Positions 1 through 64,000 of a DNA stretch of 64,000 nt are shown piece by piece. The translations under genes were made by a program, and so were the position numbers. The DNA is from Flavobacterium branchiicola (lineage in GTDB: Bacteria; Bacteroidota; Bacteroidia; Flavobacteriales; Flavobacteriaceae), in NCBI RefSeq assembly GCF_018383905.1, contig NZ_JAGYWA010000002.1, forward strand, positions 62,001-126,000, written 5' to 3'. Under the pieces are notes generated by a model. That model saw only the letters and a program-made list of their open reading frames with translations, was not told where the DNA came from and ran no database searches. How positions within the stretch are numbered: the first letter of the stretch is position 1; each line of letters opens with the position of its first letter.

Positions 1-490
1 CGCTGGTTGCAGGGAATTCTTTCATTTGAGTTCCAAAAATGGTATTGTTACTAGTACAGTGAAAATAATCAGCATCACTTGGTATTTCGTATCCTTTTGG
101 AATATGGTTATAATTTTCTTCTTTCGAAGATCCTACGATTACAGTTTCACCAAAAAGTTTAGCTTCTTTGATTGCTGCAGTTGCCCACGTTCCCGAATCT
201 AAGTATGCTGCTTTTCCGTTTTCTTTCATTAGGTTGTAAGGAGCCATTAAGAATGCTGTACTTGCACCACCTTGTAAAAATAAGGCCTGGTATCCTTTTC
301 CCTGAAGTCCTAATAATTCTAAAGCAAGTGATCGGGCTTCCTCCATAACAGCAACGAAATCTTTGCTTCGGTGCGAAATTTCAAGGATAGATAATCCTGA
401 ATCATTAAAATTTAAAATTGCTTTTGATGCCTTCTCAAAAACTTCCTGAGGTAAAATACTTGGTCCTGCGCTGTAGTTGTGTTTTTTCAT
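1..490 (-). CDS. serC: Phosphoserine aminotransferase, C-terminal part outside window
   Basis: PLP-dependent aminotransferase that converts 3-phosphohydroxypyruvate and glutamate to phosphoserine (serine biosynthesis; also a vitamin B6 step in some bacteria). About 163 N-terminal residues are visible. The start is ATG at 488-490, and the protein opens with the family signature [11 protein letters not shown] (residues 4-14), followed by HRS (40-42) and the phosphate/cofactor-binding loop GGAST (74-78). The PLP lysine should lie beyond the window edge, so it cannot be checked. It lies 93 nt downstream of the acyl-CoA reductase gene on the same strand, probably in one transcript. The gene is cut by the window, not broken. 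Confidence 0.93.
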
Positions 491-583
491 GGTTTTTGTT
501 AATAGTCGAAAATTTTAAAGACGCAAATTTCGACAATAGGAGGCGAAAAAGCGATAAATTATTCGAAATAATTGAACATATTT

Positions 584-1648
584 TTAATTTGTTGTTAACA
601 AAAACGTTATAGTATCAACGTTATCTGCATAATCCCACAAGTGAGGATTTTGAGTTTGCCCGAATGAGATGCTGTTTTTGATTAGATCATTGCTTACGAT
701 GCATTGAATTTGCTCAGAATCAGCTTCAAGGCGAGTTTGTAAATCATCGATGTTTTCATAAAATTCATAAAAAACACTCGAAATTGGCGATGCATAACTA
801 GTGTCTTCTTTTATTGTAAGGAAACCATTATCTAATAATTTGAAATTACTCATTAAAAATACCGCTTTATTATAATCGTAATTATTAGCATATTTTTCAT
901 AATGAATGACGTCCTGATATTTGAACATTGCTTCAAAGAATGCATCAAATGAATAACCTTTTGGAACAAAAAGTTTAGAAACATTTCGGCATCCTAATCC
1001 AAAATAACGGAAAATATCTTCTCCTAAAGCTTCCAGATCTTCTTTAGATTCTTTTCCATTCAAAACTGCAACAGAATTTCTGTTCTTTCTAATGATGGAA
1101 GGTTTGTCTTTAAAATAATACTCAAAATAACGCGCTGTATTATTACTTCCGGTAGCAATTACGGTATCAAAATTCTCTAATTTACCTTCTACAAAAGTGA
1201 TTTTATCTTTTAGACTTTCATCAGCAGCAATTAAATATTTTGCGAGAAAAGGTAATAAATGCTGGTCGTTTGATGAAGTTTTGATAAGTGCTTTATTGCC
1301 GCTGATCAAAACAGCTAAAAAATCATGAAAACCAACAAGCGGAATATTACCTGCCAAAATTAGGGCAACGGTTTTTTCGGCAGAAGATTCATTAAAAGTA
1401 TATTCAGAAAGCCATTTTGTAAGGTTTTCTTCTGTTAAAGCTTCGGCCCATGATGTTATGGCAAAATAAACCTGCTCTGGTGTATACCAGCCATTATGAG
1501 ATTGCGATAAATGAATAAGTTCTTCAAATTTATCAAAGAAGATTTCGTTATTTAATACGTCAGATTTTTTAACGGAACCCTTTTCAGAAAATTGACTTAA
1601 AAATTTTCCTAATTCAACAAAAACACTTTTTTTTGTTTCTAATGTCAT
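584..1648 (-). CDS. LuxC-like acyl-CoA reductase
   Basis: 354-residue member of the acyl-CoA reductase (LuxC/aldehyde dehydrogenase-like) family, which reduces acyl-CoA to aldehyde with NADPH. Visible motifs are LAGNIPLVG (98-106), NRNSVAVL (189-196) and GLGCRNVSK, whose Cys220 is the likely acyl-accepting nucleophile. There is no signal peptide, so it is probably cytoplasmic. In my memory of flavobacterial genomes this gene sits beside serC and a dicluster ferredoxin, as here; its physiological substrate is unknown. A TAnnTTTG box at 1687-1694 precedes it. Family call is firm; the specific reaction is inferred. Confidence 0.85.
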   Translation of the reverse strand: MTLETKKSVFVELGKFLSQFSEKGSVKKSDVLNNEIFFDKFEELIHLSQSHNGWYTPEQVYFAITSWAEALTEENLTKWLSEYTFNESSAEKTVALILAGNIPLVGFHDFLAVLISGNKALIKTSSNDQHLLPFLAKYLIAADESLKDKITFVEGKLENFDTVIATGSNNTARYFEYYFKDKPSIIRKNRNSVAVLNGKESKEDLEALGEDIFRYFGLGCRNVSKLFVPKGYSFDAFFEAMFKYQDVIHYEKYANNYDYNKAVFLMSNFKLLDNGFLTIKEDTSYASPISSVFYEFYENIDDLQTRLEADSEQIQCIVSNDLIKNSISFGQTQNPHLWDYADNVDTITFLLTTN

Positions 1649-1686
1649 AATGTTTGTTTATGAATTGTTTTGATTGTAATTTTGCA

Positions 1687-1694
1687 CAAAAATA
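1687..1694 (-). promoter_or_regulatory. -7 promoter box for the acyl-CoA reductase gene
   Basis: On the minus strand this reads TATTTTTG, a perfect match to the Bacteroidota sigma-A -7 consensus TAnnTTTG, 38 nt before the ATG. I see no clear -33 TTG; that position falls in the heptad repeat region. Confidence 0.5.
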
Positions 1695-1702
1695 AGGATA
1701 AA

Positions 1703-1790
1703 TAAGTCGAAAGTCAAAAGTCATCAGGTCAAAAGCTGTGAATGTCTTTTTTCGGCTTTGCAACTTTTAAGACTTTTAACTTTAAGACTA
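1703..1790. repeat. Inverted heptad-repeat element (AAAGTCA type)
   Basis: The left half (1703-1735) contains tandem AAAGTCA-like words; the right half (1761-1790) contains complementary words around TTAAGACT. The two halves can pair imperfectly into a hairpin. It occupies the divergent space between the acyl-CoA reductase and ferredoxin genes, and its right half directly precedes the ferredoxin start. It resembles the other short-word inverted elements in this window. Confidence 0.5.
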
Positions 1791-1798
1791 CAAAAACG

Positions 1799-2149
1799 AT
1801 GGCAATTATTATAACTGACGAATGCATTAATTGTGGGGCCTGCGAACCAGAATGCCCAAATACAGCAATATATGAAGGAGCAGATGATTGGAGATATAAA
1901 GACGGAACAAGTCTTTCCGGGAAAGTAATTTTACCTGATGGAACTGAGGTTGATGCAGAAGATGCTCAAACTCCAATTTCTGATGAGATTTATTACATTG
2001 TTCCTGGAAAATGTACAGAATGTAAAGGTTTTCATGATGAACCTCAATGTGCTGCTGTATGTCCTGTTGACTGTTGTGTACCGGATGATAACCACGTAGA
2101 AGATGAAGAAACCTTGTTAAGCAGACAAGCGTTTTTGCATAATGAATAA
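1799..2149 (+). CDS. 4Fe-4S dicluster ferredoxin
   Basis: Small electron carrier of 116 residues. The first cluster ligands are C9, C12, C15 and C19 ([11 protein letters not shown]); the second set is C72, C75, C84, C88 plus an adjacent CC at 92-93. About 50 acidic residues separate the clusters, the layout seen in flavobacterial and Azotobacter FdI-like dicluster ferredoxins. I chose the internal ATG at 1799 because the 19 codons before it are translated heptad repeat, and MAIIITDEC is the usual family start. It is divergent from the acyl-CoA reductase, for which it could be an electron partner, but that is speculation. Confidence 0.9.
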
Positions 2150-2180
2150 TATTTCTGAGATTCAAATTTTAGATATTGAA

Positions 2181-2211
2181 AATCCTGAGCATTGTACTCG
2201 GGATTTTTTTT
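2181..2211 (+). terminator. Rho-independent terminator after ferredoxin gene
   Basis: AATCCTGAG (2181-2189) pairs with CTCGGGATT (2197-2205) with one G-U pair and a 7-nt loop, followed by a run of Ts. Confidence 0.8.
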
Positions 2212-2300
2212 GCTCATATAAAATATGTTTTTTGGGTATTGTGCTGTTACATAACAATTTATTTTGTTAATTTGATCGAAATAATTTAATAAAACAGCCT

Positions 2301-3467
2301 ATGAGGAGACTGATACTTTTATTTATCGTATTATTTAGTGTTACTGCTTTTGCACAAAAAACAGAATATTCTATTATTGTTAAGGATATTGAAACTCAAT
2401 TGCCGATAGAAAATGCAACCGTAGTCGTTCTTAAGACTAAGCAAATTTTATTAAGCAATAAGGAAGGTAAAGTTACTTTTATGCTTGCTGGAGGCTCTAC
2501 TATTGAAATTTCCGAAACGGATTATGAGACTGTAAATGTTCGCTGGGTGTCTTTAAATGGTGATCAAAAGTTCGTGGTTTATTTGAAAAGCAAGAAAAAT
2601 AAATTAGATGAAATTGTTGTCTCAAAGGAAAATCCGCAAAAAATATTTCAAAAAATTGTTTACAACTCCCGAAAAAAATTAGCAATATCACACAGGTTAA
2701 AAGTTTATGTGCGAGAGTTTTTTATGCTTGATAATAAATATTCGTATTATAATGACGGATTAGTGAATTTTCAGTTTTCGGGAAATCAAAAGAAAACTTC
2801 TACAACACTTTTGGTCGAGCAAAACAGATCTTATGGATTACTGGAAACCGACGTAAGTGCAGATTTAAGAGGGTATGATCTCAATAAAATCATGCAAAAT
2901 TATGCTGATCTAAGATATTTTAATCCTATTCTAGATTCAAAAGCAAAAAAAGAATATGAGTTTTTAGTAAAAGGGCATCCCAATAATAAAGATTATTATA
3001 TCATGACTATAACGCCGCTTGATAAAGCTAAAGACGCAATTGATAGTTTCGAGTTAGTTTACGATCCGATAAAAAAACTTATAGTTGAATTTACTATTGA
3101 TATAACTCCGGGCAATCTGGATAAAATTGAAGAGAAGACAAAAGTAGATTCAAAAAACATCACAAGATCATTTGTAAAAGTCAATTATAGAATTGATAAA
3201 GAAGATTATTATTTATTAAGTTCTAATGAAGAGATAGCCTATAATTTAATTTTGAAAGAGCAGATAAAGAAAATACAGGTTCGAAACAGTTTTACGACGA
3301 CTCATTTTAACCGACAAAACTTTACTTATAATGAAATTGATGTTTTTAAAGAGAAGTCACTTTTTAATAAAAAAAATAAAATCCTAACCAATTATTGGGA
3401 TATCTCCGGATTTACAGCAACAGACGAAGAAAAGGCAATTATTGCAGCTTTAGATTTTAAAATGTAG
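2301..3467 (+). CDS. Exported protein with carboxypeptidase-like regulatory domain
   Basis: 388 residues. A signal peptide ends near VTAFAQ (residues 14-19), followed by a CarboxypepD_reg-like beta-sandwich (about 22-105), recognisable by the pattern D..T..PIENATV and the later IEISETDYETVNV. The remaining 280 residues have no family I recognise and no beta-barrel or membrane segment. It is therefore probably periplasmic or attached to the outer membrane. The domain is common at the N-terminus of TonB receptors, but no plug or barrel follows here. It is transcribed alone and ends against a shared terminator with the convergent TonB receptor gene. Confidence 0.75.
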   Translation: MRRLILLFIVLFSVTAFAQKTEYSIIVKDIETQLPIENATVVVLKTKQILLSNKEGKVTFMLAGGSTIEISETDYETVNVRWVSLNGDQKFVVYLKSKKNKLDEIVVSKENPQKIFQKIVYNSRKKLAISHRLKVYVREFFMLDNKYSYYNDGLVNFQFSGNQKKTSTTLLVEQNRSYGLLETDVSADLRGYDLNKIMQNYADLRYFNPILDSKAKKEYEFLVKGHPNNKDYYIMTITPLDKAKDAIDSFELVYDPIKKLIVEFTIDITPGNLDKIEEKTKVDSKNITRSFVKVNYRIDKEDYYLLSSNEEIAYNLILKEQIKKIQVRNSFTTTHFNRQNFTYNEIDVFKEKSLFNKKNKILTNYWDISGFTATDEEKAIIAALDFKM

Positions 3468-3512
3468 ACTGTTTAATGTAAAATATGAAAAGTAGTTCTT
3501 ATTAGTGTAAAA

Positions 3513-3543
3513 AAAATCCTGAACGGTAATTGTTCAGGATTTT
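3513..3543. terminator. Bidirectional terminator between convergent genes
   Basis: AAAATCCTGAAC (3513-3524) and GTTCAGGATTTT (3532-3543) form a perfect 12-bp stem with a 7-nt loop. A-rich and T-rich flanks allow use from both sides. Confidence 0.85.
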
Positions 3544-3551
3544 GTTTTTAT

Positions 3552-3575
3552 TGTCAGGCTGAGCGAAGTTGAAGC
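3552..3575. repeat. Short dispersed repeat, copy 1
   Basis: A 24-bp segment beginning GTCAGGCTGAGCG and ending GAAGCC. It matches 22 of 24 positions with a second copy at 7706-7729. It abuts the TAG stop of the TonB receptor and is GC-richer than its surroundings. Confidence 0.65.
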
Positions 3576-6209
3576 CTAGAAATTAAATCCAAGTCTTGCG
3601 TAGTAATAAGCTCCGCTGAATCCCATTTGTACAGCATCCCAGTAACCACCGGCTTCTGTATTACCTTGTTCATCTTGTTTAGTTGGATAAACATTGAACA
3701 AGTTGTTGCTACCAACACTTAATTTTAAGTTTTTGGTAAGTCTGTAGCCTAATGTTAAATCAGTAATTAATCTTGGGTTGTATACATCATCTTCATCTGC
3801 GTAATCAACTAAAACTACTTTGCTGAAACGTGTAAATGCTAAACCTGCATCAAATTTACTTTTTGAGTAGGTAAGGTTTAAACCAAATTTACTGTCCGGA
3901 GCAGAAGCCAATAGAAATGCTTTTTCACGTTTTCCAAAGAAAGTTTCTGCATCTAGAGAACCATTTTTTACATTATCGATTTTCATATCGTTTATGTTAC
4001 CCACTAAAGTTGCTCCAATGTTTCCAAAATCAAAGGCTTTTTTCCAGGAGAAAACTAAATCTAAACCATGTGTACTTGTGTCAACTCCGTTGGCAAAAAA
4101 CTGAGCCTCAGAAACACCAAGATTAAGAGCAGTTGCATCAAAATATCCGGTAAGAACGATACGATCTTTTACTTTAATATAATACCCATCAATTGTTGCA
4201 GTAAAATCTCCGTAAGTTGCAGTAAATCCTAAAGAAGCATTAACCGCTTTTTCTTCATTTAATTTCTGGATACCAAAAGCTCTTGTTACAGGACTGTCAT
4301 TTGGAGCTAAAAGAACCTCAGTTGCTCCACTTGCATTAAAGTTCGTGAAACGTAAATTATAGTAAACCTGAGCCAATGATGGCGCACGGAAACCTGTACT
4401 TATAGATCCTCTCATATTGATGTGATCATTAAGTTTAAGTCTCGAAGCTAATTTTCCGTTTAAAGTACTTCCAAAATCACTGTAATTTTCAAAACGAGCG
4501 GCACCACTTACCATTAAAGCATCACTAATATCTAATTCAGCGTCAGCATAGAGTGAGAAGTTGGTACGATCTTCGTTAACCTCATTTGCCGGACTATATC
4601 CAGGGAAACCTTGTGAGCTTCCTGGTCTTGGATTTCCGGAAATTGGATCAATAGGGGCGCTTTGTGTTGTAGGATCTGTTATTGGTTTTCCGTTAGTATC
4701 ATAAGTAGTATACGAACCTTCTTCACCGGCAAAAATTTCGAATTGCTCTACTCTGAATTCTGCTCCAAAGGCAACGTTCAGGCCTTTTAATACATCTCCA
4801 TAATTTTTAGATACATCAAAATTGGTTGTATTTTGAAGTAAGCTATGACCTCCGGCGTCAAACTCATGAGGTGATTTTTCTTCAAGCGAAGCATTTATAG
4901 TTCCTTTAATATCATATTGAAATTTGTTTTTTCCAAATGTATTACTCAAATCAAATTTCCATCCGCCAGGAGATTCCGTTCTGATTCCGGCAGCAATCGA
5001 ATTGTCATTGATTTTTGAAGTAATTCTTGGTGTATATCCGCCAGGATACACAGATTCAACTACTCTTTCTCCATCATTTCTGGTAAAAGCATAGGCATCA
5101 GTATCTCTGAAATTACTTCCTCCAAAAGCATAAAATTCAGTTTTCTCAGCAATCGGAATGGCGATATTAGCGAATAAATTTACTCCTTGAATTTCGGCAT
5201 CTCCAAAACCTTTTCTAAAATCGTAACTAGGACGAAGTGTTTTGTTTTTGTTTAAAAATTCTCCGGTAATATTTACATAACCACCATTAGTGCCAATACT
5301 GGTACCGTAGTTGGCAGCGACTTTAACAGAGCCTCCGTCAAAATCCTGATTTTTTCCATAAGAATTTCCGTTTCCGTTTTGGTCTAATCTGAAACCTTTT
5401 GTATTTGGAGTTCCTGGTAAAAATTCTCCTTTGGCATGAGTATTAAAAACACCATAGGTTACAGATCCTGTAAGTTCATTAACATTATCATTAGTAACAA
5501 TGTTAACAACACCTGCAATCGCATCAGAGCCATATTGAGCGGCTGCGCCATCACGCAGAATTTCGATTCTTTTAATAGACGCTGCAGGAATGGCATTTAA
5601 ATCGGTTCCCGTATTTCCACGTCCGCGAGTTCCAAATAAGTTAATAAGAGACGATTGATGTCTTCTTTTTCCGTTAATCAAAACCAAAGTCTGGTCAGGT
5701 CCCATACCTCTTAAAGAAGCCGGATCAACGTGATCTGCTCCATCAGAACCAGATTGTTTATTGGCATTAAATGACGGCGCTACATATTGCAAAAGTTCGT
5801 TGATTTCCAGTTTTCCACTTTGTGTCGTAACATCTTTTACATTAATAACATCAATAGGAACGGCTGAATTTACAACGGTTCTTTTGGCATTTCTGGAACC
5901 TACAACTACAACGTCATTCAGAACTTGTCCGTCACTTTCGCCTAGAACTACATCTAGTGTGTTGCCTGAAGTTGTTTTTTCTACAGTAGAAAATCCGACA
6001 TAACTAAAAATTAAAGTTGCGCCTTCTTTTACTTTTATTCTAAAACTACCTTCAAAATCGGTAGATACGCCATTTGAAGTCCCTTTTTCGACAATATTTA
6101 CACCAGGAAGCGGTGCGCCGGCTTTGTCTTTGACGACACCCGAAACTTCTTTTTGGGCAAAAAGAAATGCTGAATTCAGCAGAAATAAAAATAAAGCAAG
6201 CTTTTTCAT
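3576..6209 (-). CDS. TonB-dependent receptor
   Basis: 877-residue outer-membrane active transporter driven by TonB/ExbBD. It has a signal peptide 1-19, a carboxypeptidase-like regulatory domain 20-90 (GVVKDKAGAPLPGVNI), a plug domain about 100-240 with LNGKRRH-type loop (LINGKRRH, 177-184) and RIEILRDGAAAQYGSDAIAG (214-233), then a beta-barrel ending in an aromatic strand (ARLGFNF). I chose the ATG at 6207-6209 because it begins the signal peptide; 41 extra upstream codons are AT-rich leader. No SusD partner lies beside it, so this is a stand-alone receptor. The substrate cannot be told from sequence. Confidence 0.92.
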   Translation of the reverse strand: MKKLALFLFLLNSAFLFAQKEVSGVVKDKAGAPLPGVNIVEKGTSNGVSTDFEGSFRIKVKEGATLIFSYVGFSTVEKTTSGNTLDVVLGESDGQVLNDVVVVGSRNAKRTVVNSAVPIDVINVKDVTTQSGKLEINELLQYVAPSFNANKQSGSDGADHVDPASLRGMGPDQTLVLINGKRRHQSSLINLFGTRGRGNTGTDLNAIPAASIKRIEILRDGAAAQYGSDAIAGVVNIVTNDNVNELTGSVTYGVFNTHAKGEFLPGTPNTKGFRLDQNGNGNSYGKNQDFDGGSVKVAANYGTSIGTNGGYVNITGEFLNKNKTLRPSYDFRKGFGDAEIQGVNLFANIAIPIAEKTEFYAFGGSNFRDTDAYAFTRNDGERVVESVYPGGYTPRITSKINDNSIAAGIRTESPGGWKFDLSNTFGKNKFQYDIKGTINASLEEKSPHEFDAGGHSLLQNTTNFDVSKNYGDVLKGLNVAFGAEFRVEQFEIFAGEEGSYTTYDTNGKPITDPTTQSAPIDPISGNPRPGSSQGFPGYSPANEVNEDRTNFSLYADAELDISDALMVSGAARFENYSDFGSTLNGKLASRLKLNDHINMRGSISTGFRAPSLAQVYYNLRFTNFNASGATEVLLAPNDSPVTRAFGIQKLNEEKAVNASLGFTATYGDFTATIDGYYIKVKDRIVLTGYFDATALNLGVSEAQFFANGVDTSTHGLDLVFSWKKAFDFGNIGATLVGNINDMKIDNVKNGSLDAETFFGKREKAFLLASAPDSKFGLNLTYSKSKFDAGLAFTRFSKVVLVDYADEDDVYNPRLITDLTLGYRLTKNLKLSVGSNNLFNVYPTKQDEQGNTEAGGYWDAVQMGFSGAYYYARLGFNF

Positions 6210-6361
6210 GGTTATTGGTTTTTTGGTTTGTTTTTTATTGATTAGTTTTATAAAAGTAATATTTTTTAACAAAAATTTAATATAATGTTTAAAAATTTTC
6301 AACTTATGCTTTAATATTATATTAATGCACATTTTTACTTCGGTTACGAGCTATTAAATCT

Positions 6362-6369
6362 TATATTTG
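6362..6369 (+). promoter_or_regulatory. -7 promoter box upstream of ychF
   Basis: TATATTTG, a perfect match to TAnnTTTG. It would give an mRNA leader of roughly 130 nt before ychF. No convincing -33 TTG is visible. Confidence 0.45.
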
Positions 6370-6509
6370 CAAAATTTTAAAGCCAAAAAATATCATTTTG
6401 GCATAATAAAAAAAAAAAGACAGAAGAACATTAGCTGTTTGGAAATAAAATCATTAAATGGCTACAGCTGATATATTCAGCTTCAAATAAAAATAAACAG
6501 AAACAACAG

Positions 6510-7604
6510 ATGAAAGCAGGAATTGTAGGATTACCAAATGTTGGAAAATCAACATTATTTAATTGTTTATCTAATGCAAAAGCGCAAAGTGCGAACTTTC
6601 CGTTTTGTACAATCGAACCTAATATTGGTGTTGTAAACGTTCCGGATCCAAGAATCAATAAATTGGAAGAATTGGTAAAACCAGAGCGCGTACAAATGGC
6701 AACTGTAGATATCGTAGATATTGCAGGTTTGGTAAAAGGAGCAAGTAAAGGTGAGGGTCTTGGAAACCAGTTTTTAGGAAACATTAGAGAGTGTAATGCA
6801 ATCATTCACGTTTTACGTTGTTTTGATAATGATAATATTGTACACGTTGACGGAAATGTAAATCCAATTCGTGATAAAGAAACGATCGATATCGAGTTGC
6901 AGTTAAAAGACTTAGAAACTGTTGAAAAACGTTTAGAAAAAGTAAACCGTGCTGCTAAAACTGGAAATAAAGAAGCGCAAACTGAAAAAGCGCTTTTAGA
7001 CAGAATCAGAGAAGCATTGTTACAAGCTAAATCAGCTCGTACAATTGTACCTCAGGGTAATGACGAGGAAGTTTTAATGGAATCTTTTCAGTTAATTACT
7101 GCAAAACCGGTTTTATACGTTTGTAATGTTGACGAAAGTTCTGCTGTAAACGGAAATAAATATGTAGATCAGGTTCGTGAATTGGTTAAAGATGAAGAAG
7201 CTGAGGTTATTATTCTTTCAGTAGGAGCAGAGGCTGATATTACAGAATTAGAAAGCTATGAAGAGCGTCAGGTTTTCCTTGAAGATATGGGGTTAACTGA
7301 GCCGGGAGCATCTGTTTTAATTCGTGCAGCTTACAAATTACTTAAACAACAAACTTACTTTACAGCTGGTGTAAAAGAAGTTCGTGCATGGACAATCAAC
7401 ATTGGAGCAACTGCACCGCAAGCAGCAGGAGTTATTCATACTGATTTCGAAAAAGGATTCATCCGTGCTGAAGTTATTTCATACGAAGATTACGTTCAAT
7501 ACGGTTCTGAAGCAAAAGCAAAAGAAGCTGGAAAATTCAAAGTTGAAGGAAAAGAATATGTAGTTAAAGATGGTGATGTAATGCACTTCCGTTTTAACGT
7601 TTAA
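6510..7604 (+). CDS. ychF: YchF/OLA1-family ATPase
   Basis: 364-residue Obg-related P-loop NTPase that prefers ATP, binds ribosomes and is linked to redox stress and translation. The P-loop is GLPNVGKST (7-15) and the G3 motif is DIAGL (70-74). The G4 position reads NVDE (206-209), the NxxE form that marks YchF ATPases rather than GTP-specific NKxD. The C-terminal TGS domain is about 278-361. Length is typical for the family. It is a single-gene unit with its own terminator at 7652-7679. Confidence 0.96.
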   Translation: MKAGIVGLPNVGKSTLFNCLSNAKAQSANFPFCTIEPNIGVVNVPDPRINKLEELVKPERVQMATVDIVDIAGLVKGASKGEGLGNQFLGNIRECNAIIHVLRCFDNDNIVHVDGNVNPIRDKETIDIELQLKDLETVEKRLEKVNRAAKTGNKEAQTEKALLDRIREALLQAKSARTIVPQGNDEEVLMESFQLITAKPVLYVCNVDESSAVNGNKYVDQVRELVKDEEAEVIILSVGAEADITELESYEERQVFLEDMGLTEPGASVLIRAAYKLLKQQTYFTAGVKEVRAWTINIGATAPQAAGVIHTDFEKGFIRAEVISYEDYVQYGSEAKAKEAGKFKVEGKEYVVKDGDVMHFRFNV

Positions 7605-7651
7605 TTTTTTTCTTTTAGAAAATAGAATAAAGAAGAAAGAAAATAGATTTG

Positions 7652-7679
7652 ACCGTTGGAGAAATTCAGCGGTTTTTTT
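7652..7679 (+). terminator. Terminator after ychF
   Basis: ACCGTTG (7652-7658) pairs with CAGCGGT (7667-7673) with one wobble pair and an 8-nt loop; seven Ts follow. Confidence 0.7.
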
Positions 7680-7705
7680 ATGCTTAAGATTTAAATGTTT
7701 AGTTT

Positions 7706-7870
7706 GTCAGGCTGAGCGGAGTCGAAGCCCCGTGAAGATTGGTTATTCTCTTTGTGAAGTTTCTTACGTGTCCTTCTCCCGTCCCGAGGCATCGGGATCG
7801 GGACGCTCAGGAAGACAAAAAAGGAAAAGAAAAAAATCGCCTAAATCGACGCTTTCGCGAAAGCGAATCA
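7706..7870. repeat. GC-rich REP-like composite repeat in a 362-bp gene-free stretch
   Basis: Composite element between ychF and the DUF2459 gene. It starts with copy 2 of the dispersed 24-mer (7706-7729). A hairpin follows at 7780-7805 (CGTCCCGA, 10-nt loop, TCGGGACG), and then a perfect 16-bp palindrome CGCTTTCGCGAAAGCG at 7850-7865. Its GC content clearly exceeds the neighbours. Two overlapping open frames here look like translated repeat, not genes. Nothing else is visible in the gap apart from the ychF terminator. Confidence 0.65.
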
Positions 7871-7966
7871 GTAAAATCCGCGTCCTATTTTCAAGAAGCA
7901 AAATTTTTGGCTCAAAATTTGGTTACAGAAAAATTAACCAATTACTAATCTAATAAACCAATCAAA

Positions 7967-8644
7967 ATGCTAAAAAAATCTTTCAAATTTCTGGGCTGGA
8001 CACTTTTCGGAATCTTCGCTTTTCTTGCTTTATACATTTCATCTGTTTTAATTATTTCTAAAATCACAGTCAATTCAGAAATAGCAAAAGTGGAAGAACA
8101 AAACGCAATTCCAATCTATATTCTTTCCAACGGAGTTCATACAGATGTTGTCGTTCCTATAAAAAATGAGATCAAAGACTGGCGAAGTGAAATTCAGTTT
8201 AGTCAGACACAATCAAAAGATTCTTTAATGAATTTTGTCGCTTTTGGCTGGGGAGACAAAGGATTTTATCTTGATACACCGGAATGGTCAGATTTAAAAG
8301 CAAGTACAGCCTTCAAAGCGGCATTTGGAGTTAGTTCATCAGCAATGCACACTACGTTTTTCAAACAATTAAGAGAGGGTGAAGATTGTAAGCGTATTTT
8401 AGTTTCAAAAGAAAATTACCAAAAGCTGGTAACTTATATTTCGGATAGTTTCAGCGATCCTGTTCATCCGCAATGGATTGAAGGTCACAGTTACGGAAAA
8501 AAAGACGCTTTTTACGAAGCAAAAGGAAGTTATAGCCTTTTTTATACCTGCAATACCTGGGCAAATAGTGCCTTAAAAGCAGCGAACCAAAAAGCAAGTT
8601 TATGGACCGTTTATGATAAAGGGATTTTCTGTCATTATAAATAA
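7967..8644 (+). CDS. DUF2459 / TIGR02117 family protein
   Basis: 225 residues with one N-terminal membrane anchor (about 9-30), then a soluble domain with the family landmarks NGVHTDVVVP (55-64), GWGDKGFYLDTPEW and a C-terminal YTCNTWANSAL containing Cys and Asn. The conserved HTD and CNTW segments suggest a papain-like (NlpC-like) fold, but that is inference and the function is unknown. It is followed 5 nt later by a small lipoprotein gene, so the two are probably co-transcribed. Confidence 0.8.
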   Translation: MLKKSFKFLGWTLFGIFAFLALYISSVLIISKITVNSEIAKVEEQNAIPIYILSNGVHTDVVVPIKNEIKDWRSEIQFSQTQSKDSLMNFVAFGWGDKGFYLDTPEWSDLKASTAFKAAFGVSSSAMHTTFFKQLREGEDCKRILVSKENYQKLVTYISDSFSDPVHPQWIEGHSYGKKDAFYEAKGSYSLFYTCNTWANSALKAANQKASLWTVYDKGIFCHYK

Positions 8645-8649
8645 CGACT

Positions 8650-9321
8650 ATGAAAAAAGTTCTTTTAATCATGGCAATTATGGCTTTAATTTCATGCAAA
8701 AAGGCAGATTATCCAGCTTGTGAAGATTGTATGAATTTTTATTTTGAAAATCCACAACCAGATAAAGATTCAGAATTAGATCGTTTTCCAAAGAAATTTA
8801 GAGGATTGTTTATGAATACTGATTCAACATTTATTAGAATTGAAGAAGATAGAATTTTAAAAGAATACTTCTGGAAATTTAAAATTCATAAACTAACATT
8901 AGATTCAACAAAAGCCGAATATGAGATTGTTGAAGGAAAACTTATAACAAAGGATACGAGAGATTCATTTGGTATGTTTCCAAAAGGCGATTCTATTGAA
9001 TTAATTCAAAAACATATTGACACCTTGTTTAGGTTTTCATTCTATGAAAAAGCAAAACGAATTGACGGACATTTAATTTTGAGTAGAAAAGATTCCTTAT
9101 TCTGGAATGCTCAATTTATTTCAATTGATAAAAATATACTGAAATTCAAAAATCTTTATGATTTAAAAGATCTGAAAAAGCTTGATTCTGTCACTAAAAT
9201 AAAAGCAAAAAACCTCGATTCTATTTCTTATTTGATAAAACCAACAATAACAGAATTTAAAAAGATATTTAAAATTAAAGGATTAGGATTCGACAGCGAA
9301 TATAAAAAGGTCTCTAGATAA
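8650..9321 (+). CDS. Hypothetical lipoprotein
   Basis: 223 residues. The lipobox LISC at Cys16 (MALISCKK) predicts lipid anchoring after signal peptidase II. The mature part is Lys/Asp-rich with alternating strands (for example IRIEEDRILKEYFWKFKI) and no domain I can name. It starts 5 nt after the DUF2459 gene, suggesting an operon with that envelope protein. Confidence 0.75.
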   Translation: MKKVLLIMAIMALISCKKADYPACEDCMNFYFENPQPDKDSELDRFPKKFRGLFMNTDSTFIRIEEDRILKEYFWKFKIHKLTLDSTKAEYEIVEGKLITKDTRDSFGMFPKGDSIELIQKHIDTLFRFSFYEKAKRIDGHLILSRKDSLFWNAQFISIDKNILKFKNLYDLKDLKKLDSVTKIKAKNLDSISYLIKPTITEFKKIFKIKGLGFDSEYKKVSR

Positions 9322-9412
9322 ACATGGTAAAAATGTAAAAACGGATTAAAATCCAAGAAGTAAAAGGTTTTTATTATTGCTTAAATTTGAGTGAATATCA
9401 AAAAATCAGCAA

Positions 9413-10330
9413 ATGAAAAATCGAAATATATTTTCAAAATCATGGTATTTACTCAAGACTACATTTTTAGAATTCAATGATGATAATGCCATAAAATTAA
9501 GCGCGGCATTATCTTATTATACCATTTTTGCGTTGCCTCCTTTATTGATTATTATTATAACTATTTGTGGTGTCTTTTTCGGGGAAGAGGCAGTTACAGG
9601 ACAGTTATACGGACAAATCAACAGGTTAGTGGGAAACAATGCAGCGGTACAGATTCAGGAGGCAATCAAAAATGTTCAATTATCAGACAGTAATGTTTTT
9701 GTGACCGTATTTGGTGTCATTATGTTGTTAATTGGGGCTTCGGGAGTTTTTGCAGAAATTCAGAGTTCAATCAATTACATTTGGGGACTGCGTGCAAAGC
9801 CAAATAAAGGCTTGCGAAAATTTATCCAAAACAGAATAATGTCATTTTCAATGATTGTTTCAGTTGGGTTTTTAATGCTGGTGAGTTTAATGCTTAATGC
9901 TACGCTCGATGTTTTAAATTCACGTTTAAAACTGTATTTTCCTGATACAACAATTTATGTTTTTTATGTCGTAAATTTGATAATCGTTTTTGCGAGTATC
10001 ACATTGCTTTTTGCGATTATATTCCGAACTTTACCAGACGGAGTTATCAAATGGAAAGATGCTTTTATTGGCGCTTCCTGTACAGCAATTTTGTTTATGA
10101 TCGGTAAATTTGCTATTGGACTCTATTTAGGAAATTCAACCATTGCAAGTATTTATGGCGCAGCGGGATCTGTAGTTATAATATTGGTTTGGGTATATTA
10201 TTCGGCTATTATATTGTACTTTGGAGCTGAATTTACTAAAGTGTATGCAAAAGCTTTCGGAGGAAGTATTTCGCCAAATGATTACTCTGTAGAAATACAA
10301 AAAGAAGTTTTTGAAATTGAACCCGAATAA
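9413..10330 (+). CDS. YihY/BrkB-family inner-membrane protein
   Basis: 305 residues with about six hydrophobic segments. Family landmarks are LSAALSYYTIFALPPLLIII in the first membrane segment, GASGVFAEIQSSINYIWG, and the last-helix region IYGAAGSVVIILVWVYYSAIILYFGAEFT. The family was once annotated as ribonuclease BN in error; its real role is unsettled. It precedes a flavin reductase gene by 16 nt and may share its transcript. Confidence 0.9.
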   Translation: MKNRNIFSKSWYLLKTTFLEFNDDNAIKLSAALSYYTIFALPPLLIIIITICGVFFGEEAVTGQLYGQINRLVGNNAAVQIQEAIKNVQLSDSNVFVTVFGVIMLLIGASGVFAEIQSSINYIWGLRAKPNKGLRKFIQNRIMSFSMIVSVGFLMLVSLMLNATLDVLNSRLKLYFPDTTIYVFYVVNLIIVFASITLLFAIIFRTLPDGVIKWKDAFIGASCTAILFMIGKFAIGLYLGNSTIASIYGAAGSVVIILVWVYYSAIILYFGAEFTKVYAKAFGGSISPNDYSVEIQKEVFEIEPE

Positions 10331-10346
10331 AAACAAATACTACATT

Positions 10347-10871
10347 ATGAAAATTATAGCTTTTGGAGGAAGTAACAGCAAGCAATCAATCAATAAACGT
10401 TTGGCAACTTATGCAGCAGGTTTATTTGAAAATGCTGATGTCGAAGTGTTAGATTTAAACGATTATGCAATGCCGGTTTTTAGTGTTGATCTTGAAAAAG
10501 AAGTTGGTCAGCATAAAATGGCACAATCATTTTTAGATAAATTGAAAGAAGCTGATATTCTTGTAGTTTCGATGGCAGAAAATAATGGAAATTATTCTGT
10601 TGCTTTCAAAAATGTTTTCGATTGGAGTTCACGCATCGAAAAAGATGTTTTTCAGCACAGACCAATGTTGTTATTGGCTACTTCGCCAGGCGGAAGAGGA
10701 GGGGCATCAGTTTTAGGAATTGCTCAAAATCTTTTCCCGCGTTATGGAGCCGAAATAAAAGGAACTTTCTCATTGCCATCATTTGGCGCGAATTTTGATT
10801 TAACTGATAATAAAATTTCTAATGTTGAGTTAGACAAAGAATTGAAAGACATTATCAAATCAAATTTCTAA
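10347..10871 (+). CDS. NADPH-dependent FMN reductase family flavoprotein
   Basis: 174-residue flavodoxin-like NAD(P)H:FMN/quinone reductase. The phosphate-binding loop for FMN is GGSNSKQSINKRLA near the N-terminus. The ENNGNYSVAFKNVFDW segment corresponds to the family's ..E.N.s.P..LKN.iDw motif, and TSPGGRGGASVL is the distal flavin loop. I chose the ATG at 10347; an upstream in-frame start overlaps the YihY-family gene and adds a Lys/Asn-rich leader. The next gene starts on the base after its stop, so the two are translationally linked. Confidence 0.88.
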   Translation: MKIIAFGGSNSKQSINKRLATYAAGLFENADVEVLDLNDYAMPVFSVDLEKEVGQHKMAQSFLDKLKEADILVVSMAENNGNYSVAFKNVFDWSSRIEKDVFQHRPMLLLATSPGGRGGASVLGIAQNLFPRYGAEIKGTFSLPSFGANFDLTDNKISNVELDKELKDIIKSNF

Positions 10872-11852
10872 ATGCCACAAAAAAAGATTTCATTTTTATT
10901 CCTTTTACTGAATATTATTTTTTTCAATTTTGTTTCTGCCCAAAAAGTAAACGAAGTTGACAAAATCGTTGCAAAATACCCAAAAAGCTTTGATTCAACC
11001 AAAGAATTAGCGGAGCGTATAGAAAATGATTTTAATTCTGATTATGATAAAGCGCGGGCGATTTACAGCTGGATGGCTTTTAATATTAAATATGATTTTA
11101 ATACCTTTTTGAATCCTCCAAAAATGCAGGGTTTTAGTTATTCTACTGAAGCTGAAAAACAGCGAAAAATAAAAGAACTGAATGATAAAATGCTTCAAAA
11201 AGCATTTAAATCTCAGAAGGCCGTGTGTGAAGGTTTTACGGCATTGTATCAACATCTGGCATCTTTGGTAGGATTACAGGCAGAAATAATTCGCGGAGAT
11301 TCTAAAACGAGATTAGCTGATATTGGCAGAAAAAACACAGTTTCAAATCATGCCTGGAATATGGTTTTAATAGATAAGAAATGGTGTTTGGTTGATGTGA
11401 CCTGGGGGCAGGGTTATTATGACAGTAATAAAGGAAAAATGGTTAATGATTTTACTCCGATTTATTTTGATACCAATCCGGATTATTTTTTTGCAAAACA
11501 TTTTCCGGATTCGGGAGCTTTTCTTGGAGACAGATTAAGTAAGGAAGATTATCTCAACGGACCTTTAATTTATAATAAAACAATTGAAGAAGATTATAAA
11601 ATAAAAACTCCCAATACCGGAATAATTGAAGCAAAAAAAGGTGAAAAGATTGCCTTTGAGATTAAAAACATTTCAAAATCTGATCAGGTTTTTTATTTGA
11701 ATAAAAAGAATAAACCGATCATTATTCAGAATTCAAAAGAGAAACGTGGCGTTTTAGAATTTCAGATTTTGAATGATGGTAATCTGGGGGAGTACATTAC
11801 TATTTTTGTTAATACAAATAGTGTGGTTTCTTTTAAAATTATTTCCAAATAA
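10872..11852 (+). CDS. Secreted transglutaminase-like domain protein
   Basis: 326 residues with a signal peptide ending near VSAQ (21-24). The transglutaminase/cysteine-protease core has the triad C119 (AVCEGFTALY), H160 (SNHAWNMV) and D175 (LVDVTWG), followed by a beta-rich C-terminal domain. It is probably periplasmic or at the outer membrane, acting on peptides or crosslinks, but the substrate is unknown. The start codon follows the stop of the FMN reductase directly with no gap, so translation is probably coupled although the functions look unrelated. Confidence 0.88.
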   Translation: MPQKKISFLFLLLNIIFFNFVSAQKVNEVDKIVAKYPKSFDSTKELAERIENDFNSDYDKARAIYSWMAFNIKYDFNTFLNPPKMQGFSYSTEAEKQRKIKELNDKMLQKAFKSQKAVCEGFTALYQHLASLVGLQAEIIRGDSKTRLADIGRKNTVSNHAWNMVLIDKKWCLVDVTWGQGYYDSNKGKMVNDFTPIYFDTNPDYFFAKHFPDSGAFLGDRLSKEDYLNGPLIYNKTIEEDYKIKTPNTGIIEAKKGEKIAFEIKNISKSDQVFYLNKKNKPIIIQNSKEKRGVLEFQILNDGNLGEYITIFVNTNSVVSFKIISK

Positions 11853-11937
11853 ATTAATCAAAAATGTCTTCAGATAGAATTTTCCTGTTTTGTCAAATTA
11901 CCGTATCTTAGCAAGGAATGATCTGAATTTAATAGCC

Positions 11938-13113
11938 ATGGAAACTACTTTTTTGAAATCTATTTTAGATAATGATTTCTATAAATTTACAATGCAGCAT
12001 GCTGTAATAAGACTTTTTCCTAAGGCAAAAGTCAGGTACGGCTTTATAAACCGGGGAAAACATGTATTTCCGGAAGGTTTTGCCGATTTACTTCGTCGCT
12101 CTGTCGATGCAATGGCAGATTTGAGGCTGACTAAAGATGAGAAACACTATTTATCACATCATTGTCCTTATTTAGATCCTACATATTTAGATTTTTTACA
12201 AGGTTATAGTTTTGATCCGTCTGAGGTTCAGATTAGTCAGGAAGGATCGGAAATTAAAGTTACTATTGAAGGATTTTGGTACAGAACTATTTTATGGGAA
12301 GTGCCGCTTATGTCTTTAATTTCAGAACTTTTTTATAAAGCGAGCCATTTAATTCGTTTAAATGATGAGGCGATAAAAAACCTTACCAAAGATAAAATTG
12401 ATAATTATAATAAATTGGGTGTTTCGATTTTAGAATTCGGCACAAGACGCCGTCATTCTTACGATGTGCATCATTTGGTGAATGAAACTTTACAGACTTT
12501 TGGCGGGCAAAGTTTTATAGGAACAAGCAATGTTCATTTTGCAATGCTTAACAACAAACGCCCGTTAGGAACACATGCACATGAATGGTTTATGTTTCAT
12601 GCCGCGCAATATGGTTTTAAAATGGCAAATTCGATAAGTCTTGAACACTGGACACAGGTTTATGGCGGAGATCTCGGAATTGCTTTAACAGATACTTATA
12701 CCACTGATATATTTTTTAATCAGTTTGATAAAAAATACTCCAAACTTTTCGATGGTGTAAGACATGATAGCGGTGATCCGATAGAGTTTGCTCAAAAAGT
12801 AATTTCGCATTACGTCAAAATGGGAATTGATCCAAAATCGAAAGCAATTGTTTTCTCTGATTCGCTCAATTATGAAAAAGTAAAAACAATTGTCGATTTT
12901 TGTAAAGACAAAATAAAAATGTCATTCGGGATTGGAACGAATTTCACCAATGATGTTGGTCTTCCTGCCATGAATATGGTAATAAAATTGACCGATACGA
13001 AGCCTGATAATACACATTGGCAAGGTGTTGTGAAACTTTCTGACGAAAAAAATAAAAATACGGGAACTCCCGAAATGATTGCCTTGGCGAAAGAAGTACT
13101 CGGAATCAAATAG
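11938..13113 (+). CDS. pncB: Nicotinate phosphoribosyltransferase
   Basis: 391-residue enzyme of NAD salvage (Preiss-Handler pathway): nicotinate plus PRPP and ATP gives nicotinate mononucleotide. Motifs visible are the N-terminal LDNDFYKFTMQ (10-20), EFGTRRRHS (166-174), GTHAHEWFMFH (211-221, the phosphate and nicotinate region including the phospho-histidine area) and HDSGDP (276-281, PRPP binding). I start at ATG 11938 (METTFLKS); the earlier TTG in frame adds 16 residues not typical of the family. Monocistronic as far as visible. Confidence 0.95.
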   Translation: METTFLKSILDNDFYKFTMQHAVIRLFPKAKVRYGFINRGKHVFPEGFADLLRRSVDAMADLRLTKDEKHYLSHHCPYLDPTYLDFLQGYSFDPSEVQISQEGSEIKVTIEGFWYRTILWEVPLMSLISELFYKASHLIRLNDEAIKNLTKDKIDNYNKLGVSILEFGTRRRHSYDVHHLVNETLQTFGGQSFIGTSNVHFAMLNNKRPLGTHAHEWFMFHAAQYGFKMANSISLEHWTQVYGGDLGIALTDTYTTDIFFNQFDKKYSKLFDGVRHDSGDPIEFAQKVISHYVKMGIDPKSKAIVFSDSLNYEKVKTIVDFCKDKIKMSFGIGTNFTNDVGLPAMNMVIKLTDTKPDNTHWQGVVKLSDEKNKNTGTPEMIALAKEVLGIK

Positions 13114-13275
13114 ATTTTTTTGCCGAAAAAGCAGTTTTGACATAAATTTAGCGCCCATTTTTTTTTAAAATCAATTTAAATAGATTTAAAACTGTTATTA
13201 TTCATAACAAAAAAAGAATACACTTTTATTTTTTACCGATAAATGGTACATTAGCAAAAAATCCTAAATTCATTT

Positions 13276-15144
13276 ATGCTAGAGCAAAATCAATACAACG
13301 AAGATAATATTCGTTCACTCGATTGGAAGGAACATATTCGTATGCGTCCGGGTATGTACATCGGGAAATTAGGGGACGGATCATCACCGGATGATGGTAT
13401 TTATATTCTTTTAAAAGAGGTTTTAGACAACTGTATCGATGAGTTCGTTATGGGTGCCGGAAAAACTATCGAAGTAAGTATTAAAGATAAAACAGTTTCT
13501 GTTCGTGATTACGGACGTGGAATTCCGTTAGGTAAAGTGGTCGATGTCGTTTCGAAAATGAATACCGGTGGAAAGTATGATTCTAAAGCTTTCCAGAAAT
13601 CAGTTGGTTTGAACGGTGTCGGAACAAAAGCGGTTAATGCTTTATCTAATTATTTCCGCGTAGAATCGGTTCGTGATGATAAACAAAAAGGAGCGGAGTT
13701 TTCGGCAGGAAATTTAGTACTTGAAGAAGAAGTTATCGATACTACAAAGCGTAAAGGGACAAAAGTAATTTTTACGCCAGACGAAACGATTTTCAAAAAC
13801 TATAAATTCCGTTTAGAATACGTAATCAAAATGGTTAAAAACTATTGTTACTTAAACAATGGTTTGACAATTATTTTTAATGGAGAAAAATATTATTCAG
13901 AAAACGGACTTCGTGATTTATTGGAAGAAACCATTAACGAAGAAGATTTAGAATATCCGATTATTCATTTAAAAGACCATGATATCGAGGTTGCGTTAAC
14001 ACACAGTAAAACGCAATATAGTGAAGAATATCACTCTTTCGTAAACGGTCAGAATACTACACAAGGAGGAACGCACTTAGCGGCTTACCGTGAGGCGGTT
14101 GTGAAAACAATTCGTGAATTCTACAATAAGAATTTCGAAGCATCAGACGTTCGTAAATCGATTGTAAGTGCGATTAGTATTAAAGTTATGGAGCCTGTTT
14201 TTGAGTCTCAGACCAAAACTAAATTAGGTTCTACCGATATGGGGTCTGATGATGGAACTCCTGCGGTTTCTGTTCGTACTTTCGTTAATGATTTTGTGAA
14301 AACGAAATTAGATAATTACCTGCATAAAAATCCAACAACTGCCGAGGCTTTATTACGTAAAATTCTTCAGGCAGAACGTGAGCGTAAAGAATTATCCGGA
14401 ATTAGAAAACTGGCGACAGATCGTGCTAAAAAAGCCAATCTTCACAATAAAAAATTAAGAGATTGTCGTGCGCATCTTCCAGATACCAAAAACCCAAGAA
14501 ATTTAGAAAGCACGCTTTTTATTACCGAGGGAGATTCGGCTTCCGGATCAATTACTAAATCGCGGGATGTAAATACACAAGCGGTTTTCAGTTTGCGTGG
14601 TAAGCCTTTGAATTCATACGGAATGTCTAAAAAAATCGTGTATGAAAACGAAGAATTCAACTTGCTTCAAGCCGCATTGGATATCGAAGACGGATTAGAA
14701 AAATTACGTTACAATAACATTGTAATCGCAACCGATGCCGATGTCGACGGAATGCACATTCGTTTGCTTTTGATTACTTTCTTTTTACAGTTTTTCCCAG
14801 AATTAATCAAAGAAGGACATTTGTATATTTTACAAACACCGCTTTTCAGGGTTCGTAACAAGAAAGAAACAATTTACTGTTATTCTGAAGAAGAAAGAAA
14901 AGACGCAATTGAAAAGTTAAAACCAAAGCCGGAAATCACGCGATTTAAAGGTTTAGGAGAGATTTCGCCAGATGAGTTTAAGAACTTTATTGGAGATACA
15001 ATTCGTCTTGATCCAATTATGATGGATAAACATACTTCGATTGAGCAGTTGTTATCTTTCTATATGGGAAAAAATACGCCGGATAGACAAGAGTTTATTA
15101 TCAAGAATCTGAAGGTTGAGATTGATGAGCTTGAAGAAGCTTAA
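13276..15144 (+). CDS. parE: DNA topoisomerase IV subunit B
   Basis: 622-residue ATPase subunit of topoisomerase IV, which decatenates daughter chromosomes. The GHKL ATPase has EVLDNCIDE (48-56), DYGRGIP (78-84) and [11 protein letters not shown] (111-121). The TOPRIM domain has EGDSASGS (418-425) and the Mg-binding DADVDG (487-492). The SLRGKPLNS segment (439-447) and pairing with the downstream parC-like gene argue for ParE over GyrB. A 20-nt gap separates it from the nuclease gene, which then leads to parC. Confidence 0.94.
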
Positions 15145-15164
15145 TAAGTTTTAAAGAAAATATA

Positions 15165-16259
15165 GTGCCAGACGGTCTTCAAAATAAAGTCATTTTTCAG
15201 CAAGTTGCCGAGTTATTGCAAAATGCCCGACAACAGGTTTTGCGTACCGTAAATTCAACAATGACAATTACTTATTTTGAGATTGGAAGAATAATTGTTG
15301 AGGAAGAGCAAAATGGAAAAGATAGGGCTGAATATGGAAAAAAGCTTTTGAAAAGTCTTTCTCAACAATTAACTAAGGAATTTGGAAAAGGTTTTTCGGT
15401 AGTTAATTTAGAGAATATTAGAAAGTTTTATTTAATTTACTCAAATTCCGAGTCACTGACTCGTATTTTACAAATTCAAAAAACCCAGTCACTGACTGGG
15501 GAATTCAAATCAGTAAATACGCAGACAGTGTCTGAGAAATTTGATAGTCAAACATTATCTTCTTTTTTTAAATTGACTTTTACTCATTACGTCTTTTTAA
15601 TGAGAATTGATGATGAAAAAGAAAGACGTTTTTACAAAATCGAATCTGAGAAACACAATTGGAGCGTACGCGAATTAAAACGCCAATATGATTCAGCACT
15701 TTATACCAGATTAGCTTTAAGTCGAGATAAAGAAGGAATATTAAAACTTTCAGAAAAAGGCCAAATTATTGAAAAACCAAAAGATATAATTAAAGATCCT
15801 TATATACTTGAATTTTTAGGATTGCCCGAATTGAATCAATATTCGGAATCTCAATTAGAAGAGGAAATTATCAATAAACTGGAGCATTTCTTACTAGAAT
15901 TAGGTCATGGTTTTACTTTTGTTGGAAGACAGCAAAGAATTACTTTTGATGATAAACATTTTAGAATTGATTTAGTTTTTTACAATAGGATATTGAAATC
16001 GTTTGTTCTTATTGATTTGAAAATAGGAGAATTAAAACATCAGGATTTAGGTCAAATGCAAATGTATGTCAATTATTATGACAGAGAAATGCGCTTGGAA
16101 GATGAAAATAAAACGATCGGAATTGTGCTCTGCCAAAATAAAAGTGAAGCTGTAGTTAGATATACTTTACCTGAAAACAATGAACAGATTTTTGCCAGTA
16201 AATACAAAACCGTTTTACCAAGTGTTGAGGTTCTAAAAGAACTTCTTGAAAACAAATAA
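15165..16259 (+). CDS. YhcG/DUF1016-type PDDEXK nuclease-domain protein
   Basis: 364 residues, GTG start at 15165. The N-terminal DUF1016_N domain (about 8-150) has TYFEIGRIIVEEEQNG and LENIRKFYLIY. The C-terminal PDDEXK nuclease-like domain (about 210-355) has RIDLVFYN (D269), LIDLKIG (D284 and K286) and DLGQMQMYV, the expected (D)-(D/E)xK-Q arrangement. Residues 96-131 form three 12-residue repeats whose DNA holds exact palindromes. The gene is sandwiched between parE (20 nt) and parC (22 nt), so it is probably in one transcript. YhcG proteins act in nucleic-acid processing and have been linked to mobile or restriction loci; the role here is unknown. Confidence 0.88.
   Translation: MPDGLQNKVIFQQVAELLQNARQQVLRTVNSTMTITYFEIGRIIVEEEQNGKDRAEYGKKLLKSLSQQLTKEFGKGFSVVNLENIRKFYLIYSNSESLTRILQIQKTQSLTGEFKSVNTQTVSEKFDSQTLSSFFKLTFTHYVFLMRIDDEKERRFYKIESEKHNWSVRELKRQYDSALYTRLALSRDKEGILKLSEKGQIIEKPKDIIKDPYILEFLGLPELNQYSESQLEEEIINKLEHFLLELGHGFTFVGRQQRITFDDKHFRIDLVFYNRILKSFVLIDLKIGELKHQDLGQMQMYVNYYDREMRLEDENKTIGIVLCQNKSEAVVRYTLPENNEQIFASKYKTVLPSVEVLKELLENK
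15449..15534. repeat. Three palindromes at exact 36-nt spacing inside the nuclease gene
   Basis: Perfect odd-length palindromes at 15449-15463 (7-bp arms CGAGTCA/TGACTCG), 15484-15500 (8-bp arms CCCAGTCA/TGACTGGG) and 15522-15534 (6-bp arms CAGACA/TGTCTG). Their centres are 15456, 15492 and 15528. The spacing of 36 nt is 12 codons, so the protein repeats ESLTR.., QSLTG.., QTVSE... A decayed fourth unit (QTLSS) starts at residue 129-130. Confidence 0.85.
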
Positions 16260-16281
16260 AATTATAATTAGATATAATTAA

Positions 16282-19002
16282 ATGAAAGACGAAGAAGACG
16301 ATAACATAATTCCAAACGACGACGAAAATAATCAGGATGAAAACCAGATTGATGACAATCAGGATGGAGATGATGATGAGATTATTGAAGTAGATGCTAA
16401 AAACTTTGAAGGACAGCATTTTTACGAAAATCAGGAAGAAGAAGGCGAAGACGTTATTACAAAAGTAACCGGAATGTACAAAGATTGGTTCTTGGATTAC
16501 GCTTCGTACGTAATTCTGGAACGTGCTGTTCCTGCTATCGAGGATGGGTTTAAGCCAGTTCAGCGTCGTATTATGCACTCTTTAAAAGAGCTGGATGATG
16601 GTCGTTATAATAAAGTTGCCAATGTAGTAGGACACACCATGCAGTATCACCCACACGGAGATGCGAGTATTGGTGATGCCATGGTGCAAATTGGTCAAAA
16701 AGATTTATTGATTGACTGCCAGGGAAACTGGGGAAATATATTAACGGGTGACGGTGCAGCAGCTTCGCGTTACATTGAGGCACGTTTATCTAAATTTGCT
16801 TTGGAGGTTTTGTATTCGCCAAAAATTACCGATTGGGGAGTTTCATACGACGGACGTCGTGCAGAACCGAACAATCTTCCTGTAAAATTTCCATTGCTTT
16901 TGGCACAGGGAGCAGAAGGTATTGCGGTTGGTTTATCTACAAAAGTTTTACCTCATAACTTCAATGAATTAATTGATGCTTCGATTAAAATTTTAAAAGG
17001 AAAACCGTTTACACTTTATCCTGATTTTATGACACAAGGTATTGCCGATGTGTCTAATTATAATGATGGACTTCGTGGCGGGCGTGTGCGTGTACGTGCT
17101 AAAATTGCTCAGTTAGACAAAAATACACTGGTAATTACACAGATTCCGTTTTCGACCAATACCACAACTTTGATTGATAGTATTTTGAAAGCCAATGAAA
17201 AAGGTAAAATCAAAATCAAGAAAATTGAAGATAATACGGCTGCAGATGTCGAGATTTTAATTCATTTATTCCCTGGAGTTTCGCCGGATAAAACAATTGA
17301 TGCGTTATTTGCTTTTACTGCCTGTGAAACGTCTGTGGCACCTTTAGGATGTGTGATTGAAGATAATAAACCATTGTTTATTGGTGTTTCTCACATGTTG
17401 AGAATTTCAACAGAAAGAACGGTTGATTTATTACGTCAGGAATTAGAAATTCAGTTAGAAGAATTAAAAAATAAATGGCATTTCTCTACTTTAGAAAAAA
17501 TCTTCATTCGTGAAGAAATGTACATTGATTTCAAATTATATGGAGATAGAGAATCTTTATATAAATATTTATATGACAGATTTGAGCCTTTCAAAAAATC
17601 ATTCGTAAGAGAAATCAACGATGAAGATTTGCAAAGACTAACTCAGATTCCGATGATTCGTATTACTCGTTTTGACTCTGATAAAGCTGATGATTTGATT
17701 TCAAGGTTAGAGGAAGAAATGAAAGAGGTAGAATACAATCTGGAACATCTTACCGATTTTGCAATTGCTTATTTTACCAAATTAAAAGAGAAATACGGAA
17801 AAGGACGTGAACGTCAGACTGAACTTCGTGTTTTTGATAACGTTGAAGCGACAAAAGTAGTTCTGCGTAACACAAAATTATATGTAAACCGTGAAGAAGG
17901 ATTCGTAGGAACGAGTTTAAAGAAAGACGAATATGTAGGTGATTGTTCTGATATTGATGATGTTATCGTGTTTTTGCGAGACGGAACATTAATGATAACA
18001 AAAGTTGATGCCAAAACTTTTATTGGAAAAGATATTATACATGTTGCTGTTTTTGATAAGAGTGATAAACGTACGATATATAATATGATGTATCGTGATG
18101 GAAAATCGGGACCTTCTTATATAAAACGTTTCAATGTTACCGGAGTAACGCGTGATAAGGCTTACGATTTGACAAACGGAACAAACGGTTCACAAGTTGT
18201 TTACTTCTCGCATAATCCAAATGGTGAAGCTGAGGTTGTAACGATTTTATTGCGTCAGGTTGGGACGATTAAGAAATTGAAATTTGATATTGATTTTGCT
18301 AAACTGGCTATTAAGGGTCGTGGATCAAAAGGAAATTTAGTGACTAAATATCCGATCAAGAAAATCGAATTAAAAGAAAAAGGTATTTCGACTTTATTAC
18401 CAAGAAAAGTGTGGTTTGATGATACTGTAAAACGTTTAAATGTTGATGCGAGAGGAGAATTACTTGGCGAATTTAAACCAAGTGACAAAATTCTTGTAAT
18501 CAGTCAGGCTGGAAAAGTTAAAGTAATCATTCCGGAATTATCTACTCATTTTGAAGAAGATATGATTGTTTTGGAAAAATGGAAGCCTAAAAAACCTATT
18601 TCAGCAATTTATTACGATGGAGAAAAAGAACGTTATTTCTTGAAACGTTTCCTTGTAGAAAACGAAGGCAAGGAAGAAAGTTTTATTACAGATCATCCAA
18701 ATTCGCAGTTAGAAATTGTATCTACCGATTATCGTCCGATGGCACAATTGGTTTTTGCAAAAGTAAAAGGAGTTCAGAAAGATGATTTACATATTGATGT
18801 TGAGGATTTTATAGCTGTAAAAGGATTTAAAGCTTTAGGGAATCAATTAACGGCAGATAAATTAAAACAAGTTAATTTGTTAGAGCCACTTCCATATGAA
18901 GAGCCTGTTGAAGAAGTTCCTGAAAGACCAGAAATATCCGAAGATGATCCTGTCGAAACAGAACTAGACGACGATGGCCAGATTGGTCTTGTTCTAGACT
19001 AA
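16282..19002 (+). CDS. parC: DNA topoisomerase IV subunit A
   Basis: 906-residue DNA-cleaving subunit partnering ParE. The core begins near residue 62 (MYKDWFLDYASYVILERAVP), with GHTMQYHPHGDAS (117-129) and the catalytic Tyr164 in ASRYIEARL. A coiled tower and C-terminal beta-pinwheel follow. It is longer than E. coli ParC, partly through a very acidic N-terminal leader (residues 1-58, mostly D/E/N/Q) and an acidic C-terminal tail (EEPVEEVPERPEISEDD...). It lies 22 nt after the nuclease gene and has its own terminator at 19011-19043. Confidence 0.94.
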   Translation: MKDEEDDNIIPNDDENNQDENQIDDNQDGDDDEIIEVDAKNFEGQHFYENQEEEGEDVITKVTGMYKDWFLDYASYVILERAVPAIEDGFKPVQRRIMHSLKELDDGRYNKVANVVGHTMQYHPHGDASIGDAMVQIGQKDLLIDCQGNWGNILTGDGAAASRYIEARLSKFALEVLYSPKITDWGVSYDGRRAEPNNLPVKFPLLLAQGAEGIAVGLSTKVLPHNFNELIDASIKILKGKPFTLYPDFMTQGIADVSNYNDGLRGGRVRVRAKIAQLDKNTLVITQIPFSTNTTTLIDSILKANEKGKIKIKKIEDNTAADVEILIHLFPGVSPDKTIDALFAFTACETSVAPLGCVIEDNKPLFIGVSHMLRISTERTVDLLRQELEIQLEELKNKWHFSTLEKIFIREEMYIDFKLYGDRESLYKYLYDRFEPFKKSFVREINDEDLQRLTQIPMIRITRFDSDKADDLISRLEEEMKEVEYNLEHLTDFAIAYFTKLKEKYGKGRERQTELRVFDNVEATKVVLRNTKLYVNREEGFVGTSLKKDEYVGDCSDIDDVIVFLRDGTLMITKVDAKTFIGKDIIHVAVFDKSDKRTIYNMMYRDGKSGPSYIKRFNVTGVTRDKAYDLTNGTNGSQVVYFSHNPNGEAEVVTILLRQVGTIKKLKFDIDFAKLAIKGRGSKGNLVTKYPIKKIELKEKGISTLLPRKVWFDDTVKRLNVDARGELLGEFKPSDKILVISQAGKVKVIIPELSTHFEEDMIVLEKWKPKKPISAIYYDGEKERYFLKRFLVENEGKEESFITDHPNSQLEIVSTDYRPMAQLVFAKVKGVQKDDLHIDVEDFIAVKGFKALGNQLTADKLKQVNLLEPLPYEEPVEEVPERPEISEDDPVETELDDDGQIGLVLD

Positions 19003-19010
19003 AATAAATG

Positions 19011-19043
19011 AAAAACGCTAAGAGATATTTTAGCGTTTTTTTT
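19011..19043 (+). terminator. Terminator after parC
   Basis: AAAAACGCTAA (19011-19021) and TTAGCGTTTTT (19030-19040) form a perfect 11-bp stem ending in a T tract. Confidence 0.85.
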
Positions 19044-19136
19044 GTACCTGATAATTTTTATTTCTGTCAAAAGTTAAAAACCTTATAGTTGTGTTTTTAT
19101 GATTTATTAGTGACTTTTTATAAGATACTTCAAACT

Positions 19137-19144
19137 TAAATTTG
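19137..19144 (+). promoter_or_regulatory. -7 promoter box for small lipoprotein gene
   Basis: TAAATTTG, a perfect TAnnTTTG match 34 nt before the start codon at 19179. No clear -33 TTG. Confidence 0.45.
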
Positions 19145-19178
19145 TATTTCTCTAAAGATTAACTAACTAAATGAAAGC

Positions 19179-19508
19179 ATGAGAAGTAAACTCTATTTTT
19201 TGCTATTACTGTTTTGCAGTTGTATAAATAAAGATAAATTCAATGGTTATGTATATGATTATGATACCGAAAAACCGATCAAAAATGTTATTATAAATAG
19301 TAATGGAGGTAATACTCAAACAGATAGTGCAGGATTTTTTTGTATTAATATAATGTCAAACAAAAACTGTAAAATAATATTTAAAAAAGAGGATTACTTA
19401 CCGAAAAGCATAGAACGAAGACCCGATTCGTTAGGACAATTTTCAAAGAGAAATTTAAATTATAACAGAATTTATCTGTATGCAGAAGGAAGCGATTTTT
19501 CTAAATAA
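19179..19508 (+). CDS. Small lipoprotein with carboxypeptidase-regulatory-like fold
   Basis: 109 residues. The signal peptide and lipobox FCSC place the lipidated cysteine at position 15. The mature part (about 22-90) follows the CarboxypepD_reg pattern: a G.V.D.DT..PI.NV.I strand pair, then TDSAGFF and a CKIIFKKEDYLPK strand. It is essentially a one-domain lipoprotein. It converges with the exonuclease gene with only a 4-nt gap and no hairpin I can identify between them. Function unknown. Confidence 0.75.
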   Translation: MRSKLYFLLLLFCSCINKDKFNGYVYDYDTEKPIKNVIINSNGGNTQTDSAGFFCINIMSNKNCKIIFKKEDYLPKSIERRPDSLGQFSKRNLNYNRIYLYAEGSDFSK

Positions 19509-19512
19509 AGGG

Positions 19513-20139
19513 TCACTTAAACAAGGCATTCAGATTAATGGCTTTTTTCTCTTTAAGCTTCTTTACAATCTTAAGAAAAGCAATAGCAGTTATGTAAGCG
19601 TCACCCAAAGCAGTATGACGGTCTTTTTTAGAAATATCAAATTTGTCTGCGAGATCGTCTAAAGTATAATGATCTTTTCGTTCAAACAGATGCGATTTGA
19701 TAAGTGTTTTTTTGTACAAATAAGCTGTATCCAGAGTTTTATTAGTTAATTGCGGAAGACGATTTCTTTCCAGTGCTTTATTGATCATCGTTACATCGAA
19801 AATTGTGTGGTGTGCAATGATAATAGAATTGCCTAAAAAATCCAAAAACTGTTGTAAAGCTTCTAATTCAGTTGGTCGCTGAATAACAAATGCTTTCAGG
19901 ATACCATGAATCTGCGCTGTTGATTTATCATAATGATCTTGTTCTAAATAAACCTCAAAGCTGTTTTGAATCGAAATAACTCCATTTTGAAGAACCAGTG
20001 CACCAATACATAAAATACGGTCGTTTTCGTAATCAAAACCTGTTGTTTCAGTATCTAAAACTACAAAGCGAGTTTCTTCTATAGATATATTTTCATCAAA
20101 GAGATTTTCTTCTTTTTTCCAAAAATTAAATAAACTCAT
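19513..20139 (-). CDS. DEDDh 3'-5' exonuclease (DnaQ/epsilon-like)
   Basis: 208 residues with the complete DEDDh active site: D29 and E31 (VLDTETTG), D115 (HTIFDVTMIN), H175 and D180 (HTALGDAYIT). It lacks polymerase or UvrC domains, so it is a stand-alone DnaQ-like exonuclease rather than a replicative proofreading subunit by context. It starts 2 nt after the stop of the DUF294 nucleotidyltransferase gene. The two are likely one operon, a pairing I recall from other Bacteroidota. Confidence 0.9.
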   Translation of the reverse strand: MSLFNFWKKEENLFDENISIEETRFVVLDTETTGFDYENDRILCIGALVLQNGVISIQNSFEVYLEQDHYDKSTAQIHGILKAFVIQRPTELEALQQFLDFLGNSIIIAHHTIFDVTMINKALERNRLPQLTNKTLDTAYLYKKTLIKSHLFERKDHYTLDDLADKFDISKKDRHTALGDAYITAIAFLKIVKKLKEKKAINLNALFK

Positions 20140-20141
20140 TG

Positions 20142-22061
20142 TTATACTAAATTTGAAATATTAAATCGAACTGATATCAGTTCCTGAAGTTCTTTAATGG
20201 TTTTAAAAGTACGTTTCAGTTTGATTTTTTCCATTTTTGATAAAGATTCCAAAGCAATAAACTGTCCTGAATCATGATGTAAAAGTCCTTGTTTGGTTCT
20301 GAATTTTAATAAAGCTTTAAAAGAGTAGGAACACGATAAATACAATTCTCTGTTGTTAGGCTCTAATTCGGCTAATTTTTCAAAACGTTCTGCCGTATTA
20401 CTTATTGATTTTACCGAATGTGATAAAATTAAAACACGGGCAGCATCTGTTAAAGGCATTAAAGCTCGTCTTTTAATATCAAAATTATCTTTATTGGCGC
20501 CATCTTGCTCTACCAGAAATTGTCTAAAGAAACCAGTAGGAGAAGGGCTTTGCAAAGCACCGCTTACTAAATGCATATAGAAAATAGGATTTGCTTTTAT
20601 AGTTTCAAAAATATAATCCGATAATTGACTGACAATTTCGGTATCACCATAAGTGGAACTATAATCAAAGAATATAAACGACAATAAAACTTCATTTTTA
20701 CCCGGATTGGTAATCCAGTGATGCACCTGATTTTTCCATTCGTCAAGACTCATGCACCATTTTGGGTTTGAAGCCATCATTTCGGCAGGACAATATTCAT
20801 AACCAATTTCAAAAAGACCTTTATTAACAAGTCCTGCAAATTTTAAAAAATAAATTCTGGTTTCATCTTTAAAAACATCCGAAACATTCTCGTAAACAAT
20901 CGCATTATCCTGATCGGTATGCAGCATTTGTTCGCCTCGTCCCTGACTTCCGAGCGCCAGCCACGCAAATTTTACTGGTGGCGGACTGCTCATTTTTTCA
21001 ATACAAATTTCAATAACCCGATTTGTACAGGCTTCATTAAGTTCTGTAATGATTTTGGTAATTAAAGTCATCGGAATGTTTTGATCCAGATAGCCCTGAA
21101 GCAATTGCATAATTCGGTTTCGAATAGGCTTTATTTCCTTGATTTTTTTGGTGCGTTTTAAAGCTTTTATCAAAACCGCAGGATTATTTCCAAGCGCCAC
21201 CATAACATCATGTTTGGATAAAATTCCAACAGCTTTGGTATTTACTGTCCCGTCTTTGGTTAAACATAAATGGCTGATATTGCTTTTCATCATCGCCATT
21301 TGCGCCTCTGTTACCGTCATTTTTTTAGGATACGTAATAACCGGTTTTGTCATTATCGTTTCGGCAGTCGTTGTTATAGGATAATCTCCGGTAACAATTT
21401 TATTTCTAAGGTCTTTATCAGTTAAAATACCAATCGGAAGCATTTCATCAACAATTAAAATCGCTCCAACTTTTTTCTTCCCCATAATTTTAGCAATTTC
21501 CTTAACTGTGGTCGACGGACTGCAAGTCACAATTTTTTTGGAATATTTTATTGGGGCTAAATCAAAGGAATGATTGCTGGAATGCAGGTTTTCGTTCAGT
21601 AAATCATCGCCATACAATTTATCTTTGTGAATGTCTGAATATGGATTCCGTGTATTTGAAGCGTAACTTTCAATCAGGAAATTACCAACATTTCTATTCT
21701 CCAGCGCATAAGGTTTAAAAACCGCAATTGGAATGGCATACAAAATAGTTTCCTCATGCGCCACGGCTTCCATGATATAATTTTCCTGTGCCAAAAGCGG
21801 ACGAAGTCCAAAAATATCACCTTCATCGCACATGTCCAAAACGGTGTTTTTAGTGCTTTTTTTCAAGGCAACTGCCCCTTTATGCACTACATAAAAAGAA
21901 TCATGTGTTTTATCGTTTTCGGCAAAAATTACAGCATCTTTTTCTTTATAAACTATCGAAATTTGTTCCGATAGTTTTTCTAAATCCTTTTGATGTAAGA
22001 AACTAAAAGGCGGATAGTTTTTTAAAAAGTCGGCAACTCGTTGCGAAATGGTATTTTTCAT
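20142..22061 (-). CDS. cNMP-binding/CBS/DUF294 nucleotidyltransferase
   Basis: 639 residues, a multi-domain signalling protein: cyclic-nucleotide-binding-like domain (about 17-130), CBS pair (about 175-295), DUF294 nucleotidyltransferase domain with GSQGRGEQ (371-378) and the acidic pair in DQDNA (383-387), and a DUF294 C-terminal helical domain (about 500-635). The G-S-x-x-R-x-E...D-x-D signature is that of GlnD-type nucleotidyltransferases, so it may modify a protein or ligand in response to adenine nucleotides. The target is unknown. It forms an operon with the downstream exonuclease. Confidence 0.9.
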   Translation of the reverse strand: MKNTISQRVADFLKNYPPFSFLHQKDLEKLSEQISIVYKEKDAVIFAENDKTHDSFYVVHKGAVALKKSTKNTVLDMCDEGDIFGLRPLLAQENYIMEAVAHEETILYAIPIAVFKPYALENRNVGNFLIESYASNTRNPYSDIHKDKLYGDDLLNENLHSSNHSFDLAPIKYSKKIVTCSPSTTVKEIAKIMGKKKVGAILIVDEMLPIGILTDKDLRNKIVTGDYPITTTAETIMTKPVITYPKKMTVTEAQMAMMKSNISHLCLTKDGTVNTKAVGILSKHDVMVALGNNPAVLIKALKRTKKIKEIKPIRNRIMQLLQGYLDQNIPMTLITKIITELNEACTNRVIEICIEKMSSPPPVKFAWLALGSQGRGEQMLHTDQDNAIVYENVSDVFKDETRIYFLKFAGLVNKGLFEIGYEYCPAEMMASNPKWCMSLDEWKNQVHHWITNPGKNEVLLSFIFFDYSSTYGDTEIVSQLSDYIFETIKANPIFYMHLVSGALQSPSPTGFFRQFLVEQDGANKDNFDIKRRALMPLTDAARVLILSHSVKSISNTAERFEKLAELEPNNRELYLSCSYSFKALLKFRTKQGLLHHDSGQFIALESLSKMEKIKLKRTFKTIKELQELISVRFNISNLV

Positions 22062-22114
22062 GAGGTTAGATTAGAATTTTAAAAATACTATTTTAAATAG
22101 AAATGTAAAAGAAA

Positions 22115-22164
22115 CACCTTTGTTTTTTAGTTACAAAGGGACAAAGTAACAAAGGGACAAAGGT
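22115..22164. repeat. Octamer tandem repeat with inverted partner (ACAAAGGG type)
   Basis: Four tandem octamers of the ACAAAGGG/ACAAAGTA kind run from about 22133 to 22164. An inverted ACCTTTGT word lies at 22116-22123, so part can fold back. It is upstream of the DUF294 gene (minus strand). It is one of several short-word repeat elements in this window. Confidence 0.55.
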
Positions 22165-22185
22165 TTTAAAAAAAATGTGTTACCT

Positions 22186-22245
22186 GTAGCGTCTGTCATC
22201 CCGAGGAACGAGGGGGCTCCGAAAGTAACTCCGCATAGATTTTCT
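22186..22245. repeat. GC-rich dispersed-repeat fragment
   Basis: Segment with GTCATCCCGAGGAACGAGG at 22195-22213, GC-richer than its surroundings. I recall this word as a dispersed intergenic repeat in Bacteroidota genomes; only one copy is in this window, so the repeat status is inferred. The 233-bp gap between the lipoprotein and DUF294 genes otherwise holds the octamer repeat and a terminator. Confidence 0.4.
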
Positions 22246-22251
22246 ATAAAA

Positions 22252-22273
22252 AAAGCTCCAATATTGGAGCTTT
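22252..22273 (-). terminator. Terminator of small lipoprotein gene
   Basis: Perfect 22-bp palindrome AAAGCTCCAAT/ATTGGAGCTTT, 21 nt past the stop codon. On the minus strand it continues into a run of seven Ts. Confidence 0.85.
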
Positions 22274-22294
22274 GTATAATATTAAAATTTAAGT

Positions 22295-22666
22295 TTAGTC
22301 AACTTTATAAACTGTTCCTCGTTGCTTTTCTTCAGAACCGACCATTCCAAATTCAAAAGTGTACGAATCTTTTGCTGTCGTTAAGATTTTCATACTTATG
22401 GCTTTTTCTTCTGCCATATTTTTTGGGTGTTTTTTTTGCAATACATATTCGCAATCACTTACCCAGCGAATGGTTGAAGTATCTGTTTTTCCTTCAAAAG
22501 TTTCGATTTCAATACTGTCTTTACGTTCAAAGAAAGTTGTTTTTTTAACGCCATTTACTTCAAAGTCAAATTTGAATTTTCCGTTTTTGAAATCTTTACA
22601 ATTGTGTTCTGCATTATAACAAGATACTAATGCAAGAACAGGAAATAAGAATAGTATTTTTTTCAT
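22295..22666 (-). CDS. Small hypothetical lipoprotein
   Basis: 123 residues. Lipobox LVSC gives lipidated Cys16. The mature domain contains three more cysteines (C23 in HNCKDF and C71 in SDCEYV among them) and beta-strand-like stretches such as GKFKFDFEV and SYTFEFGMV. I do not recognise a named domain. It has its own terminator, and a structured repeat element lies upstream of its start (22687-22760). The short length and high charge suggest a periplasmic-facing lipoprotein of unknown role. Confidence 0.72.
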   Translation of the reverse strand: MKKILFLFPVLALVSCYNAEHNCKDFKNGKFKFDFEVNGVKKTTFFERKDSIEIETFEGKTDTSTIRWVSDCEYVLQKKHPKNMAEEKAISMKILTTAKDSYTFEFGMVGSEEKQRGTVYKVD

Positions 22667-22686
22667 TTTAAATAATTTTTTTTTAG

Positions 22687-22760
22687 TAGCTGATCCTGCT
22701 GTCCGCTTTATCTTTTATGTTGAACTACAACATAAAAGTATGTCGCTTCCATCAGGGCTA
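22687..22760 (-). other. Nested-stem structured element, possible RNA or repeat
   Basis: On the minus strand the outer arms TAGC-CC-TGAT (22760-22751) pair with ATCA-GCTA (22694-22687), with a CC bulge. Inside, an 11-bp perfect stem CTTTTATGTTG/CAACATAAAAG with a 5-nt loop spans 22712-22738. The internal loop is G-rich (GGAAGCG on one side, AGCGGACAGC on the other). It starts 21 nt upstream of the lipoprotein start codon. I recall similar elements with variable central hairpins in flavobacterial intergenic regions. Nothing else is visible in the rest of the 277-bp gap. Confidence 0.5.
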
Positions 22761-22943
22761 GGGCTTTGGTTTTCAAAATTTCTTTTTAATTAAAGAATAA
22801 AAAGAAAATTACAAGGGTTAAAAAAGTTACAAAAAGTAAATTTCGTTTTCTATTTTTAAAACTCTGCTCTTCTGTTAAATTTGTTTGGCAGAATTTAATA
22901 AAGATCCACCAACATGTTCCGCCAAAATTTGCATAATATTCTA

Positions 22944-23519
22944 TCATTTCAATCTTTTTAATTCTTCGTCTGTAAAGTTCTTGATTTCTTTTTCCTTGGC
23001 AAACTTTTCAGCATTGTAATTTCCGGATTTATTCTTCGGGATTGATAAACTATTCCATTCACTGTTTTTGAGTTGTTTGGCATAAAAAACAATCTGCCCA
23101 ATATGATAAGGATAATGTGCCAGTTGACGGTTTATAGCTTCAATAACGGTATGACCTTCATTGCGAATATAAATAATGTCTGAAAGTTGTTCCGGCTGCA
23201 GGCTTTCTAAAGCGTTTTCAAAACAATTCCAACCTTTGTTCCAAAGTTCCAGAACTTCTTCTTTTGTTTGTAAATCATTTTCGAATTCGGCGTCGCGGTT
23301 TCGCCATTCTTTTTCTCCGTCTGAAGTTAAAAAGTCGGTCCAGCGCGAAAGCATATTTCCTGAAATATGTTTTATAATGGTAGCGATGCTATTGGTATCT
23401 TCATTTACAGCAACAAAAAGCTGTTCAGGTTCCAATTGATCAATGGCTTTTTCACCAAGCATTTTATAGTATAAAAATTGCTTTTTTACGCTTTCTAAAT
23501 AAGATGTATCTGCATTCAT
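22944..23519 (-). CDS. DUF1572 / DinB-like metal-binding protein
   Basis: 191 residues, helical DinB/YfiT four-helix-bundle family. The three expected metal-ligand histidines are visible: H51 (TIIKHISGNM), and H135 and H139 (LAHYPYHIGQI). DinB-like proteins include thiol S-transferases; the activity here is unknown. It ends with a Lys/Glu-rich tail. The gene follows the pentapeptide gene by 2 nt on the same strand, so it belongs to the toxin-antitoxin/pentapeptide transcript by position. Confidence 0.85.
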   Translation of the reverse strand: MNADTSYLESVKKQFLYYKMLGEKAIDQLEPEQLFVAVNEDTNSIATIIKHISGNMLSRWTDFLTSDGEKEWRNRDAEFENDLQTKEEVLELWNKGWNCFENALESLQPEQLSDIIYIRNEGHTVIEAINRQLAHYPYHIGQIVFYAKQLKNSEWNSLSIPKNKSGNYNAEKFAKEKEIKNFTDEELKRLK

Positions 23520-23521
23520 AA

Positions 23522-24094
23522 TTATACAATTTTAATGTCATATTTATCTAAAAGTCCCACTATTCCATCGTTTGAAAATTGTGCTTTTCGCATCGGATTA
23601 AATTCTGGATCGATTTTGTAATTATAAGCCGTTTTAAAATTAACGCCAGCCAATTGTGTTTCATTAAATATAGCACTTTCAAGATTACAATTTTCAAAAA
23701 GAGAACCTGTTAAATTGGTTCCAATAAAAGTTACTTCTCTTACCGATGAATTGATGAATTTAGTTTTAGGCATTTTTTTATTAGAGAAAATGGCGTAGTC
23801 CAAAGTACATTCTTCAAAGTAAACCTGAAATAAAAAATCGTCACATTCGTTAAAAGCGATTCCTAAAAGCTTGCAGTTTTTAAAAGTGACATTTTTTAAG
23901 TTGGTGCCAAATAAACTGGTCATAGAAAGATTGCAGTCAATAAACTCGCAGTCTAAAAAAGTATTATTGCCAAAGTTGCTGTTTGAAAAATCACAGTTTT
24001 TAAAAACACAATCCTCAAACTCCCGATTGTTTATTTTTTTATCAATGTAAACAACTTTTTCGAATGTTTTCTGAATGTGAATTATACCTTCCAT
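23522..24094 (-). CDS. Pentapeptide-repeat protein
   Basis: 190 residues built from tandem A(N/D)LxF-like pentapeptides between about residues 25 and 155 (for example FKNCDFSNSNFGNNTF and LESAIFNETQLAG), predicting a right-handed quadrilateral beta-helix. Many repeats carry Cys in the second turn position (NCDF, DCEF, NCKL). Some family members mimic DNA and protect gyrase or topoisomerase, but nothing here proves that. Its start overlaps the end of the toxin gene by 13 nt and DUF1572 follows by 2 nt, so the four genes form one tight operon. Confidence 0.9.
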   Translation of the reverse strand: MEGIIHIQKTFEKVVYIDKKINNREFEDCVFKNCDFSNSNFGNNTFLDCEFIDCNLSMTSLFGTNLKNVTFKNCKLLGIAFNECDDFLFQVYFEECTLDYAIFSNKKMPKTKFINSSVREVTFIGTNLTGSLFENCNLESAIFNETQLAGVNFKTAYNYKIDPEFNPMRKAQFSNDGIVGLLDKYDIKIV

Positions 24095-24396
24095 GAATGT
24101 TTTTGTGGTTTTTGAGCGTTGTGACGTACTCGAAGAATATAAATGATTTCTTCCGTTATTTGATAGGATATTCCATAATCGTAAACAGAATAAACCCTGA
24201 AACTGCCGTCGTTTTTTATTTTCTGTTTATCGACTTTGTAAATTTCAGGTTTTGTTTTTAAAATCTCTGTGCTTTCAAAAATTTTGTTGACTACTTTATC
24301 AGCAATTGTAAGTGATTTACTTTCAAAGAAAATGTAAAAATGAATGTCTTCTAATTGATCCAAGGCATTTTTCGACCAAATTATTTTCTTCCCCAT
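24082..24396 (-). CDS. RelE/ParE-superfamily toxin
   Basis: 104 residues with the ParE-like layout: N-terminal helices (IIWSKNALDQLEDIHFYI, the usual W...A...L..I..Y pattern), then strands with FRVYSVYDYGISYQI and the C-terminal ILRVRHNAQKP motif typical of the family. ParE-type toxins poison gyrase while RelE types cleave mRNA; sequence alone does not decide. It overlaps its antitoxin by 16 nt upstream and the pentapeptide gene by 13 nt downstream. Confidence 0.88.
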   Translation of the reverse strand: MGKKIIWSKNALDQLEDIHFYIFFESKSLTIADKVVNKIFESTEILKTKPEIYKVDKQKIKNDGSFRVYSVYDYGISYQITEEIIYILRVRHNAQKPQKHSWKV

Positions 24397-24611
24397 TTCT
24401 TTGCAATGTCTTTTGCTTCTTCTTCAGTATAAAAATTGCCTTTTTTGATGTTTTCTAAGGCATTTTCAATATCTAAATTATAAGCTGCATCTGAATCAAC
24501 CGAAGTATTATTGACCGATTGCAAAAGATGTTTTAGTTTTTCTACAAAAGAAGGATCTTTTACTTTATCAATTTCCTGATGAATCCAGTTTATTTCTGCT
24601 TGTATATCCAT
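24381..24611 (-). CDS. Antitoxin of the RelE/ParE pair
   Basis: 76 residues, acidic and helical: MDIQAEINWIHQEIDKVKDP then a C-terminal stretch DIENALENIKKGNFYTEEEAKDIAKKW. This matches the small helical antitoxins that precede ParE-like toxins in Bacteroidota. There is no obvious DNA-binding domain, so autoregulation may be weak or use another factor. It is first in the four-gene unit antitoxin-toxin-pentapeptide-DUF1572. Confidence 0.82.
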   Translation of the reverse strand: MDIQAEINWIHQEIDKVKDPSFVEKLKHLLQSVNNTSVDSDAAYNLDIENALENIKKGNFYTEEEAKDIAKKWGRK

Positions 24612-24639
24612 TGTAAAAGAGTTTTAGTAAAGATACGAA

Positions 24640-24861
24640 TTAGTCATTAAAAATACCTTTCATTATAATCCTCAATCCAAGAAAAATTAAAACCATAGAA
24701 CTCAAACAAGCTACAATTCCAATTCCTAAAACCAGGTAATGCCAATTGGTATGCTGATTCATGAAAGCATTATAAATCAAAGAGGGTCCAAGAAACATTA
24801 AGGGCAAAGCTCCGGTTAAATACTTAATTCCTTTTCCTAGTAGTTGTTTATTTGTTGCCAT
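24640..24861 (-). CDS. DUF6095-family small membrane protein
   Basis: 73 residues with two hydrophobic helices (about 12-31 and 41-65) joined by a short HTNWHY loop. The ALPLMFLGPSLIYNAF segment fits the DUF6095 family, known to me only from Flavobacteriaceae, with no function. It lies 28 nt upstream of the antitoxin gene on the same strand and downstream of murQ's reading direction is not shared closely, so operon membership is uncertain. Confidence 0.75.
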   Translation of the reverse strand: MATNKQLLGKGIKYLTGALPLMFLGPSLIYNAFMNQHTNWHYLVLGIGIVACLSSMVLIFLGLRIIMKGIFND

Positions 24862-24871
24862 TTTTATTTTT

Positions 24872-24916
24872 GTTTCAAGGTTCAGGTTTTCTTTGTTTCA
24901 GGTTATGAAACTTTTG
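24872..24916. repeat. Degenerate GTTTCAG-type heptad cluster
   Basis: Contains GTTTCAAGGTTCAGG, then GTTTCAGG and an opposed GAAAC, all degenerate versions of the heptads seen perfectly at 45207-45256. It lies in the gap upstream of the DUF6095 gene. Confidence 0.35.
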
Positions 24917-24965
24917 AGTTAATGTTCTAAGGAATTTTCCATCTCACATTTCACCAAAAAACTTT

Positions 24966-25778
24966 TTATTTTATATAATTGTCAACAGCATTTCTCACGC
25001 TGCCGTATTTTTTTAATAATTCAGAAGCTTCTTCATACGAAACCTCAATTTGCTCCATAACCATTTTTACACCACGATCAACCAGTTTTACATTGCTTAA
25101 CTGCATATCGACCATTTTATTTCCTTTTACTTTTCCAAGCTGAATCATTGCAGCTGTCGAAAGCATATTAAGTACCAATTTTTGAGCTGTTCCGGCTTTC
25201 ATTCTCGAGCTTCCGGTAATAAATTCCGGACCCACAACAACTTCAATAGGAAATTTAGCTGTTAATGCAAGCGGACTTCCCGCATTGTTTGTAATACAGC
25301 CCGTAACAATATTATTTTGATTGCAGGTTTCAAGACCTCCAATTACATAAGGAGTAGTTCCTGAAGCAGCAATACCAATTACAACATCATTTTGACCAAT
25401 ATTATGATTTTGCAAATCAATCCAGGCTTGTGTTGCATTGTCTTCGGCATTTTCAACCGCACGACGAATTGCAGTGTCGCCACCGGCAATAATTCCGTTT
25501 ACCAAATCAAAAGGAACTCCAAAAGTAGGAGGACATTCAGAAGCGTCTACAACACCTAAGCGTCCGGATGTTCCCGCGCCGATGTAAAAAAGACGTCCGC
25601 CTAATTTTAAATTTGCAACAATTTGTGCTACCAAAGCTTCAATTTGCGGTATTGCTTTTTTAACAGCATGTGGTACAGTTATGTCTTCCTCATTAATATT
25701 GTTAAGTAATTCATGAACTGACATTTGCTCTAAATGCTCGTACTTTGAAGATTGTTCTGTCGTTTTTGTAAAGGTCAT
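24966..25778 (-). CDS. murQ: N-acetylmuramic acid 6-phosphate etherase
   Basis: 270-residue SIS-domain enzyme that cleaves the D-lactyl ether of MurNAc-6-phosphate, giving GlcNAc-6-P and lactate in peptidoglycan recycling. Signatures: GAGTSGRLGVVDASECPP (67-84) with the catalytic-type Glu81, and the second loop GSSRMKAGTAQK. Length is slightly shorter than the E. coli enzyme (about 298). No murP, anmK or nagA-like partner is adjacent. Confidence 0.95.
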   Translation of the reverse strand: MTFTKTTEQSSKYEHLEQMSVHELLNNINEEDITVPHAVKKAIPQIEALVAQIVANLKLGGRLFYIGAGTSGRLGVVDASECPPTFGVPFDLVNGIIAGGDTAIRRAVENAEDNATQAWIDLQNHNIGQNDVVIGIAASGTTPYVIGGLETCNQNNIVTGCITNNAGSPLALTAKFPIEVVVGPEFITGSSRMKAGTAQKLVLNMLSTAAMIQLGKVKGNKMVDMQLSNVKLVDRGVKMVMEQIEVSYEEASELLKKYGSVRNAVDNYIK

Positions 25779-25934
25779 TTTTATCCAAAATAATTATGGT
25801 TCAAAATTAAACTTTTTTTGGTTCAAATTGGGAAAAATTAGTGCGTAAACTTCTAAAGATTTTAAACGTTTTGTTGCTGATATACATTTGTTCAGACACT
25901 ATTTAAAAGCTTTAGAAAAATTGAGGTAAAATAT

Positions 25935-25942
25935 TATATTTG
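25935..25942 (+). promoter_or_regulatory. -7 promoter box for AraC-family gene
   Basis: TATATTTG, perfect TAnnTTTG, 20 nt before the start codon at 25963. Confidence 0.5.
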
Positions 25943-25962
25943 TTGAATAATCAAAAAAACGA

Positions 25963-27108
25963 ATGGATAAATTAGGCTTTTTAGACAGTGTTGCCCGAAT
26001 TGCTGTCTTTGTTTCTTTATTACTAGCACTTTTTTTACTTACTGTAAAAACGGAAAATAAATTAGCCAACAGATTATTTGCTTGTTTTATTATTTTATCA
26101 GCTATTGATTTTAGCGGACTAATGGATTATTCCTTTCCTCTGGAATATATAAATATAGATTTATTCAGAAGCACTGTGTGTTTGCTGGAAATGCCTTTGA
26201 TTTATTTGTATGTTTTGGCAGTTTGTTATTCTGATTTTAGGTTAAAATGGAAGCATTTAGTTTATACACTTCCATTTGTCGTGATGAATTTTGTTTTAAT
26301 GCCGAGAGTTTATTTGACATCTGGTGCTGAAAAACAATATATTTTAGAATATTACGGTACCATGTTTGAAATTTACTTTTTTCAGATTCTACTCGAATTT
26401 CAATATTGGTTTTATATTATTAGTATATTTTTAATTTTAAGAAAATACAAAAAAATATATCAGGAGAATTACACCGATCCAAGTACATCAACCTACAAAT
26501 GGCTTTTTCAGATGAACTGTGTTTTTGTTGTGATGCATTCTATTACAGCTTCAAAAAATTTATTGCGTTATACGGCTTCCCGCGAAGTGTTTCTTTGGGG
26601 AAATGTTTTGATGGTAATTATGGCTTTATGCGTAATATGCTGGTTTGTTATGACGGCATTAAATCATCCGGAACTTTTTAGGGGAATTAATTCTAATTTA
26701 AAGCTGACAAAAGACATTCTTCCTAAAGTAGAAAATGAAATATCAGAAGTAAAAGACATCCAAAGTGAAGCAATTTCAAATCAGATTTCTGCACTAAAAC
26801 AATATATGACGGAAAAAGAACCATTTCTGGATCCATCACTTACTATACAGGAATTGGGGAATCAGATAAATATTCCGGTTCGGGATTTATCGGTTTTAAT
26901 TAATCATCATATCGATCAGCATTTTTTTGATTTTGTAAACGAATATCGCATTCAAAAAGCGATGCAAATCCTGAAAGATAAAGCTAAAAGTCAGCTTACG
27001 GTACTGGAAATTTTATACGAAGTAGGTTTTAATTCCAAATCTTCATTTAATACTTCTTTCAAAAAATATACGAATTTAACTCCTACCGCTTATCGAAATG
27101 CTTCATAA
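25963..27108 (+). CDS. Membrane-anchored AraC-family regulator
   Basis: 381 residues. The N-terminal 235 residues hold about seven hydrophobic segments (from ARIAVFVSLLLALFLL to VICWFVMTALNHPELF), and the C-terminal AraC-type double helix-turn-helix spans about 270-378 (TIQELGNQINIPVRDLSVLIN and LTVLEILYEVGFNSKSSFNTSFKKYTNLTPTAYR). This 7TM-AraC architecture is common in Bacteroidota and probably senses a membrane or periplasmic signal. A TonB-dependent receptor gene follows 153 nt downstream on the same strand and is the likely target. Confidence 0.92.
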   Translation: MDKLGFLDSVARIAVFVSLLLALFLLTVKTENKLANRLFACFIILSAIDFSGLMDYSFPLEYINIDLFRSTVCLLEMPLIYLYVLAVCYSDFRLKWKHLVYTLPFVVMNFVLMPRVYLTSGAEKQYILEYYGTMFEIYFFQILLEFQYWFYIISIFLILRKYKKIYQENYTDPSTSTYKWLFQMNCVFVVMHSITASKNLLRYTASREVFLWGNVLMVIMALCVICWFVMTALNHPELFRGINSNLKLTKDILPKVENEISEVKDIQSEAISNQISALKQYMTEKEPFLDPSLTIQELGNQINIPVRDLSVLINHHIDQHFFDFVNEYRIQKAMQILKDKAKSQLTVLEILYEVGFNSKSSFNTSFKKYTNLTPTAYRNAS

Positions 27109-27261
27109 TTAGTAGTTTGTAAAAAGTCGTACTTCATGTCTAATAAAGTCGAACCAATTTCCTGAACAGAAAATGGTTCGACTTTTTTTTGTCGGTCGCA
27201 TACGGAGATTTTCTAAGGCAACTTTGCTTCAAATTAATCGAACAAGTTAAAATTAGAAATC

Positions 27262-29649
27262 ATGAAAAAAGCAATTCTCCTTATTTTTTTAGTAGTACCA
27301 TTATTTTGTTTAGCACAAACTTCATTAAAATTAAAAGGAAAAGTAACCAGCGAAACAACTTCATTAGAATGGGTAGATGTTTCAATCTCAAATATAGAAG
27401 GAAAAATTATTGATGGAACCACAACGAAGCAAGATGGCTCTTTTGAAATCAATCTTAAAAGTGGTACTTATAAAATCAGAATCAGCCTTTTGGGTTTTAC
27501 GGATTATGAAAAAGAAATTTCAGTAGAAAAAGATACAGATTTAGGGATTATTATTTTGAACGAAAACGAAACAAAATTAGTTGAAGTTGTCATTCAGTCT
27601 AAAAAGAAAACCATTGAGCAAAAAACAGATCGTTTGGTGTATAATCTTGAAAATAATGTCACGAATGTTGGGGGAGATGCTTTGAGTGCGATTAACACTG
27701 CGCCTGGTGTTGTAGTGCAAAATAATACAATTAATATATTAGGCAAAGGGACTTCGAGAGTGATGATTGACGGGAGAATGATTGAATTAACGGGCGAAGA
27801 ATTGAATAATTTTTTAAAATCAATTTCTGCAAGTGATATTAAGAATATTGAAATTATAAGTAATCCGCCGGCAAAATATGAAGCTGAAGGAACTGGTGGA
27901 CTGATTAATATTATCATGAAAAAAGGAACTCGTGATTCCTGGAAAAATACTACGACAGCTTCTTACGATCAAAGCAAATATGGCATTTTTACCTTGAGAG
28001 ATAATTTCTTTTACAATAAAAATAAATTCCGTTTCTCTGCAAGTGTTAACGGAAAAACAGGGTACAGAAATATAGATGAAGTTTCGGATGTTTATTTTGA
28101 AGATGGACTTTCGACCATGAACGCAACAACAAAATTAAAAAACGAAAACCTATCGGGAAAAATAGCTTTAGATTATGATTTTTCAGAAAAAACGACAGTT
28201 GGTTTTCAATTTATAAATGATAGAAATAATCCTGATTTTCAATCTGATATTCTAATTAATAGATTTGACACGCAAAATCAATTGAAGAATTACACGATCA
28301 ATACTAGTTTTGCAGACAGAGCATCGAGTAATCAAACCTATAACGCACATTTGATTACAAAACTGGATTCTCTAAATAGAAAATTATCCTTTGATGCAGA
28401 TTACTTTAATTACAATTCAAAATTTGATCGTGAGTTTATGGCTAATAACTATTTACCAGACGGAACTTTTGTAGATGTGAATCAATCTGGAAGAAATATT
28501 TCGAATCAGGATATTGATAATTTGAGTTTTAAAGCCGATATGGAGCATCCGCTTCAGGCGTTGAATTTATCTTATGGTGCTAAAATGAGTTTTACAAATA
28601 GTATAAGTGATGTGCTTTTTTACGATACTATTTCGGGAACGCCTGTATTAGACCCGAATCAATCGAATAGATTTAAATACACCGAAAATAATCAGGCGGT
28701 TTATATTAACGGAGATAAAAAGATTAATGAGAAATGGAATTTTCAATTGGGATTGCGACTTGAAAATACACAAACGACAGGATTTTCTGAAACGCTGAAT
28801 CAGGAAACAGTAAATGATTATTTTAAACTTTTTCCGACCGTTTTTGCTTCATACAAAAAGAATGAGAATAATAATTTTAGTCTGAATTATGGAAAAAGAA
28901 TCAACAGACCACGATTTGATTTACTGAATCCATTCCGAATTTACATTAGCAGTAATAGTTATTCTGAAGGGAATCCGTTTTTGAAACCTTCTTTTAGTGA
29001 TAATTTTGAGTTTGCACATTCGTATAAAGAAATTTTAAGAACAAGTGTTACCGTAAATTTAGTTACAAATGGTTATGGCGTTTTATTCACTTCAAACCCG
29101 GAAACAAATACGCAAATCGTAACGCGTGATAATTATTTTAAAAGTTTAAATTATGGTATTGGAGAAACGTATTCGGCAAGTTTTGCAGAATGGTGGCAAA
29201 GTGAAAATTCATTGTATTTTTTAGGTGCAAAAACAGAATTTATTAAAGATATAAATGCAACGCCATCTAATAGTTTAGAAATTGATTTTTCTACCAATAA
29301 TACTTTCGTGCTGGGGAAAACAACAAAGCTACAAATTGATTTTTCGTATACTCCGCCTTATAAAAGTGGTTTGTATGAAATAGGATATACTTCTAGTTTT
29401 GACATTGGATTCAAACATGATTTATTGAATAAAACCATGCAAATTGCATTTTTAGCCAATGATATTTTTAATACGTCTTATTTAAAAGATTTCACTTCGG
29501 TTGTAAATGGTGTGAAACAGGTTTATAGCAGTAATGAAAGCAATCGATTTGTTCGTTTGTCTGTAGTTTACAATTTTGGAAACAAAAAAATTAACGTAAA
29601 GGAACGTAATTTTGGAAATCAGGACGAGAGAAAGAGAGCTGCAAATTAA
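27262..29649 (+). CDS. TonB-dependent receptor / outer-membrane beta-barrel family protein
   Basis: 795 residues: signal peptide 1-19 (FCLAQ), carboxypeptidase-regulatory-like domain 22-95, plug-like domain with MIDGRMIEL and NIEIISNPPAKYEAEGTGGLINIIMKK, and a barrel of the OMP_b-brl_3 type with repeated R(N/D)xxF and a final YNFGNKK segment. It lacks a clear C-terminal aromatic residue; the tail is charged (KRAAN). The preceding AraC regulator probably controls it. Ligand unknown. Confidence 0.9.
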   Translation: MKKAILLIFLVVPLFCLAQTSLKLKGKVTSETTSLEWVDVSISNIEGKIIDGTTTKQDGSFEINLKSGTYKIRISLLGFTDYEKEISVEKDTDLGIIILNENETKLVEVVIQSKKKTIEQKTDRLVYNLENNVTNVGGDALSAINTAPGVVVQNNTINILGKGTSRVMIDGRMIELTGEELNNFLKSISASDIKNIEIISNPPAKYEAEGTGGLINIIMKKGTRDSWKNTTTASYDQSKYGIFTLRDNFFYNKNKFRFSASVNGKTGYRNIDEVSDVYFEDGLSTMNATTKLKNENLSGKIALDYDFSEKTTVGFQFINDRNNPDFQSDILINRFDTQNQLKNYTINTSFADRASSNQTYNAHLITKLDSLNRKLSFDADYFNYNSKFDREFMANNYLPDGTFVDVNQSGRNISNQDIDNLSFKADMEHPLQALNLSYGAKMSFTNSISDVLFYDTISGTPVLDPNQSNRFKYTENNQAVYINGDKKINEKWNFQLGLRLENTQTTGFSETLNQETVNDYFKLFPTVFASYKKNENNNFSLNYGKRINRPRFDLLNPFRIYISSNSYSEGNPFLKPSFSDNFEFAHSYKEILRTSVTVNLVTNGYGVLFTSNPETNTQIVTRDNYFKSLNYGIGETYSASFAEWWQSENSLYFLGAKTEFIKDINATPSNSLEIDFSTNNTFVLGKTTKLQIDFSYTPPYKSGLYEIGYTSSFDIGFKHDLLNKTMQIAFLANDIFNTSYLKDFTSVVNGVKQVYSSNESNRFVRLSVVYNFGNKKINVKERNFGNQDERKRAAN

Positions 29650-29663
29650 AATTAGATAATTAG

Positions 29664-29711
29664 AAAATGTGTCAATTAGAAAATTATCTCATTATCTAAT
29701 TGACACATTTT
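29664..29711. terminator. Bidirectional terminator/hairpin
   Basis: Perfect 17-bp arms, AAAATGTGTCAATTAGA at 29664-29680 and its complement at 29695-29711, between convergent TonB receptor and ZIP genes. Confidence 0.8.
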
Positions 29712-29719
29712 TTAATTTA

Positions 29720-30388
29720 TTATAAAAAGAATGCTAATAGAATTCCAAGAACAATCATGGAAACTTTGGCAACATTGAATTTATGTCCTTCGCTGCTTTC
29801 AAAGATAATAGTCGATGAAATGTGGAATAAAATTCCGATTACAATTGCGGTTATTTCGGTGTAATAATCATTCAGGAAAACAAGATATTCGGATGCAATT
29901 GTACCAAGCGGAGTCATGATTGCAAAAACCAGCATAAAAGCAAATATGGCTTTTTTATTTAAATCGGCATTGATGAAAAATGTCGTTAAAATCACAGCAA
30001 TTGGCAAATGATGAATGGCAATTCCGATTGCTAAACCATGATGATGACTCACCGGAAAACCTTCTAAAAAAGCATGAATACACAGACTGATAAATAAAAG
30101 CCAAGGAATCTGAGACATTTTTGCGTGTCCGTGTACGTGTCCGTGTTCTGCTCCTTTAGAGAAAAACTCCAACACGATCTGGAACAAAATCCCGACCATT
30201 ATAAATACACCAATGTTGTGATTATGTGATTCGTAAACTTCCGGCAAAAGATGCATTACGGTTAATGATAACAAAAATGAACCGCTAAAAGCCAGTAATA
30301 ATTTTAAATTGGTTTTGTTATTGGGTTTAATAAACAAAGCCACACCATATCCTAAAAGTACAGAAAATAAGGGTAGTAGGTAGTTCAT
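29720..30388 (-). CDS. ZIP-family metal transporter
   Basis: 222 residues with about seven to eight membrane helices. A histidine-rich loop EHGHVHGH (81-88) and the ZIP metal-site helices SLCIHAFLEGFP (H105, E109) and IAIHHLPIA (H126, H127, P129) indicate divalent metal uptake, probably zinc or iron, across the inner membrane. Shorter than E. coli ZupT (257). Hairpin DNA lies just upstream of the start. No regulator gene is adjacent. Confidence 0.9.
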   Translation of the reverse strand: MNYLLPLFSVLLGYGVALFIKPNNKTNLKLLLAFSGSFLLSLTVMHLLPEVYESHNHNIGVFIMVGILFQIVLEFFSKGAEHGHVHGHAKMSQIPWLLFISLCIHAFLEGFPVSHHHGLAIGIAIHHLPIAVILTTFFINADLNKKAIFAFMLVFAIMTPLGTIASEYLVFLNDYYTEITAIVIGILFHISSTIIFESSEGHKFNVAKVSMIVLGILLAFFL

Positions 30389-30390
30389 CT

Positions 30391-30481
30391 TTTTTGTTTA
30401 ATCGTTTTTTGTTTAATTGTTTAATCGGTTTTTTGTTAGTTTGTTTAGTGATTAAACAAATTAACGGTTTAACGATTAAAC
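30391..30481. repeat. Inverted GTTTAAT-type heptad element
   Basis: Left half 30395-30428 contains repeated GTTTAATCG/GTTTAATTG words; right half 30450-30481 contains GATTAAAC and GTTTAACGATTAAAC, so the halves pair imperfectly. It lies between the methyltransferase stop (30482) and the ZIP start (30388), both on the minus strand. Confidence 0.55.
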
Positions 30482-31246
30482 TTACTTAAAAATCATGATT
30501 AATCTTTCGCTTTCGGTTTTATGGAATTTTTTGAGTTTGTAATCGCCAAAAATATCCAGCAGATAAATACCTGCTTCGTCCATCAAATCCTGAAAGTCTT
30601 TCAAAGTTAAAGCTTTTACTTTTTCTGTAAAATGAAATTTTCTGCCTTGGTCTTCAAAATCAATTTCTTTAAAAATATGTCCGTCTTCAACATATCTTTT
30701 TATTTTAAAATCGATTCCTTCAACTGTTTTTACTTCTTCAGGAACCAAAGTTTCAATAACCTGATTCACGTTCATAAAATCAATTACGGCAAAACCATAT
30801 TCAGATAAACTTTCCTTAATTGCTTTTAGGGTTGTAAGGTTGTCATCGTCGCTTTCAAAATACCCAAAGCTTGTAAAAAGATTAAAAATAGCATCAAATT
30901 TTTCTTCAAATGGTTCACGCATATCGTGAACTTTAAAATGAAGGGTTTCGTTGCTGTTTTTATTAGCTTCGGCTATACTGTTTTCAGACAAATCTGCACC
31001 CAGGACATCAAAACCTAATTGGTTAAGATAAATAGAATGACGCCCTTTTCCGCAAGCGAGGTCCAATACTTTTGCTTTTTCGGGAAGATTAAGGTAATGC
31101 GTTAAATTATCCATAAAAATCTGAGCTTCACGATAATTTCTATCCTTATAAAGAATGTGATAATAAGGTGTGTCAAACCATGAAGTAAACCAGTTTTCGG
31201 TATTACGTTCCGGATTTGGTGTTGATGAGTTATGCGATTCAGACAT
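30482..31246 (-). CDS. Class I SAM-dependent methyltransferase
   Basis: 254 residues, Rossmann-like. Motif I is VLDLACGKGRHS (60-71), followed by GADLSENSI at the end of strand 2 and the IFNLFTSFGYF region after motif II. This resembles the cyclopropane/UbiE-like small-molecule methyltransferases (Methyltransf_25 type); the substrate is unknown. It shares a compact divergent promoter region with the RNA methyltransferase gene at 31382. Confidence 0.85.
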   Translation of the reverse strand: MSESHNSSTPNPERNTENWFTSWFDTPYYHILYKDRNYREAQIFMDNLTHYLNLPEKAKVLDLACGKGRHSIYLNQLGFDVLGADLSENSIAEANKNSNETLHFKVHDMREPFEEKFDAIFNLFTSFGYFESDDDNLTTLKAIKESLSEYGFAVIDFMNVNQVIETLVPEEVKTVEGIDFKIKRYVEDGHIFKEIDFEDQGRKFHFTEKVKALTLKDFQDLMDEAGIYLLDIFGDYKLKKFHKTESERLIMIFK

Positions 31247-31276
31247 TTATTCTATTTCAATTAATTCAAAGTCCGG

Positions 31277-31284
31277 CAAATTTA
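31277..31284 (-). promoter_or_regulatory. -7 box, leftward promoter
   Basis: Minus strand reads TAAATTTG, a perfect TAnnTTTG match 30 nt before the methyltransferase start. It lies 3 bp from the rightward box at 31288-31295. Confidence 0.5.
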
Positions 31285-31287
31285 GTG

Positions 31288-31295
31288 TATTTTTG
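31288..31295 (+). promoter_or_regulatory. -7 box, rightward promoter
   Basis: TATTTTTG, a perfect TAnnTTTG match. Both boxes are embedded in an inverted repeat, CGGCAAA (31274-31280) and TTTGCCG (31292-31298), between the divergent genes. Confidence 0.5.
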
Positions 31296-31381
31296 CCGAA
31301 AAATTACTATTTCGCGACGATACCTAAATAAACGTTAGCATCTAAATGTGATTGGAGTAGTTTTTTTAAACAAAAATAAAG

Positions 31382-32539
31382 ATGGAAGAAAATTTTAGAA
31401 TGATTGCCAAATGTTTTTTTGGTTTTGAAGAAATATTAGAGCAGGAATTGCGTGCACTTGGTGCTCAGGATGTAGAAAAAGGGGTTAGAATGGTGAGTTT
31501 TAAAGGAGATAAAGGTTTTATGTACAAAGCCAATTTATCGCTTAGAACGGCACTTAAAGTTTTAAAACCTATTTATTCGTTTAGGGCAAATAACGAACAG
31601 GCATTGTATAAAGGAATTTCGGGCGTTAACTGGTCGAAATTATTAAATGCCAATCAAACTTTTGTTATTGATGCAACAGTTCACTCGACTTATTTTAATC
31701 ACTCTGAATTTGTTTCTCAAAAATGTAAAGATGCAATTGTAGATCAGTTTAGAGAAAGAACGGGACAAAGACCAAGTATTGATAAACAATATCCGGATTT
31801 AAGAATCAATGTTCATATTGACAAAGATCAGGTTTCGGTTGCGTTGGATACTTCCGGAAATTCATTGCATCAGCGTGGTTACAGAACTGCAACTAATATT
31901 GCGCCAATCAACGAGGTTTTAGCAGCAGGAATTTTATTATTGTCAGGTTGGGAAGGACAAAGTCACTTTTTAGACCCAATGTGTGGTTCTGGAACTTTTC
32001 TTGCCGAAGCTGCGATGATTGCCTGCAATATTCCGGCAAACATCAACAGAAAAGAATTTGCTTTTGAAAAATGGAAAGACTGGGATAACGATTTGTTCGA
32101 TCAGATCGTAAACAGTTTAATGAAGAAAACAAAAGAGTTTCATTACACTATAAAAGGTTTTGATAAAGCACCAAGTGCCGTAAGCAAAGCAAAAGATAAC
32201 ATTAGAAATGCTAATCTTGAAGATTATGTAACGGTTTCAGAAAATAACTTTTTTGATACCGAAAAAGAAGTGGAAGGAAAACTGCACGTAGTTTTCAACC
32301 CGCCATATGATGAGCGTTTAGATATTCAGATGGAGCGATTCTATGCTAGTATTGGAGATACTTTAAAGAAAAATTATCCGGGAACCAACGCATGGTTTAT
32401 TACAGCAAATCTCGAAGCTTTAAAGTTCGTTGGACTAAAACCTTCAAGAAAAATCAAACTTTTTAACGGAAGTCTTGAAGCACGTTTGGTTAAATACGAA
32501 ATGTACGAAGGAAGTAAGAGAACGAAATTTCAATCTTAA
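31382..32539 (+). CDS. THUMP-domain 23S rRNA guanine-N2 methyltransferase-like (RlmL/Trm14 type)
   Basis: 385 residues: N-terminal ferredoxin-like/THUMP region (about 1-160), then a class I methyltransferase with motif I DPMCGSGTFLAEAA (198-211) and catalytic motif NPPYDE (306-311). It matches the RlmL half of E. coli RlmKL, which makes m2G2445 in 23S rRNA; no RlmK half is fused here. Exact target is inferred from the family. Confidence 0.9.
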   Translation: MEENFRMIAKCFFGFEEILEQELRALGAQDVEKGVRMVSFKGDKGFMYKANLSLRTALKVLKPIYSFRANNEQALYKGISGVNWSKLLNANQTFVIDATVHSTYFNHSEFVSQKCKDAIVDQFRERTGQRPSIDKQYPDLRINVHIDKDQVSVALDTSGNSLHQRGYRTATNIAPINEVLAAGILLLSGWEGQSHFLDPMCGSGTFLAEAAMIACNIPANINRKEFAFEKWKDWDNDLFDQIVNSLMKKTKEFHYTIKGFDKAPSAVSKAKDNIRNANLEDYVTVSENNFFDTEKEVEGKLHVVFNPPYDERLDIQMERFYASIGDTLKKNYPGTNAWFITANLEALKFVGLKPSRKIKLFNGSLEARLVKYEMYEGSKRTKFQS

Positions 32540-32678
32540 GCTTCTGAGGTTCTGAGCTACTAAGGTTCTAAGTGACTAAGATTCTAAGAAAGAAAAATAA
32601 AAAAACAATAAGGTTTTGAGTGTTTTAAGGTAAGTATAGAAAAAACTTAGCATCTTAGCACCTCAGAACCTTAGTAAC
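32540..32678. repeat. Octamer inverted element, copy A
   Basis: Starting on the base after the stop codon, six tandem octamers of consensus GNTNCTAA or GNTNCTGA fill 32540-32587. Four opposed TTAGNANC-type octamers fill 32647-32678. The middle holds degenerate units (GGTTTTGA, GTGTTTTA). The halves can pair into a long imperfect hairpin. It fills the gap before the small membrane protein gene. Confidence 0.75.
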
Positions 32679-32689
32679 TTTAAAAAAAA

Positions 32690-32926
32690 ATGACAAAACT
32701 ACAAATAAGAGCTTTTTTATACCAATTAGGATGTTTCGCGATTCTGTTTATTTTGGGACGCTTTTTAGTTGCGAGTTATACACAATTAACGGGACTTTGG
32801 ATTCCGATGACGGCGTTTATTGTGGCGACTTTAATTGCACCTAAATTTCAGTCAGTCAAAACTAAAGATGGCGAAAAGCTTTTTATGAAATGGATTTTTA
32901 TAAAAGGAATTAAAGAAATCGGATAA
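32690..32926 (+). CDS. Small two-helix membrane protein
   Basis: 78 residues with two hydrophobic segments (about 8-28 and 34-51) and a Lys-rich C-terminal third. No named domain. It starts just after octamer element A and precedes the racemase by 21 nt, which suggests co-transcription. Confidence 0.68.
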   Translation: MTKLQIRAFLYQLGCFAILFILGRFLVASYTQLTGLWIPMTAFIVATLIAPKFQSVKTKDGEKLFMKWIFIKGIKEIG

Positions 32927-32947
32927 TTTTAAAAACAGAAAAGTAAT

Positions 32948-33640
32948 ATGAAGAAAATTGGGCTTATTGGCGGTATTAGCTGGGTTTCAACAGCTGATTA
33001 TTACAAACTTATAAATGAAGGAATAAACAAAAAAATGGGAGGTCTTAACTTCTCAGAATGTTTGGTTTATTCGTTTAATTATGCTGACATTAAAAGAAAT
33101 AACGATAATAACGATTGGGATGCTACTTTTGAATTGCTTTTTAAAGGTTGTCAGTTCTTAAAATCGGGCGGGGCAGAAGCGATTATTTTATGCGCCAATA
33201 CCATGCATTTAATTGCAGACAGATTGCAGGAAGCAATTGATGTGCCGATTATTCATATTGCAAGTGAAACAGCAGTTGAAATTGAAAAGCAAAAACTTAA
33301 AAAAGTGGCTCTTTTAGGAACCAAGTTTACAATGGAACTTGATTTTTTTAAAGAGAGGCTTATCGCGAAAGGAATCGAAGTTATCATTCCGGAAAAACAA
33401 GAAGATAAAGATTTTATTCATTATACTATTTTTGAAGAATTGGGAAGAGGAATTGTAACTGATGAAAGCAAAAAAAGATATCTTGAAATTTCAAGTCAAT
33501 TGATTAAGGACGGTGCGGAAGGAATTGTTTTAGGTTGCACAGAAATTCCGTTGATCATTAAAGAAAATGATGTACCGGTTCCTATTTTTGATACCACGAT
33601 GATTCATGCCAATGCTGCAATAGAGTTTCAATTGTCATAA
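32948..33640 (+). CDS. Aspartate/glutamate racemase-family protein
   Basis: 230 residues with the two catalytic-type cysteines of the family: C82 (ILCANTMHLIAD) and C197 (VLGCTEIPLI). The N-terminal GLIGGISWVSTADYY fits the YgeA/aspartate racemase branch more than MurI glutamate racemase. It probably interconverts an L/D acidic amino acid without PLP. It ends with a strong hairpin shared with the convergent DUF6048 gene. Confidence 0.88.
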   Translation: MKKIGLIGGISWVSTADYYKLINEGINKKMGGLNFSECLVYSFNYADIKRNNDNNDWDATFELLFKGCQFLKSGGAEAIILCANTMHLIADRLQEAIDVPIIHIASETAVEIEKQKLKKVALLGTKFTMELDFFKERLIAKGIEVIIPEKQEDKDFIHYTIFEELGRGIVTDESKKRYLEISSQLIKDGAEGIVLGCTEIPLIIKENDVPVPIFDTTMIHANAAIEFQLS

Positions 33641-33654
33641 ATTTAGAAGAAAAT

Positions 33655-33699
33655 AAAAAAGCCACAAATTCAAAATTATAATGAATTTGTGGCTTTTTT
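33655..33699. terminator. Strong bidirectional terminator
   Basis: A 17-bp perfect stem, 33655-33671 with 33683-33699, core GCCACAAATTC/GAATTTGTGGC, flanked by A and T tracts, between convergent genes. Confidence 0.88.
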
Positions 33700-33717
33700 T
33701 ATTTCTAAAAAGAACTG

Positions 33718-34530
33718 TTATTTTTTAGCTGGTGCTACCGGAATAACGGTCTTTTTCTTGTAAATAGGAATAAAGTAAGAAACAGTATAATTAAAACCAA
33801 TTCCAAAACTTCCGTCGTAAGTTCTGTTGAATCCGGGAATGTATAAGTTATCAAAGCCATCTGGTTTTGAGTTGGCAACAAGCATTTTTAGCTGTACACC
33901 AAAACCAACAAATAGATTGTTATAAACTTTTGCTTTTAATCCCATTGCAACCTCAATCCACCCAGCGGTAAGACCATTGTATTTTTGTCCCGCAACAATA
34001 GGAGGTTGTTCTCCCCAATACGGGTTTGGATTGTAAATTTTATAGCTGTTTAATTCCTGGCTAAATGTACTGAAACCACCTCTTAACCCAATTGTAATTA
34101 AGTTTTCCATGTCAAGCCAGTTTTGGTATAAATTATAGTCAAAACCACCTTTAATGTAAGTTCCGGTTGCAGTAGAATTTAATCTGTCATCGTCTGTAGT
34201 TTTGTCTTCAAAACCAAGTTCAGCTGCTAAATAATACTTTTTTGTTAAACGCCAGTCTGCAACAACTTCAATTCCTTTATAATCTTTGTCGTATAATCCA
34301 CGAGTTAGTTTATATAAGTCAACCCCAACACGCAGGCCGTAACGATCTGTTTTAATGCTGTCTGGTTTTGCTTGCTGAATTTCTGGTTTAGCAGTTTCAG
34401 TTTTCGCTTTTGCCGGAGCAATTTCTTTTGTTGGTGTAGTAGAGGTTTCCTGAGCAGAACCTAAAAACATTGAAAAGAATAAGCAAATACTAGAAATATA
34501 TTTCAATGTGTGTTTCATTTTCTGATTCAA
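33718..34530 (-). CDS. DUF6048-family exported protein
   Basis: 270 residues (start MNQKMKHT; the second ATG at 34516-34518 is also possible). Signal peptide to about residue 27 (FLGSAQ), then a Thr/Lys/Ala/Pro-rich linker and a beta-barrel-like C-terminal part (GLRVGVDLYKL, LAAELGFEDK, VGFGVQLKML, GIGFNYTVSYFIPIYKK). It is probably an outer-membrane barrel protein. It overlaps the DUF6452 gene by 41 nt (29 nt if the second start is used). The DUF6452-DUF6048-rlmD order is one I recall from Flavobacteriaceae. Confidence 0.82.
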   Translation of the reverse strand: MNQKMKHTLKYISSICLFFSMFLGSAQETSTTPTKEIAPAKAKTETAKPEIQQAKPDSIKTDRYGLRVGVDLYKLTRGLYDKDYKGIEVVADWRLTKKYYLAAELGFEDKTTDDDRLNSTATGTYIKGGFDYNLYQNWLDMENLITIGLRGGFSTFSQELNSYKIYNPNPYWGEQPPIVAGQKYNGLTAGWIEVAMGLKAKVYNNLFVGFGVQLKMLVANSKPDGFDNLYIPGFNRTYDGSFGIGFNYTVSYFIPIYKKKTVIPVAPAKK

Positions 34531-35047
34531 TGTTATAATTTTTTACAAAAATTTGCTGCATCCAAAATCCGTCTTGATCGGTGTCAACCTGAATAAAAGG
34601 TTTAGATACCGGCGGACCATCAGATAGTGGATTAAGTGCGAAAATTGTTTTAAATCCGCAAGCTCTTGAGACATATACATTCTGACGTGTATAATTAAAT
34701 CTCACTTCATCACTGTTTCTGGCTGCAGGATTTTCATTTTGAGAATCTAATATAAAAGTAAACGTACTGAAATCTTCATTTGTTCTCAATGGAAGAGATA
34801 TCGTATTACCGTTTGCCAAATACTTTGTTATATCAGTTCCGGTTTCATTAAAAATAATTCCCTCGGGCTGATCTTTACCAATTACTTTCAAATTAGTAAC
34901 GTTTTTAAGCACAGATGGGTTATTCGCATCATAAAATTTAATGACCAATCGTGGTGTGGTTGGTGTATTTGGATCGCAAATATCATCCTTTTCACAGCTC
35001 GACAAGCCAAAAACGAAAACCAATAAAAGAGAAATTATTTTTTTCAT
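34490..35047 (-). CDS. DUF6452-family lipoprotein
   Basis: 185 residues with lipobox LSSC at Cys18, then CEKDDICDPNTPTTPRLVIKFYD, the conserved DDICDP....TP.L.I.F opening of the family. Beta-rich remainder (FNYTRQNVYVSRACGFKTIF). It starts 8 nt after the rlmD stop and overlaps the DUF6048 gene. The pair may form an outer-membrane lipoprotein-barrel complex; that is inference. Confidence 0.85.
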   Translation of the reverse strand: MKKIISLLLVFVFGLSSCEKDDICDPNTPTTPRLVIKFYDANNPSVLKNVTNLKVIGKDQPEGIIFNETGTDITKYLANGNTISLPLRTNEDFSTFTFILDSQNENPAARNSDEVRFNYTRQNVYVSRACGFKTIFALNPLSDGPPVSKPFIQVDTDQDGFWMQQIFVKNYNIESENETHIEIYF

Positions 35048-35055
35048 TTACAATA

Positions 35056-36468
35056 TTATCTTAATTCTAAAAGTACAACATTTTCTACGTGATGTGTTTG
35101 CGGAAACATATCAACCGGACGAACACGGGTTACTTTGTATTTTTCATCCATTAAAGCCAAATCACGCGCTTGTGTTGCCGAATTACAACTTACATAAACT
35201 ACTTTTTGCGGAGCAATTTTCATAATCTGATCGATTACTGCAGCATGCATTCCGTCTCTAGGCGGATCTGTAATAATAACATCCGGTTTTCCGTGTTGTG
35301 CAATAAAAGCTTCGTTGAAAACTACTTTCATGTCCCCAACAAAAAACTCACAATTGGTAATATTATTGCGTTCTGCATTTGCTTTAGCATCCAAAATGGC
35401 TTCTGGTACACTTTCTACACCAATTACTTTTTTTGCTTTTTTAGATACAAACTGTGCAATTGTTCCAGTTCCTGTATATAAATCATAAACCGTTTCATTT
35501 CCGGTAAGTCCGGCAAAATCACGTGTTATTTTGTAAAGTTCATACGCCTGATCTGAGTTGGTCTGGTAAAAAGATTTAGCATTAATACTAAATTTTAAAC
35601 CTTCCATTTCTTCCAGGATATAATCTCTTCCTTTATATAATATCACATTTTGATCGTAAATAGTATCATTTGGTTTTCCGTTTACTACATATTGTAAAGA
35701 TGTAATTTGTGGAAATTTCTCGTATAAATGATCTAAAAGTAATTCGCGATTTTCTTTGTCTTCTTCAAAAAACTGAATCAAAACCATGATTTCTCCGGTA
35801 GAAACAGTACGAATCATTACGGTACGCAATAAACCAGAATGCTCTCTTGGATTAAAGAAAGCTAAATTATGCTCGTTTGCAAATGCTCTGATTTCGTTTC
35901 TGATGGCGTTTGAAGGATCTTCCTGTAAATGACATTTTTGAATATCAAGAATTTTATCCCACATTTTCGGGATATGAAAACCTAATGCATTTCTGTTTCC
36001 TAAATCTTCGGTACTTCCAATTTCTTTTTCAGTTAACCAACGGCTGTTTGAAAATGAGAATTCCATTTTGTTTCTGTAGAAAAACTGTTTTTCAGAACCT
36101 AAAATAGTTTCAAATTCAGGAAGTTCAACTTTTCCTATTCGTTGTAAGTGATTTTTTACTTCATTTTGTTTGTAATACAGTTGTTGACTGTATTTCATAT
36201 TTTGCCATTTGCAACCTCCACAAACTCCAAAATGCTCGCAAATTGGTTCAATGCGATGTTCTGATAATTCGTGAAATTTTACGGCTTTGCCTTCATAATA
36301 GGCTTTTCTTTTTTTGAAAGTCTGTACGTCCACTACATCACCCGGTACCACATTCGGAATAAAGATTACTTTTCCGTCAGGAGCTTTCGCTACTGATACT
36401 CCTTTTGCTCCAGCGTCAAGAACCTGAATTTGATGAAAGACAACTTTGTCTGTATTTTTTCTTCCCAT
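35056..36468 (-). CDS. rlmD: 23S rRNA (uracil-1939-C5)-methyltransferase, RlmD/RumA family
   Basis: 470 residues: TRAM domain (about 1-65), 4Fe-4S cysteines C77, C83, C86 and C179 (CEHFGVCGGCKWQ and IQKCHLQ), SAM domain with DLYTGTGTIAQF (329-340), DPPRDG (401-406), and the catalytic nucleophile Cys428 in VSCNSATQ. All four cluster cysteines are present. A TAnnTTTG box sits almost on the start codon, so the message may be leaderless. First gene before DUF6452 and DUF6048. Confidence 0.94.
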   Translation of the reverse strand: MGRKNTDKVVFHQIQVLDAGAKGVSVAKAPDGKVIFIPNVVPGDVVDVQTFKKRKAYYEGKAVKFHELSEHRIEPICEHFGVCGGCKWQNMKYSQQLYYKQNEVKNHLQRIGKVELPEFETILGSEKQFFYRNKMEFSFSNSRWLTEKEIGSTEDLGNRNALGFHIPKMWDKILDIQKCHLQEDPSNAIRNEIRAFANEHNLAFFNPREHSGLLRTVMIRTVSTGEIMVLIQFFEEDKENRELLLDHLYEKFPQITSLQYVVNGKPNDTIYDQNVILYKGRDYILEEMEGLKFSINAKSFYQTNSDQAYELYKITRDFAGLTGNETVYDLYTGTGTIAQFVSKKAKKVIGVESVPEAILDAKANAERNNITNCEFFVGDMKVVFNEAFIAQHGKPDVIITDPPRDGMHAAVIDQIMKIAPQKVVYVSCNSATQARDLALMDEKYKVTRVRPVDMFPQTHHVENVVLLELR

Positions 36469-36472
36469 ACGG

Positions 36473-36480
36473 CAAAAATA
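36473..36480 (-). promoter_or_regulatory. -7 promoter box abutting rlmD start
   Basis: Minus strand TATTTTTG with only 4 nt before the ATG, so transcription would begin at or near the start codon. Confidence 0.5.
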
Positions 36481-36629
36481 AGAGTTTGTAAACTTTTATA
36501 AATTTAAATTTCAAAATATTTTATCAAAATGTTGAATTTGCTAGTTTAATTCACTTTAAAAGCTAACTTTGTTTTTGACATTCAGCCCCAAATGTCCCAT
36601 TTTTAACCTATAAGTATTGTTGTTTGTCT

Positions 36630-37679
36630 ATGAAGTTGTATCATAATCTCTCTCAGATAAGTTTTCTTAAAAGAAGTTATGCCTTCAAATTTTTGTTTGT
36701 TGCCTTTATCGGAATTCATATTCCTCTAATCGGAATCTTATTTTTCGTACTTTATTCCGATCATATTGTTTCTTCCACTTCAATTTTGGTTTTTTCCTTA
36801 ATAATGACTTTGTTGGCAACCGGAGTAACGCTTTTAGTTTTAAACCGTTTGATTAAACCTATATCTATTGCATCAAAAGCATTGGATGATTATAGAAATA
36901 AAAGAAAATTATCTGTTTTGCCAACAGATTATGAAGATGAAGCAGGTCTGTTAATGAGTAATATTCAGGAATCTATTTATGAATCTGAAAGTTTTATAAA
37001 CGAAAAGCAGGATTTAATTTATATGCTTTCGCACGATTTGAAAAACTTTGCAGGAAATCCGCAAGGTTTGGCGCAATTAATTTTAAGCGAAAATCCATCT
37101 CCATCTGTAACTCATTTGGCGGAATTGATTTGTGAGTCTACAAATCTTCAATTTCGATATATTGAAAACTTTATAAAATTGCTAAAAGAGCAAGATCAGA
37201 TTGTAAAGGTTAATCAGGAAGCAAAAACTATTGTTTTTGCTAATATTCTGCCGTTTATTAACGAACAGATAGAGCAAAGGCTGATTGATAAGAACATTGT
37301 CATGAATCTGAGTTTAGAAACAGATGAAGCTAAACTAAAAATTGATGAAGGATTGTTTATTCAGGTTTTGGTAAATTTAATAAGCAATGCCATTAAATTC
37401 TCTTATTTTGATAGTGAAATCAAAGTTAGAATCTACAAAGTTGATTCTTGTTTAATTATTAAAGTTGCTGATAAAGGAATTGGTTTTGATAAAGATCAAA
37501 TTGAGGAATTGTTTAAAAAATTCACCAAAATGAGCCGTTTGGGAACTGCAAATGAATTATCTACCGGAATTGGTCTTTACTTGTGTAAAAAAATCATCGA
37601 AAGAAATAAAGGAACTTTAAGTGCAGTAAGCGAAGGAAAAAACAAAGGAGCCGAGTTTAAAATTGCATTCGAGCTATAG
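36630..37679 (+). CDS. Orphan sensor histidine kinase
   Basis: 349 residues from ATG 36630. Two membrane helices (about 20-42 and 51-72), HAMP-like segment (about 73-120), DHp with phospho-acceptor H135 (MLSHDLKNFAGN), and HATPase with N box LVNLISNAIKFS, G1 DKGIGF and G2 STGIGLYLCKKII. The short periplasmic loop leaves no large sensor domain. No response regulator gene is adjacent, so partner and signal are unknown. Divergent from rlmD; followed by octamer element B. Confidence 0.9.
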   Translation: MKLYHNLSQISFLKRSYAFKFLFVAFIGIHIPLIGILFFVLYSDHIVSSTSILVFSLIMTLLATGVTLLVLNRLIKPISIASKALDDYRNKRKLSVLPTDYEDEAGLLMSNIQESIYESESFINEKQDLIYMLSHDLKNFAGNPQGLAQLILSENPSPSVTHLAELICESTNLQFRYIENFIKLLKEQDQIVKVNQEAKTIVFANILPFINEQIEQRLIDKNIVMNLSLETDEAKLKIDEGLFIQVLVNLISNAIKFSYFDSEIKVRIYKVDSCLIIKVADKGIGFDKDQIEELFKKFTKMSRLGTANELSTGIGLYLCKKIIERNKGTLSAVSEGKNKGAEFKIAFEL

Positions 37680-37687
37680 TTTTTTGA

Positions 37688-37814
37688 GGTTCTAAGATGC
37701 TAAGGTTCTAAGATACTAAGGAGATAAGTGTCTGAGTTTTTTTGAAATTCAGTTGTAAAGCTGTTAAGTTTTTAAATATCAAAATCTTAGTACCTTAGAG
37801 CCTTAGCATCTTAA
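37688..37814. repeat. Octamer inverted element, copy B
   Basis: Six tandem octamers on the left (37688-37735: GGTTCTAA, GATGCTAA, GGTTCTAA and so on). The right arm (37787-37814) has opposed TTAGTACC, TTAGAGCC and TTAGCATC units. It sits between the convergent histidine kinase and aldo/keto reductase genes and may act as a terminator. Confidence 0.78.
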
Positions 37815-37825
37815 AAAAAAAAGAA

Positions 37826-38812
37826 TCACCACAAATGATGCACCGAAGGTTTAATATACTCTTCGTAAATAGCATTCATTTCAGAAATTTTCTCTTTACT
37901 TAATTGTGGTAAATCGTAAATCGACAAGTTAGATTTTACGTGACTTGCATTTGAAGCGCCCGGAATAATACAACTAATATCATCGAAACTCAATATCCAT
38001 TGCAGGGCAATTGGAGCAAGATTGGTTGCTTCCGGAAATAAAGCTTTTAATTTTTCAACGGCTTTTAATCCTAAATCATAATCAATACCTGAAAAAGTTT
38101 CACCTTTATCAAAAGCTTCTCCGTTGCGATTAAAGTTTCGGTGATCCTGAGTGTCGAAAGTTGTTTTTGAATCGAATTTGCCTGTCAAAAGTCCACTTGC
38201 GAGCGGGACACGCGCAATGATTCCGACGTCTTTTTTTCTGGCTTCAGAGAAAAATAATTGTGAAGGACGCTGACGGAATAAATTAAAAATAATCTGAACC
38301 GTTGTAACATTCGAATATTCAATCGCTTTTAAAGCTTCTTCGACTTTTTCGACACTTACGCCAAGATTCAGAATTTTGCCTTGTTCTTTTAAACGATCAA
38401 ACATTTCAAAGATTTCAGGACGATAAAAAACTTCAGTAGGAGGACAGTGTAACTGAATTAAATCCAGAGTATCTAATTTCATTCTTTTTAAACTGTCTTC
38501 AATATACTTCTGAAGTACTTTTGGCTGATATCCTTCACTCACATGCGGATTAATAAAACGACCGCATTTTGTTGCGACATAAATACGCTCAGAACGCGAG
38601 CGCACCACTCTTCCAACAGCAGTTTCACTTAAACCATTTTCATAAACATCAGCCGTATCAATAAAGTTGACCCCGTTATCTATTGCTGTGTTTATAAGTT
38701 CATCAGCTGTTTTATCATTAAACCCTGAACCCCATTTTCCGCCAACCTGCCAGGTTCCCAGTGAGATTTCAGAGATATTAAAGTTTGTTTTTCCTAGTTT
38801 TCTGTAGATCAT
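37826..38812 (-). CDS. Aldo/keto reductase
   Basis: 328-residue NADPH-dependent (beta/alpha)8 oxidoreductase. The catalytic tetrad is complete: D52 and Y57 (FIDTADVYENG), K82 (VATKCGRF) and H122 (IQLHCPP). The C-terminal cofactor-binding segment is CIIPGASNASHVKSNL. The substrate, an aldehyde or ketone, is unknown. It is bounded by octamer elements B and C. Confidence 0.93.
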   Translation of the reverse strand: MIYRKLGKTNFNISEISLGTWQVGGKWGSGFNDKTADELINTAIDNGVNFIDTADVYENGLSETAVGRVVRSRSERIYVATKCGRFINPHVSEGYQPKVLQKYIEDSLKRMKLDTLDLIQLHCPPTEVFYRPEIFEMFDRLKEQGKILNLGVSVEKVEEALKAIEYSNVTTVQIIFNLFRQRPSQLFFSEARKKDVGIIARVPLASGLLTGKFDSKTTFDTQDHRNFNRNGEAFDKGETFSGIDYDLGLKAVEKLKALFPEATNLAPIALQWILSFDDISCIIPGASNASHVKSNLSIYDLPQLSKEKISEMNAIYEEYIKPSVHHLW

Positions 38813-38822
38813 TTCTTTTTAA

Positions 38823-38948
38823 GGTTCTAAGGTTCTGAGAGGCTAAGCTTCTAAGTTTTTTTTCTTTTAAGTTTCTAAGATTCTAAGCTTTTTTTAACCT
38901 TCCCAATCTTAGTATCTTAGTATCTTAGTATCTCAGAACCTTAGCCCC
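38823..38948. repeat. Octamer inverted element, copy C
   Basis: Left arm 38823-38886 with units such as GGTTCTAA, GGTTCTGA, GAGGCTAA and GATTCTAA. Right arm 38909-38948 has TTAGTATC three times, then TCAGAACC and TTAGCCCC. It lies between the aldo/keto reductase start and the cysM stop (both minus). Confidence 0.78.
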
Positions 38949-38953
38949 TTTTT

Positions 38954-39841
38954 TTAGTCAAATAAATCCGAAGACAAATAGCGATCTCCGCGGTCACAAA
39001 TCACTGCTACAATTACGCCAGATTCTAATTGTTCGGCAATTTTTAGGGCAACAGCAACAGAACCACCGCTGCTCATTCCTGCAAAAACACCTTCTTCAAG
39101 TGCTAATCTTTTTGTTATTGCTCGTGCTTCTTCTTCGCTTACATCAACAACAGTGTCAACTTTTGAAGCATCAAATATTTTTGGTAAATATTCTTGTGGC
39201 CATTTACGAATTCCTGGTATCTGAGATCCGTCGCTTGGTTGTGCACCCACGATTTGAACAGCAGGATTTTTTTCTTTTAAATAAGTCGAAGTCCCAATAA
39301 TAGTTCCGGTTGTTCCCATTGCCGAAACAAAATGAGTAACAGTTCCGTCAGTATCGTTCCAGATTTCCGGACCGGTTGTTTTGTAATGCGCTTTCCAGTT
39401 GTCATCATTTGCAAACTGATTTAGCATCAAATAACCGCCTTCTGCCACTTTTTTGTCGGCATAATCCCTTGAGCCAATAATTCCTTCGCTAGCAGGCGTT
39501 AAAATCACTGTAGCGCCATAAGCACGCATAGTTTGTGTTCTTTCTTTTGTAGAATCTTCCGGTAATACCAATTCAATCTCTATTCCGAATAACTGAGCAA
39601 TCATTGCTAAAGCTATTCCTGTGTTTCCGCTGGTAGCTTCGATTAGTTTATCACCTTTTTTAATTTCTCCTCTTTCCAATGCCGAAGCAATCATGTTGTA
39701 TGCCGCTCTGTCTTTTACGCTTCCTCCCGGATTATTTCCTTCAAGTTTCAGTAAAAGTTTTACGTTTTTATTTTTAACCAAATTGACCGTTTCCATTAAT
39801 GGAGTATTTCCAATTAGGTTTAACAATTTCTGTGGACCCAT
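38954..39841 (-). CDS. cysM: Cysteine synthase
   Basis: 295-residue PLP enzyme that makes cysteine from O-acetylserine and sulfide (CysM type can also use thiosulfate). PLP lysine K43 in GGSVKDRAAYN, SGNTG (71-75) phosphate-binding loop, and SAMGTTGTIIG later. Length and the EGNNPGGSVKDR sequence favour CysM. It starts 1 nt after the serine acetyltransferase stop, giving a complete two-step cysteine pathway in one operon. Confidence 0.93.
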   Translation of the reverse strand: MGPQKLLNLIGNTPLMETVNLVKNKNVKLLLKLEGNNPGGSVKDRAAYNMIASALERGEIKKGDKLIEATSGNTGIALAMIAQLFGIEIELVLPEDSTKERTQTMRAYGATVILTPASEGIIGSRDYADKKVAEGGYLMLNQFANDDNWKAHYKTTGPEIWNDTDGTVTHFVSAMGTTGTIIGTSTYLKEKNPAVQIVGAQPSDGSQIPGIRKWPQEYLPKIFDASKVDTVVDVSEEEARAITKRLALEEGVFAGMSSGGSVAVALKIAEQLESGVIVAVICDRGDRYLSSDLFD

Positions 39842-39842
39842 T

Positions 39843-40634
39843 TTATTTTTTTTCTTTTATTTTAACTTCAGTTGTAGTGGTATTTAAAACGATAGAATCG
39901 GCAGGAATAGATTTGGTAATCCAGGCATTTCCTCCAACAATACTGTTTTTTCCAATTGTAGTTTCGCCTCCCAGAATAGTTGCATTGGCATAAATGCAAA
40001 CATTTTTTTCTACGGTAGGATGACGTTTTGCATTCTTCATGTCTTTGCTCACACTCAAAGCACCCAGAGTAACTCCCTGATAAATTTTGACGTGTTTTTC
40101 GATAACGGTAGTTTCTCCAATTACAATTCCGGTTGCGTGATCGATAAAAAATGGCGAGGCAATTTTGGCTCCGGCATGAATATCGGTTCCTGTAATTCGA
40201 TGTGCATATTCGCTCATTAATCTGGAGAATAACAATAAATCCAGTTGATACAATTCATGACTTAATCTGTAAATAGCAATGGCGTAAAATCCTGGATAGC
40301 CAAGATAAACTTCATCAATGCTGTTTGATGCAGGATCATTCTCTAAAATATATTCAGCATCCTGATTTAATTTTTCTAATACACCCGGAAGTTTTTCCAG
40401 GAAACGATCCCAGATTGATTCGCATAAATTCTCTGGCTTTTTGCAGGCCAAAACTGCAATTTCTTTAAAACGAATTTCAAGTTCATCTATGCTTTCGGCA
40501 AGAGCAGCATTAGAATCAAAAAGGGTGTAAAAAAGCTTCTCTGTAAAATCTTCAGTTTTGGTTTTAATACCGTAGTTTATATTAGAATGGCTTTTTAAAG
40601 CTTTGATATTTTGTATGATAGTATCTTTTGTCAC
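39843..40634 (-). CDS. Serine O-acetyltransferase
   Basis: About 263 residues from a GTG start at 40632-40634 (VTKDTIIQNIKALKSH); an upstream ATG at 40700 would add 22 hydrophobic residues that do not look like family sequence. The N-terminal helical domain is followed by a left-handed beta-helix of hexapeptides (HPTVEKNVCIYANATILGGETTIGKN) with the catalytic-type HRITGTDIHAGAKI segment. It makes O-acetylserine for the adjacent CysM. Extended N-terminus as in EpsC/SATase of Bacteroidota. Confidence 0.9.
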   Translation of the reverse strand: MTKDTIIQNIKALKSHSNINYGIKTKTEDFTEKLFYTLFDSNAALAESIDELEIRFKEIAVLACKKPENLCESIWDRFLEKLPGVLEKLNQDAEYILENDPASNSIDEVYLGYPGFYAIAIYRLSHELYQLDLLLFSRLMSEYAHRITGTDIHAGAKIASPFFIDHATGIVIGETTVIEKHVKIYQGVTLGALSVSKDMKNAKRHPTVEKNVCIYANATILGGETTIGKNSIVGGNAWITKSIPADSIVLNTTTTEVKIKEKK

Positions 40635-40700
40635 AATTATTAGGATTGAATATGAAATTTGAAACGTTAAAAGTAAGGCGTTTTTTGTAAATAAGGGCAT

Positions 40701-41026
40701 GAATTAACTAAAGAAATTTTAGGTTGCCGCAACTATTTGTGATATAAAAAAAATTCTCGGAACGGATCAAATTATACTATTCTTAACCTCGTGGAGTGAA
40801 ATTATTTTTTAACACATAGAAACAATAGATTTTAGTTTTAAATAAAAAAGGCAAAAGAAAAAACTAGTTTTCACACATAGCTATGTTTATTTAAAAAAGT
40901 GAAACGCCTTTTATGGACAAGAAAAGCTATGTTACTATGTGTTAAAATTAAATTTTGTTCAATTACATCGAACGGGTTAATTCTTAAGAAGTTTATTGCG
41001 TAAATTAGCTTGTAAAATTTAATTAA
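40701..41026. repeat. Gene-free stretch with a long nested palindrome
   Basis: No gene is seen in these 326 bp. TTTTAACACATAG (40807-40819) pairs with CTATGTGTTAAAA (40935-40947). Nested inside are AAAAGGC/GCCTTTT and TTTTCAC/GTGAAA, and CATAGCTATG sits at the centre. The whole can fold as an imperfect 140-nt hairpin. Short CATAG words recur, like the other word-built elements in this window. Confidence 0.6.
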
Positions 41027-41728
41027 ATGAAAAATAATTCAACTTTTAAGAGCGCTATTTCTAATCTTGAATTTGCAGAAACTGAAAAAATCTGCGGAAA
41101 ATCAATTCATGATCCCATTTTAAGCCTGATTATTAAGGATCATCCTGACTTTTGCGAAACGGATTGTATTTCGGTTCAGGAATTAAATGAATACAGACAA
41201 AAGTATATTTCGAATTATTTGTCTTCGGAAATTGGAATGCTTTCTGATCTCGAAAAAAGTGTTATTTCATCCTTAAAAGAAGATAAATCAATCGTAACAA
41301 TTGTTGAAGATGAAAATGAACAAAGAAGCTTTGGGCAAAAAATAGCCGATAAAGTTGCTGATTTTGGAGGAAGCTGGACTTTTATAATTTCGTTTGTGGT
41401 TTTTATTGCGATCTGGATTTTATCAAATGTCTATATTTTGCTAAACAAGGGTTTTGATCCGTACCCATTTATTTTGCTCAATTTGATTTTATCGTGTATT
41501 GCTGCATTGCAGGCTCCGGTAATTATGATGAGCCAGAATCGTCAGGAAGAGAAAGATCGAAATCGCGCAAAAAAGGATTATATGATTAACCTGAAATCGG
41601 AATTAGAGATCAGAATGATTCATGATAAAATCGATCATTTGATCATGCATCAGCAACAGGAATTAATCGAAATTCAAAAAGTACAAATCGAAATGATGAA
41701 TGATATTCTCAATCAGATCAAAAAATAA
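41027..41728 (+). CDS. DUF1003-family membrane protein
   Basis: 233 residues: cytoplasmic N-terminal region with cysteines (EKICGKSIHD and DFCETDC), then the DUF1003 core of two membrane helices (about 117-138 and 147-168) with GGSWTFIISFVVFIAIWILSN and FDPYPFILLNLILSCIAALQAPVIMMSQNR, and a Lys/Glu-rich coiled C-terminus. Function unknown; the family is widespread in bacteria. Ends 12 nt from the convergent DUF2752 gene. Confidence 0.9.
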   Translation: MKNNSTFKSAISNLEFAETEKICGKSIHDPILSLIIKDHPDFCETDCISVQELNEYRQKYISNYLSSEIGMLSDLEKSVISSLKEDKSIVTIVEDENEQRSFGQKIADKVADFGGSWTFIISFVVFIAIWILSNVYILLNKGFDPYPFILLNLILSCIAALQAPVIMMSQNRQEEKDRNRAKKDYMINLKSELEIRMIHDKIDHLIMHQQQELIEIQKVQIEMMNDILNQIKK

Positions 41729-41740
41729 TTCTTACAAAAA

Positions 41741-42043
41741 TTAGATATAAAAGTGTTTGTAAATGTAGCCGCCAATCATAAAAATGAGATTGAATAAAGC
41801 GACATTCCAAACGGCTTTTTTGTAATTTCTGGATTTGTCTAAAAAATATAAAGCAACAAAAACGAAAAATAAAAGGGTAGAAAAGAGGGCTGGAAACATC
41901 CTGAAAGCACCCGAAAAATCACCTTCAAAAAGTAAGAATAAAGAGCGTTGAAAACCACAGCCAAGACACTCTATTCCGAAGAGCTTTTTGAAGAGGCAGG
42001 GGATCATATATTTCTCTAAATTCAATGGGAATGTTTTTTGCAA
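41741..42043 (-). CDS. DUF2752-family membrane protein
   Basis: 100 residues with the family pattern CLFKKLFGIECLGCGFQRSL (conserved C..C.GCG..R) and two to three hydrophobic helices after it. The paired cysteines suggest metal or disulfide chemistry at the membrane, but no function is known. It stands alone on the minus strand between two plus-strand units. Confidence 0.85.
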   Translation of the reverse strand: MQKTFPLNLEKYMIPCLFKKLFGIECLGCGFQRSLFLLFEGDFSGAFRMFPALFSTLLFFVFVALYFLDKSRNYKKAVWNVALFNLIFMIGGYIYKHFYI

Positions 42044-42131
42044 TTTTACAAAAAAATATCCGATAACTAATTAGGAAGTAAGAACTACTATTTTAAAGTT
42101 TCATACTTTTGAAATCTTATATGAAAATAAA

Positions 42132-42317
42132 ATGAAAGCGTTTAAAATTTTAATAATGATTCTTGCGATTGGAGTAGCATTATACGAGCAGGTTTCTGAA
42201 GAAAAAAATATCTATATCATGATAATTGCAATTGTAGTTTTTATGTATGGAATGATGCAGCTGAGTGCAAAAACACCAAGTAAGAATCAAGATAAAGAGG
42301 AGCAGGATGTTGACTAA
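42132..42317 (+). CDS. Small hypothetical membrane protein
   Basis: 61 residues: two short hydrophobic segments (about 4-18 and 27-43) and a charged tail (KNQDKEEQDVD). No domain recognised. Its last 11 nt overlap the start of the Smr gene, so the two are translationally coupled. Confidence 0.7.
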   Translation: MKAFKILIMILAIGVALYEQVSEEKNIYIMIIAIVVFMYGMMQLSAKTPSKNQDKEEQDVD

Positions 42318-42858
42318 AGGAGATAAGGTTTCGGTTTTAGACGAAGCTATTAACGGAACGGTAGTTTCGGTAAAAAACAAGGAAGTTTTGATAGAAACTG
42401 AGGATGGATTTTTGATGACATTTTTTGTCAATGAATTGGTTAAAATTCATGATTCCAGTAATTTAATGAATTCTATTAAAAGAATTAATTTAGATGAGAT
42501 TTCAAAAGAGAAAACAGAGCCAAAACCGCGAAGTTTTGTTAAAGAACGCAAAGATAAACGAGAAGTTTCGGCGCCTGAATTTGATTTACACATTGAAAAA
42601 CTGGTTCCAAATAAACGCGGAATGTCAAATTATGATATTTTGACTTTGCAGACTGAAACGGCAAAAAGACACATTGAATTTGCGATTAGAAACCGTATTC
42701 CAAAAATTGTTTTTATTCATGGAGTGGGCGAAGGAATTCTAAAAGCTGAACTTGATTTTTTATTAGGCCGTTACGATGGAATAGATTTTCAGGACGCCAA
42801 TTATCAAAAATATGGTCTTGGTGCAACCGAAGTTTATTTTAGGCAAAACAATAAATAA
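42307..42858 (+). CDS. Smr/MutS2-type domain protein
   Basis: 183 residues from ATG 42307: N-terminal KOW-like beta segment (GDKVSVLDEAINGTVVSV) and C-terminal Smr domain with the DLH motif (EFDLHIEKL) and HGVGEGIL loop. Smr domains nick or bind branched DNA or cut RNA; stand-alone copies have been tied to ribosome rescue and recombination. I picked the internal ATG because the upstream 14 codons encode a basic shadow of the previous gene. It ends before a strong bidirectional hairpin. Confidence 0.87.
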   Translation: MLTKGDKVSVLDEAINGTVVSVKNKEVLIETEDGFLMTFFVNELVKIHDSSNLMNSIKRINLDEISKEKTEPKPRSFVKERKDKREVSAPEFDLHIEKLVPNKRGMSNYDILTLQTETAKRHIEFAIRNRIPKIVFIHGVGEGILKAELDFLLGRYDGIDFQDANYQKYGLGATEVYFRQNNK

Positions 42859-42896
42859 AAAATGTTTTAGTCTTAGAAAGCTTCTTTTTAAGGTAT

Positions 42897-42961
42897 AAAA
42901 AAACAGCCGTTTTTTAAGCTGATTTCGTAGTTGAATCAGAATAAAAAACGGCTGTTTTTTT
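42897..42961. terminator. Large bidirectional terminator with inner stem
   Basis: A 20-bp outer stem with core AACAGCCG (42897-42916 with 42942-42961) encloses a second short stem CTGATT/AATCAG. It lies between the convergent Smr and lipoprotein genes. Confidence 0.88.
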
Positions 42962-42996
42962 GTGCGAATTTAAACGCGATTGAATTCGGAATTTTA

Positions 42997-43989
42997 TTAA
43001 GGAGCAATAGTTGTTACGGTTCCTAAAACAAATTCTGTTGCAAGTTTAAAAGTACTGTTGTCTTTACTAAGTGTTACATTTCTAAGTACAACTTTATGTT
43101 TGAAAACTTTAAGACTGCTCGTTGTTGTTACCTCGATAATTCCACTTACATTTTCAACACCCGCAACACCAACCCAGGTTTGATCTACAGTTGGAGAAGT
43201 TGGAGTAAGATTTGTACAATAATAGTCCTTTATTGGTTCCGGAATATTGCTCTTGTATGTTCTGTAAAATACTTTATTTGTAGTTCCGTTTAAGTTAATT
43301 AAACTTGTTCTTGGAACTCCAACCGGAGTGTTTTCGTTTTTGATTAAGTCTTTATCAAGGCTCTCAATAACGAGTGAATTTGAAAGATTATTGTTGTAAA
43401 CTTTCAATTGTACATCACAGAATTTTGCTACTTCATCTGTAAAAGCAACTACAACCGGATTACTTATAGTTGTTTTATAGTCACCAAAAACATACTCATC
43501 GTTTGTCTGCTCGGGACCTGGTTTATTAAAAGTAATTCCTCTAAAAATGATATTATGATTGTATCCTACAATTTCGGTATGGCCGTCTTCCGGTGCGGGA
43601 TCTTTATAGACTGCTTTTGTAGCAATTCTAATTTGACCGCCAGTTGCGTACCATTCGTCAGTTATTTTTGGAGAAGCAGGAGGGATTGCATCGCATATTG
43701 ATGATTTAGAAATCGTACCATCATACGCTCTGAAAAATACACGATATGCACTATTATCAATATTATAAGTTAAAGTGTCAGTGGTGGTAGGGGTGTTTTT
43801 TAGGCTGTTTGCAGCCATCTGCAACAACAGAGATTCCTGAGGTTTGAGTTTGTAAATCAAAGTGTTGGTAGTATCGCAACTTGTAGCAGTAACGGCTGTA
43901 AAATCTATATTTTCTACCGTTTGATCACCGTCGTCGCAACCATTTAATAAAAGCGCAAATAATATAAGGCTTGCAATTTTTTTCATCAT
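42997..43989 (-). CDS. Hypothetical lipoprotein
   Basis: 330 residues; lipobox LNGC with lipid Cys18 (counting the MM start), followed by DDGDQ. The mature part contains two similar halves: TSCDTTNTLIYK...SICDAIPPASPKITDEW and KFCDVQLKVYNN...DYYCTNLTPTSPTVDQTW, each with a paired-Cys beta pattern. That suggests an internal duplication of about 125 residues. No known domain. Monocistronic. Confidence 0.75.
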   Translation of the reverse strand: MMKKIASLILFALLLNGCDDGDQTVENIDFTAVTATSCDTTNTLIYKLKPQESLLLQMAANSLKNTPTTTDTLTYNIDNSAYRVFFRAYDGTISKSSICDAIPPASPKITDEWYATGGQIRIATKAVYKDPAPEDGHTEIVGYNHNIIFRGITFNKPGPEQTNDEYVFGDYKTTISNPVVVAFTDEVAKFCDVQLKVYNNNLSNSLVIESLDKDLIKNENTPVGVPRTSLINLNGTTNKVFYRTYKSNIPEPIKDYYCTNLTPTSPTVDQTWVGVAGVENVSGIIEVTTTSSLKVFKHKVVLRNVTLSKDNSTFKLATEFVLGTVTTIAP

Positions 43990-44058
43990 CGTTTTATTTG
44001 GGTCAAAAATAGTGAAAATTTGGTAAACGTTATTTAAGATTAGACAATTGATATTTTA

Positions 44059-44066
44059 TAACTTTG
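44059..44066 (+). promoter_or_regulatory. -7 box abutting cysteine desulfurase start
   Basis: TAACTTTG, perfect TAnnTTTG, ending 5 nt before the ATG at 44072, so the mRNA is probably leaderless. Confidence 0.55.
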
Positions 44067-44071
44067 CACCA

Positions 44072-45196
44072 ATGAAAAAAGTATATCTCGATAACGCTTC
44101 TACAACTGCTATGAGGCCTGAAGTGATTCAGGAAATGACAAAAGTTATGGCAGAAGATTTTGGTAATCCGTCTTCTACGCACAGTTTCGGGCGAAATGGA
44201 AAGACAATTTTAGAACTTTCAAGAAAAAGCATAGCGAAACATTTAAACTGCACTGCTCAGGAAATTATTTTCGTTTCCGGAGGAACTGAGGCAGATAACT
44301 GGATTCTTCGTTCTGCTGTCGAAGATTTGAAAGTAGAACGCATTATTACGTCTAAAATCGAACATCACGCGGTATTATATGCCAGTATGGCTTTAGAATC
44401 TGATTATGGTATTCAGGTTGATTATGTTAATATAAATGCTGATGGAAGCATAGATTTAACTCATTTGTCTAATTTATTGGCAGAGGAAAAAAAGACAATC
44501 GTAAGTCTGATGCATGTAAATAACGAAACAGGAGTTGTTTTGGATATAGACAGAGTTGGTGTTATTTGTAAACAGTATAATGCTTTATTTCATTCCGATA
44601 CTGTTCAGTCTGTGGGTAAAACCGAGATTGATCTTCAAAAAACGCCCGTTGATTTTATTGTAGCAAGCGCCCATAAATTTCATGGTCCAAAAGGAGTTGG
44701 TTTTGCTTTTGTGAGAAAGAATTCAGGATTGCAGCCGTTAATTTTTGGAGGTGAACAAGAAAAAGGCTTACGTGCAGGAACTGAGGCAGTTCATCAAATT
44801 GCCGGAATGGCAAAAGCTTTGTCGCTTTCGTATGAGAATCTCGAAGAGGAAAGAAATTACATTACGGACTTAAAAAAATACCTGATTGAGCAACTCGAAA
44901 ATCATTTTCCAGGCTTTAGAATTAATGGTAAAAAAGATGATTTTTATAATATTATCAATATTATTCTGCCTTTTTCTTCAGATAAAACGGCTATGCTTTT
45001 GTTTAGTCTGGATATGAAGGGAATTGCAGTTTCAAGAGGAAGTGCCTGCCAGTCGGGAAGTATAAAACCTTCGCATGTTTTAAAAGAAATGCTTTCAGAA
45101 GATGATTTGAAATTACCAAATCTCCGAATTTCATTTAGCCATTATAATACCAAAGAAGATATTGACTGGCTGATTGAGAGTCTTAAAACTGTTTAA
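44072..45196 (+). CDS. Cysteine desulfurase (NifS/IscS-like)
   Basis: 374-residue class V aminotransferase-fold PLP enzyme that takes sulfur from cysteine. PLP lysine K202 (SAHKFHGPKG), cofactor His98-His99 pair (IEHHA) and catalytic C326 in SRGSACQSGS. The GSACxSG motif and short active-site loop suggest an NifS/IscS (group I) enzyme feeding Fe-S or tRNA thiolation. I start at ATG 44072 (MKKVYLDNAST). No iscU-like gene is adjacent. Confidence 0.92.
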   Translation: MKKVYLDNASTTAMRPEVIQEMTKVMAEDFGNPSSTHSFGRNGKTILELSRKSIAKHLNCTAQEIIFVSGGTEADNWILRSAVEDLKVERIITSKIEHHAVLYASMALESDYGIQVDYVNINADGSIDLTHLSNLLAEEKKTIVSLMHVNNETGVVLDIDRVGVICKQYNALFHSDTVQSVGKTEIDLQKTPVDFIVASAHKFHGPKGVGFAFVRKNSGLQPLIFGGEQEKGLRAGTEAVHQIAGMAKALSLSYENLEEERNYITDLKKYLIEQLENHFPGFRINGKKDDFYNIINIILPFSSDKTAMLLFSLDMKGIAVSRGSACQSGSIKPSHVLKEMLSEDDLKLPNLRISFSHYNTKEDIDWLIESLKTV

Positions 45197-45206
45197 AGGG
45201 TTTCAA

Positions 45207-45256
45207 GTTTCAGGTTTCAGGTTTTCCGGCAGAACGTGAAACCTGAAACCTGAAAC
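45207..45256. terminator. Heptad-built bidirectional hairpin
   Basis: GTTTCAGGTTTCAGGTTT at 45207-45224 is perfectly complementary to 45239-45256, giving an 18-bp stem made from tandem GTTTCAG/CTGAAAC heptads. It sits between the convergent desulfurase and threonylcarbamoyl-AMP synthase genes. Confidence 0.82.
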
Positions 45257-45266
45257 AAAAAAAATA

Positions 45267-45827
45267 CTATTTACGTATTACTTTTACCTGCGAATCATTC
45301 GTTAATTTGATGATTGTTGAAGGTTTTCCGGCTATTTTATCGTGATATAAATTCACAACATAATCAACACCATTTACAATTTCAGGGCTAATATCTTTAA
45401 AAGCAATTGGAGTTGGTTGTCCCGAAATATTGGCAGAAGTAGATACAAGAGGTTTTTTCATTCGTTCTAATAATTTAAAACAAAAAGGCTCTTTTACAAT
45501 ACGTATTCCAAGAGAATTATCGGCTGCAATAATGTTTGGTGCCACATTTCTTGGTTCGTCCAGAATTAAAGTGGTTGGTTTTTCAGATAAATCTAATAAT
45601 TGCCACGCAACTTCAGGAATGTTTTTAAATACATTGTACATCATCTTTTCACCATTCATCAGTACAATCATACTTTGAGTTTCTGCGCGTTGTTTCAACT
45701 TGTATATTTTTGCAACGGCTTCAGGATTAGTAGCGTCGCAACCAATACCCCAAACAGTATCAGTTGGGTAAAGAATAATTCCACCTTCTTTGATGACTTC
45801 GTATGCTTTGATGATTTCTTCGTTCAT
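45267..45827 (-). CDS. L-threonylcarbamoyladenylate synthase (Sua5/YciO/YrdC)
   Basis: 186 residues. It makes threonylcarbamoyl-AMP, the first step of the universal t6A37 tRNA modification. N-terminal LYPTDTVWGIGCDATNPEAV and KLKQR match the nucleotide/carbamoyl binding site; SANISGQPTP is the later family motif. It is the single-domain form without the Sua5 C-terminal extension. A TAnnTTTG box lies at 45860-45867. Confidence 0.9.
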   Translation of the reverse strand: MNEEIIKAYEVIKEGGIILYPTDTVWGIGCDATNPEAVAKIYKLKQRAETQSMIVLMNGEKMMYNVFKNIPEVAWQLLDLSEKPTTLILDEPRNVAPNIIAADNSLGIRIVKEPFCFKLLERMKKPLVSTSANISGQPTPIAFKDISPEIVNGVDYVVNLYHDKIAGKPSTIIKLTNDSQVKVIRK

Positions 45828-45859
45828 ATTGTAAATTATAATAGACTCAATTAGGAATG

Positions 45860-45867
45860 CAAAGTTA
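45860..45867 (-). promoter_or_regulatory. -7 box for threonylcarbamoyl-AMP synthase gene
   Basis: Minus strand TAACTTTG, a perfect TAnnTTTG match 32 nt before the ATG. Confidence 0.5.
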
Positions 45868-45964
45868 TGAATTTTGCCAATAAATGCTTTTTGGGCGCTG
45901 TATATTTATCGCAATTAGTTTCCCAAGATTAAAAGCTCAGGTAATAATTGAAGTAAAATGGATT

Positions 45965-47116
45965 TTATTGTTTTGTTTTTTTAGATTTTGCCAAATTCAT
46001 CAACGGCATTTCAATGTACTTAAAAGTAAGCTGACAAATAAAAATTAAAGGCAAAACTGAAGCTGCAATAATAAGCCAGAATTCCCAATCGGTTAGTTCT
46101 TTTGCTTTTTCAATTCCTACTACAAAGTTAAATAAGACATATAAAAGAATACCGTGTACTAAGTAAAGACTATACGTTACCTGCCCGAATTTACGCGAAA
46201 AGGCACTTGATAAAAGTCCGAAAAAATTGTTTCCTGAAGCAACGATTAAAAACACAACCGATGTGATGATGATTGGAATTGGTTTTCTGCCGCTATGAAA
46301 AAAGTATACCGACAGCAATAATAAAATAATAGATAAAACGGCATATTTTTTTTGTTTTAAAACCGTTTCAAGCTTTTTGCTGTCTACTATTAATGCTACA
46401 CAAATACCTCCTATAAACGGAATGAAATGTCTTAATGAAGATTTATTAATAACCATTGTAATGGCAGCAGCAGCAAGAAATGCGATAAGGGTTTTGTAAT
46501 TTACTTTAATTTTAAAAAATAAAGCAATTAACGGTAATAAGAAATAAAAAGCCCATTCATACGGCAATGTCCATGTTACACCGGCATTTAGAATACGGCT
46601 ATTTTCCAGTCCGTTAATGTCAAGATCTTTGCGGACATTGAAAAATATCCAGGAAAGAATGCTTTTTAAATTTTCAAGAAAAGGAACCTGAGCTGTAAAA
46701 TTAGTTACATACGCTACAATGAAAAATATAATAAGAACAGAGAAAAAGTACATAGGAAAAAGTCTGTAGAAACGTGCTTTTATGTACTCTGTCCAGTCGA
46801 TTTGTTTCGTTTTACTATTGATTAATTTTCCGGTAAACAAAAATGCGGTAATTACAAAAAAGAAAGCGACCGTAGTTTGTCCAAACTGATTGAATAAATT
46901 CGATTCAGGCTCATTCCACTCATTGGTTTGCAGAAAAAATCTCCAGATATAACTGTGGTGCAAAAAGACAAAAAAAGCAAGGTAACCTCTTAAACCATCA
47001 ATTTCAGGATAACGAATTTCGGTTAAATCAATTTTTACAACTTTATTGGTTAGTATTACAGAGACAATCAGGGCAATTAATACCGGTATTAAATAAATGT
47101 AAAGAGTAAAATTCAT
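45965..47116 (-). CDS. Acyltransferase-3 family membrane protein
   Basis: 383 residues with about ten membrane helices. The conserved FFVFLHHSYIWRF (catalytic-type His region near residue 53) and FFFVITAFLFTG mark the acyltransferase-3 (OafA/NodX-like) family, which O-acylates extracellular or cell-surface sugars. Its neighbours are glycosyltransferases, so it may acetylate LPS or another surface glycan. Divergent promoter DNA to its right holds nothing else I can name. Confidence 0.9.
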   Translation of the reverse strand: MNFTLYIYLIPVLIALIVSVILTNKVVKIDLTEIRYPEIDGLRGYLAFFVFLHHSYIWRFFLQTNEWNEPESNLFNQFGQTTVAFFFVITAFLFTGKLINSKTKQIDWTEYIKARFYRLFPMYFFSVLIIFFIVAYVTNFTAQVPFLENLKSILSWIFFNVRKDLDINGLENSRILNAGVTWTLPYEWAFYFLLPLIALFFKIKVNYKTLIAFLAAAAITMVINKSSLRHFIPFIGGICVALIVDSKKLETVLKQKKYAVLSIILLLLSVYFFHSGRKPIPIIITSVVFLIVASGNNFFGLLSSAFSRKFGQVTYSLYLVHGILLYVLFNFVVGIEKAKELTDWEFWLIIAASVLPLIFICQLTFKYIEMPLMNLAKSKKTKQ

Positions 47117-47228
47117 TTCTTTTTAGGGATAGAATCACATTTTATAGTGACGATTATGTTTGGGTTAAAATTTTTGCAAACATAGGAAACCATTATGGAT
47201 TGCCATGTTTTTCTTTCTCTCTGATTCG

Positions 47229-48182
47229 TTAACTATTTAAAACAACAATTTCGCTCCAGCCTTCCAAAGTGTATTTCTTTAAAATAGAATCCGGGATTTT
47301 TTCGTATTCATTTTTAAAAAAGTCAACAGGAATCACCGGATTATTTTCATCGATAATTAAGATGTTGTTCGGATTGTAAAAATCGTAGTTTTTAATATCT
47401 GTATTGGTTGTGATCAGTTTTTTCTCCAAACCTAAGCTTTCAAAAACTCTGAATGTTAAGCCCGCCTGGCCAAGTCGGTTAATGTCTAAAAGTACTTTTG
47501 AGCGGCTGATATAATCATTTACCTCAGACAAAGGCATATGTTTTCGGATATAAGTAATGTTTTTATCCTCGTCATTTTTCTTTTTGTCATAGATAATGAA
47601 CTTGAAATTTATATTTTGCAAGGCCAGATTGTTTGCAATTCGTTTTAAAATAGGCAGTCTTTTGTCTATTGAGCTAATATTGAAAACATCATAATCAAAT
47701 TGATCGCTATTTTCTATAGCTTTCGAAGTATAAATCCAGTTTGAGGCAAATTTTAAGTTGAAATTGGCGCAATCCTCTTTTTCAAATGAAAAAACTTCAT
47801 CAAAACAATGCAGAACACGTTTGATTTTTGGACAACGATATATATTATCATTAAAAAATCCAACAGACTTTTTAGTGTAGTTTTTAAATTCTAATATACT
47901 TTTAGGATCAATAAAATCTCCTTTTATAGTTAAAATAACATCCTGAATCTGATTGTTTTTCTGTAACTGATTTATAATTTCTTTTCCGTAATGCAGGTGT
48001 TTTAAGTTGGTTTTGAAAAACGCCTTTAAAATAAAGTTATAAGCTTTATGCAATACAGAAGGATATTTGTATTTGAAGGTATTGAAATCGATATGATGAA
48101 CAATATGTCCTTGTTTTTCCAGACTTGACGCAATATGTTTGTTGAGCCCCCAGTTATCAAGACTTATTAAGGTTATATACAT
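47229..48182 (-). CDS. Glycosyltransferase-like protein (CgeB/GT-B type)
   Basis: 317 residues. Fold cues: VGFFNDNIYRCPKIKRVLHCFDEVFSFEKED in the N-terminal half and a C-terminal GT-B-like segment RLGQAGLTFRVFESLGLEKKLITTN, where the E of FRVFESLG sits at the usual donor-binding helix. It resembles CgeB-type transferases, but the sugar donor and acceptor are unknown. It starts 24 nt from the divergent kinase gene ORF and lies in the LPS-related cluster. Confidence 0.72.
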   Translation of the reverse strand: MYITLISLDNWGLNKHIASSLEKQGHIVHHIDFNTFKYKYPSVLHKAYNFILKAFFKTNLKHLHYGKEIINQLQKNNQIQDVILTIKGDFIDPKSILEFKNYTKKSVGFFNDNIYRCPKIKRVLHCFDEVFSFEKEDCANFNLKFASNWIYTSKAIENSDQFDYDVFNISSIDKRLPILKRIANNLALQNINFKFIIYDKKKNDEDKNITYIRKHMPLSEVNDYISRSKVLLDINRLGQAGLTFRVFESLGLEKKLITTNTDIKNYDFYNPNNILIIDENNPVIPVDFFKNEYEKIPDSILKKYTLEGWSEIVVLNS

Positions 48183-48242
48183 TATCTGTGAAATTGTTTT
48201 TATTAGTTGGTAAAACTAGCTAAATTTGCTGAAACAATTTTT

Positions 48243-49010
48243 ATGATTTTAAGATTAAATCGCGGATATGAAAAATTTGAAAATATTCTAACGGAGTATA
48301 TTCAGTTTTTTAATACCAAAGGAGAAGACTTTGTCATTGGTCAGCGTAATCAGATAAAACTTTTTGATTTAGACAATCAAAAAATAAATATAAAATCGTT
48401 TAAGGTTCCGCATCTCATAAATAAAATAGCCTACAAATATTTTCGAAAATCAAAAGCAAAACGTTCTTTCGAGTTTGCAAACCGATTATTAGAACTTGGT
48501 GTTGGAACTCCAAAACCAATAGCATTTGCCGAGTTTTCTTCAATTATAGGTTTAGAGAAAAGTTTTTATGTTAGCGAACAATTGGTTTGTGATTTAACCT
48601 ACAGGGAACTTGTAGAAATTCCAGATTTTCCGGATCACGACAATATACTAAGACAATTCACAAAATTCAGTTTTGATCTTCATCAAAAAGGGATTGAATT
48701 TTTGGATCATTCGCCAGGGAATACTTTGATTAAAAAGAATGCCGAAGGAAATTATGATTTCTTTCTGGTTGATTTAAACCGTATGGAATTTCATCAGTCG
48801 ATGTCTTTTGAAATGCGTATGAAAAATTTGTGTCGTCTGACTCCGCTAAAAGAAATGGTGGCGGTAATGAGCAATGAATATGCAAAGTTCTACAAAGAAG
48901 AGTCTGAGCAAAGAATTTTTGAAACGTTATGGAAATATACCTCAGATTTTCAGGAGCAATTTTATAGAAAAAAGCGTCTTAAAAAGAAACTTAAATTCTG
49001 GAAGAAGTAA
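48243..49010 (+). CDS. LPS core kinase-like protein (Kdo/WaaP family)
   Basis: 255 residues from ATG 48243 (MILRLNRGYEKF); the earlier in-frame codon adds 12 residues lying in the promoter. Protein-kinase-like fold: catalytic HSPGNTLI (H...N, about 163-170) and VDLNRMEF (metal-binding D, about 184-190). These match WaaP/KdkA kinases that phosphorylate heptose or Kdo of LPS. Its 3' end overlaps the convergent glycosyltransferase by 20 nt. Confidence 0.88.
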   Translation: MILRLNRGYEKFENILTEYIQFFNTKGEDFVIGQRNQIKLFDLDNQKINIKSFKVPHLINKIAYKYFRKSKAKRSFEFANRLLELGVGTPKPIAFAEFSSIIGLEKSFYVSEQLVCDLTYRELVEIPDFPDHDNILRQFTKFSFDLHQKGIEFLDHSPGNTLIKKNAEGNYDFFLVDLNRMEFHQSMSFEMRMKNLCRLTPLKEMVAVMSNEYAKFYKEESEQRIFETLWKYTSDFQEQFYRKKRLKKKLKFWKK

Positions 49011-49758
49011 TATGTTTTAACTCTTTATACCGAATAAAGATACTATAAGCATTTAAATAACATATCGTGATTCCTTTAACGCCGTCCAAAAAGCCTAAAC
49101 GAATTATAAATTGATATAAAAAAGTATATAAAGGATGAAATACCATTAATAAAAAAGATGGTTTTTGTCCTTTTTTTATTTTTTCGCGAGCCTTAAAAAT
49201 TCCATATTGATACATTTTTTCTTTATAATCTGCGAAAGAAATATATGAATAATGTATTATTTTGTTTTTCAGGGTAGAAATTCTTCCGTTTACAACTAGT
49301 TTTTCATGAACCATTCGGTCTTCATTATAGCTGCAATCCGATTTATTAAAAAGTCTGAAAATTTTGTCCGTTTGCCATCCGCTAAAATTTAGTTTCTCAT
49401 TTTTAAACATAAAAGTACGGTAGACAAGATAGGCACTGGCAGCATTTTTATCATTTATGACCAAGTTAATTTCAGCTTTTAAACCCGGAGTTAGTTGTTC
49501 GTCAGCATCAATAAATAATATCCAGGAATTTTTAGCCTGACTTAAAGCAAAATTACGTTGTGAAGTATAATTGATAAAAGTGTTCTGGATTAGTTTTACC
49601 TCTGGAAATGATTTAACAATACTAACCGTTTGATCTGTACTATAAGAATCAACAACGATTATTTCATCGGCAAAATCAATATCTTCAAGAAGTGATTTTA
49701 TGCGATGTTCTTCGTTAAGCGTAATAATCAGAACTGATAATTTTTGCTTTTGATTCAT
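48991..49758 (-). CDS. GT2 glycosyltransferase (WaaE-like)
   Basis: 255-residue GT-A enzyme: ITLNEEHRIKSLLEDI at the N-terminus, VVDSYSTDQT, and the DXD-like metal site FIDADEQLTPG. The C-terminal GWQTDKIFRLFNKSDCSYNEDRMVHEKL is the usual WaaE/KdtX-like acceptor segment. Probably adds a sugar to LPS core. It lies 19 nt downstream of the GT9 gene on the same strand. Confidence 0.88.
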   Translation of the reverse strand: MNQKQKLSVLIITLNEEHRIKSLLEDIDFADEIIVVDSYSTDQTVSIVKSFPEVKLIQNTFINYTSQRNFALSQAKNSWILFIDADEQLTPGLKAEINLVINDKNAASAYLVYRTFMFKNEKLNFSGWQTDKIFRLFNKSDCSYNEDRMVHEKLVVNGRISTLKNKIIHYSYISFADYKEKMYQYGIFKAREKIKKGQKPSFLLMVFHPLYTFLYQFIIRLGFLDGVKGITICYLNAYSIFIRYKELKHITSSRI

Positions 49759-49777
49759 TGGAATGCTATTTACTTTT

Positions 49778-50842
49778 TCAATTTTTATATTCTTGAAAAT
49801 AAGCTTCCAGTTTTTCCAGCATAAGTTCTAGCGGATATTCTGCATAATATTCAAAAGTATGCTCCTTAATATATTGTTCTGTATGCTGTTCGTAGATTTC
49901 CGGTTTAAGATCTTTTAGGTGAATTGAAGCATTTTTAGCTTCATTCTCAAATAATTGCCAGGTTTCTTTTCTTACTGATGGAGTAAAAATTGAAAAAGTT
50001 GGAATCTCAAGTGCTTTTGCCATATTTACTGCGCCGCCTTCGTTCCCTATCAACATCTCACATTGTGAAAGTAATGCTAAAAACGGACGTAATTCTGTAC
50101 AGTATAAGTCAAAAACGATATGCTTTTTAGTTTCTTCTGAACAATAATTATAAACTTCTAAGGCTTGTTCTTTTTGATCCGGAATGTAATTGAAAATAAT
50201 AGTCGCATTAGTTTTAGCCACAGTAAAATCAATAATTTTTGCCATTCCTTCCAAAGGATAGGTTTTGTAAACTTCGCTTCCTAAAATACCAAACATAATC
50301 AATGGTTTCTGAGTATCGATGTTGTAGCTTTTCAGAAGTTTTTTTGCCTCTTCGATTTCAGATTCTTTTAAAAAGATTTTAGGTTTTACATCCGTAATTT
50401 TTTCTGAAATAAATGGCTTAAGAAGCAATAATCTGTTTTCGATTGCTAAACCGTATTCCGATTTAATGGCATCAAAACGTTCGTAACTATGATTGTAAAA
50501 TACGTTAGAATACCATTTGTGGTACGAAACTTTATATTTTGCACCAGAAAACAAGGTAATTAAATTGGTTTCTAATTTACTGTAAACATCAATTACAGCA
50601 TCGTATTTTCTTTTTCTAATCTGAAAAATAAACTTAAATAAAGATGGAATAGATTTTCTTACCTTATTTGTTAATGGAATTATAGTGTCAATGTTTGGAT
50701 TTTCTTTTAAAACATCTACAGAATTTGGATAACACATATAGTCTATCTTAGCCTCCGGAAACTTAGTTTTTAAGTTGTTACAGATTATTGTACTTGTTAA
50801 TACATCTCCGATTCTCTTTTGCTGAATGACTAATATTCTCAT
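49778..50842 (-). CDS. GT9 heptosyltransferase-like protein
   Basis: 354 residues, WaaC/WaaF fold: N-terminal VIQQKRIGDVLTSTIICNNLK (the QxRxGD...T start) and C-terminal MLIGNEGGAVNMAKALEIPTFSIFTPS (GNxGG..H-like donor site). Heptosyltransferases extend LPS inner core from ADP-heptose. The third conserved His of GNDSGxxH is Asn or Val here, so specificity may differ. Confidence 0.87.
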   Translation of the reverse strand: MRILVIQQKRIGDVLTSTIICNNLKTKFPEAKIDYMCYPNSVDVLKENPNIDTIIPLTNKVRKSIPSLFKFIFQIRKRKYDAVIDVYSKLETNLITLFSGAKYKVSYHKWYSNVFYNHSYERFDAIKSEYGLAIENRLLLLKPFISEKITDVKPKIFLKESEIEEAKKLLKSYNIDTQKPLIMFGILGSEVYKTYPLEGMAKIIDFTVAKTNATIIFNYIPDQKEQALEVYNYCSEETKKHIVFDLYCTELRPFLALLSQCEMLIGNEGGAVNMAKALEIPTFSIFTPSVRKETWQLFENEAKNASIHLKDLKPEIYEQHTEQYIKEHTFEYYAEYPLELMLEKLEAYFQEYKN

Positions 50843-50968
50843 TTTTTTTATAATTCAATTTAGGGGCTAAAATACAAACTATTTTAGTTAGTGTACAAGT
50901 GATGCCGGTAATAAGATTAAACTAAAGTAAAAAGTTATATTTTTGTGGTCAATAAATTAAAATTTACG

Positions 50969-51715
50969 ATGGGAATTAGTGGTTTGGTTATTACTTTCAA
51001 CGAAGAAAAAAACATTGGAAAATGTATTGATGCTTTATTAAAAGTGTGCGATGAAGTTATTATTGTAGACTCTTTTAGTAAAGATCGTACTGTTGAAATT
51101 GCCAAAGAAAAAGGTGCAATAGTTGTTGAACAAGCTTTTTTGGGTGATGGACCGCAGCGTACACATGGTTTGCCTTATTGCAAAAACGACTGGATTTTAA
51201 ATCTCGATGCCGATGAATTTCTGGATAAAGATGCAGAGCAATTTATTCTGAATAAAAAGTATTTAGAAGGGAATTACGACGCTTTTAGTTTTAGAGTAAA
51301 AAACTTTTTAGGAAATAAATTAATCGATTTTTCAGGCTGGTATCCCGATCACAAAGTTCGTTTTTTTAATAAACAGACAGCTCATCCGTCAGATTCTATT
51401 GTGCATCAGAAAATCATTACTCAAAATGAGAAGAAAGTAGCTGTGCATATTTTGCACTATGGCTGGGATTCTTTAGATCAGATTATTGCCAAAAAGAACC
51501 AGTACTCAGGTTGGCATGCTCAGCAATTATTTGATCAGGGAAAAAGAGTAAATGCTTTTAAACCGGTTTTAAATGGTACGGTAGCTTTTGTGCGTTGTTA
51601 CTTTTTTAAGAAAGGAATTTTTAACGGTATCGACGGATTATCAATTGCAATGATTCAGAGTTTTTTCTCTTATATGAAATATGCTAAGCTTTTAAAACTT
51701 CAGAAAAAACAATAA
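50969..51715 (+). CDS. GT2 glycosyltransferase (WaaE-like), second copy
   Basis: 248 residues from ATG 50969 (MGISGLVITFNEEKN). VDSFSKDRT and LDADEFLDKDA form the GT-A donor site, with FSGWYPDHKVRFFNK, as in WaaE-type core glycosyltransferases. Sequence layout is alike to the 48991-49758 enzyme, pointing to an old duplication within the cluster. Divergent from the GT9 gene; followed by a terminator. Confidence 0.9.
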   Translation: MGISGLVITFNEEKNIGKCIDALLKVCDEVIIVDSFSKDRTVEIAKEKGAIVVEQAFLGDGPQRTHGLPYCKNDWILNLDADEFLDKDAEQFILNKKYLEGNYDAFSFRVKNFLGNKLIDFSGWYPDHKVRFFNKQTAHPSDSIVHQKIITQNEKKVAVHILHYGWDSLDQIIAKKNQYSGWHAQQLFDQGKRVNAFKPVLNGTVAFVRCYFFKKGIFNGIDGLSIAMIQSFFSYMKYAKLLKLQKKQ

Positions 51716-51734
51716 ATACAAAAAGGTTTTAAAT

Positions 51735-51780
51735 AAAAAAATCCAAATTCCAACGTTAAATTGGAGTTTGGATTTTTTTT
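51735..51780. terminator. Bidirectional terminator
   Basis: AAAAATCCAAATTCCAA pairs with TTGGAGTTTGGATTTTT (one mismatch, 7-nt loop), between the convergent glycosyltransferase and dapD genes. Confidence 0.82.
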
Positions 51781-51799
51781 ATGTTGGATTTTTTAAAAT

Positions 51800-52615
51800 C
51801 TATACAGCAACGTCGTATTCACGAAGTGCATTGTTTAAAGATGTTTTTAAATCTGTAGATGGTTTACGAGTACCAATGATTAAAGCGCATGGAACCTGAA
51901 ATTCTCCGGCAGCAAATTTTTTAGTGTAACTTCCTGGAATTACAACAGAACGTGCAGGAACAAAACCTTTCATTTCAACAGGCTCGTCACCAGTTACATC
52001 GATAATTTTTGTTGAAGCAGTCAAACAAACGTTAGCACCAAGAACAGCTTCTTTACCAACATGTACACCTTCTACAACAATACAACGAGAACCAATAAAA
52101 GCACCATCTTCAATAATAACCGGAGCAGCTTGTAATGGCTCTAAAACTCCACCAATACCAACACCACCGCTTAAGTGAACATTTTTACCAATTTGAGCAC
52201 AGCTTCCTACCGTTGCCCAGGTATCAACCATAGTTCCTTCGTCAACATAAGCACCAATATTTACATAACTCGGCATTAAGATAACACCGCTAGAAATATA
52301 AGCTCCGTAACGTGCAACAGCATTTGGTACTACACGAATTCCTTTTTCAGCATAACCTCTTTTTAGTAACATTTTATCGTGGTATTCAAAAATACCAGAT
52401 TCCCATGTTTCCATTTTTTGAATTGGAAAATACATTACAACAGCTTTCTTTACCCATTCGTTTACTTGCCACTTGTCTCCAACTGGTTCTGCACAACGTA
52501 ATTTTCCAGCATCAACCAATTCGATAACTTCTCTGATAGCATCAGTTGTTGCAGTTTCTTGTAATAAAGCTCTGTTTTCCCAAGCTTGTTCTATTATAGT
52601 CTGTAAAGAATTCAT
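51800..52615 (-). CDS. dapD: Tetrahydrodipicolinate N-succinyltransferase
   Basis: 271-residue left-handed beta-helix enzyme of the succinylase branch of lysine and meso-diaminopimelate synthesis. The N-terminal helical domain and MVDTWATVGSCAQIGKNVHLSGGVGIGGVLEP hexapeptide region are characteristic, as is IEDGAFIGSRCIVVEGVHVGKEAVLGAN. Single gene with its own consensus promoter at 52632-52659. Confidence 0.96.
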   Translation of the reverse strand: MNSLQTIIEQAWENRALLQETATTDAIREVIELVDAGKLRCAEPVGDKWQVNEWVKKAVVMYFPIQKMETWESGIFEYHDKMLLKRGYAEKGIRVVPNAVARYGAYISSGVILMPSYVNIGAYVDEGTMVDTWATVGSCAQIGKNVHLSGGVGIGGVLEPLQAAPVIIEDGAFIGSRCIVVEGVHVGKEAVLGANVCLTASTKIIDVTGDEPVEMKGFVPARSVVIPGSYTKKFAAGEFQVPCALIIGTRKPSTDLKTSLNNALREYDVAV

Positions 52616-52631
52616 AAGTTTTAATTTTTGG

Positions 52632-52659
52632 CAAAGATAGCGTATTTGTAGAAAAGCAA
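52632..52659 (-). promoter_or_regulatory. dapD promoter, TTG and TAnnTTTG
   Basis: Minus strand: TTG at 52659-52657, 17 nt spacer, then TATCTTTG at 52639-52632, 16 nt before the ATG. This is the fullest match to the Bacteroidota -33/-7 consensus that I found in the window. The 280-bp gap between dapD and the PAS gene holds nothing else I can identify. Confidence 0.6.
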
Positions 52660-52895
52660 AAAAGTAAAAGCTTTTGAAAGTGTTATATGTGTAACATTTT
52701 GTTTGTAATTTGATAAATAAAAATTCAACTTATATAGAATCTGTTTTACTTAAAAAGCCACTATAAGTTTTTTTACTATCAAAATATGACAAAAATCAGA
52801 TTTTGAATTTTTTCTTCGTTTTATTTTTGTCGGATTAATTCTAAGAAATTCGAATTAAAATTTACCAATCCAAACAACATTATAAGCAGTAAAAA

Positions 52896-53528
52896 ATGAA
52901 TCAGGAAAATCAACTTCGAACTCCAGTCACCGTCATCGATAAAGAAGTTTCATGGGATAAAACACAAGTAATCATGAGTAAAACAAATGCTTTTGGTATT
53001 ATAGAATATGCCAATGAAGTTTTTGTTGATGTTTGTGGTTACGAGGATTATGAATTAATGGGACAGCCTCATAATATTATTCGTCATCCGGATATGCCAA
53101 AAGTTATTTTTAAGGTACTATGGGAAAATCTCAAAGCGGGAAAAAACTTTCATGCCATTGTAAAAAACCTGGCAAAATCGGGCCGTTACTATTGGGTAAT
53201 TACCGATTTTGAAATCGCAAAAGACGAAAACGGCGCAGTTGTAAATTTTTTTGGAAGAAGGCAAGCCGTTCCGCAAGAAGTAATTGCAATGCATATTGAA
53301 CCATTGTACAAAAAGTTACTCCAAATTGAAGCCGCAAGCGGAGTAGAATTTAGTGAGAAATATTTAATAGGTTTTCTGGAAGAAAAAAAGAGATCTTATG
53401 TTGAATATATTAAGGAGTTGATTTTTGAACACGAGAAATCTCAGGCGAAATTTGCTCAATACGAAGAACAAGAAGAGGAAGATGAAGAAGAGGAAAGAGG
53501 TTTCTTCAGACGATTATTTAATCGATAA
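52896..53528 (+). CDS. Aer-like PAS-domain protein
   Basis: 210 residues. The PAS domain (about 27-130) has NEVFVDVCGYEDYELMGQPHNIIRHPDMPKVIF, the RHPDMP form typical of FAD-binding Aer-type redox PAS sensors. No kinase, GGDEF, methyl-accepting or DNA-binding domain follows; the C-terminal 80 residues are helical and end in an acidic run (EEQEEEDEEEERGF). It is probably a soluble redox or oxygen sensor that works through a partner. Stand-alone with its own terminator. Confidence 0.85.
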   Translation: MNQENQLRTPVTVIDKEVSWDKTQVIMSKTNAFGIIEYANEVFVDVCGYEDYELMGQPHNIIRHPDMPKVIFKVLWENLKAGKNFHAIVKNLAKSGRYYWVITDFEIAKDENGAVVNFFGRRQAVPQEVIAMHIEPLYKKLLQIEAASGVEFSEKYLIGFLEEKKRSYVEYIKELIFEHEKSQAKFAQYEEQEEEDEEEERGFFRRLFNR

Positions 53529-53563
53529 ATAAGAGTTTTTTAGGTTTACATATTTAGGTTCTG

Positions 53564-53597
53564 GTCCGTTTTGAGTTTTCTCAAGACGGACTTTTGT
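53564..53597 (+). terminator. Terminator of PAS gene
   Basis: GTCCGTTTTGAG (53564-53575) and CTCAAGACGGAC (53580-53591) pair with one wobble position, followed by Ts. Confidence 0.7.
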
Positions 53598-53673
53598 TTT
53601 GATGATAATTTTTGTGAAGTATTTCTATAGAAATAGAAAGGCTAAAATAAGTATCTTTGATAAAAATTATAAA

Positions 53674-54090
53674 ATGCCAAGAATCCTCTCTATAGACTAC
53701 GGACAAAAACGTACCGGAATTGCCATTACCGATGAAATGCAGATTATTGCTTCGGGTTTGACTACCATTCCGACCAATACTTTGATTGATTTTTTGAAAG
53801 ATTATTTTGCAAAAGAAAAGGTCGAAGCAGTTTTAATTGGCGAGCCAAAACAAATGAACGGACAGCCATCTGAAAGCGCGTCTATTATAAAAGGTTTTGT
53901 CACTCACTTTTCGAATATTTTTCCTGAAATGAAAGTTATTCGTGTAGATGAACGTTTTACTTCAAAAATGGCGTTTCAAACAATGATCGACAGCGGACTA
54001 AGTAAAAAACAACGTCAAAATAAAGGCTTGATCGATGAAATTTCTGCAACGATTATGCTTCAGGATTATCTTTCTTCAAACCGCTTTTAG
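53674..54090 (+). CDS. ruvX: Holliday-junction resolvase-like RuvX/YqgF
   Basis: 138 residues, RNase H-like fold: SIDYGQKRTGIAITD (first catalytic Asp), IGEPKQMNGQPSE, and RVDERFTSKMAFQTM followed by a C-terminal IDEISATIMLQDYL (last acidic ligand). The family cuts branched DNA or acts in 16S rRNA 5'-end maturation. I chose the ATG at 53674; the earlier in-frame start encodes a basic leader unlike the family. Confidence 0.94.
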   Translation: MPRILSIDYGQKRTGIAITDEMQIIASGLTTIPTNTLIDFLKDYFAKEKVEAVLIGEPKQMNGQPSESASIIKGFVTHFSNIFPEMKVIRVDERFTSKMAFQTMIDSGLSKKQRQNKGLIDEISATIMLQDYLSSNRF

Positions 54091-54184
54091 GTGTATTTCT
54101 GACGAAATTTACTTTTTCACAAAAAAATATGATTTTCTAACTTTTATCATGTAAAAATTAGTTTTTTTTTGCAATTGAAAAAAG

Positions 54185-54192
54185 TACCTTTG
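54185..54192 (+). promoter_or_regulatory. -7 box for mqo
   Basis: TACCTTTG, perfect TAnnTTTG, 23 nt upstream of the mqo start. Preceded by a T-rich stretch without a well-spaced -33 TTG. Confidence 0.5.
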
Positions 54193-54215
54193 CACTTTAA
54201 AAACAAATTACTGTT

Positions 54216-55712
54216 ATGCCTGACAATACAATACGTTCCAATAGTGAAGTAGTGCTTATTGGAGCTGGAATTATGAGCGCAACTCTTGGATTAATTTTGA
54301 AAGAGTTACAGCCGGATATTAAGATTGAAATTTACGAAAGATTAGATGTGGCAGCTGCCGAAAGTTCTGATGCCTGGAATAATGCAGGAACCGGACACTC
54401 TGCTTTTTGTGAATTAAATTATACCCCAGAAAAGGCCGACGGAAGTATTGATCCTAAAAAAGCAATAAGTATTGCAGAATCTTTTGAGATTTCTCGTCAG
54501 TTTTGGTCTTATTTAGTGCAAGAAAATAAAGTAGTATCTCCAGAAAATTTTATTAAAAGTGTTCCACATATGAGTTTTGTATGGGGAGATAAAAATATCG
54601 AATACCTTAAAAAAAGATTTGAAGCTTTACAAAGCAATCCAATTTTTTCTCAAATGGAATATAGTTCAGATTTTGAGAAACTAAAAGAATGGATGCCACT
54701 TGTTATGGAAGGAAGAGCGGCTACTGATAAACTGGCTGCAACTCACATGGAAATTGGTACCGATGTAAATTTTGGAGCATTAACAAGAAGCATGTTTAAT
54801 TATCTTGAAAAATTGGATGGCGTAACTTTGTATTTTAATCACGAGGTTAAAAAATTAAAGCAACGTGAAGATAAATCATGGAGAATTAAAATTACCGATA
54901 TTTCGACAGGACAAAAGCGTAAAGCATATACAAAATTTGTTTTTATTGGAGCAGGAGGCGGTTCATTGCCTTTACTTGAAAAAGCAAATGTTCCTGAAGG
55001 AAACGGTTACGGTGGTTTTCCGGTAAGCGGACAATGGTTAAAATGTACCAATCCGGAAGTTATTGCAAAACACCAGGCAAAAGTATACGGAAAAGCAAGC
55101 GTTGGAGCACCTCCAATGTCTGTTCCTCATATTGATACACGTGTTATTGATGGTGAAAAAGCACTTCTTTTTGGACCTTTCGCAGGATTCTCAACGCGTT
55201 TCTTAAAAAACGGTTCTTATTTAGATTTACCATTATCAATAAAAGCAAACAATTTAATCCCAATGTTATCAGCGGGATACCATAATATTCCTTTAACTAA
55301 ATATTTAATTGAGCAAGTACGCCAGTCCCCAAAAGACAGAATGCAGGCACTCCGTGAATATTTACCTTCAGCACGTTCTAAAGACTGGAAATTAGAAAAA
55401 GCAGGACAACGTGTACAGGTTATTAAAAAAGATGAAAAAGAAGGCGGAGTATTAGAGTTTGGTACAGAAGTAATCAATACACATGATGGATCTTTGGCAG
55501 TTTTATTAGGAGCTTCTCCGGGAGCATCGACTGCAGTGGCTATTATGGTTGATTTGATTAGCAGATGTTTTACAAATCAGGTTAAAACACCGGAATGGGA
55601 AGCTAAATTAAAACACATGATTCCTTCTTACGGACAAACTTTAAATGATAAACCAGAGCTTTTGGCAGAACTTAGAAAACATACTTCAGAAGTTTTGAAA
55701 CTTAGTAATTAA
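54216..55712 (+). CDS. mqo: Malate:quinone oxidoreductase
   Basis: 498-residue FAD-dependent membrane-associated enzyme that oxidises malate to oxaloacetate and reduces quinone, serving both the TCA cycle and respiration. FAD-binding LIGAGIMSATLGLILKEL at the N-terminus, AWNNAGTGHSAFCELNYTP, and LLGASPGASTAVAIM at the C-terminus are family-specific. Length matches E. coli Mqo-type proteins. Monocistronic, ending at a shared hairpin. Confidence 0.96.
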   Translation: MPDNTIRSNSEVVLIGAGIMSATLGLILKELQPDIKIEIYERLDVAAAESSDAWNNAGTGHSAFCELNYTPEKADGSIDPKKAISIAESFEISRQFWSYLVQENKVVSPENFIKSVPHMSFVWGDKNIEYLKKRFEALQSNPIFSQMEYSSDFEKLKEWMPLVMEGRAATDKLAATHMEIGTDVNFGALTRSMFNYLEKLDGVTLYFNHEVKKLKQREDKSWRIKITDISTGQKRKAYTKFVFIGAGGGSLPLLEKANVPEGNGYGGFPVSGQWLKCTNPEVIAKHQAKVYGKASVGAPPMSVPHIDTRVIDGEKALLFGPFAGFSTRFLKNGSYLDLPLSIKANNLIPMLSAGYHNIPLTKYLIEQVRQSPKDRMQALREYLPSARSKDWKLEKAGQRVQVIKKDEKEGGVLEFGTEVINTHDGSLAVLLGASPGASTAVAIMVDLISRCFTNQVKTPEWEAKLKHMIPSYGQTLNDKPELLAELRKHTSEVLKLSN

Positions 55713-55730
55713 GCTCAATTTTACTTATAT

Positions 55731-55772
55731 AAAACAACAAATCCAGATGAATTAATCTGGATTTGTTGTTTT
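55731..55772. terminator. Bidirectional terminator overlapping the FUSC stop codon
   Basis: Perfect 18-bp stem, 55731-55748 with 55755-55772, and a 6-nt loop. The last six sense codons of the FUSC gene form one arm and its stop codon lies in the loop. Confidence 0.88.
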
Positions 55773-57974
55773 AAGTTCTTTCGTTGTTTTTAAAATCTTT
55801 TCAGCAAGATTACTCATCCAGATTAATTGTTCGATAACCATTTGAGCTTCCTGCATTTTTGCCTGACGCGTTTCCTTGTCCAGATCATCATCATCTGCCA
55901 GACGTTTAAAGTTAACTCGCTTAAGTTCTTCAAACTGCAGTGTAACATCGTCTTTATCAAAAAAAGTATCATTTATTATAGTCTCATTTCGCAAAACAGA
56001 AATCGACTGATCCAGATTGGATAAAATAGTCTTTATAATATAATTAAACGATTCTGAAGCCGATGTTGTCTGGTGGGACTGAATATAAGTCGACAATGAA
56101 GCTAAAGCTGATAATATCGAATGATTTAAAACGACTAGTTTATTAACTAAAGGAAGCGTTTTTTGCTTTGATTTTGGCTCCTGCATCATACGCTGAAAAG
56201 AAGTCATTAAATTTCCTACTTCTACAAAGGCATTCTTTCTTGCTAAACGATAAGAAGTTGGAACTTCTCCTTTCTTATTATAAAAATCGGCAATTTCTTT
56301 AAGATAGTTTCTGTTTGCCCGAACTGAGTTTTCTATATGTATAGGTGTGTTTATGAATTCCCATGCAGGCCACAAAAATTGATTGGCAATAAAAGCCAAG
56401 ATGGCTCCGGTAAGTGAATCCAGAATTCTAAACTGAATAACCTCTACAACATTTGGAGTTAAAATTCCGTATATAAAAACAACGTACATCGTAACAAACG
56501 TTGCACTTATTTTATAATTTATCTGCGTAAACGAAATTCCTAAAAGCATACAAACAATTGAGAAAATACTCAGAGCAACATGATTCTGAATTACCGAAAC
56601 AATTCCAAAAGCAAATAATCCACCCAAAAGAGTTCCGAAAATTCTATTGTAAGAACGCTCTTTTGTTAAGCCGTAACCCGGTCGCATGATTACGACGATC
56701 GTTAGTAAAATCCAGTACACGTTTTGAAACGGAAGGATCTTGCCCAGAAAAAAGCCAAGCATAATGGTAATCGTCAATCTAAGAGAATGCCTGAAAATAG
56801 AAGATGAAAAAGTTAAGTTTTCTATTAAAGTACGCAAAGGGTAATATTGCGGAGTCAGGAATTTTTCGAGTTCTTTATCTTTGTCTTTCAGTTTGTAAGA
56901 CTGCATTGCAAGTGAAAAAGCACGCTGAATAATTTTGATTTTTCCAACTTGGTTTTTTGCATATTTCAGCATGTTGGTCAACATTAAAACACCTTCGGAG
57001 GCTTCTTCTTTTCCTAAGCTCTTTTCGTAATCAAAAATGGCAAATTCAAGTGCGTCTAATTCATTTTTCAAATCATTTTTATCTACATACACAGAAATGT
57101 GGTGCACATTTTTTGAAAGCTTTTTTAAAGTCGAGGCCAATTTATAAGCTACGTTCTGGTACGTTCTTAATACTTCAGGGTGCTTGGCGAACTTTTCCTG
57201 AAGCTTACTGTGGTCAAAAGAAGTATATAAAGCCAGTTCCTGAATTTCAACCAGTGTAATAAAAACCAATAACATTTTACGGTTTTGAGCCGTCGTTCCG
57301 GAGGTATTTTGATTGCCAATCAGCATTTTTCTCAAATCTTCATGAATCAAATTCAATTCAACCTGCACAGCCAGCTGTTTTTCGATGATAGTTTCTCTGT
57401 TGGCTTCCGGATTCCACAAATCACCTCTTAGTTTTAAATATTTGGCAGTCAGTTTTATTCCTTCAGCAATTTGAAGTTCTACATATTTATAAGGCTGAAT
57501 AAAATGGAATATTAGCGCAATGATAAGATATAAAATTCCACCTAAAAAAATAAACCCGGAATATTCAAAAGCTTCTGAACCTTCGTGTAAATGTCCAAAT
57601 GATAATGAAATTGATAATAACGCAGAGAAAGAAACCAATGTTGCACGTTGCCCATAAACCGAAATCATCGAACATAAAAAGAGTAAGAAGCCGAGAAAAG
57701 GATAAAATAAAAAAGGATATGGGTAAGCAAGATTGACTAGTAAATTAACTCCGGAAACAATAAATGAAGCTACAATAAGTCCTTTTATTTTATGAGATAA
57801 TGAACTTGGAATGTCGCTGGGATAGGTGTAAAACGCTCCCAAAGCAATTGTAAAACCTATTTCAAAATGTCCTAAAAAGTTCAGAATCAATACAGGAACA
57901 ACAGAAGCAATAGTTACTTTTGAAGCATTTAAAAAATAAGCACTATTGGTAAATTTTGAAATTCGATCAATCAT
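55752..57974 (-). CDS. FUSC-family inner-membrane protein (YccS/YhfK type)
   Basis: 740 residues with two blocks of membrane helices (about 15-165 and 395-530) separated by a long cytoplasmic helical region, the duplicated FUSC architecture. Conserved FWLLTIVVIMRPGYGLTKERSYNRIFGTLLGGLFAFG-like segment marks the second block (WILLTIVVIMRPGYG). Related proteins (AaeB, YccS) are putative aromatic-acid exporters; substrate unknown here. Preceded by a TACCTTTG promoter box. Confidence 0.9.
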   Translation of the reverse strand: MIDRISKFTNSAYFLNASKVTIASVVPVLILNFLGHFEIGFTIALGAFYTYPSDIPSSLSHKIKGLIVASFIVSGVNLLVNLAYPYPFLFYPFLGFLLFLCSMISVYGQRATLVSFSALLSISLSFGHLHEGSEAFEYSGFIFLGGILYLIIALIFHFIQPYKYVELQIAEGIKLTAKYLKLRGDLWNPEANRETIIEKQLAVQVELNLIHEDLRKMLIGNQNTSGTTAQNRKMLLVFITLVEIQELALYTSFDHSKLQEKFAKHPEVLRTYQNVAYKLASTLKKLSKNVHHISVYVDKNDLKNELDALEFAIFDYEKSLGKEEASEGVLMLTNMLKYAKNQVGKIKIIQRAFSLAMQSYKLKDKDKELEKFLTPQYYPLRTLIENLTFSSSIFRHSLRLTITIMLGFFLGKILPFQNVYWILLTIVVIMRPGYGLTKERSYNRIFGTLLGGLFAFGIVSVIQNHVALSIFSIVCMLLGISFTQINYKISATFVTMYVVFIYGILTPNVVEVIQFRILDSLTGAILAFIANQFLWPAWEFINTPIHIENSVRANRNYLKEIADFYNKKGEVPTSYRLARKNAFVEVGNLMTSFQRMMQEPKSKQKTLPLVNKLVVLNHSILSALASLSTYIQSHQTTSASESFNYIIKTILSNLDQSISVLRNETIINDTFFDKDDVTLQFEELKRVNFKRLADDDDLDKETRQAKMQEAQMVIEQLIWMSNLAEKILKTTKELKTTNPD

Positions 57975-57991
57975 ATAAAGAGGTTTACTAA

Positions 57992-57999
57992 CAAAGGTA
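57992..57999 (-). promoter_or_regulatory. -7 box for FUSC gene
   Basis: Minus strand TACCTTTG, perfect TAnnTTTG, 17 nt before the ATG. Confidence 0.5.
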
Positions 58000-58105
58000 A
58001 GAATTGTACGAATTAATTTGGCATAATTATGGATGAGATTTTAACAGTCTGGCAAAAAATGCGATATTATATATTGTTTAGGATTATTCGTAGACTATTT
58101 TTTAC

Positions 58106-58113
58106 TATTTTTG
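58106..58113 (+). promoter_or_regulatory. -7 box for def
   Basis: TATTTTTG, perfect TAnnTTTG, 62 nt before the def start codon at 58176. Confidence 0.45.
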
Positions 58114-58175
58114 CCAGCTGAATTATGGGAAACTAAATTCAGTTTTTCAGTAGATAATGCAATAAAAGAACACAA

Positions 58176-58766
58176 ATGATTTTACCAATTGTAGGATATG
58201 GTGATCCTGTTTTAAGAAAAGTAGGTGTGGCAATTACGCCAGATTATCCAAACCTAAAAGAAACTATAGCAAACATGTATGAAACCATGTACAACGCTTA
58301 CGGTGTAGGACTTGCTGCGCCACAAGTGGGTCTGGCAATTCGTATATTTGTTATTGATACAACACCTTTTAGCGAAGATGACGATTTGGCTTCAGATGAA
58401 CAGAAAGAATTAAAAGGTTTTAAAAAGACTTTTATTAATGCTAAAATTGTTAAAGAAGAAGGTGAAGAGTGGAGCTTTAACGAAGGTTGTTTAAGTATTC
58501 CTGATGTTCGCGAAGATGTTTATAGAAAACCTACTGTTACAATCGAATATTGTGAAGAAGATTTTGTAATGAAAACAGAAGTTTTTGACGGATTAATTGC
58601 CAGAGTTATTCAGCATGAATACGATCATATCGAAGGAGTTTTATTTACCGATAAAATATCTTCTTTGAAAAAGCGTTTGATTCAAAAGAAATTAAAAAAC
58701 ATTACAGAAGGCAAAACGTTTCAGGAGTACAGAATGAAATTTGCCGCTGCAAAAAAAGGCAGATAA
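58176..58766 (+). CDS. def: Peptide deformylase
   Basis: 196-residue metalloenzyme that removes the N-formyl group from nascent proteins. All three motifs are present: GVGLAAPQ (43-50), EGCLSIP (103-109, metal ligand C105) and QHEYDH (146-151, ligands H147 and H151, catalytic E148). An insertion with acidic residues (SEDDDLASDEQKE, about 66-78) is typical of Bacteroidota PDFs. Followed closely by the DUF5606 gene. Confidence 0.96.
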   Translation: MILPIVGYGDPVLRKVGVAITPDYPNLKETIANMYETMYNAYGVGLAAPQVGLAIRIFVIDTTPFSEDDDLASDEQKELKGFKKTFINAKIVKEEGEEWSFNEGCLSIPDVREDVYRKPTVTIEYCEEDFVMKTEVFDGLIARVIQHEYDHIEGVLFTDKISSLKKRLIQKKLKNITEGKTFQEYRMKFAAAKKGR

Positions 58767-58830
58767 ATGTTCTAAATAATTAGAACTCAAAAGATATAAT
58801 AGAAGAATTCTTAATACTAATTTAATAAAC

Positions 58831-59316
58831 ATGAATTTAGACAAAATTTTAGCCATTTCTGGGAAACCAGGTTTATATGTATTGAAAGTACAGACTCGTA
58901 CAGGTTTTGTGGCAGAATCATTATTAGACGGAAAAAAAATTACAGTAAACTTAAAAAGTAACGTAAGTTTATTATCAGAAATTTCAATTTATACATACGA
59001 AGGAGAAAAACCATTGACTGAAGTAATGCAAAAAATTGCTACTAAAGAAAACAAAGGTCAGGCGATCTCTCATAAAGAAGATAATGCAACTCTAAATGCT
59101 TATTTTAAAGAAATTTTACCAGATTATGATGAAGAAAGAGTTTATCCTTCAGACATTAAAAAAGTTTTAAACTGGTACAATACACTTCAGGCTAAAGGTT
59201 TAGTTACTGATTTGGCTCCCGCTCCGGTTGAAGCGGCAGAAGAAGCTCCGGTTGCAGAAGAGAAACCAAAAAAAGCTCCGGCAGCTAAGAAAGCAAAAGC
59301 TAAAAAAGAAGAATAG
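58831..59316 (+). CDS. DUF5606-family protein
   Basis: 161 residues. Opens MNLDKILAISGKPGLYVLKVQTRTGFVAESLLDGK, the conserved beginning of DUF5606, which I recall next to def in Bacteroidota. The globular part runs to about residue 130 and ends in a low-complexity Ala/Pro/Lys/Glu tail (APAAKKAKAKKEE) suited to nucleic-acid or ribosome contact. Function unknown; position between def and mazG suggests a link with translation or nucleotide quality control. Confidence 0.88.
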   Translation: MNLDKILAISGKPGLYVLKVQTRTGFVAESLLDGKKITVNLKSNVSLLSEISIYTYEGEKPLTEVMQKIATKENKGQAISHKEDNATLNAYFKEILPDYDEERVYPSDIKKVLNWYNTLQAKGLVTDLAPAPVEAAEEAPVAEEKPKKAPAAKKAKAKKEE

Positions 59317-59340
59317 TAGTTCTATACTTTTAAATATATT

Positions 59341-59376
59341 AATCCTGTTAAGATGTTTTTCTTAGCAGGATTTTTT
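59341..59376 (+). terminator. Terminator after DUF5606 gene
   Basis: AATCCTG.TAAGA (from 59341) pairs with TCTTA.CAGGATT, one central mismatch, followed by Ts. Confidence 0.75.
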
Positions 59377-59416
59377 ACTTTTACAGAGAATCGGCAGAAA
59401 TATAAAAAATAAAAAA

Positions 59417-60187
59417 ATGAGCAAAGAACTTCAATTAAAAGCCTTCGAAAGATTATTGATTATCATGGATGAATTGCGCGAGCAGTGTCCTTGGGATAAG
59501 AAACAAACTTTACAAACGCTGAGACATCTTACAATTGAAGAAACCTACGAGCTTGGTGATGCCATTTTGGACAACGATCTAAATGAAGTAAAAAAAGAAC
59601 TAGGAGATTTGCTGTTGCATATTGTTTTTTATGCCAAAATTGGTTCAGAAACAAATGATTTTGATATTGCCGATGTCTGCAATGAGATTTGCGATAAATT
59701 AATTCACCGTCATCCACATATTTATAGTGATACAGTTGTAAAAGACGAAGAAGAAGTAAAGCAAAACTGGGAAAAACTTAAGCTTAAAGAAGGTAAAAAA
59801 TCAGTTTTAGAAGGAGTTCCAAGAAGTCTTCCTGCTTTAGTAAAAGCAAGCCGTATTCAGGATAAAGTAAAAGGTGTTGGTTTTGACTGGGAAGAACCAC
59901 ATCAGGTTTGGGATAAGGTGCAAGAGGAATTACAAGAATTACAAGTTGAAGTCAAAGCTGGCGATCAGGATAAAATTGAAGCCGAATTTGGAGATGTATT
60001 ATTCTCAATGATCAATTATGCCCGATTCTTAAATGTAAATCCGGAAGATGCTTTAGAGCGAACCAATAAAAAGTTTATTAAGCGTTTTCAATACTTAGAA
60101 AGCAAAGCAGGAGAATTAGGAAAGCCTTTAATGGAAATGACGCTGGCTGAAATGGATGTTTTTTGGAACGAAGCAAAAAAGCTCTGA
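59417..60187 (+). CDS. mazG: Nucleoside triphosphate pyrophosphohydrolase
   Basis: 256 residues with two MazG folds. The metal motif EETYELGDAI and KKELGDLLLH (EExxE and ExxD) is in the N-terminal domain, and EAEFGDVLFSMINYARF in the C-terminal one. It hydrolyses NTPs to NMP and pyrophosphate, clearing damaged nucleotides and dampening (p)ppGpp effects. Its stop codon directly abuts the stop of the convergent Crp/Fnr gene, with no terminator hairpin between. Confidence 0.95.
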   Translation: MSKELQLKAFERLLIIMDELREQCPWDKKQTLQTLRHLTIEETYELGDAILDNDLNEVKKELGDLLLHIVFYAKIGSETNDFDIADVCNEICDKLIHRHPHIYSDTVVKDEEEVKQNWEKLKLKEGKKSVLEGVPRSLPALVKASRIQDKVKGVGFDWEEPHQVWDKVQEELQELQVEVKAGDQDKIEAEFGDVLFSMINYARFLNVNPEDALERTNKKFIKRFQYLESKAGELGKPLMEMTLAEMDVFWNEAKKL

Positions 60188-60868
60188 TTACTCCGCCATT
60201 TTCTTTAATGCCTTAATGTTTTTAAGCATAATTTTTTTTCCAACAAGCTCAATCAATTCCAGTTTATTAAAATCAGATAACAATCGGATGCAGCTTTCTG
60301 TAGCCGTTCCAATCATTCCTGCAAGTTCTTCTCTTGTAAGTTGTACCTGAAGTGTTTTGTCTGCATTTTCTCCAAAAGCATCGTGCAAATGCAGTAAGGT
60401 TTCTGCTAAACGTTGCTTTACGGTTTTTTGAACCAAAGCAATTTTTTCGTTTTCAGACTCTTTTAAGTCTTCACAAACAGATTGCATCAAATTCAGTGAA
60501 AATTGATTGTTGTGATTAAAAAAGTGTAGAATTTCGGCTTTTGGGATAAAACAAACCTCCATATCTGCAATTGCTTTTGCAGATAAATTAGCAGGTTCAT
60601 TACTAATCATAGAGCGTTGCCCTAAAAGTTCGCCTGATTTTACCAGTTTTACAATTTGGTCTTTTCCGTTTGCGCTTAGTTTAGAAAGTTTTCCTACACC
60701 ATCTTTTACGCAAAACACACCATTTGTAACTTCACCTTCTTCAAAAAGTGCTTCACCCTTTTTTATGGTATAAGTAGTTTTGCTACTAGCCAATTTTACA
60801 ACTTCCTCTTTATTAAGGGCTTTAAGAGAAGAAAGCTGTCTTACAATACATTGGTCACATTTATTCAT
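60188..60868 (-). CDS. Crp/Fnr-family transcription regulator
   Basis: 226 residues from ATG 60868. Cyclic-nucleotide-like effector domain 25-140, dimer helix, and winged HTH 178-200 (TREELAGMIGTATESCIRLLSDF). It has cysteines C4 and C7 (MNKCDQC) plus C53, C106, C132 and C193; the N-terminal CxxC recalls FNR but the FNR four-cysteine spacing is not complete. In the recognition helix E191 and R195 align with FNR E209 and R213, while the FNR Ser212 position is Ile194. It is divergent from ccoI. Confidence 0.9.
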   Translation of the reverse strand: MNKCDQCIVRQLSSLKALNKEEVVKLASSKTTYTIKKGEALFEEGEVTNGVFCVKDGVGKLSKLSANGKDQIVKLVKSGELLGQRSMISNEPANLSAKAIADMEVCFIPKAEILHFFNHNNQFSLNLMQSVCEDLKESENEKIALVQKTVKQRLAETLLHLHDAFGENADKTLQVQLTREELAGMIGTATESCIRLLSDFNKLELIELVGKKIMLKNIKALKKMAE

Positions 60869-61001
60869 AGCAAAAATATTTGCTGCAAAATTAACCAATA
60901 TTCGGGTTCTTTCCCAGTAATATTCCTTAAAAAATGAAGAAAAATTTCACACCTGTATTTTGCTTCTTTTTATTTCTTAAATTAGAATTCTATTTCATTT
61001 T

Positions 61002-61021
61002 AATATGATAAATGTCATATT
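61002..61021. promoter_or_regulatory. Crp/Fnr-type operator upstream of ccoI
   Basis: AATATGA-N6-TCATATT, perfect 7-bp arms around a 6-nt spacer, with the TGA-N6-TCA core of the CRP/FNR family. It ends 51 nt before the ccoI start and shares TATGA-N6-TCATA with the site at 63514-63529. Confidence 0.7.
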
Positions 61022-61072
61022 TATAATCGCTTCTTATTTGGAATATTTGTTACATTAAAAAAGAAACAAATT

Positions 61073-63457
61073 ATGAGTGAGTTAGGTTGTTTTCATTGTG
61101 GACTTACCATTCCAAAAAATGAAGAAATCACTTTCGATGAAAAAAAATTCTGCTGCAATGGTTGTAAAACTGTGTATGAAATTTTTAGTCTTCACGATTT
61201 AACCTGTTATTATGATTTTGAAAAATCACCTGGTGCCACTCCTCAGGATATTGCCGGTAAATATGACTTTCTGGACAATGAAACCATTCTTTCAAAAGTA
61301 CTTGAATTTCAGGAAGGAAATACTTCTATAGTTTCTTTAAATATCCCACACATACATTGCAGTTCTTGTATTTGGATTCTTGAAAATTTAAACCGAATCC
61401 AAAATGGAATTAATATATCACAAGTAAATTTTCCTGAAAAAAGAGTTCGAATAACCTTTAATTCAGATTTAGTTTCCCTTAAAGAAATCGCTTACTTATT
61501 AAGCTCAATAGGTTATGAACCTTATATAAGTCTTGAAAATTACGAAACAGGAAAAAACAATGTCGACAGAAGTCTGACTTATAAATTGGGTGTTGCTTTC
61601 TTTTGTTTTGGAAATATCATGTTGTTGTCTTTTCCGGAATACTTTGAAATTAAAGAATTTTGGTTAGATAATTATAAGCCTTTTTTCAGAATTCTGATTT
61701 TTGTTCTGGCGTTGCCAAGTTTCTTGTATTCTGCAAGCGGTTATTACGTTTCGGCTTATAAAAGTATCAAATCAAAAATGCTGAATATTGATATTCCAAT
61801 TGCATTAGGAATTATCGTAATGTTCATCAGAAGTACTTTTGATATTGTTATGAATTACGGTTCAGGCTTTTTTGATAGTTTAACAGGGTTGGTTTTCTTC
61901 ATGTTGCTAGGGAAAATGTTCCAAATTAAAACCTATAGTTTTTTAAGTTTCGAAAGAGATTTTAAATCCTATTTTCCTATAGCAGTTACAAGAATTAATA
62001 CCGATGCATCCGAAGAAAGCGTTCCTATATATGATGTCTTAAAAGGAAACCGATTATTAATCAGAAATCAGGAATTAATTCCGGTTGACGGTATACTGAT
62101 TAGTGATAAAGCAGAAATAGACTATAGTTTTGTTACCGGAGAAGCAGTTCCAATTACCAAAAAATCAGGAGACAAAGTATTTGCCGGAGGAAAACAAATC
62201 GGTAAAGTAATAGAAATGGAAGTACTACATTCTGTTTCGCAAAGTTACCTGACACAATTATGGAGCAATGAAATCTTCCAGAAAAAAGTAGATCAAAAAC
62301 ACAAAACGATAACCGATAAAATCAGCCGTTATTTTACGCCTCTTTTATTATTGATTGCATTTGCAGGATTTGGTTACTGGATATTTATTGATGCCAATAC
62401 CGCATTTAATGTTTTTACTGCCGTATTAATTGTAGCATGTCCTTGTGCATTGGCACTTACTGCTCCGTTTACATTTGGAAATATCCTGAGAATAATGGGT
62501 AAACAAAAAATGTATCTCAAAAATGCTTTGGTAATAGAACAGTTGGCAAAAGTTGATACAATAGTTTTTGACAAAACAGGGACAATTACAACCAACAAAA
62601 AATCAAATATTATCTATGAAGGTACGACGATTTCTGATGAAAATCAGGTACTTATAAAAAATGTACTTAGAGCATCAAATCATCCTTTAAGCCGTATGTT
62701 GTATGATTTTCTGCCGGAATCAGGAAGAATTAAGATTGATGATTTTCAGGAAATAACGGGAAAAGGAATTTTAGCTTCAGCAGAAAATAATACCATTAAA
62801 ATAGGTTCGGCAAGTTTTGTTGGCGGGCCTGAAAAAGAGGCTTCAGAAATTGAAAAAACAGCACTTCATATAAAAATTAATGATGTTTATTATGGCGAGT
62901 TTAACTTTCAGAATCAGTATAGAGATGGCTTAAGAACGTTATTTTCTACATTGAGTGAAAAATACGTGATAAAGGTACTATCTGGTGACAATGATGGAGA
63001 ACGAGCTACTTTGGAAGCTATTTTACCAAAAAATACCGAATTGGTTTTTAATCAGAAGCCGGAACAGAAACTCGAATTCATAAAAAAACTGCAGGAAAAA
63101 GGGCAGAATGTAATGATGGTAGGGGATGGACTCAACGATGCCGGAGCTTTGGCTCAAAGTAATGTTGGAATTTCTATTTCAGAAAACGTTAATGTTTTTT
63201 CACCTGCCTGCGATGCAATTTTAGATGCCAGTGAATTTTCAAGACTAGATTATTTTTTAGGACTTTCTCATAAGTCTATTTTGATTATAAAAATGAGCTT
63301 TGGGTTGTCGCTTCTATACAATATAGTAGGGCTTGGGTTTGCAATTACAGGAAATCTCCTACCACTGGTAGCTGCTATAATAATGCCGTTAAGCACAATT
63401 ACAATTGTTAGTTTTGTTACTTTTATGTCTAACTATTTCAGTAAGAGTAATTTATAA
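61073..63457 (+). CDS. ccoI: Copper P1B-type ATPase of the cbb3 oxidase locus
   Basis: 794 residues. N-terminal Cys-rich segment (C6, C9, C27, C28, C31), HMA domain with HCSSC (C96, C99), about eight membrane helices with the transport motif CPC (456-458), phosphorylation site DKTGT (500-504) and hinge GDGLNDAGAL. The N-terminal Cys domain plus CPC is the CcoI/FixI architecture; it supplies copper for cbb3 cytochrome oxidase assembly. ccoS and ccoN follow, supporting the call. Confidence 0.95.
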   Translation: MSELGCFHCGLTIPKNEEITFDEKKFCCNGCKTVYEIFSLHDLTCYYDFEKSPGATPQDIAGKYDFLDNETILSKVLEFQEGNTSIVSLNIPHIHCSSCIWILENLNRIQNGINISQVNFPEKRVRITFNSDLVSLKEIAYLLSSIGYEPYISLENYETGKNNVDRSLTYKLGVAFFCFGNIMLLSFPEYFEIKEFWLDNYKPFFRILIFVLALPSFLYSASGYYVSAYKSIKSKMLNIDIPIALGIIVMFIRSTFDIVMNYGSGFFDSLTGLVFFMLLGKMFQIKTYSFLSFERDFKSYFPIAVTRINTDASEESVPIYDVLKGNRLLIRNQELIPVDGILISDKAEIDYSFVTGEAVPITKKSGDKVFAGGKQIGKVIEMEVLHSVSQSYLTQLWSNEIFQKKVDQKHKTITDKISRYFTPLLLLIAFAGFGYWIFIDANTAFNVFTAVLIVACPCALALTAPFTFGNILRIMGKQKMYLKNALVIEQLAKVDTIVFDKTGTITTNKKSNIIYEGTTISDENQVLIKNVLRASNHPLSRMLYDFLPESGRIKIDDFQEITGKGILASAENNTIKIGSASFVGGPEKEASEIEKTALHIKINDVYYGEFNFQNQYRDGLRTLFSTLSEKYVIKVLSGDNDGERATLEAILPKNTELVFNQKPEQKLEFIKKLQEKGQNVMMVGDGLNDAGALAQSNVGISISENVNVFSPACDAILDASEFSRLDYFLGLSHKSILIIKMSFGLSLLYNIVGLGFAITGNLLPLVAAIIMPLSTITIVSFVTFMSNYFSKSNL

Positions 63458-63513
63458 CGATTATAAATAATTCTGAAAAGTTTTTTTACTAAATTTAACA
63501 TTAGTCTTCTGAC

Positions 63514-63529
63514 TATGATAATTATCATA
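63514..63529. promoter_or_regulatory. Crp/Fnr-type operator upstream of ccoS/ccoN
   Basis: Perfect 16-bp palindrome TATGATAATTATCATA, containing TATGA-N6-TCATA. It ends 47 nt before the ccoS start. Confidence 0.7.
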
Positions 63530-63576
63530 TTTTATACCCCGGTAACCCGCTAATTTTGTTAACATAAATTTATGGT

Positions 63577-63768
63577 ATGAGTGTAATTTATCTCTTAATT
63601 TCAGTTAGTATTTGTGTAGCAATAGGCTTCTTTATTGCTTTCATCGTCGCGGTTAGATCCGGTCAATACGATGATGATTATACACCCTCTGTCAGAATGC
63701 TTTTTGACGACGAAACAAAAATTACTCCCCAGAAAAATAATTCACCAACCGAAGAAAAACAAGTATAA
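63577..63768 (+). CDS. ccoS: cbb3 oxidase assembly protein CcoS
   Basis: 63 residues: one N-terminal membrane helix (about 2-23), then a short cytoplasmic tail with SGQYDD (the FDD-like CcoS motif) and a charged end. CcoS is needed for heme and copper insertion into CcoN. It precedes ccoN by 2 nt. Confidence 0.93.
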   Translation: MSVIYLLISVSICVAIGFFIAFIVAVRSGQYDDDYTPSVRMLFDDETKITPQKNNSPTEEKQV

Positions 63769-63770
63769 TT

Positions 63771-64000
63771 ATGGAAATGGAACAGTTTTATTACGACAAC
63801 AAAATTGTAAAAAAATTCATTTACGCCACTATTCTCTTTGGAGTAGTAGGTATGTTAGTGGGACTGACCCTTGCGGTCATGTACCTTTTTCCCAACATAA
63901 CAGATGGGATCGCCTGGCTTAGTTATGGTCGTTTAAGACCGTTGCATACTAATGCTGTAATTTTTGCCTTTGTGGGTAATGCTTTCTTTGCGGGAATGTA
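63771..64000 (+). CDS. ccoN: cbb3-type cytochrome oxidase subunit I, partial
   Basis: First 76 codons are visible (MEMEQFYYDNKIVKKFIY...). Membrane helix 1 holds ATILFGVVGMLVGLTLAVMYLF, then GRLRPLHTNAVIFAFVGNAFFAG, with the heme-ligand region HTNA typical of CcoN. The rest lies beyond the window; in flavobacteria CcoN is often fused to CcoO, which cannot be checked here. Confidence 0.93.
   Translation, partial: MEMEQFYYDNKIVKKFIYATILFGVVGMLVGLTLAVMYLFPNITDGIAWLSYGRLRPLHTNAVIFAFVGNAFFAGM

Follow-up and report, generated by a model that had tools for sequence, protein, structure and literature searches.

The DUF1016/YhcG gene and its palindromes

The window, i.e. the whole 64-kb stretch of DNA analysed here, contains a gene of 364 codons with a GTG start (15165..16259, plus strand). 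It lies between a topoisomerase IV subunit B-like gene upstream (13276..15144) and a subunit A-like gene downstream (16282..19002), both on the plus strand as well, which we take to be parE and parC, respectively. The encoded protein belongs to the DUF1016/YhcG family: PF17761 and PF06250 both scored over the cut-off (132.7 and 198 bits), with 1.2e-38 for DUF1016_N and 1.1e-58 for YhcG_C. For the DUF1016_N domain (residues 14-182; 15204..15710, plus strand), found by its Pfam match, structure models predict a ParB/Noc-like DNA-binding fold. The YhcG_C domain (residues 207-355; 15783..16229, plus strand), also a Pfam match, is a putatively cleaving nuclease domain of the PD-(D/E)XK type with a predicted EndoMS/NucS-like fold, and its catalytic acidic and lysine residues D269, D284 and K286 were invariant across 45 sequences. 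The window protein also matched the PADLOC profile PDC-S02 (2.7e-143), a candidate defence profile; the anti-phage role is a candidate label.

Both topoisomerase IV-like neighbours were present at 29 of the 80 homologous loci, indicating that the gene is often stable at the parE-parC place in Flavobacterium. Copies of DUF1016 were also seen on plasmids, one within a BREX cluster, with pglX and pglZ on either side, and others within type I restriction-modification clusters (L215 3935-5092; L216; L218). The location of these three copies agrees with the PADLOC label.

Three perfect palindromes lie in the coding sequence: CGAGTCACTGACTCG at 15449..15463 (centre 15456, codon 98, arm 7, encoding ESLTR), CCCAGTCACTGACTGGG at 15484..15500 (centre 15492, codon 110, arm 8, encoding QSLTG) and CAGACAGTGTCTG at 15522..15534 (centre 15528, codon 122, arm 6, encoding QTVSE). 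All three are odd palindromes with one unpaired central base, their centres are exactly 36 nt apart and each centre falls on codon position 1. They are followed by a decayed fourth unit, QTLSS (15549..15563, centre 15555), in which the amino acid motif is kept and the palindrome is lost, with 2 of 7 pairs left. The units thus lie exactly where a sequence-only reading of this DNA had placed them, the decayed fourth one included. The same reading had taken the segment for a joiner between the DUF1016 N-domain and the later part of the protein, which is not so: it lies inside DUF1016_N. Among the odd palindromes with arms of at least 7 in the window (10 in total, eight with arm 7 and two with arm 8), two belong to this gene. 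Synonymous recoding of the segment yielded on average 0.11 palindromes with arms of at least 6, versus the three observed.

Occurrence across the family

One genome scan provided the 80 homologous loci, and further family members were added from 198 Bacteroidota genomes, E. coli, plasmids and viral contigs. The 202 HMM hits gave 192 reading frames after identical 3' ends were dropped. In each gene we examined the segment bounded by the FY and W(S/T)HY anchors, which was usable in 187 of the 192 (linker of 8-90 residues).

In 127 of these 187 genes, the same short coding stretch contained a palindrome whose arms of at least 7 bp flank a 3-nt centre; the wider centre allows for relatives in which the innermost pair mismatches. 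Family-wide there were about 150 such palindromes (149 tabulated and one of arm 18), compared with 2.7 obtained by synonymous recoding with the codon usage of each gene, and with 2.4, after scaling, in the rest of the same genes. Hence the expectation that codon shuffling would rarely produce them held for the window gene and for the family alike. The centre fell on codon position 1 in 158 of 162 family palindromes with arms of at least 6. The sequences are related, and kinship was handled by clustering in the single-mismatch and cluster analysis only: at 60% identity a palindrome was present in 47 of 66 representatives, at 40% identity in at least one member of 10 of the 11 clusters and in 7 of the 11 representatives. 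Units were spaced 36 or 39 nt apart in 56 of 93 spacings. Fully paired units had A/T-rich ends, the left one being ATT or AAA and the right one AAT in most cases; these ends, the register and the 3-nt centre are common to distant relatives. Even the shortest genes, with a single unit, hold the palindrome.

Complementarity is kept while the sequence varies

When units were chosen by the protein motif alone, 74 of 106 were fully paired at offsets 2-6, where 3.4 were expected. Homologues with the same motif therefore keep the codons that make the palindrome, and its loss through synonymous codons is not the general rule; there is strong support for regarding the palindromes as non-neutral. The same serine is encoded differently on the two sides of the centre, by TCA on one (30/32) and by TCT on the other (69/74). 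The peptide itself varies between relatives (ESLTR, QTVSA, SSLMT, ATLLR, KSLIS, NALRS, QQPVA), both arms changing together; Thr/Ser-Leu/Val-Ser/Thr cores recur, and the flanking residue pairs occur in 51 combinations.

The shortest genes were analysed with a fixed centre, set at the best of eight distances from the conserved Trp for each length class (71 of 79 short-linker genes; length classes with under 3 genes were excluded). Here 449 of 497 cells paired, versus 217.9 expected, and when one arm was slid at most 67 of 175 did so in any class. Where units within one gene differed at offsets 6-8, both were still paired in 277 of 407 comparisons, so pairing itself seems to matter. A simple two-half-site operator would have no need of such pairing. 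Judged by these comparisons, the palindrome is preserved via the complementarity of its arms and not via its sequence.

A predicted ParB/Noc-like domain and a possible role of the palindrome

According to two predicted structures, DUF1016_N is a ParB/Noc-like DNA-binding domain which holds the palindrome-encoded stretch and is fused to the PD-(D/E)XK nuclease. In the model of the window protein the palindrome-encoded loop has low confidence. The Pfam profile HTH_ParB gave weak matches at E <= 1 in 17 of the 57 members of alignment A3 (best 2.7e-5), and the scores displayed, 19.4 and 20.4, were both under the cut-off of 22.6. The ParB N-terminal CTP-binding domain had no Pfam match among the four proteins scanned. 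The models give DUF1016_N a predicted ParB/Noc-like identity; a 2005 study reports no confident match of this domain to known structures (PMC1189080).

Our tentative interpretation, to which we give somewhat less than an even chance, is that the palindrome is a DNA element in the coding sequence, kept by arm complementarity, and a likely binding site of the predicted ParB/Noc-like nuclease that the gene encodes, which would thereby limit its own expression or activity. We infer that the element acts as DNA and that the YhcG protein would bind the palindrome within its own gene. Physical pairing of the arms, as a hairpin or cruciform, would be a likely requirement for binding, and the outcome would be autoregulation, in which binding restrains the expression or the activity of the nuclease. 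A more specific version, which we regard as rather doubtful, is that of a self-addressed gene, in which the same ~25 bp would encode the loop after the predicted recognition helix and form the DNA site bound by that very domain. If this were true, target and reader would be one sequence and unable to evolve apart wherever the gene travels. The binding-site interpretation would add a conserved element inside coding sequence, kept by complementarity, in a family with members in E. coli K-12 and across distant bacteria. This interpretation also gives an uncharacterised nuclease family, a candidate for phage defence, its first concrete substrate hypothesis.

DNA or RNA

Alternatively, the arms could pair in the mRNA and control translation or stability, or be bound as RNA by the protein. 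RNA hairpins typically have variable stems and three-nucleotide centres; the centres here are mostly A/G-N-T/C. The extragenic copies in E. coli described below sit just past stop codons. An RNA stem, however, should bear G-U better than other mismatches. Over 364 units, which were selected for pairing in a way that treats G-U and A-C equally, all mismatches were depleted relative to expectation, to 0.24 for G-U, 0.24 for A-C and 0.20 for the others. The 127 single mismatches comprised 16 G-U, 53 A-C and 58 others. In the fixed-centre set 9 of 48 mismatches were G-U, which is a point for an RNA stem and at the same time about the expected share. G-U was thus not clearly better tolerated than A-C, and this favours an element acting as DNA rather than RNA. 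Rfam matched no family; all hits at E <= 1 were under the gathering score. Taken together, an RNA hairpin appears unlikely to us.

E. coli yhcG and the copies beside it

Three units are present in yhcG of E. coli K-12, one of them with a 15-bp arm, AAAGATTTGGCAGAC(GCT)GTCTGCCAAATCTTT. A further copy lies outside the gene: its centre was 28 nt past the yhcG stop codon in all 10 alleles read with the 3' end kept (L105, L136, L138-L144, L264). In L144 and L264 this 3' copy carries a double change, TGCAGAC/GTCTGCA to TCCAGAC/GTCTGGA. Another copy is found in K-12 28 nt past gltD, and five such sites lie within 8.4 kb of the K-12 yhcG locus. By BLAST, the 3' copy matched a median of 3 places in each E. 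coli genome, with 6 as the maximum, counted irrespective of position. Unit 1 of K-12 and unit 2 of another strain are decayed. In E. coli CAVp367, which has no yhcG, a palindrome of 27 nt in the gltD-nanQ gap (L265 1588-1654) is identical to unit 1 of yhcG in other strains.

This last finding could mark a point of insertion or deletion, and one might suppose that the palindrome is a recombination or insertion site which marks entry, exit or rearrangement of the gene, like an attachment site. Such a role would fit one relic in Flavobacterium and two truncated alleles in E. coli, all of which end at a palindrome. Yet such a palindrome is absent from eight parE-parC gaps of 23-255 bp in Flavobacterium that lack the gene, and the two E. 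coli truncations adjoin either IS1 or an annotated transposase gene. The eight gaps come from 27 parE loci, in 15 of which the motif failed; of the other 12, two had the gene, one had a relic and one was not resolved. Moreover, the distances of the N- and C-halves agreed to roughly the same degree as in the controls (r 0.892 versus 0.921 and 0.803), which indicates no general shuffling at the palindrome; domain shuffling at this point as a general rule was rejected. We consider a recombination or insertion site improbable.

In the truncated E. coli alleles (L137 3001-3802 and L266), yhcG stops directly after the unit-3 palindrome and is followed by a 306-nt gene annotated as transposase that has no Pfam match. 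Matches with the extent of the truncated yhcG (query 1-406) made up 10 of 60 among the E. coli matches listed. The Flavobacterium relic (L102 1499-1642) lies between parE and parC, is cut at both ends, and its 3' end comes directly after a palindrome unit.

Searches outside the gene family

The sequence-only reading had also proposed a palindromic element domesticated in frame and a search of the genome for the same words outside the gene. A dispersed mobile element was rejected with two exact patterns, both searched in one orientation of the ends, other than ATT...AAT. The first occurred at 19 places in the own genome, none of them a good palindrome by eye. With the second, searched in the own genome and 39 relatives, 4 of 40 matched, two in a DUF1016 gene or relic and two as poor palindromes. 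When 864 kb of the own genome (16%) were scanned, 17 palindromes with arms of at least 8 turned up within open frames 150 codons long or longer. Of these, the one with the longest arm (13), centred on codon position 1, belongs to a DUF1016 paralogue; the others had arms of at most 10 and no preferred frame. Neither the exact patterns nor these 864 kb revealed a dispersed family of such palindromes. The idea of domestication is weakened by these results and by the presence of the feature even in the shortest single-unit genes, and we prefer the protein's own site on DNA over a domesticated mobile palindrome.

The palindromes could also be kept up by mutation, through template switching that repeatedly rewrites one arm from the other where the loop tolerates change, and without selection for function. 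Complementarity that shows no preference for sequence or for G-U is what arm-to-arm copying would be expected to produce, and the low confidence of the loop in the model fits a tolerant region. On the other hand, the rest of the same genes is at background, the register, the 3-nt centre and the A/T-rich ends are shared by distant relatives, and the decayed units of K-12 and the other strain were not repaired. Such upkeep seems to us a slim prospect. Finally, a constraint on the protein alone, with the peptide motif selected and the palindrome as its by-product, could account for the recurring cores but is contradicted by the codon choice in motif-chosen units, by the widely differing peptides and by the extragenic copies, and is the one alternative that we rule out, its probability being negligible.

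Relation to known systems

A site that the encoded protein would bind, our preferred reading, has its closest counterparts in ParB/Spo0J-parS and Noc-NBS, given the predicted similar DNA-binding fold of DUF1016_N. In B. subtilis, a parS site is located inside spo0J. Sequence is what is conserved in parS, whereas the interior of the DUF1016 palindrome varies and its complementarity stays. Unlike ParB, YhcG has a nuclease after the predicted fold and no Pfam match to the ParB CTP-binding domain. Proteins of the ParB/Noc family bind to palindromes in the form of two-fold dimers (PMC7383237), and the chromosomal parS sequence, TGTTNCACGTGAAACA, shows high conservation (PMC7022226).

Other palindromes share single features with the DUF1016 element. 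Rickettsia palindromic elements also lie within reading frames, but they are selfish elements of about 100-150 nt inserted at many places (PMC4316617), whereas the element described here has about 25-27 bp, is confined to one gene family and did not appear as a dispersed family in the sequence covered. PARCEL are bacterial tandem coding repeats with dyad symmetry; they consist of amphipathic repeats of 25 residues, which occur in varied proteins and in most cases are recognised by DUF285 (PMC2996958). In contrast, the DUF1016 units have 12-13 residues and occur in DUF1016 genes, and none of the four proteins scanned matched DUF285 in Pfam. REP elements are likewise short palindromes, of 20-40 bp, but they are high-copy and extragenic (PMC3733652), whereas the DUF1016 element lies mostly within coding sequence and close to its gene. 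Nematomorpha mitochondria show that inverted repeats are compatible with the function of coding genes, with coding repeats of up to 284 bp in several genes of four species from one animal phylum (PMC6649704). Searches of the openly licensed literature brought up no description of palindromes within DUF1016/YhcG genes. The known coding palindromes, i.e. Rickettsia elements, PARCEL and those of Nematomorpha, are mobile, part of repeat proteins or organelle-wide; the DUF1016 element is fixed in place, in one family and in distant bacteria.

Further observations

A divergent DUF1016 copy (L075, frame starting near 1900) has two palindromes, with arms 9 and 8, on another core, FPQLGGK, in the same gene. 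Extragenic copies of this palindrome type were also seen as a pair downstream of one gene (L053 5090-5290) and singly just upstream of the start of a minus-strand gene (L157, about 1160). Upstream of an intact copy, the apparent remains of a second DUF1016 gene carry their own palindrome (L107, about 485-530). The own genome also contains a dispersed inverted repeat, CTTTGTCAAAGTT...AACTTTGACAAAG (L225 8581, L229 18196, L231 12002 and 12620, L250 14373), which is unrelated to the coding palindromes.
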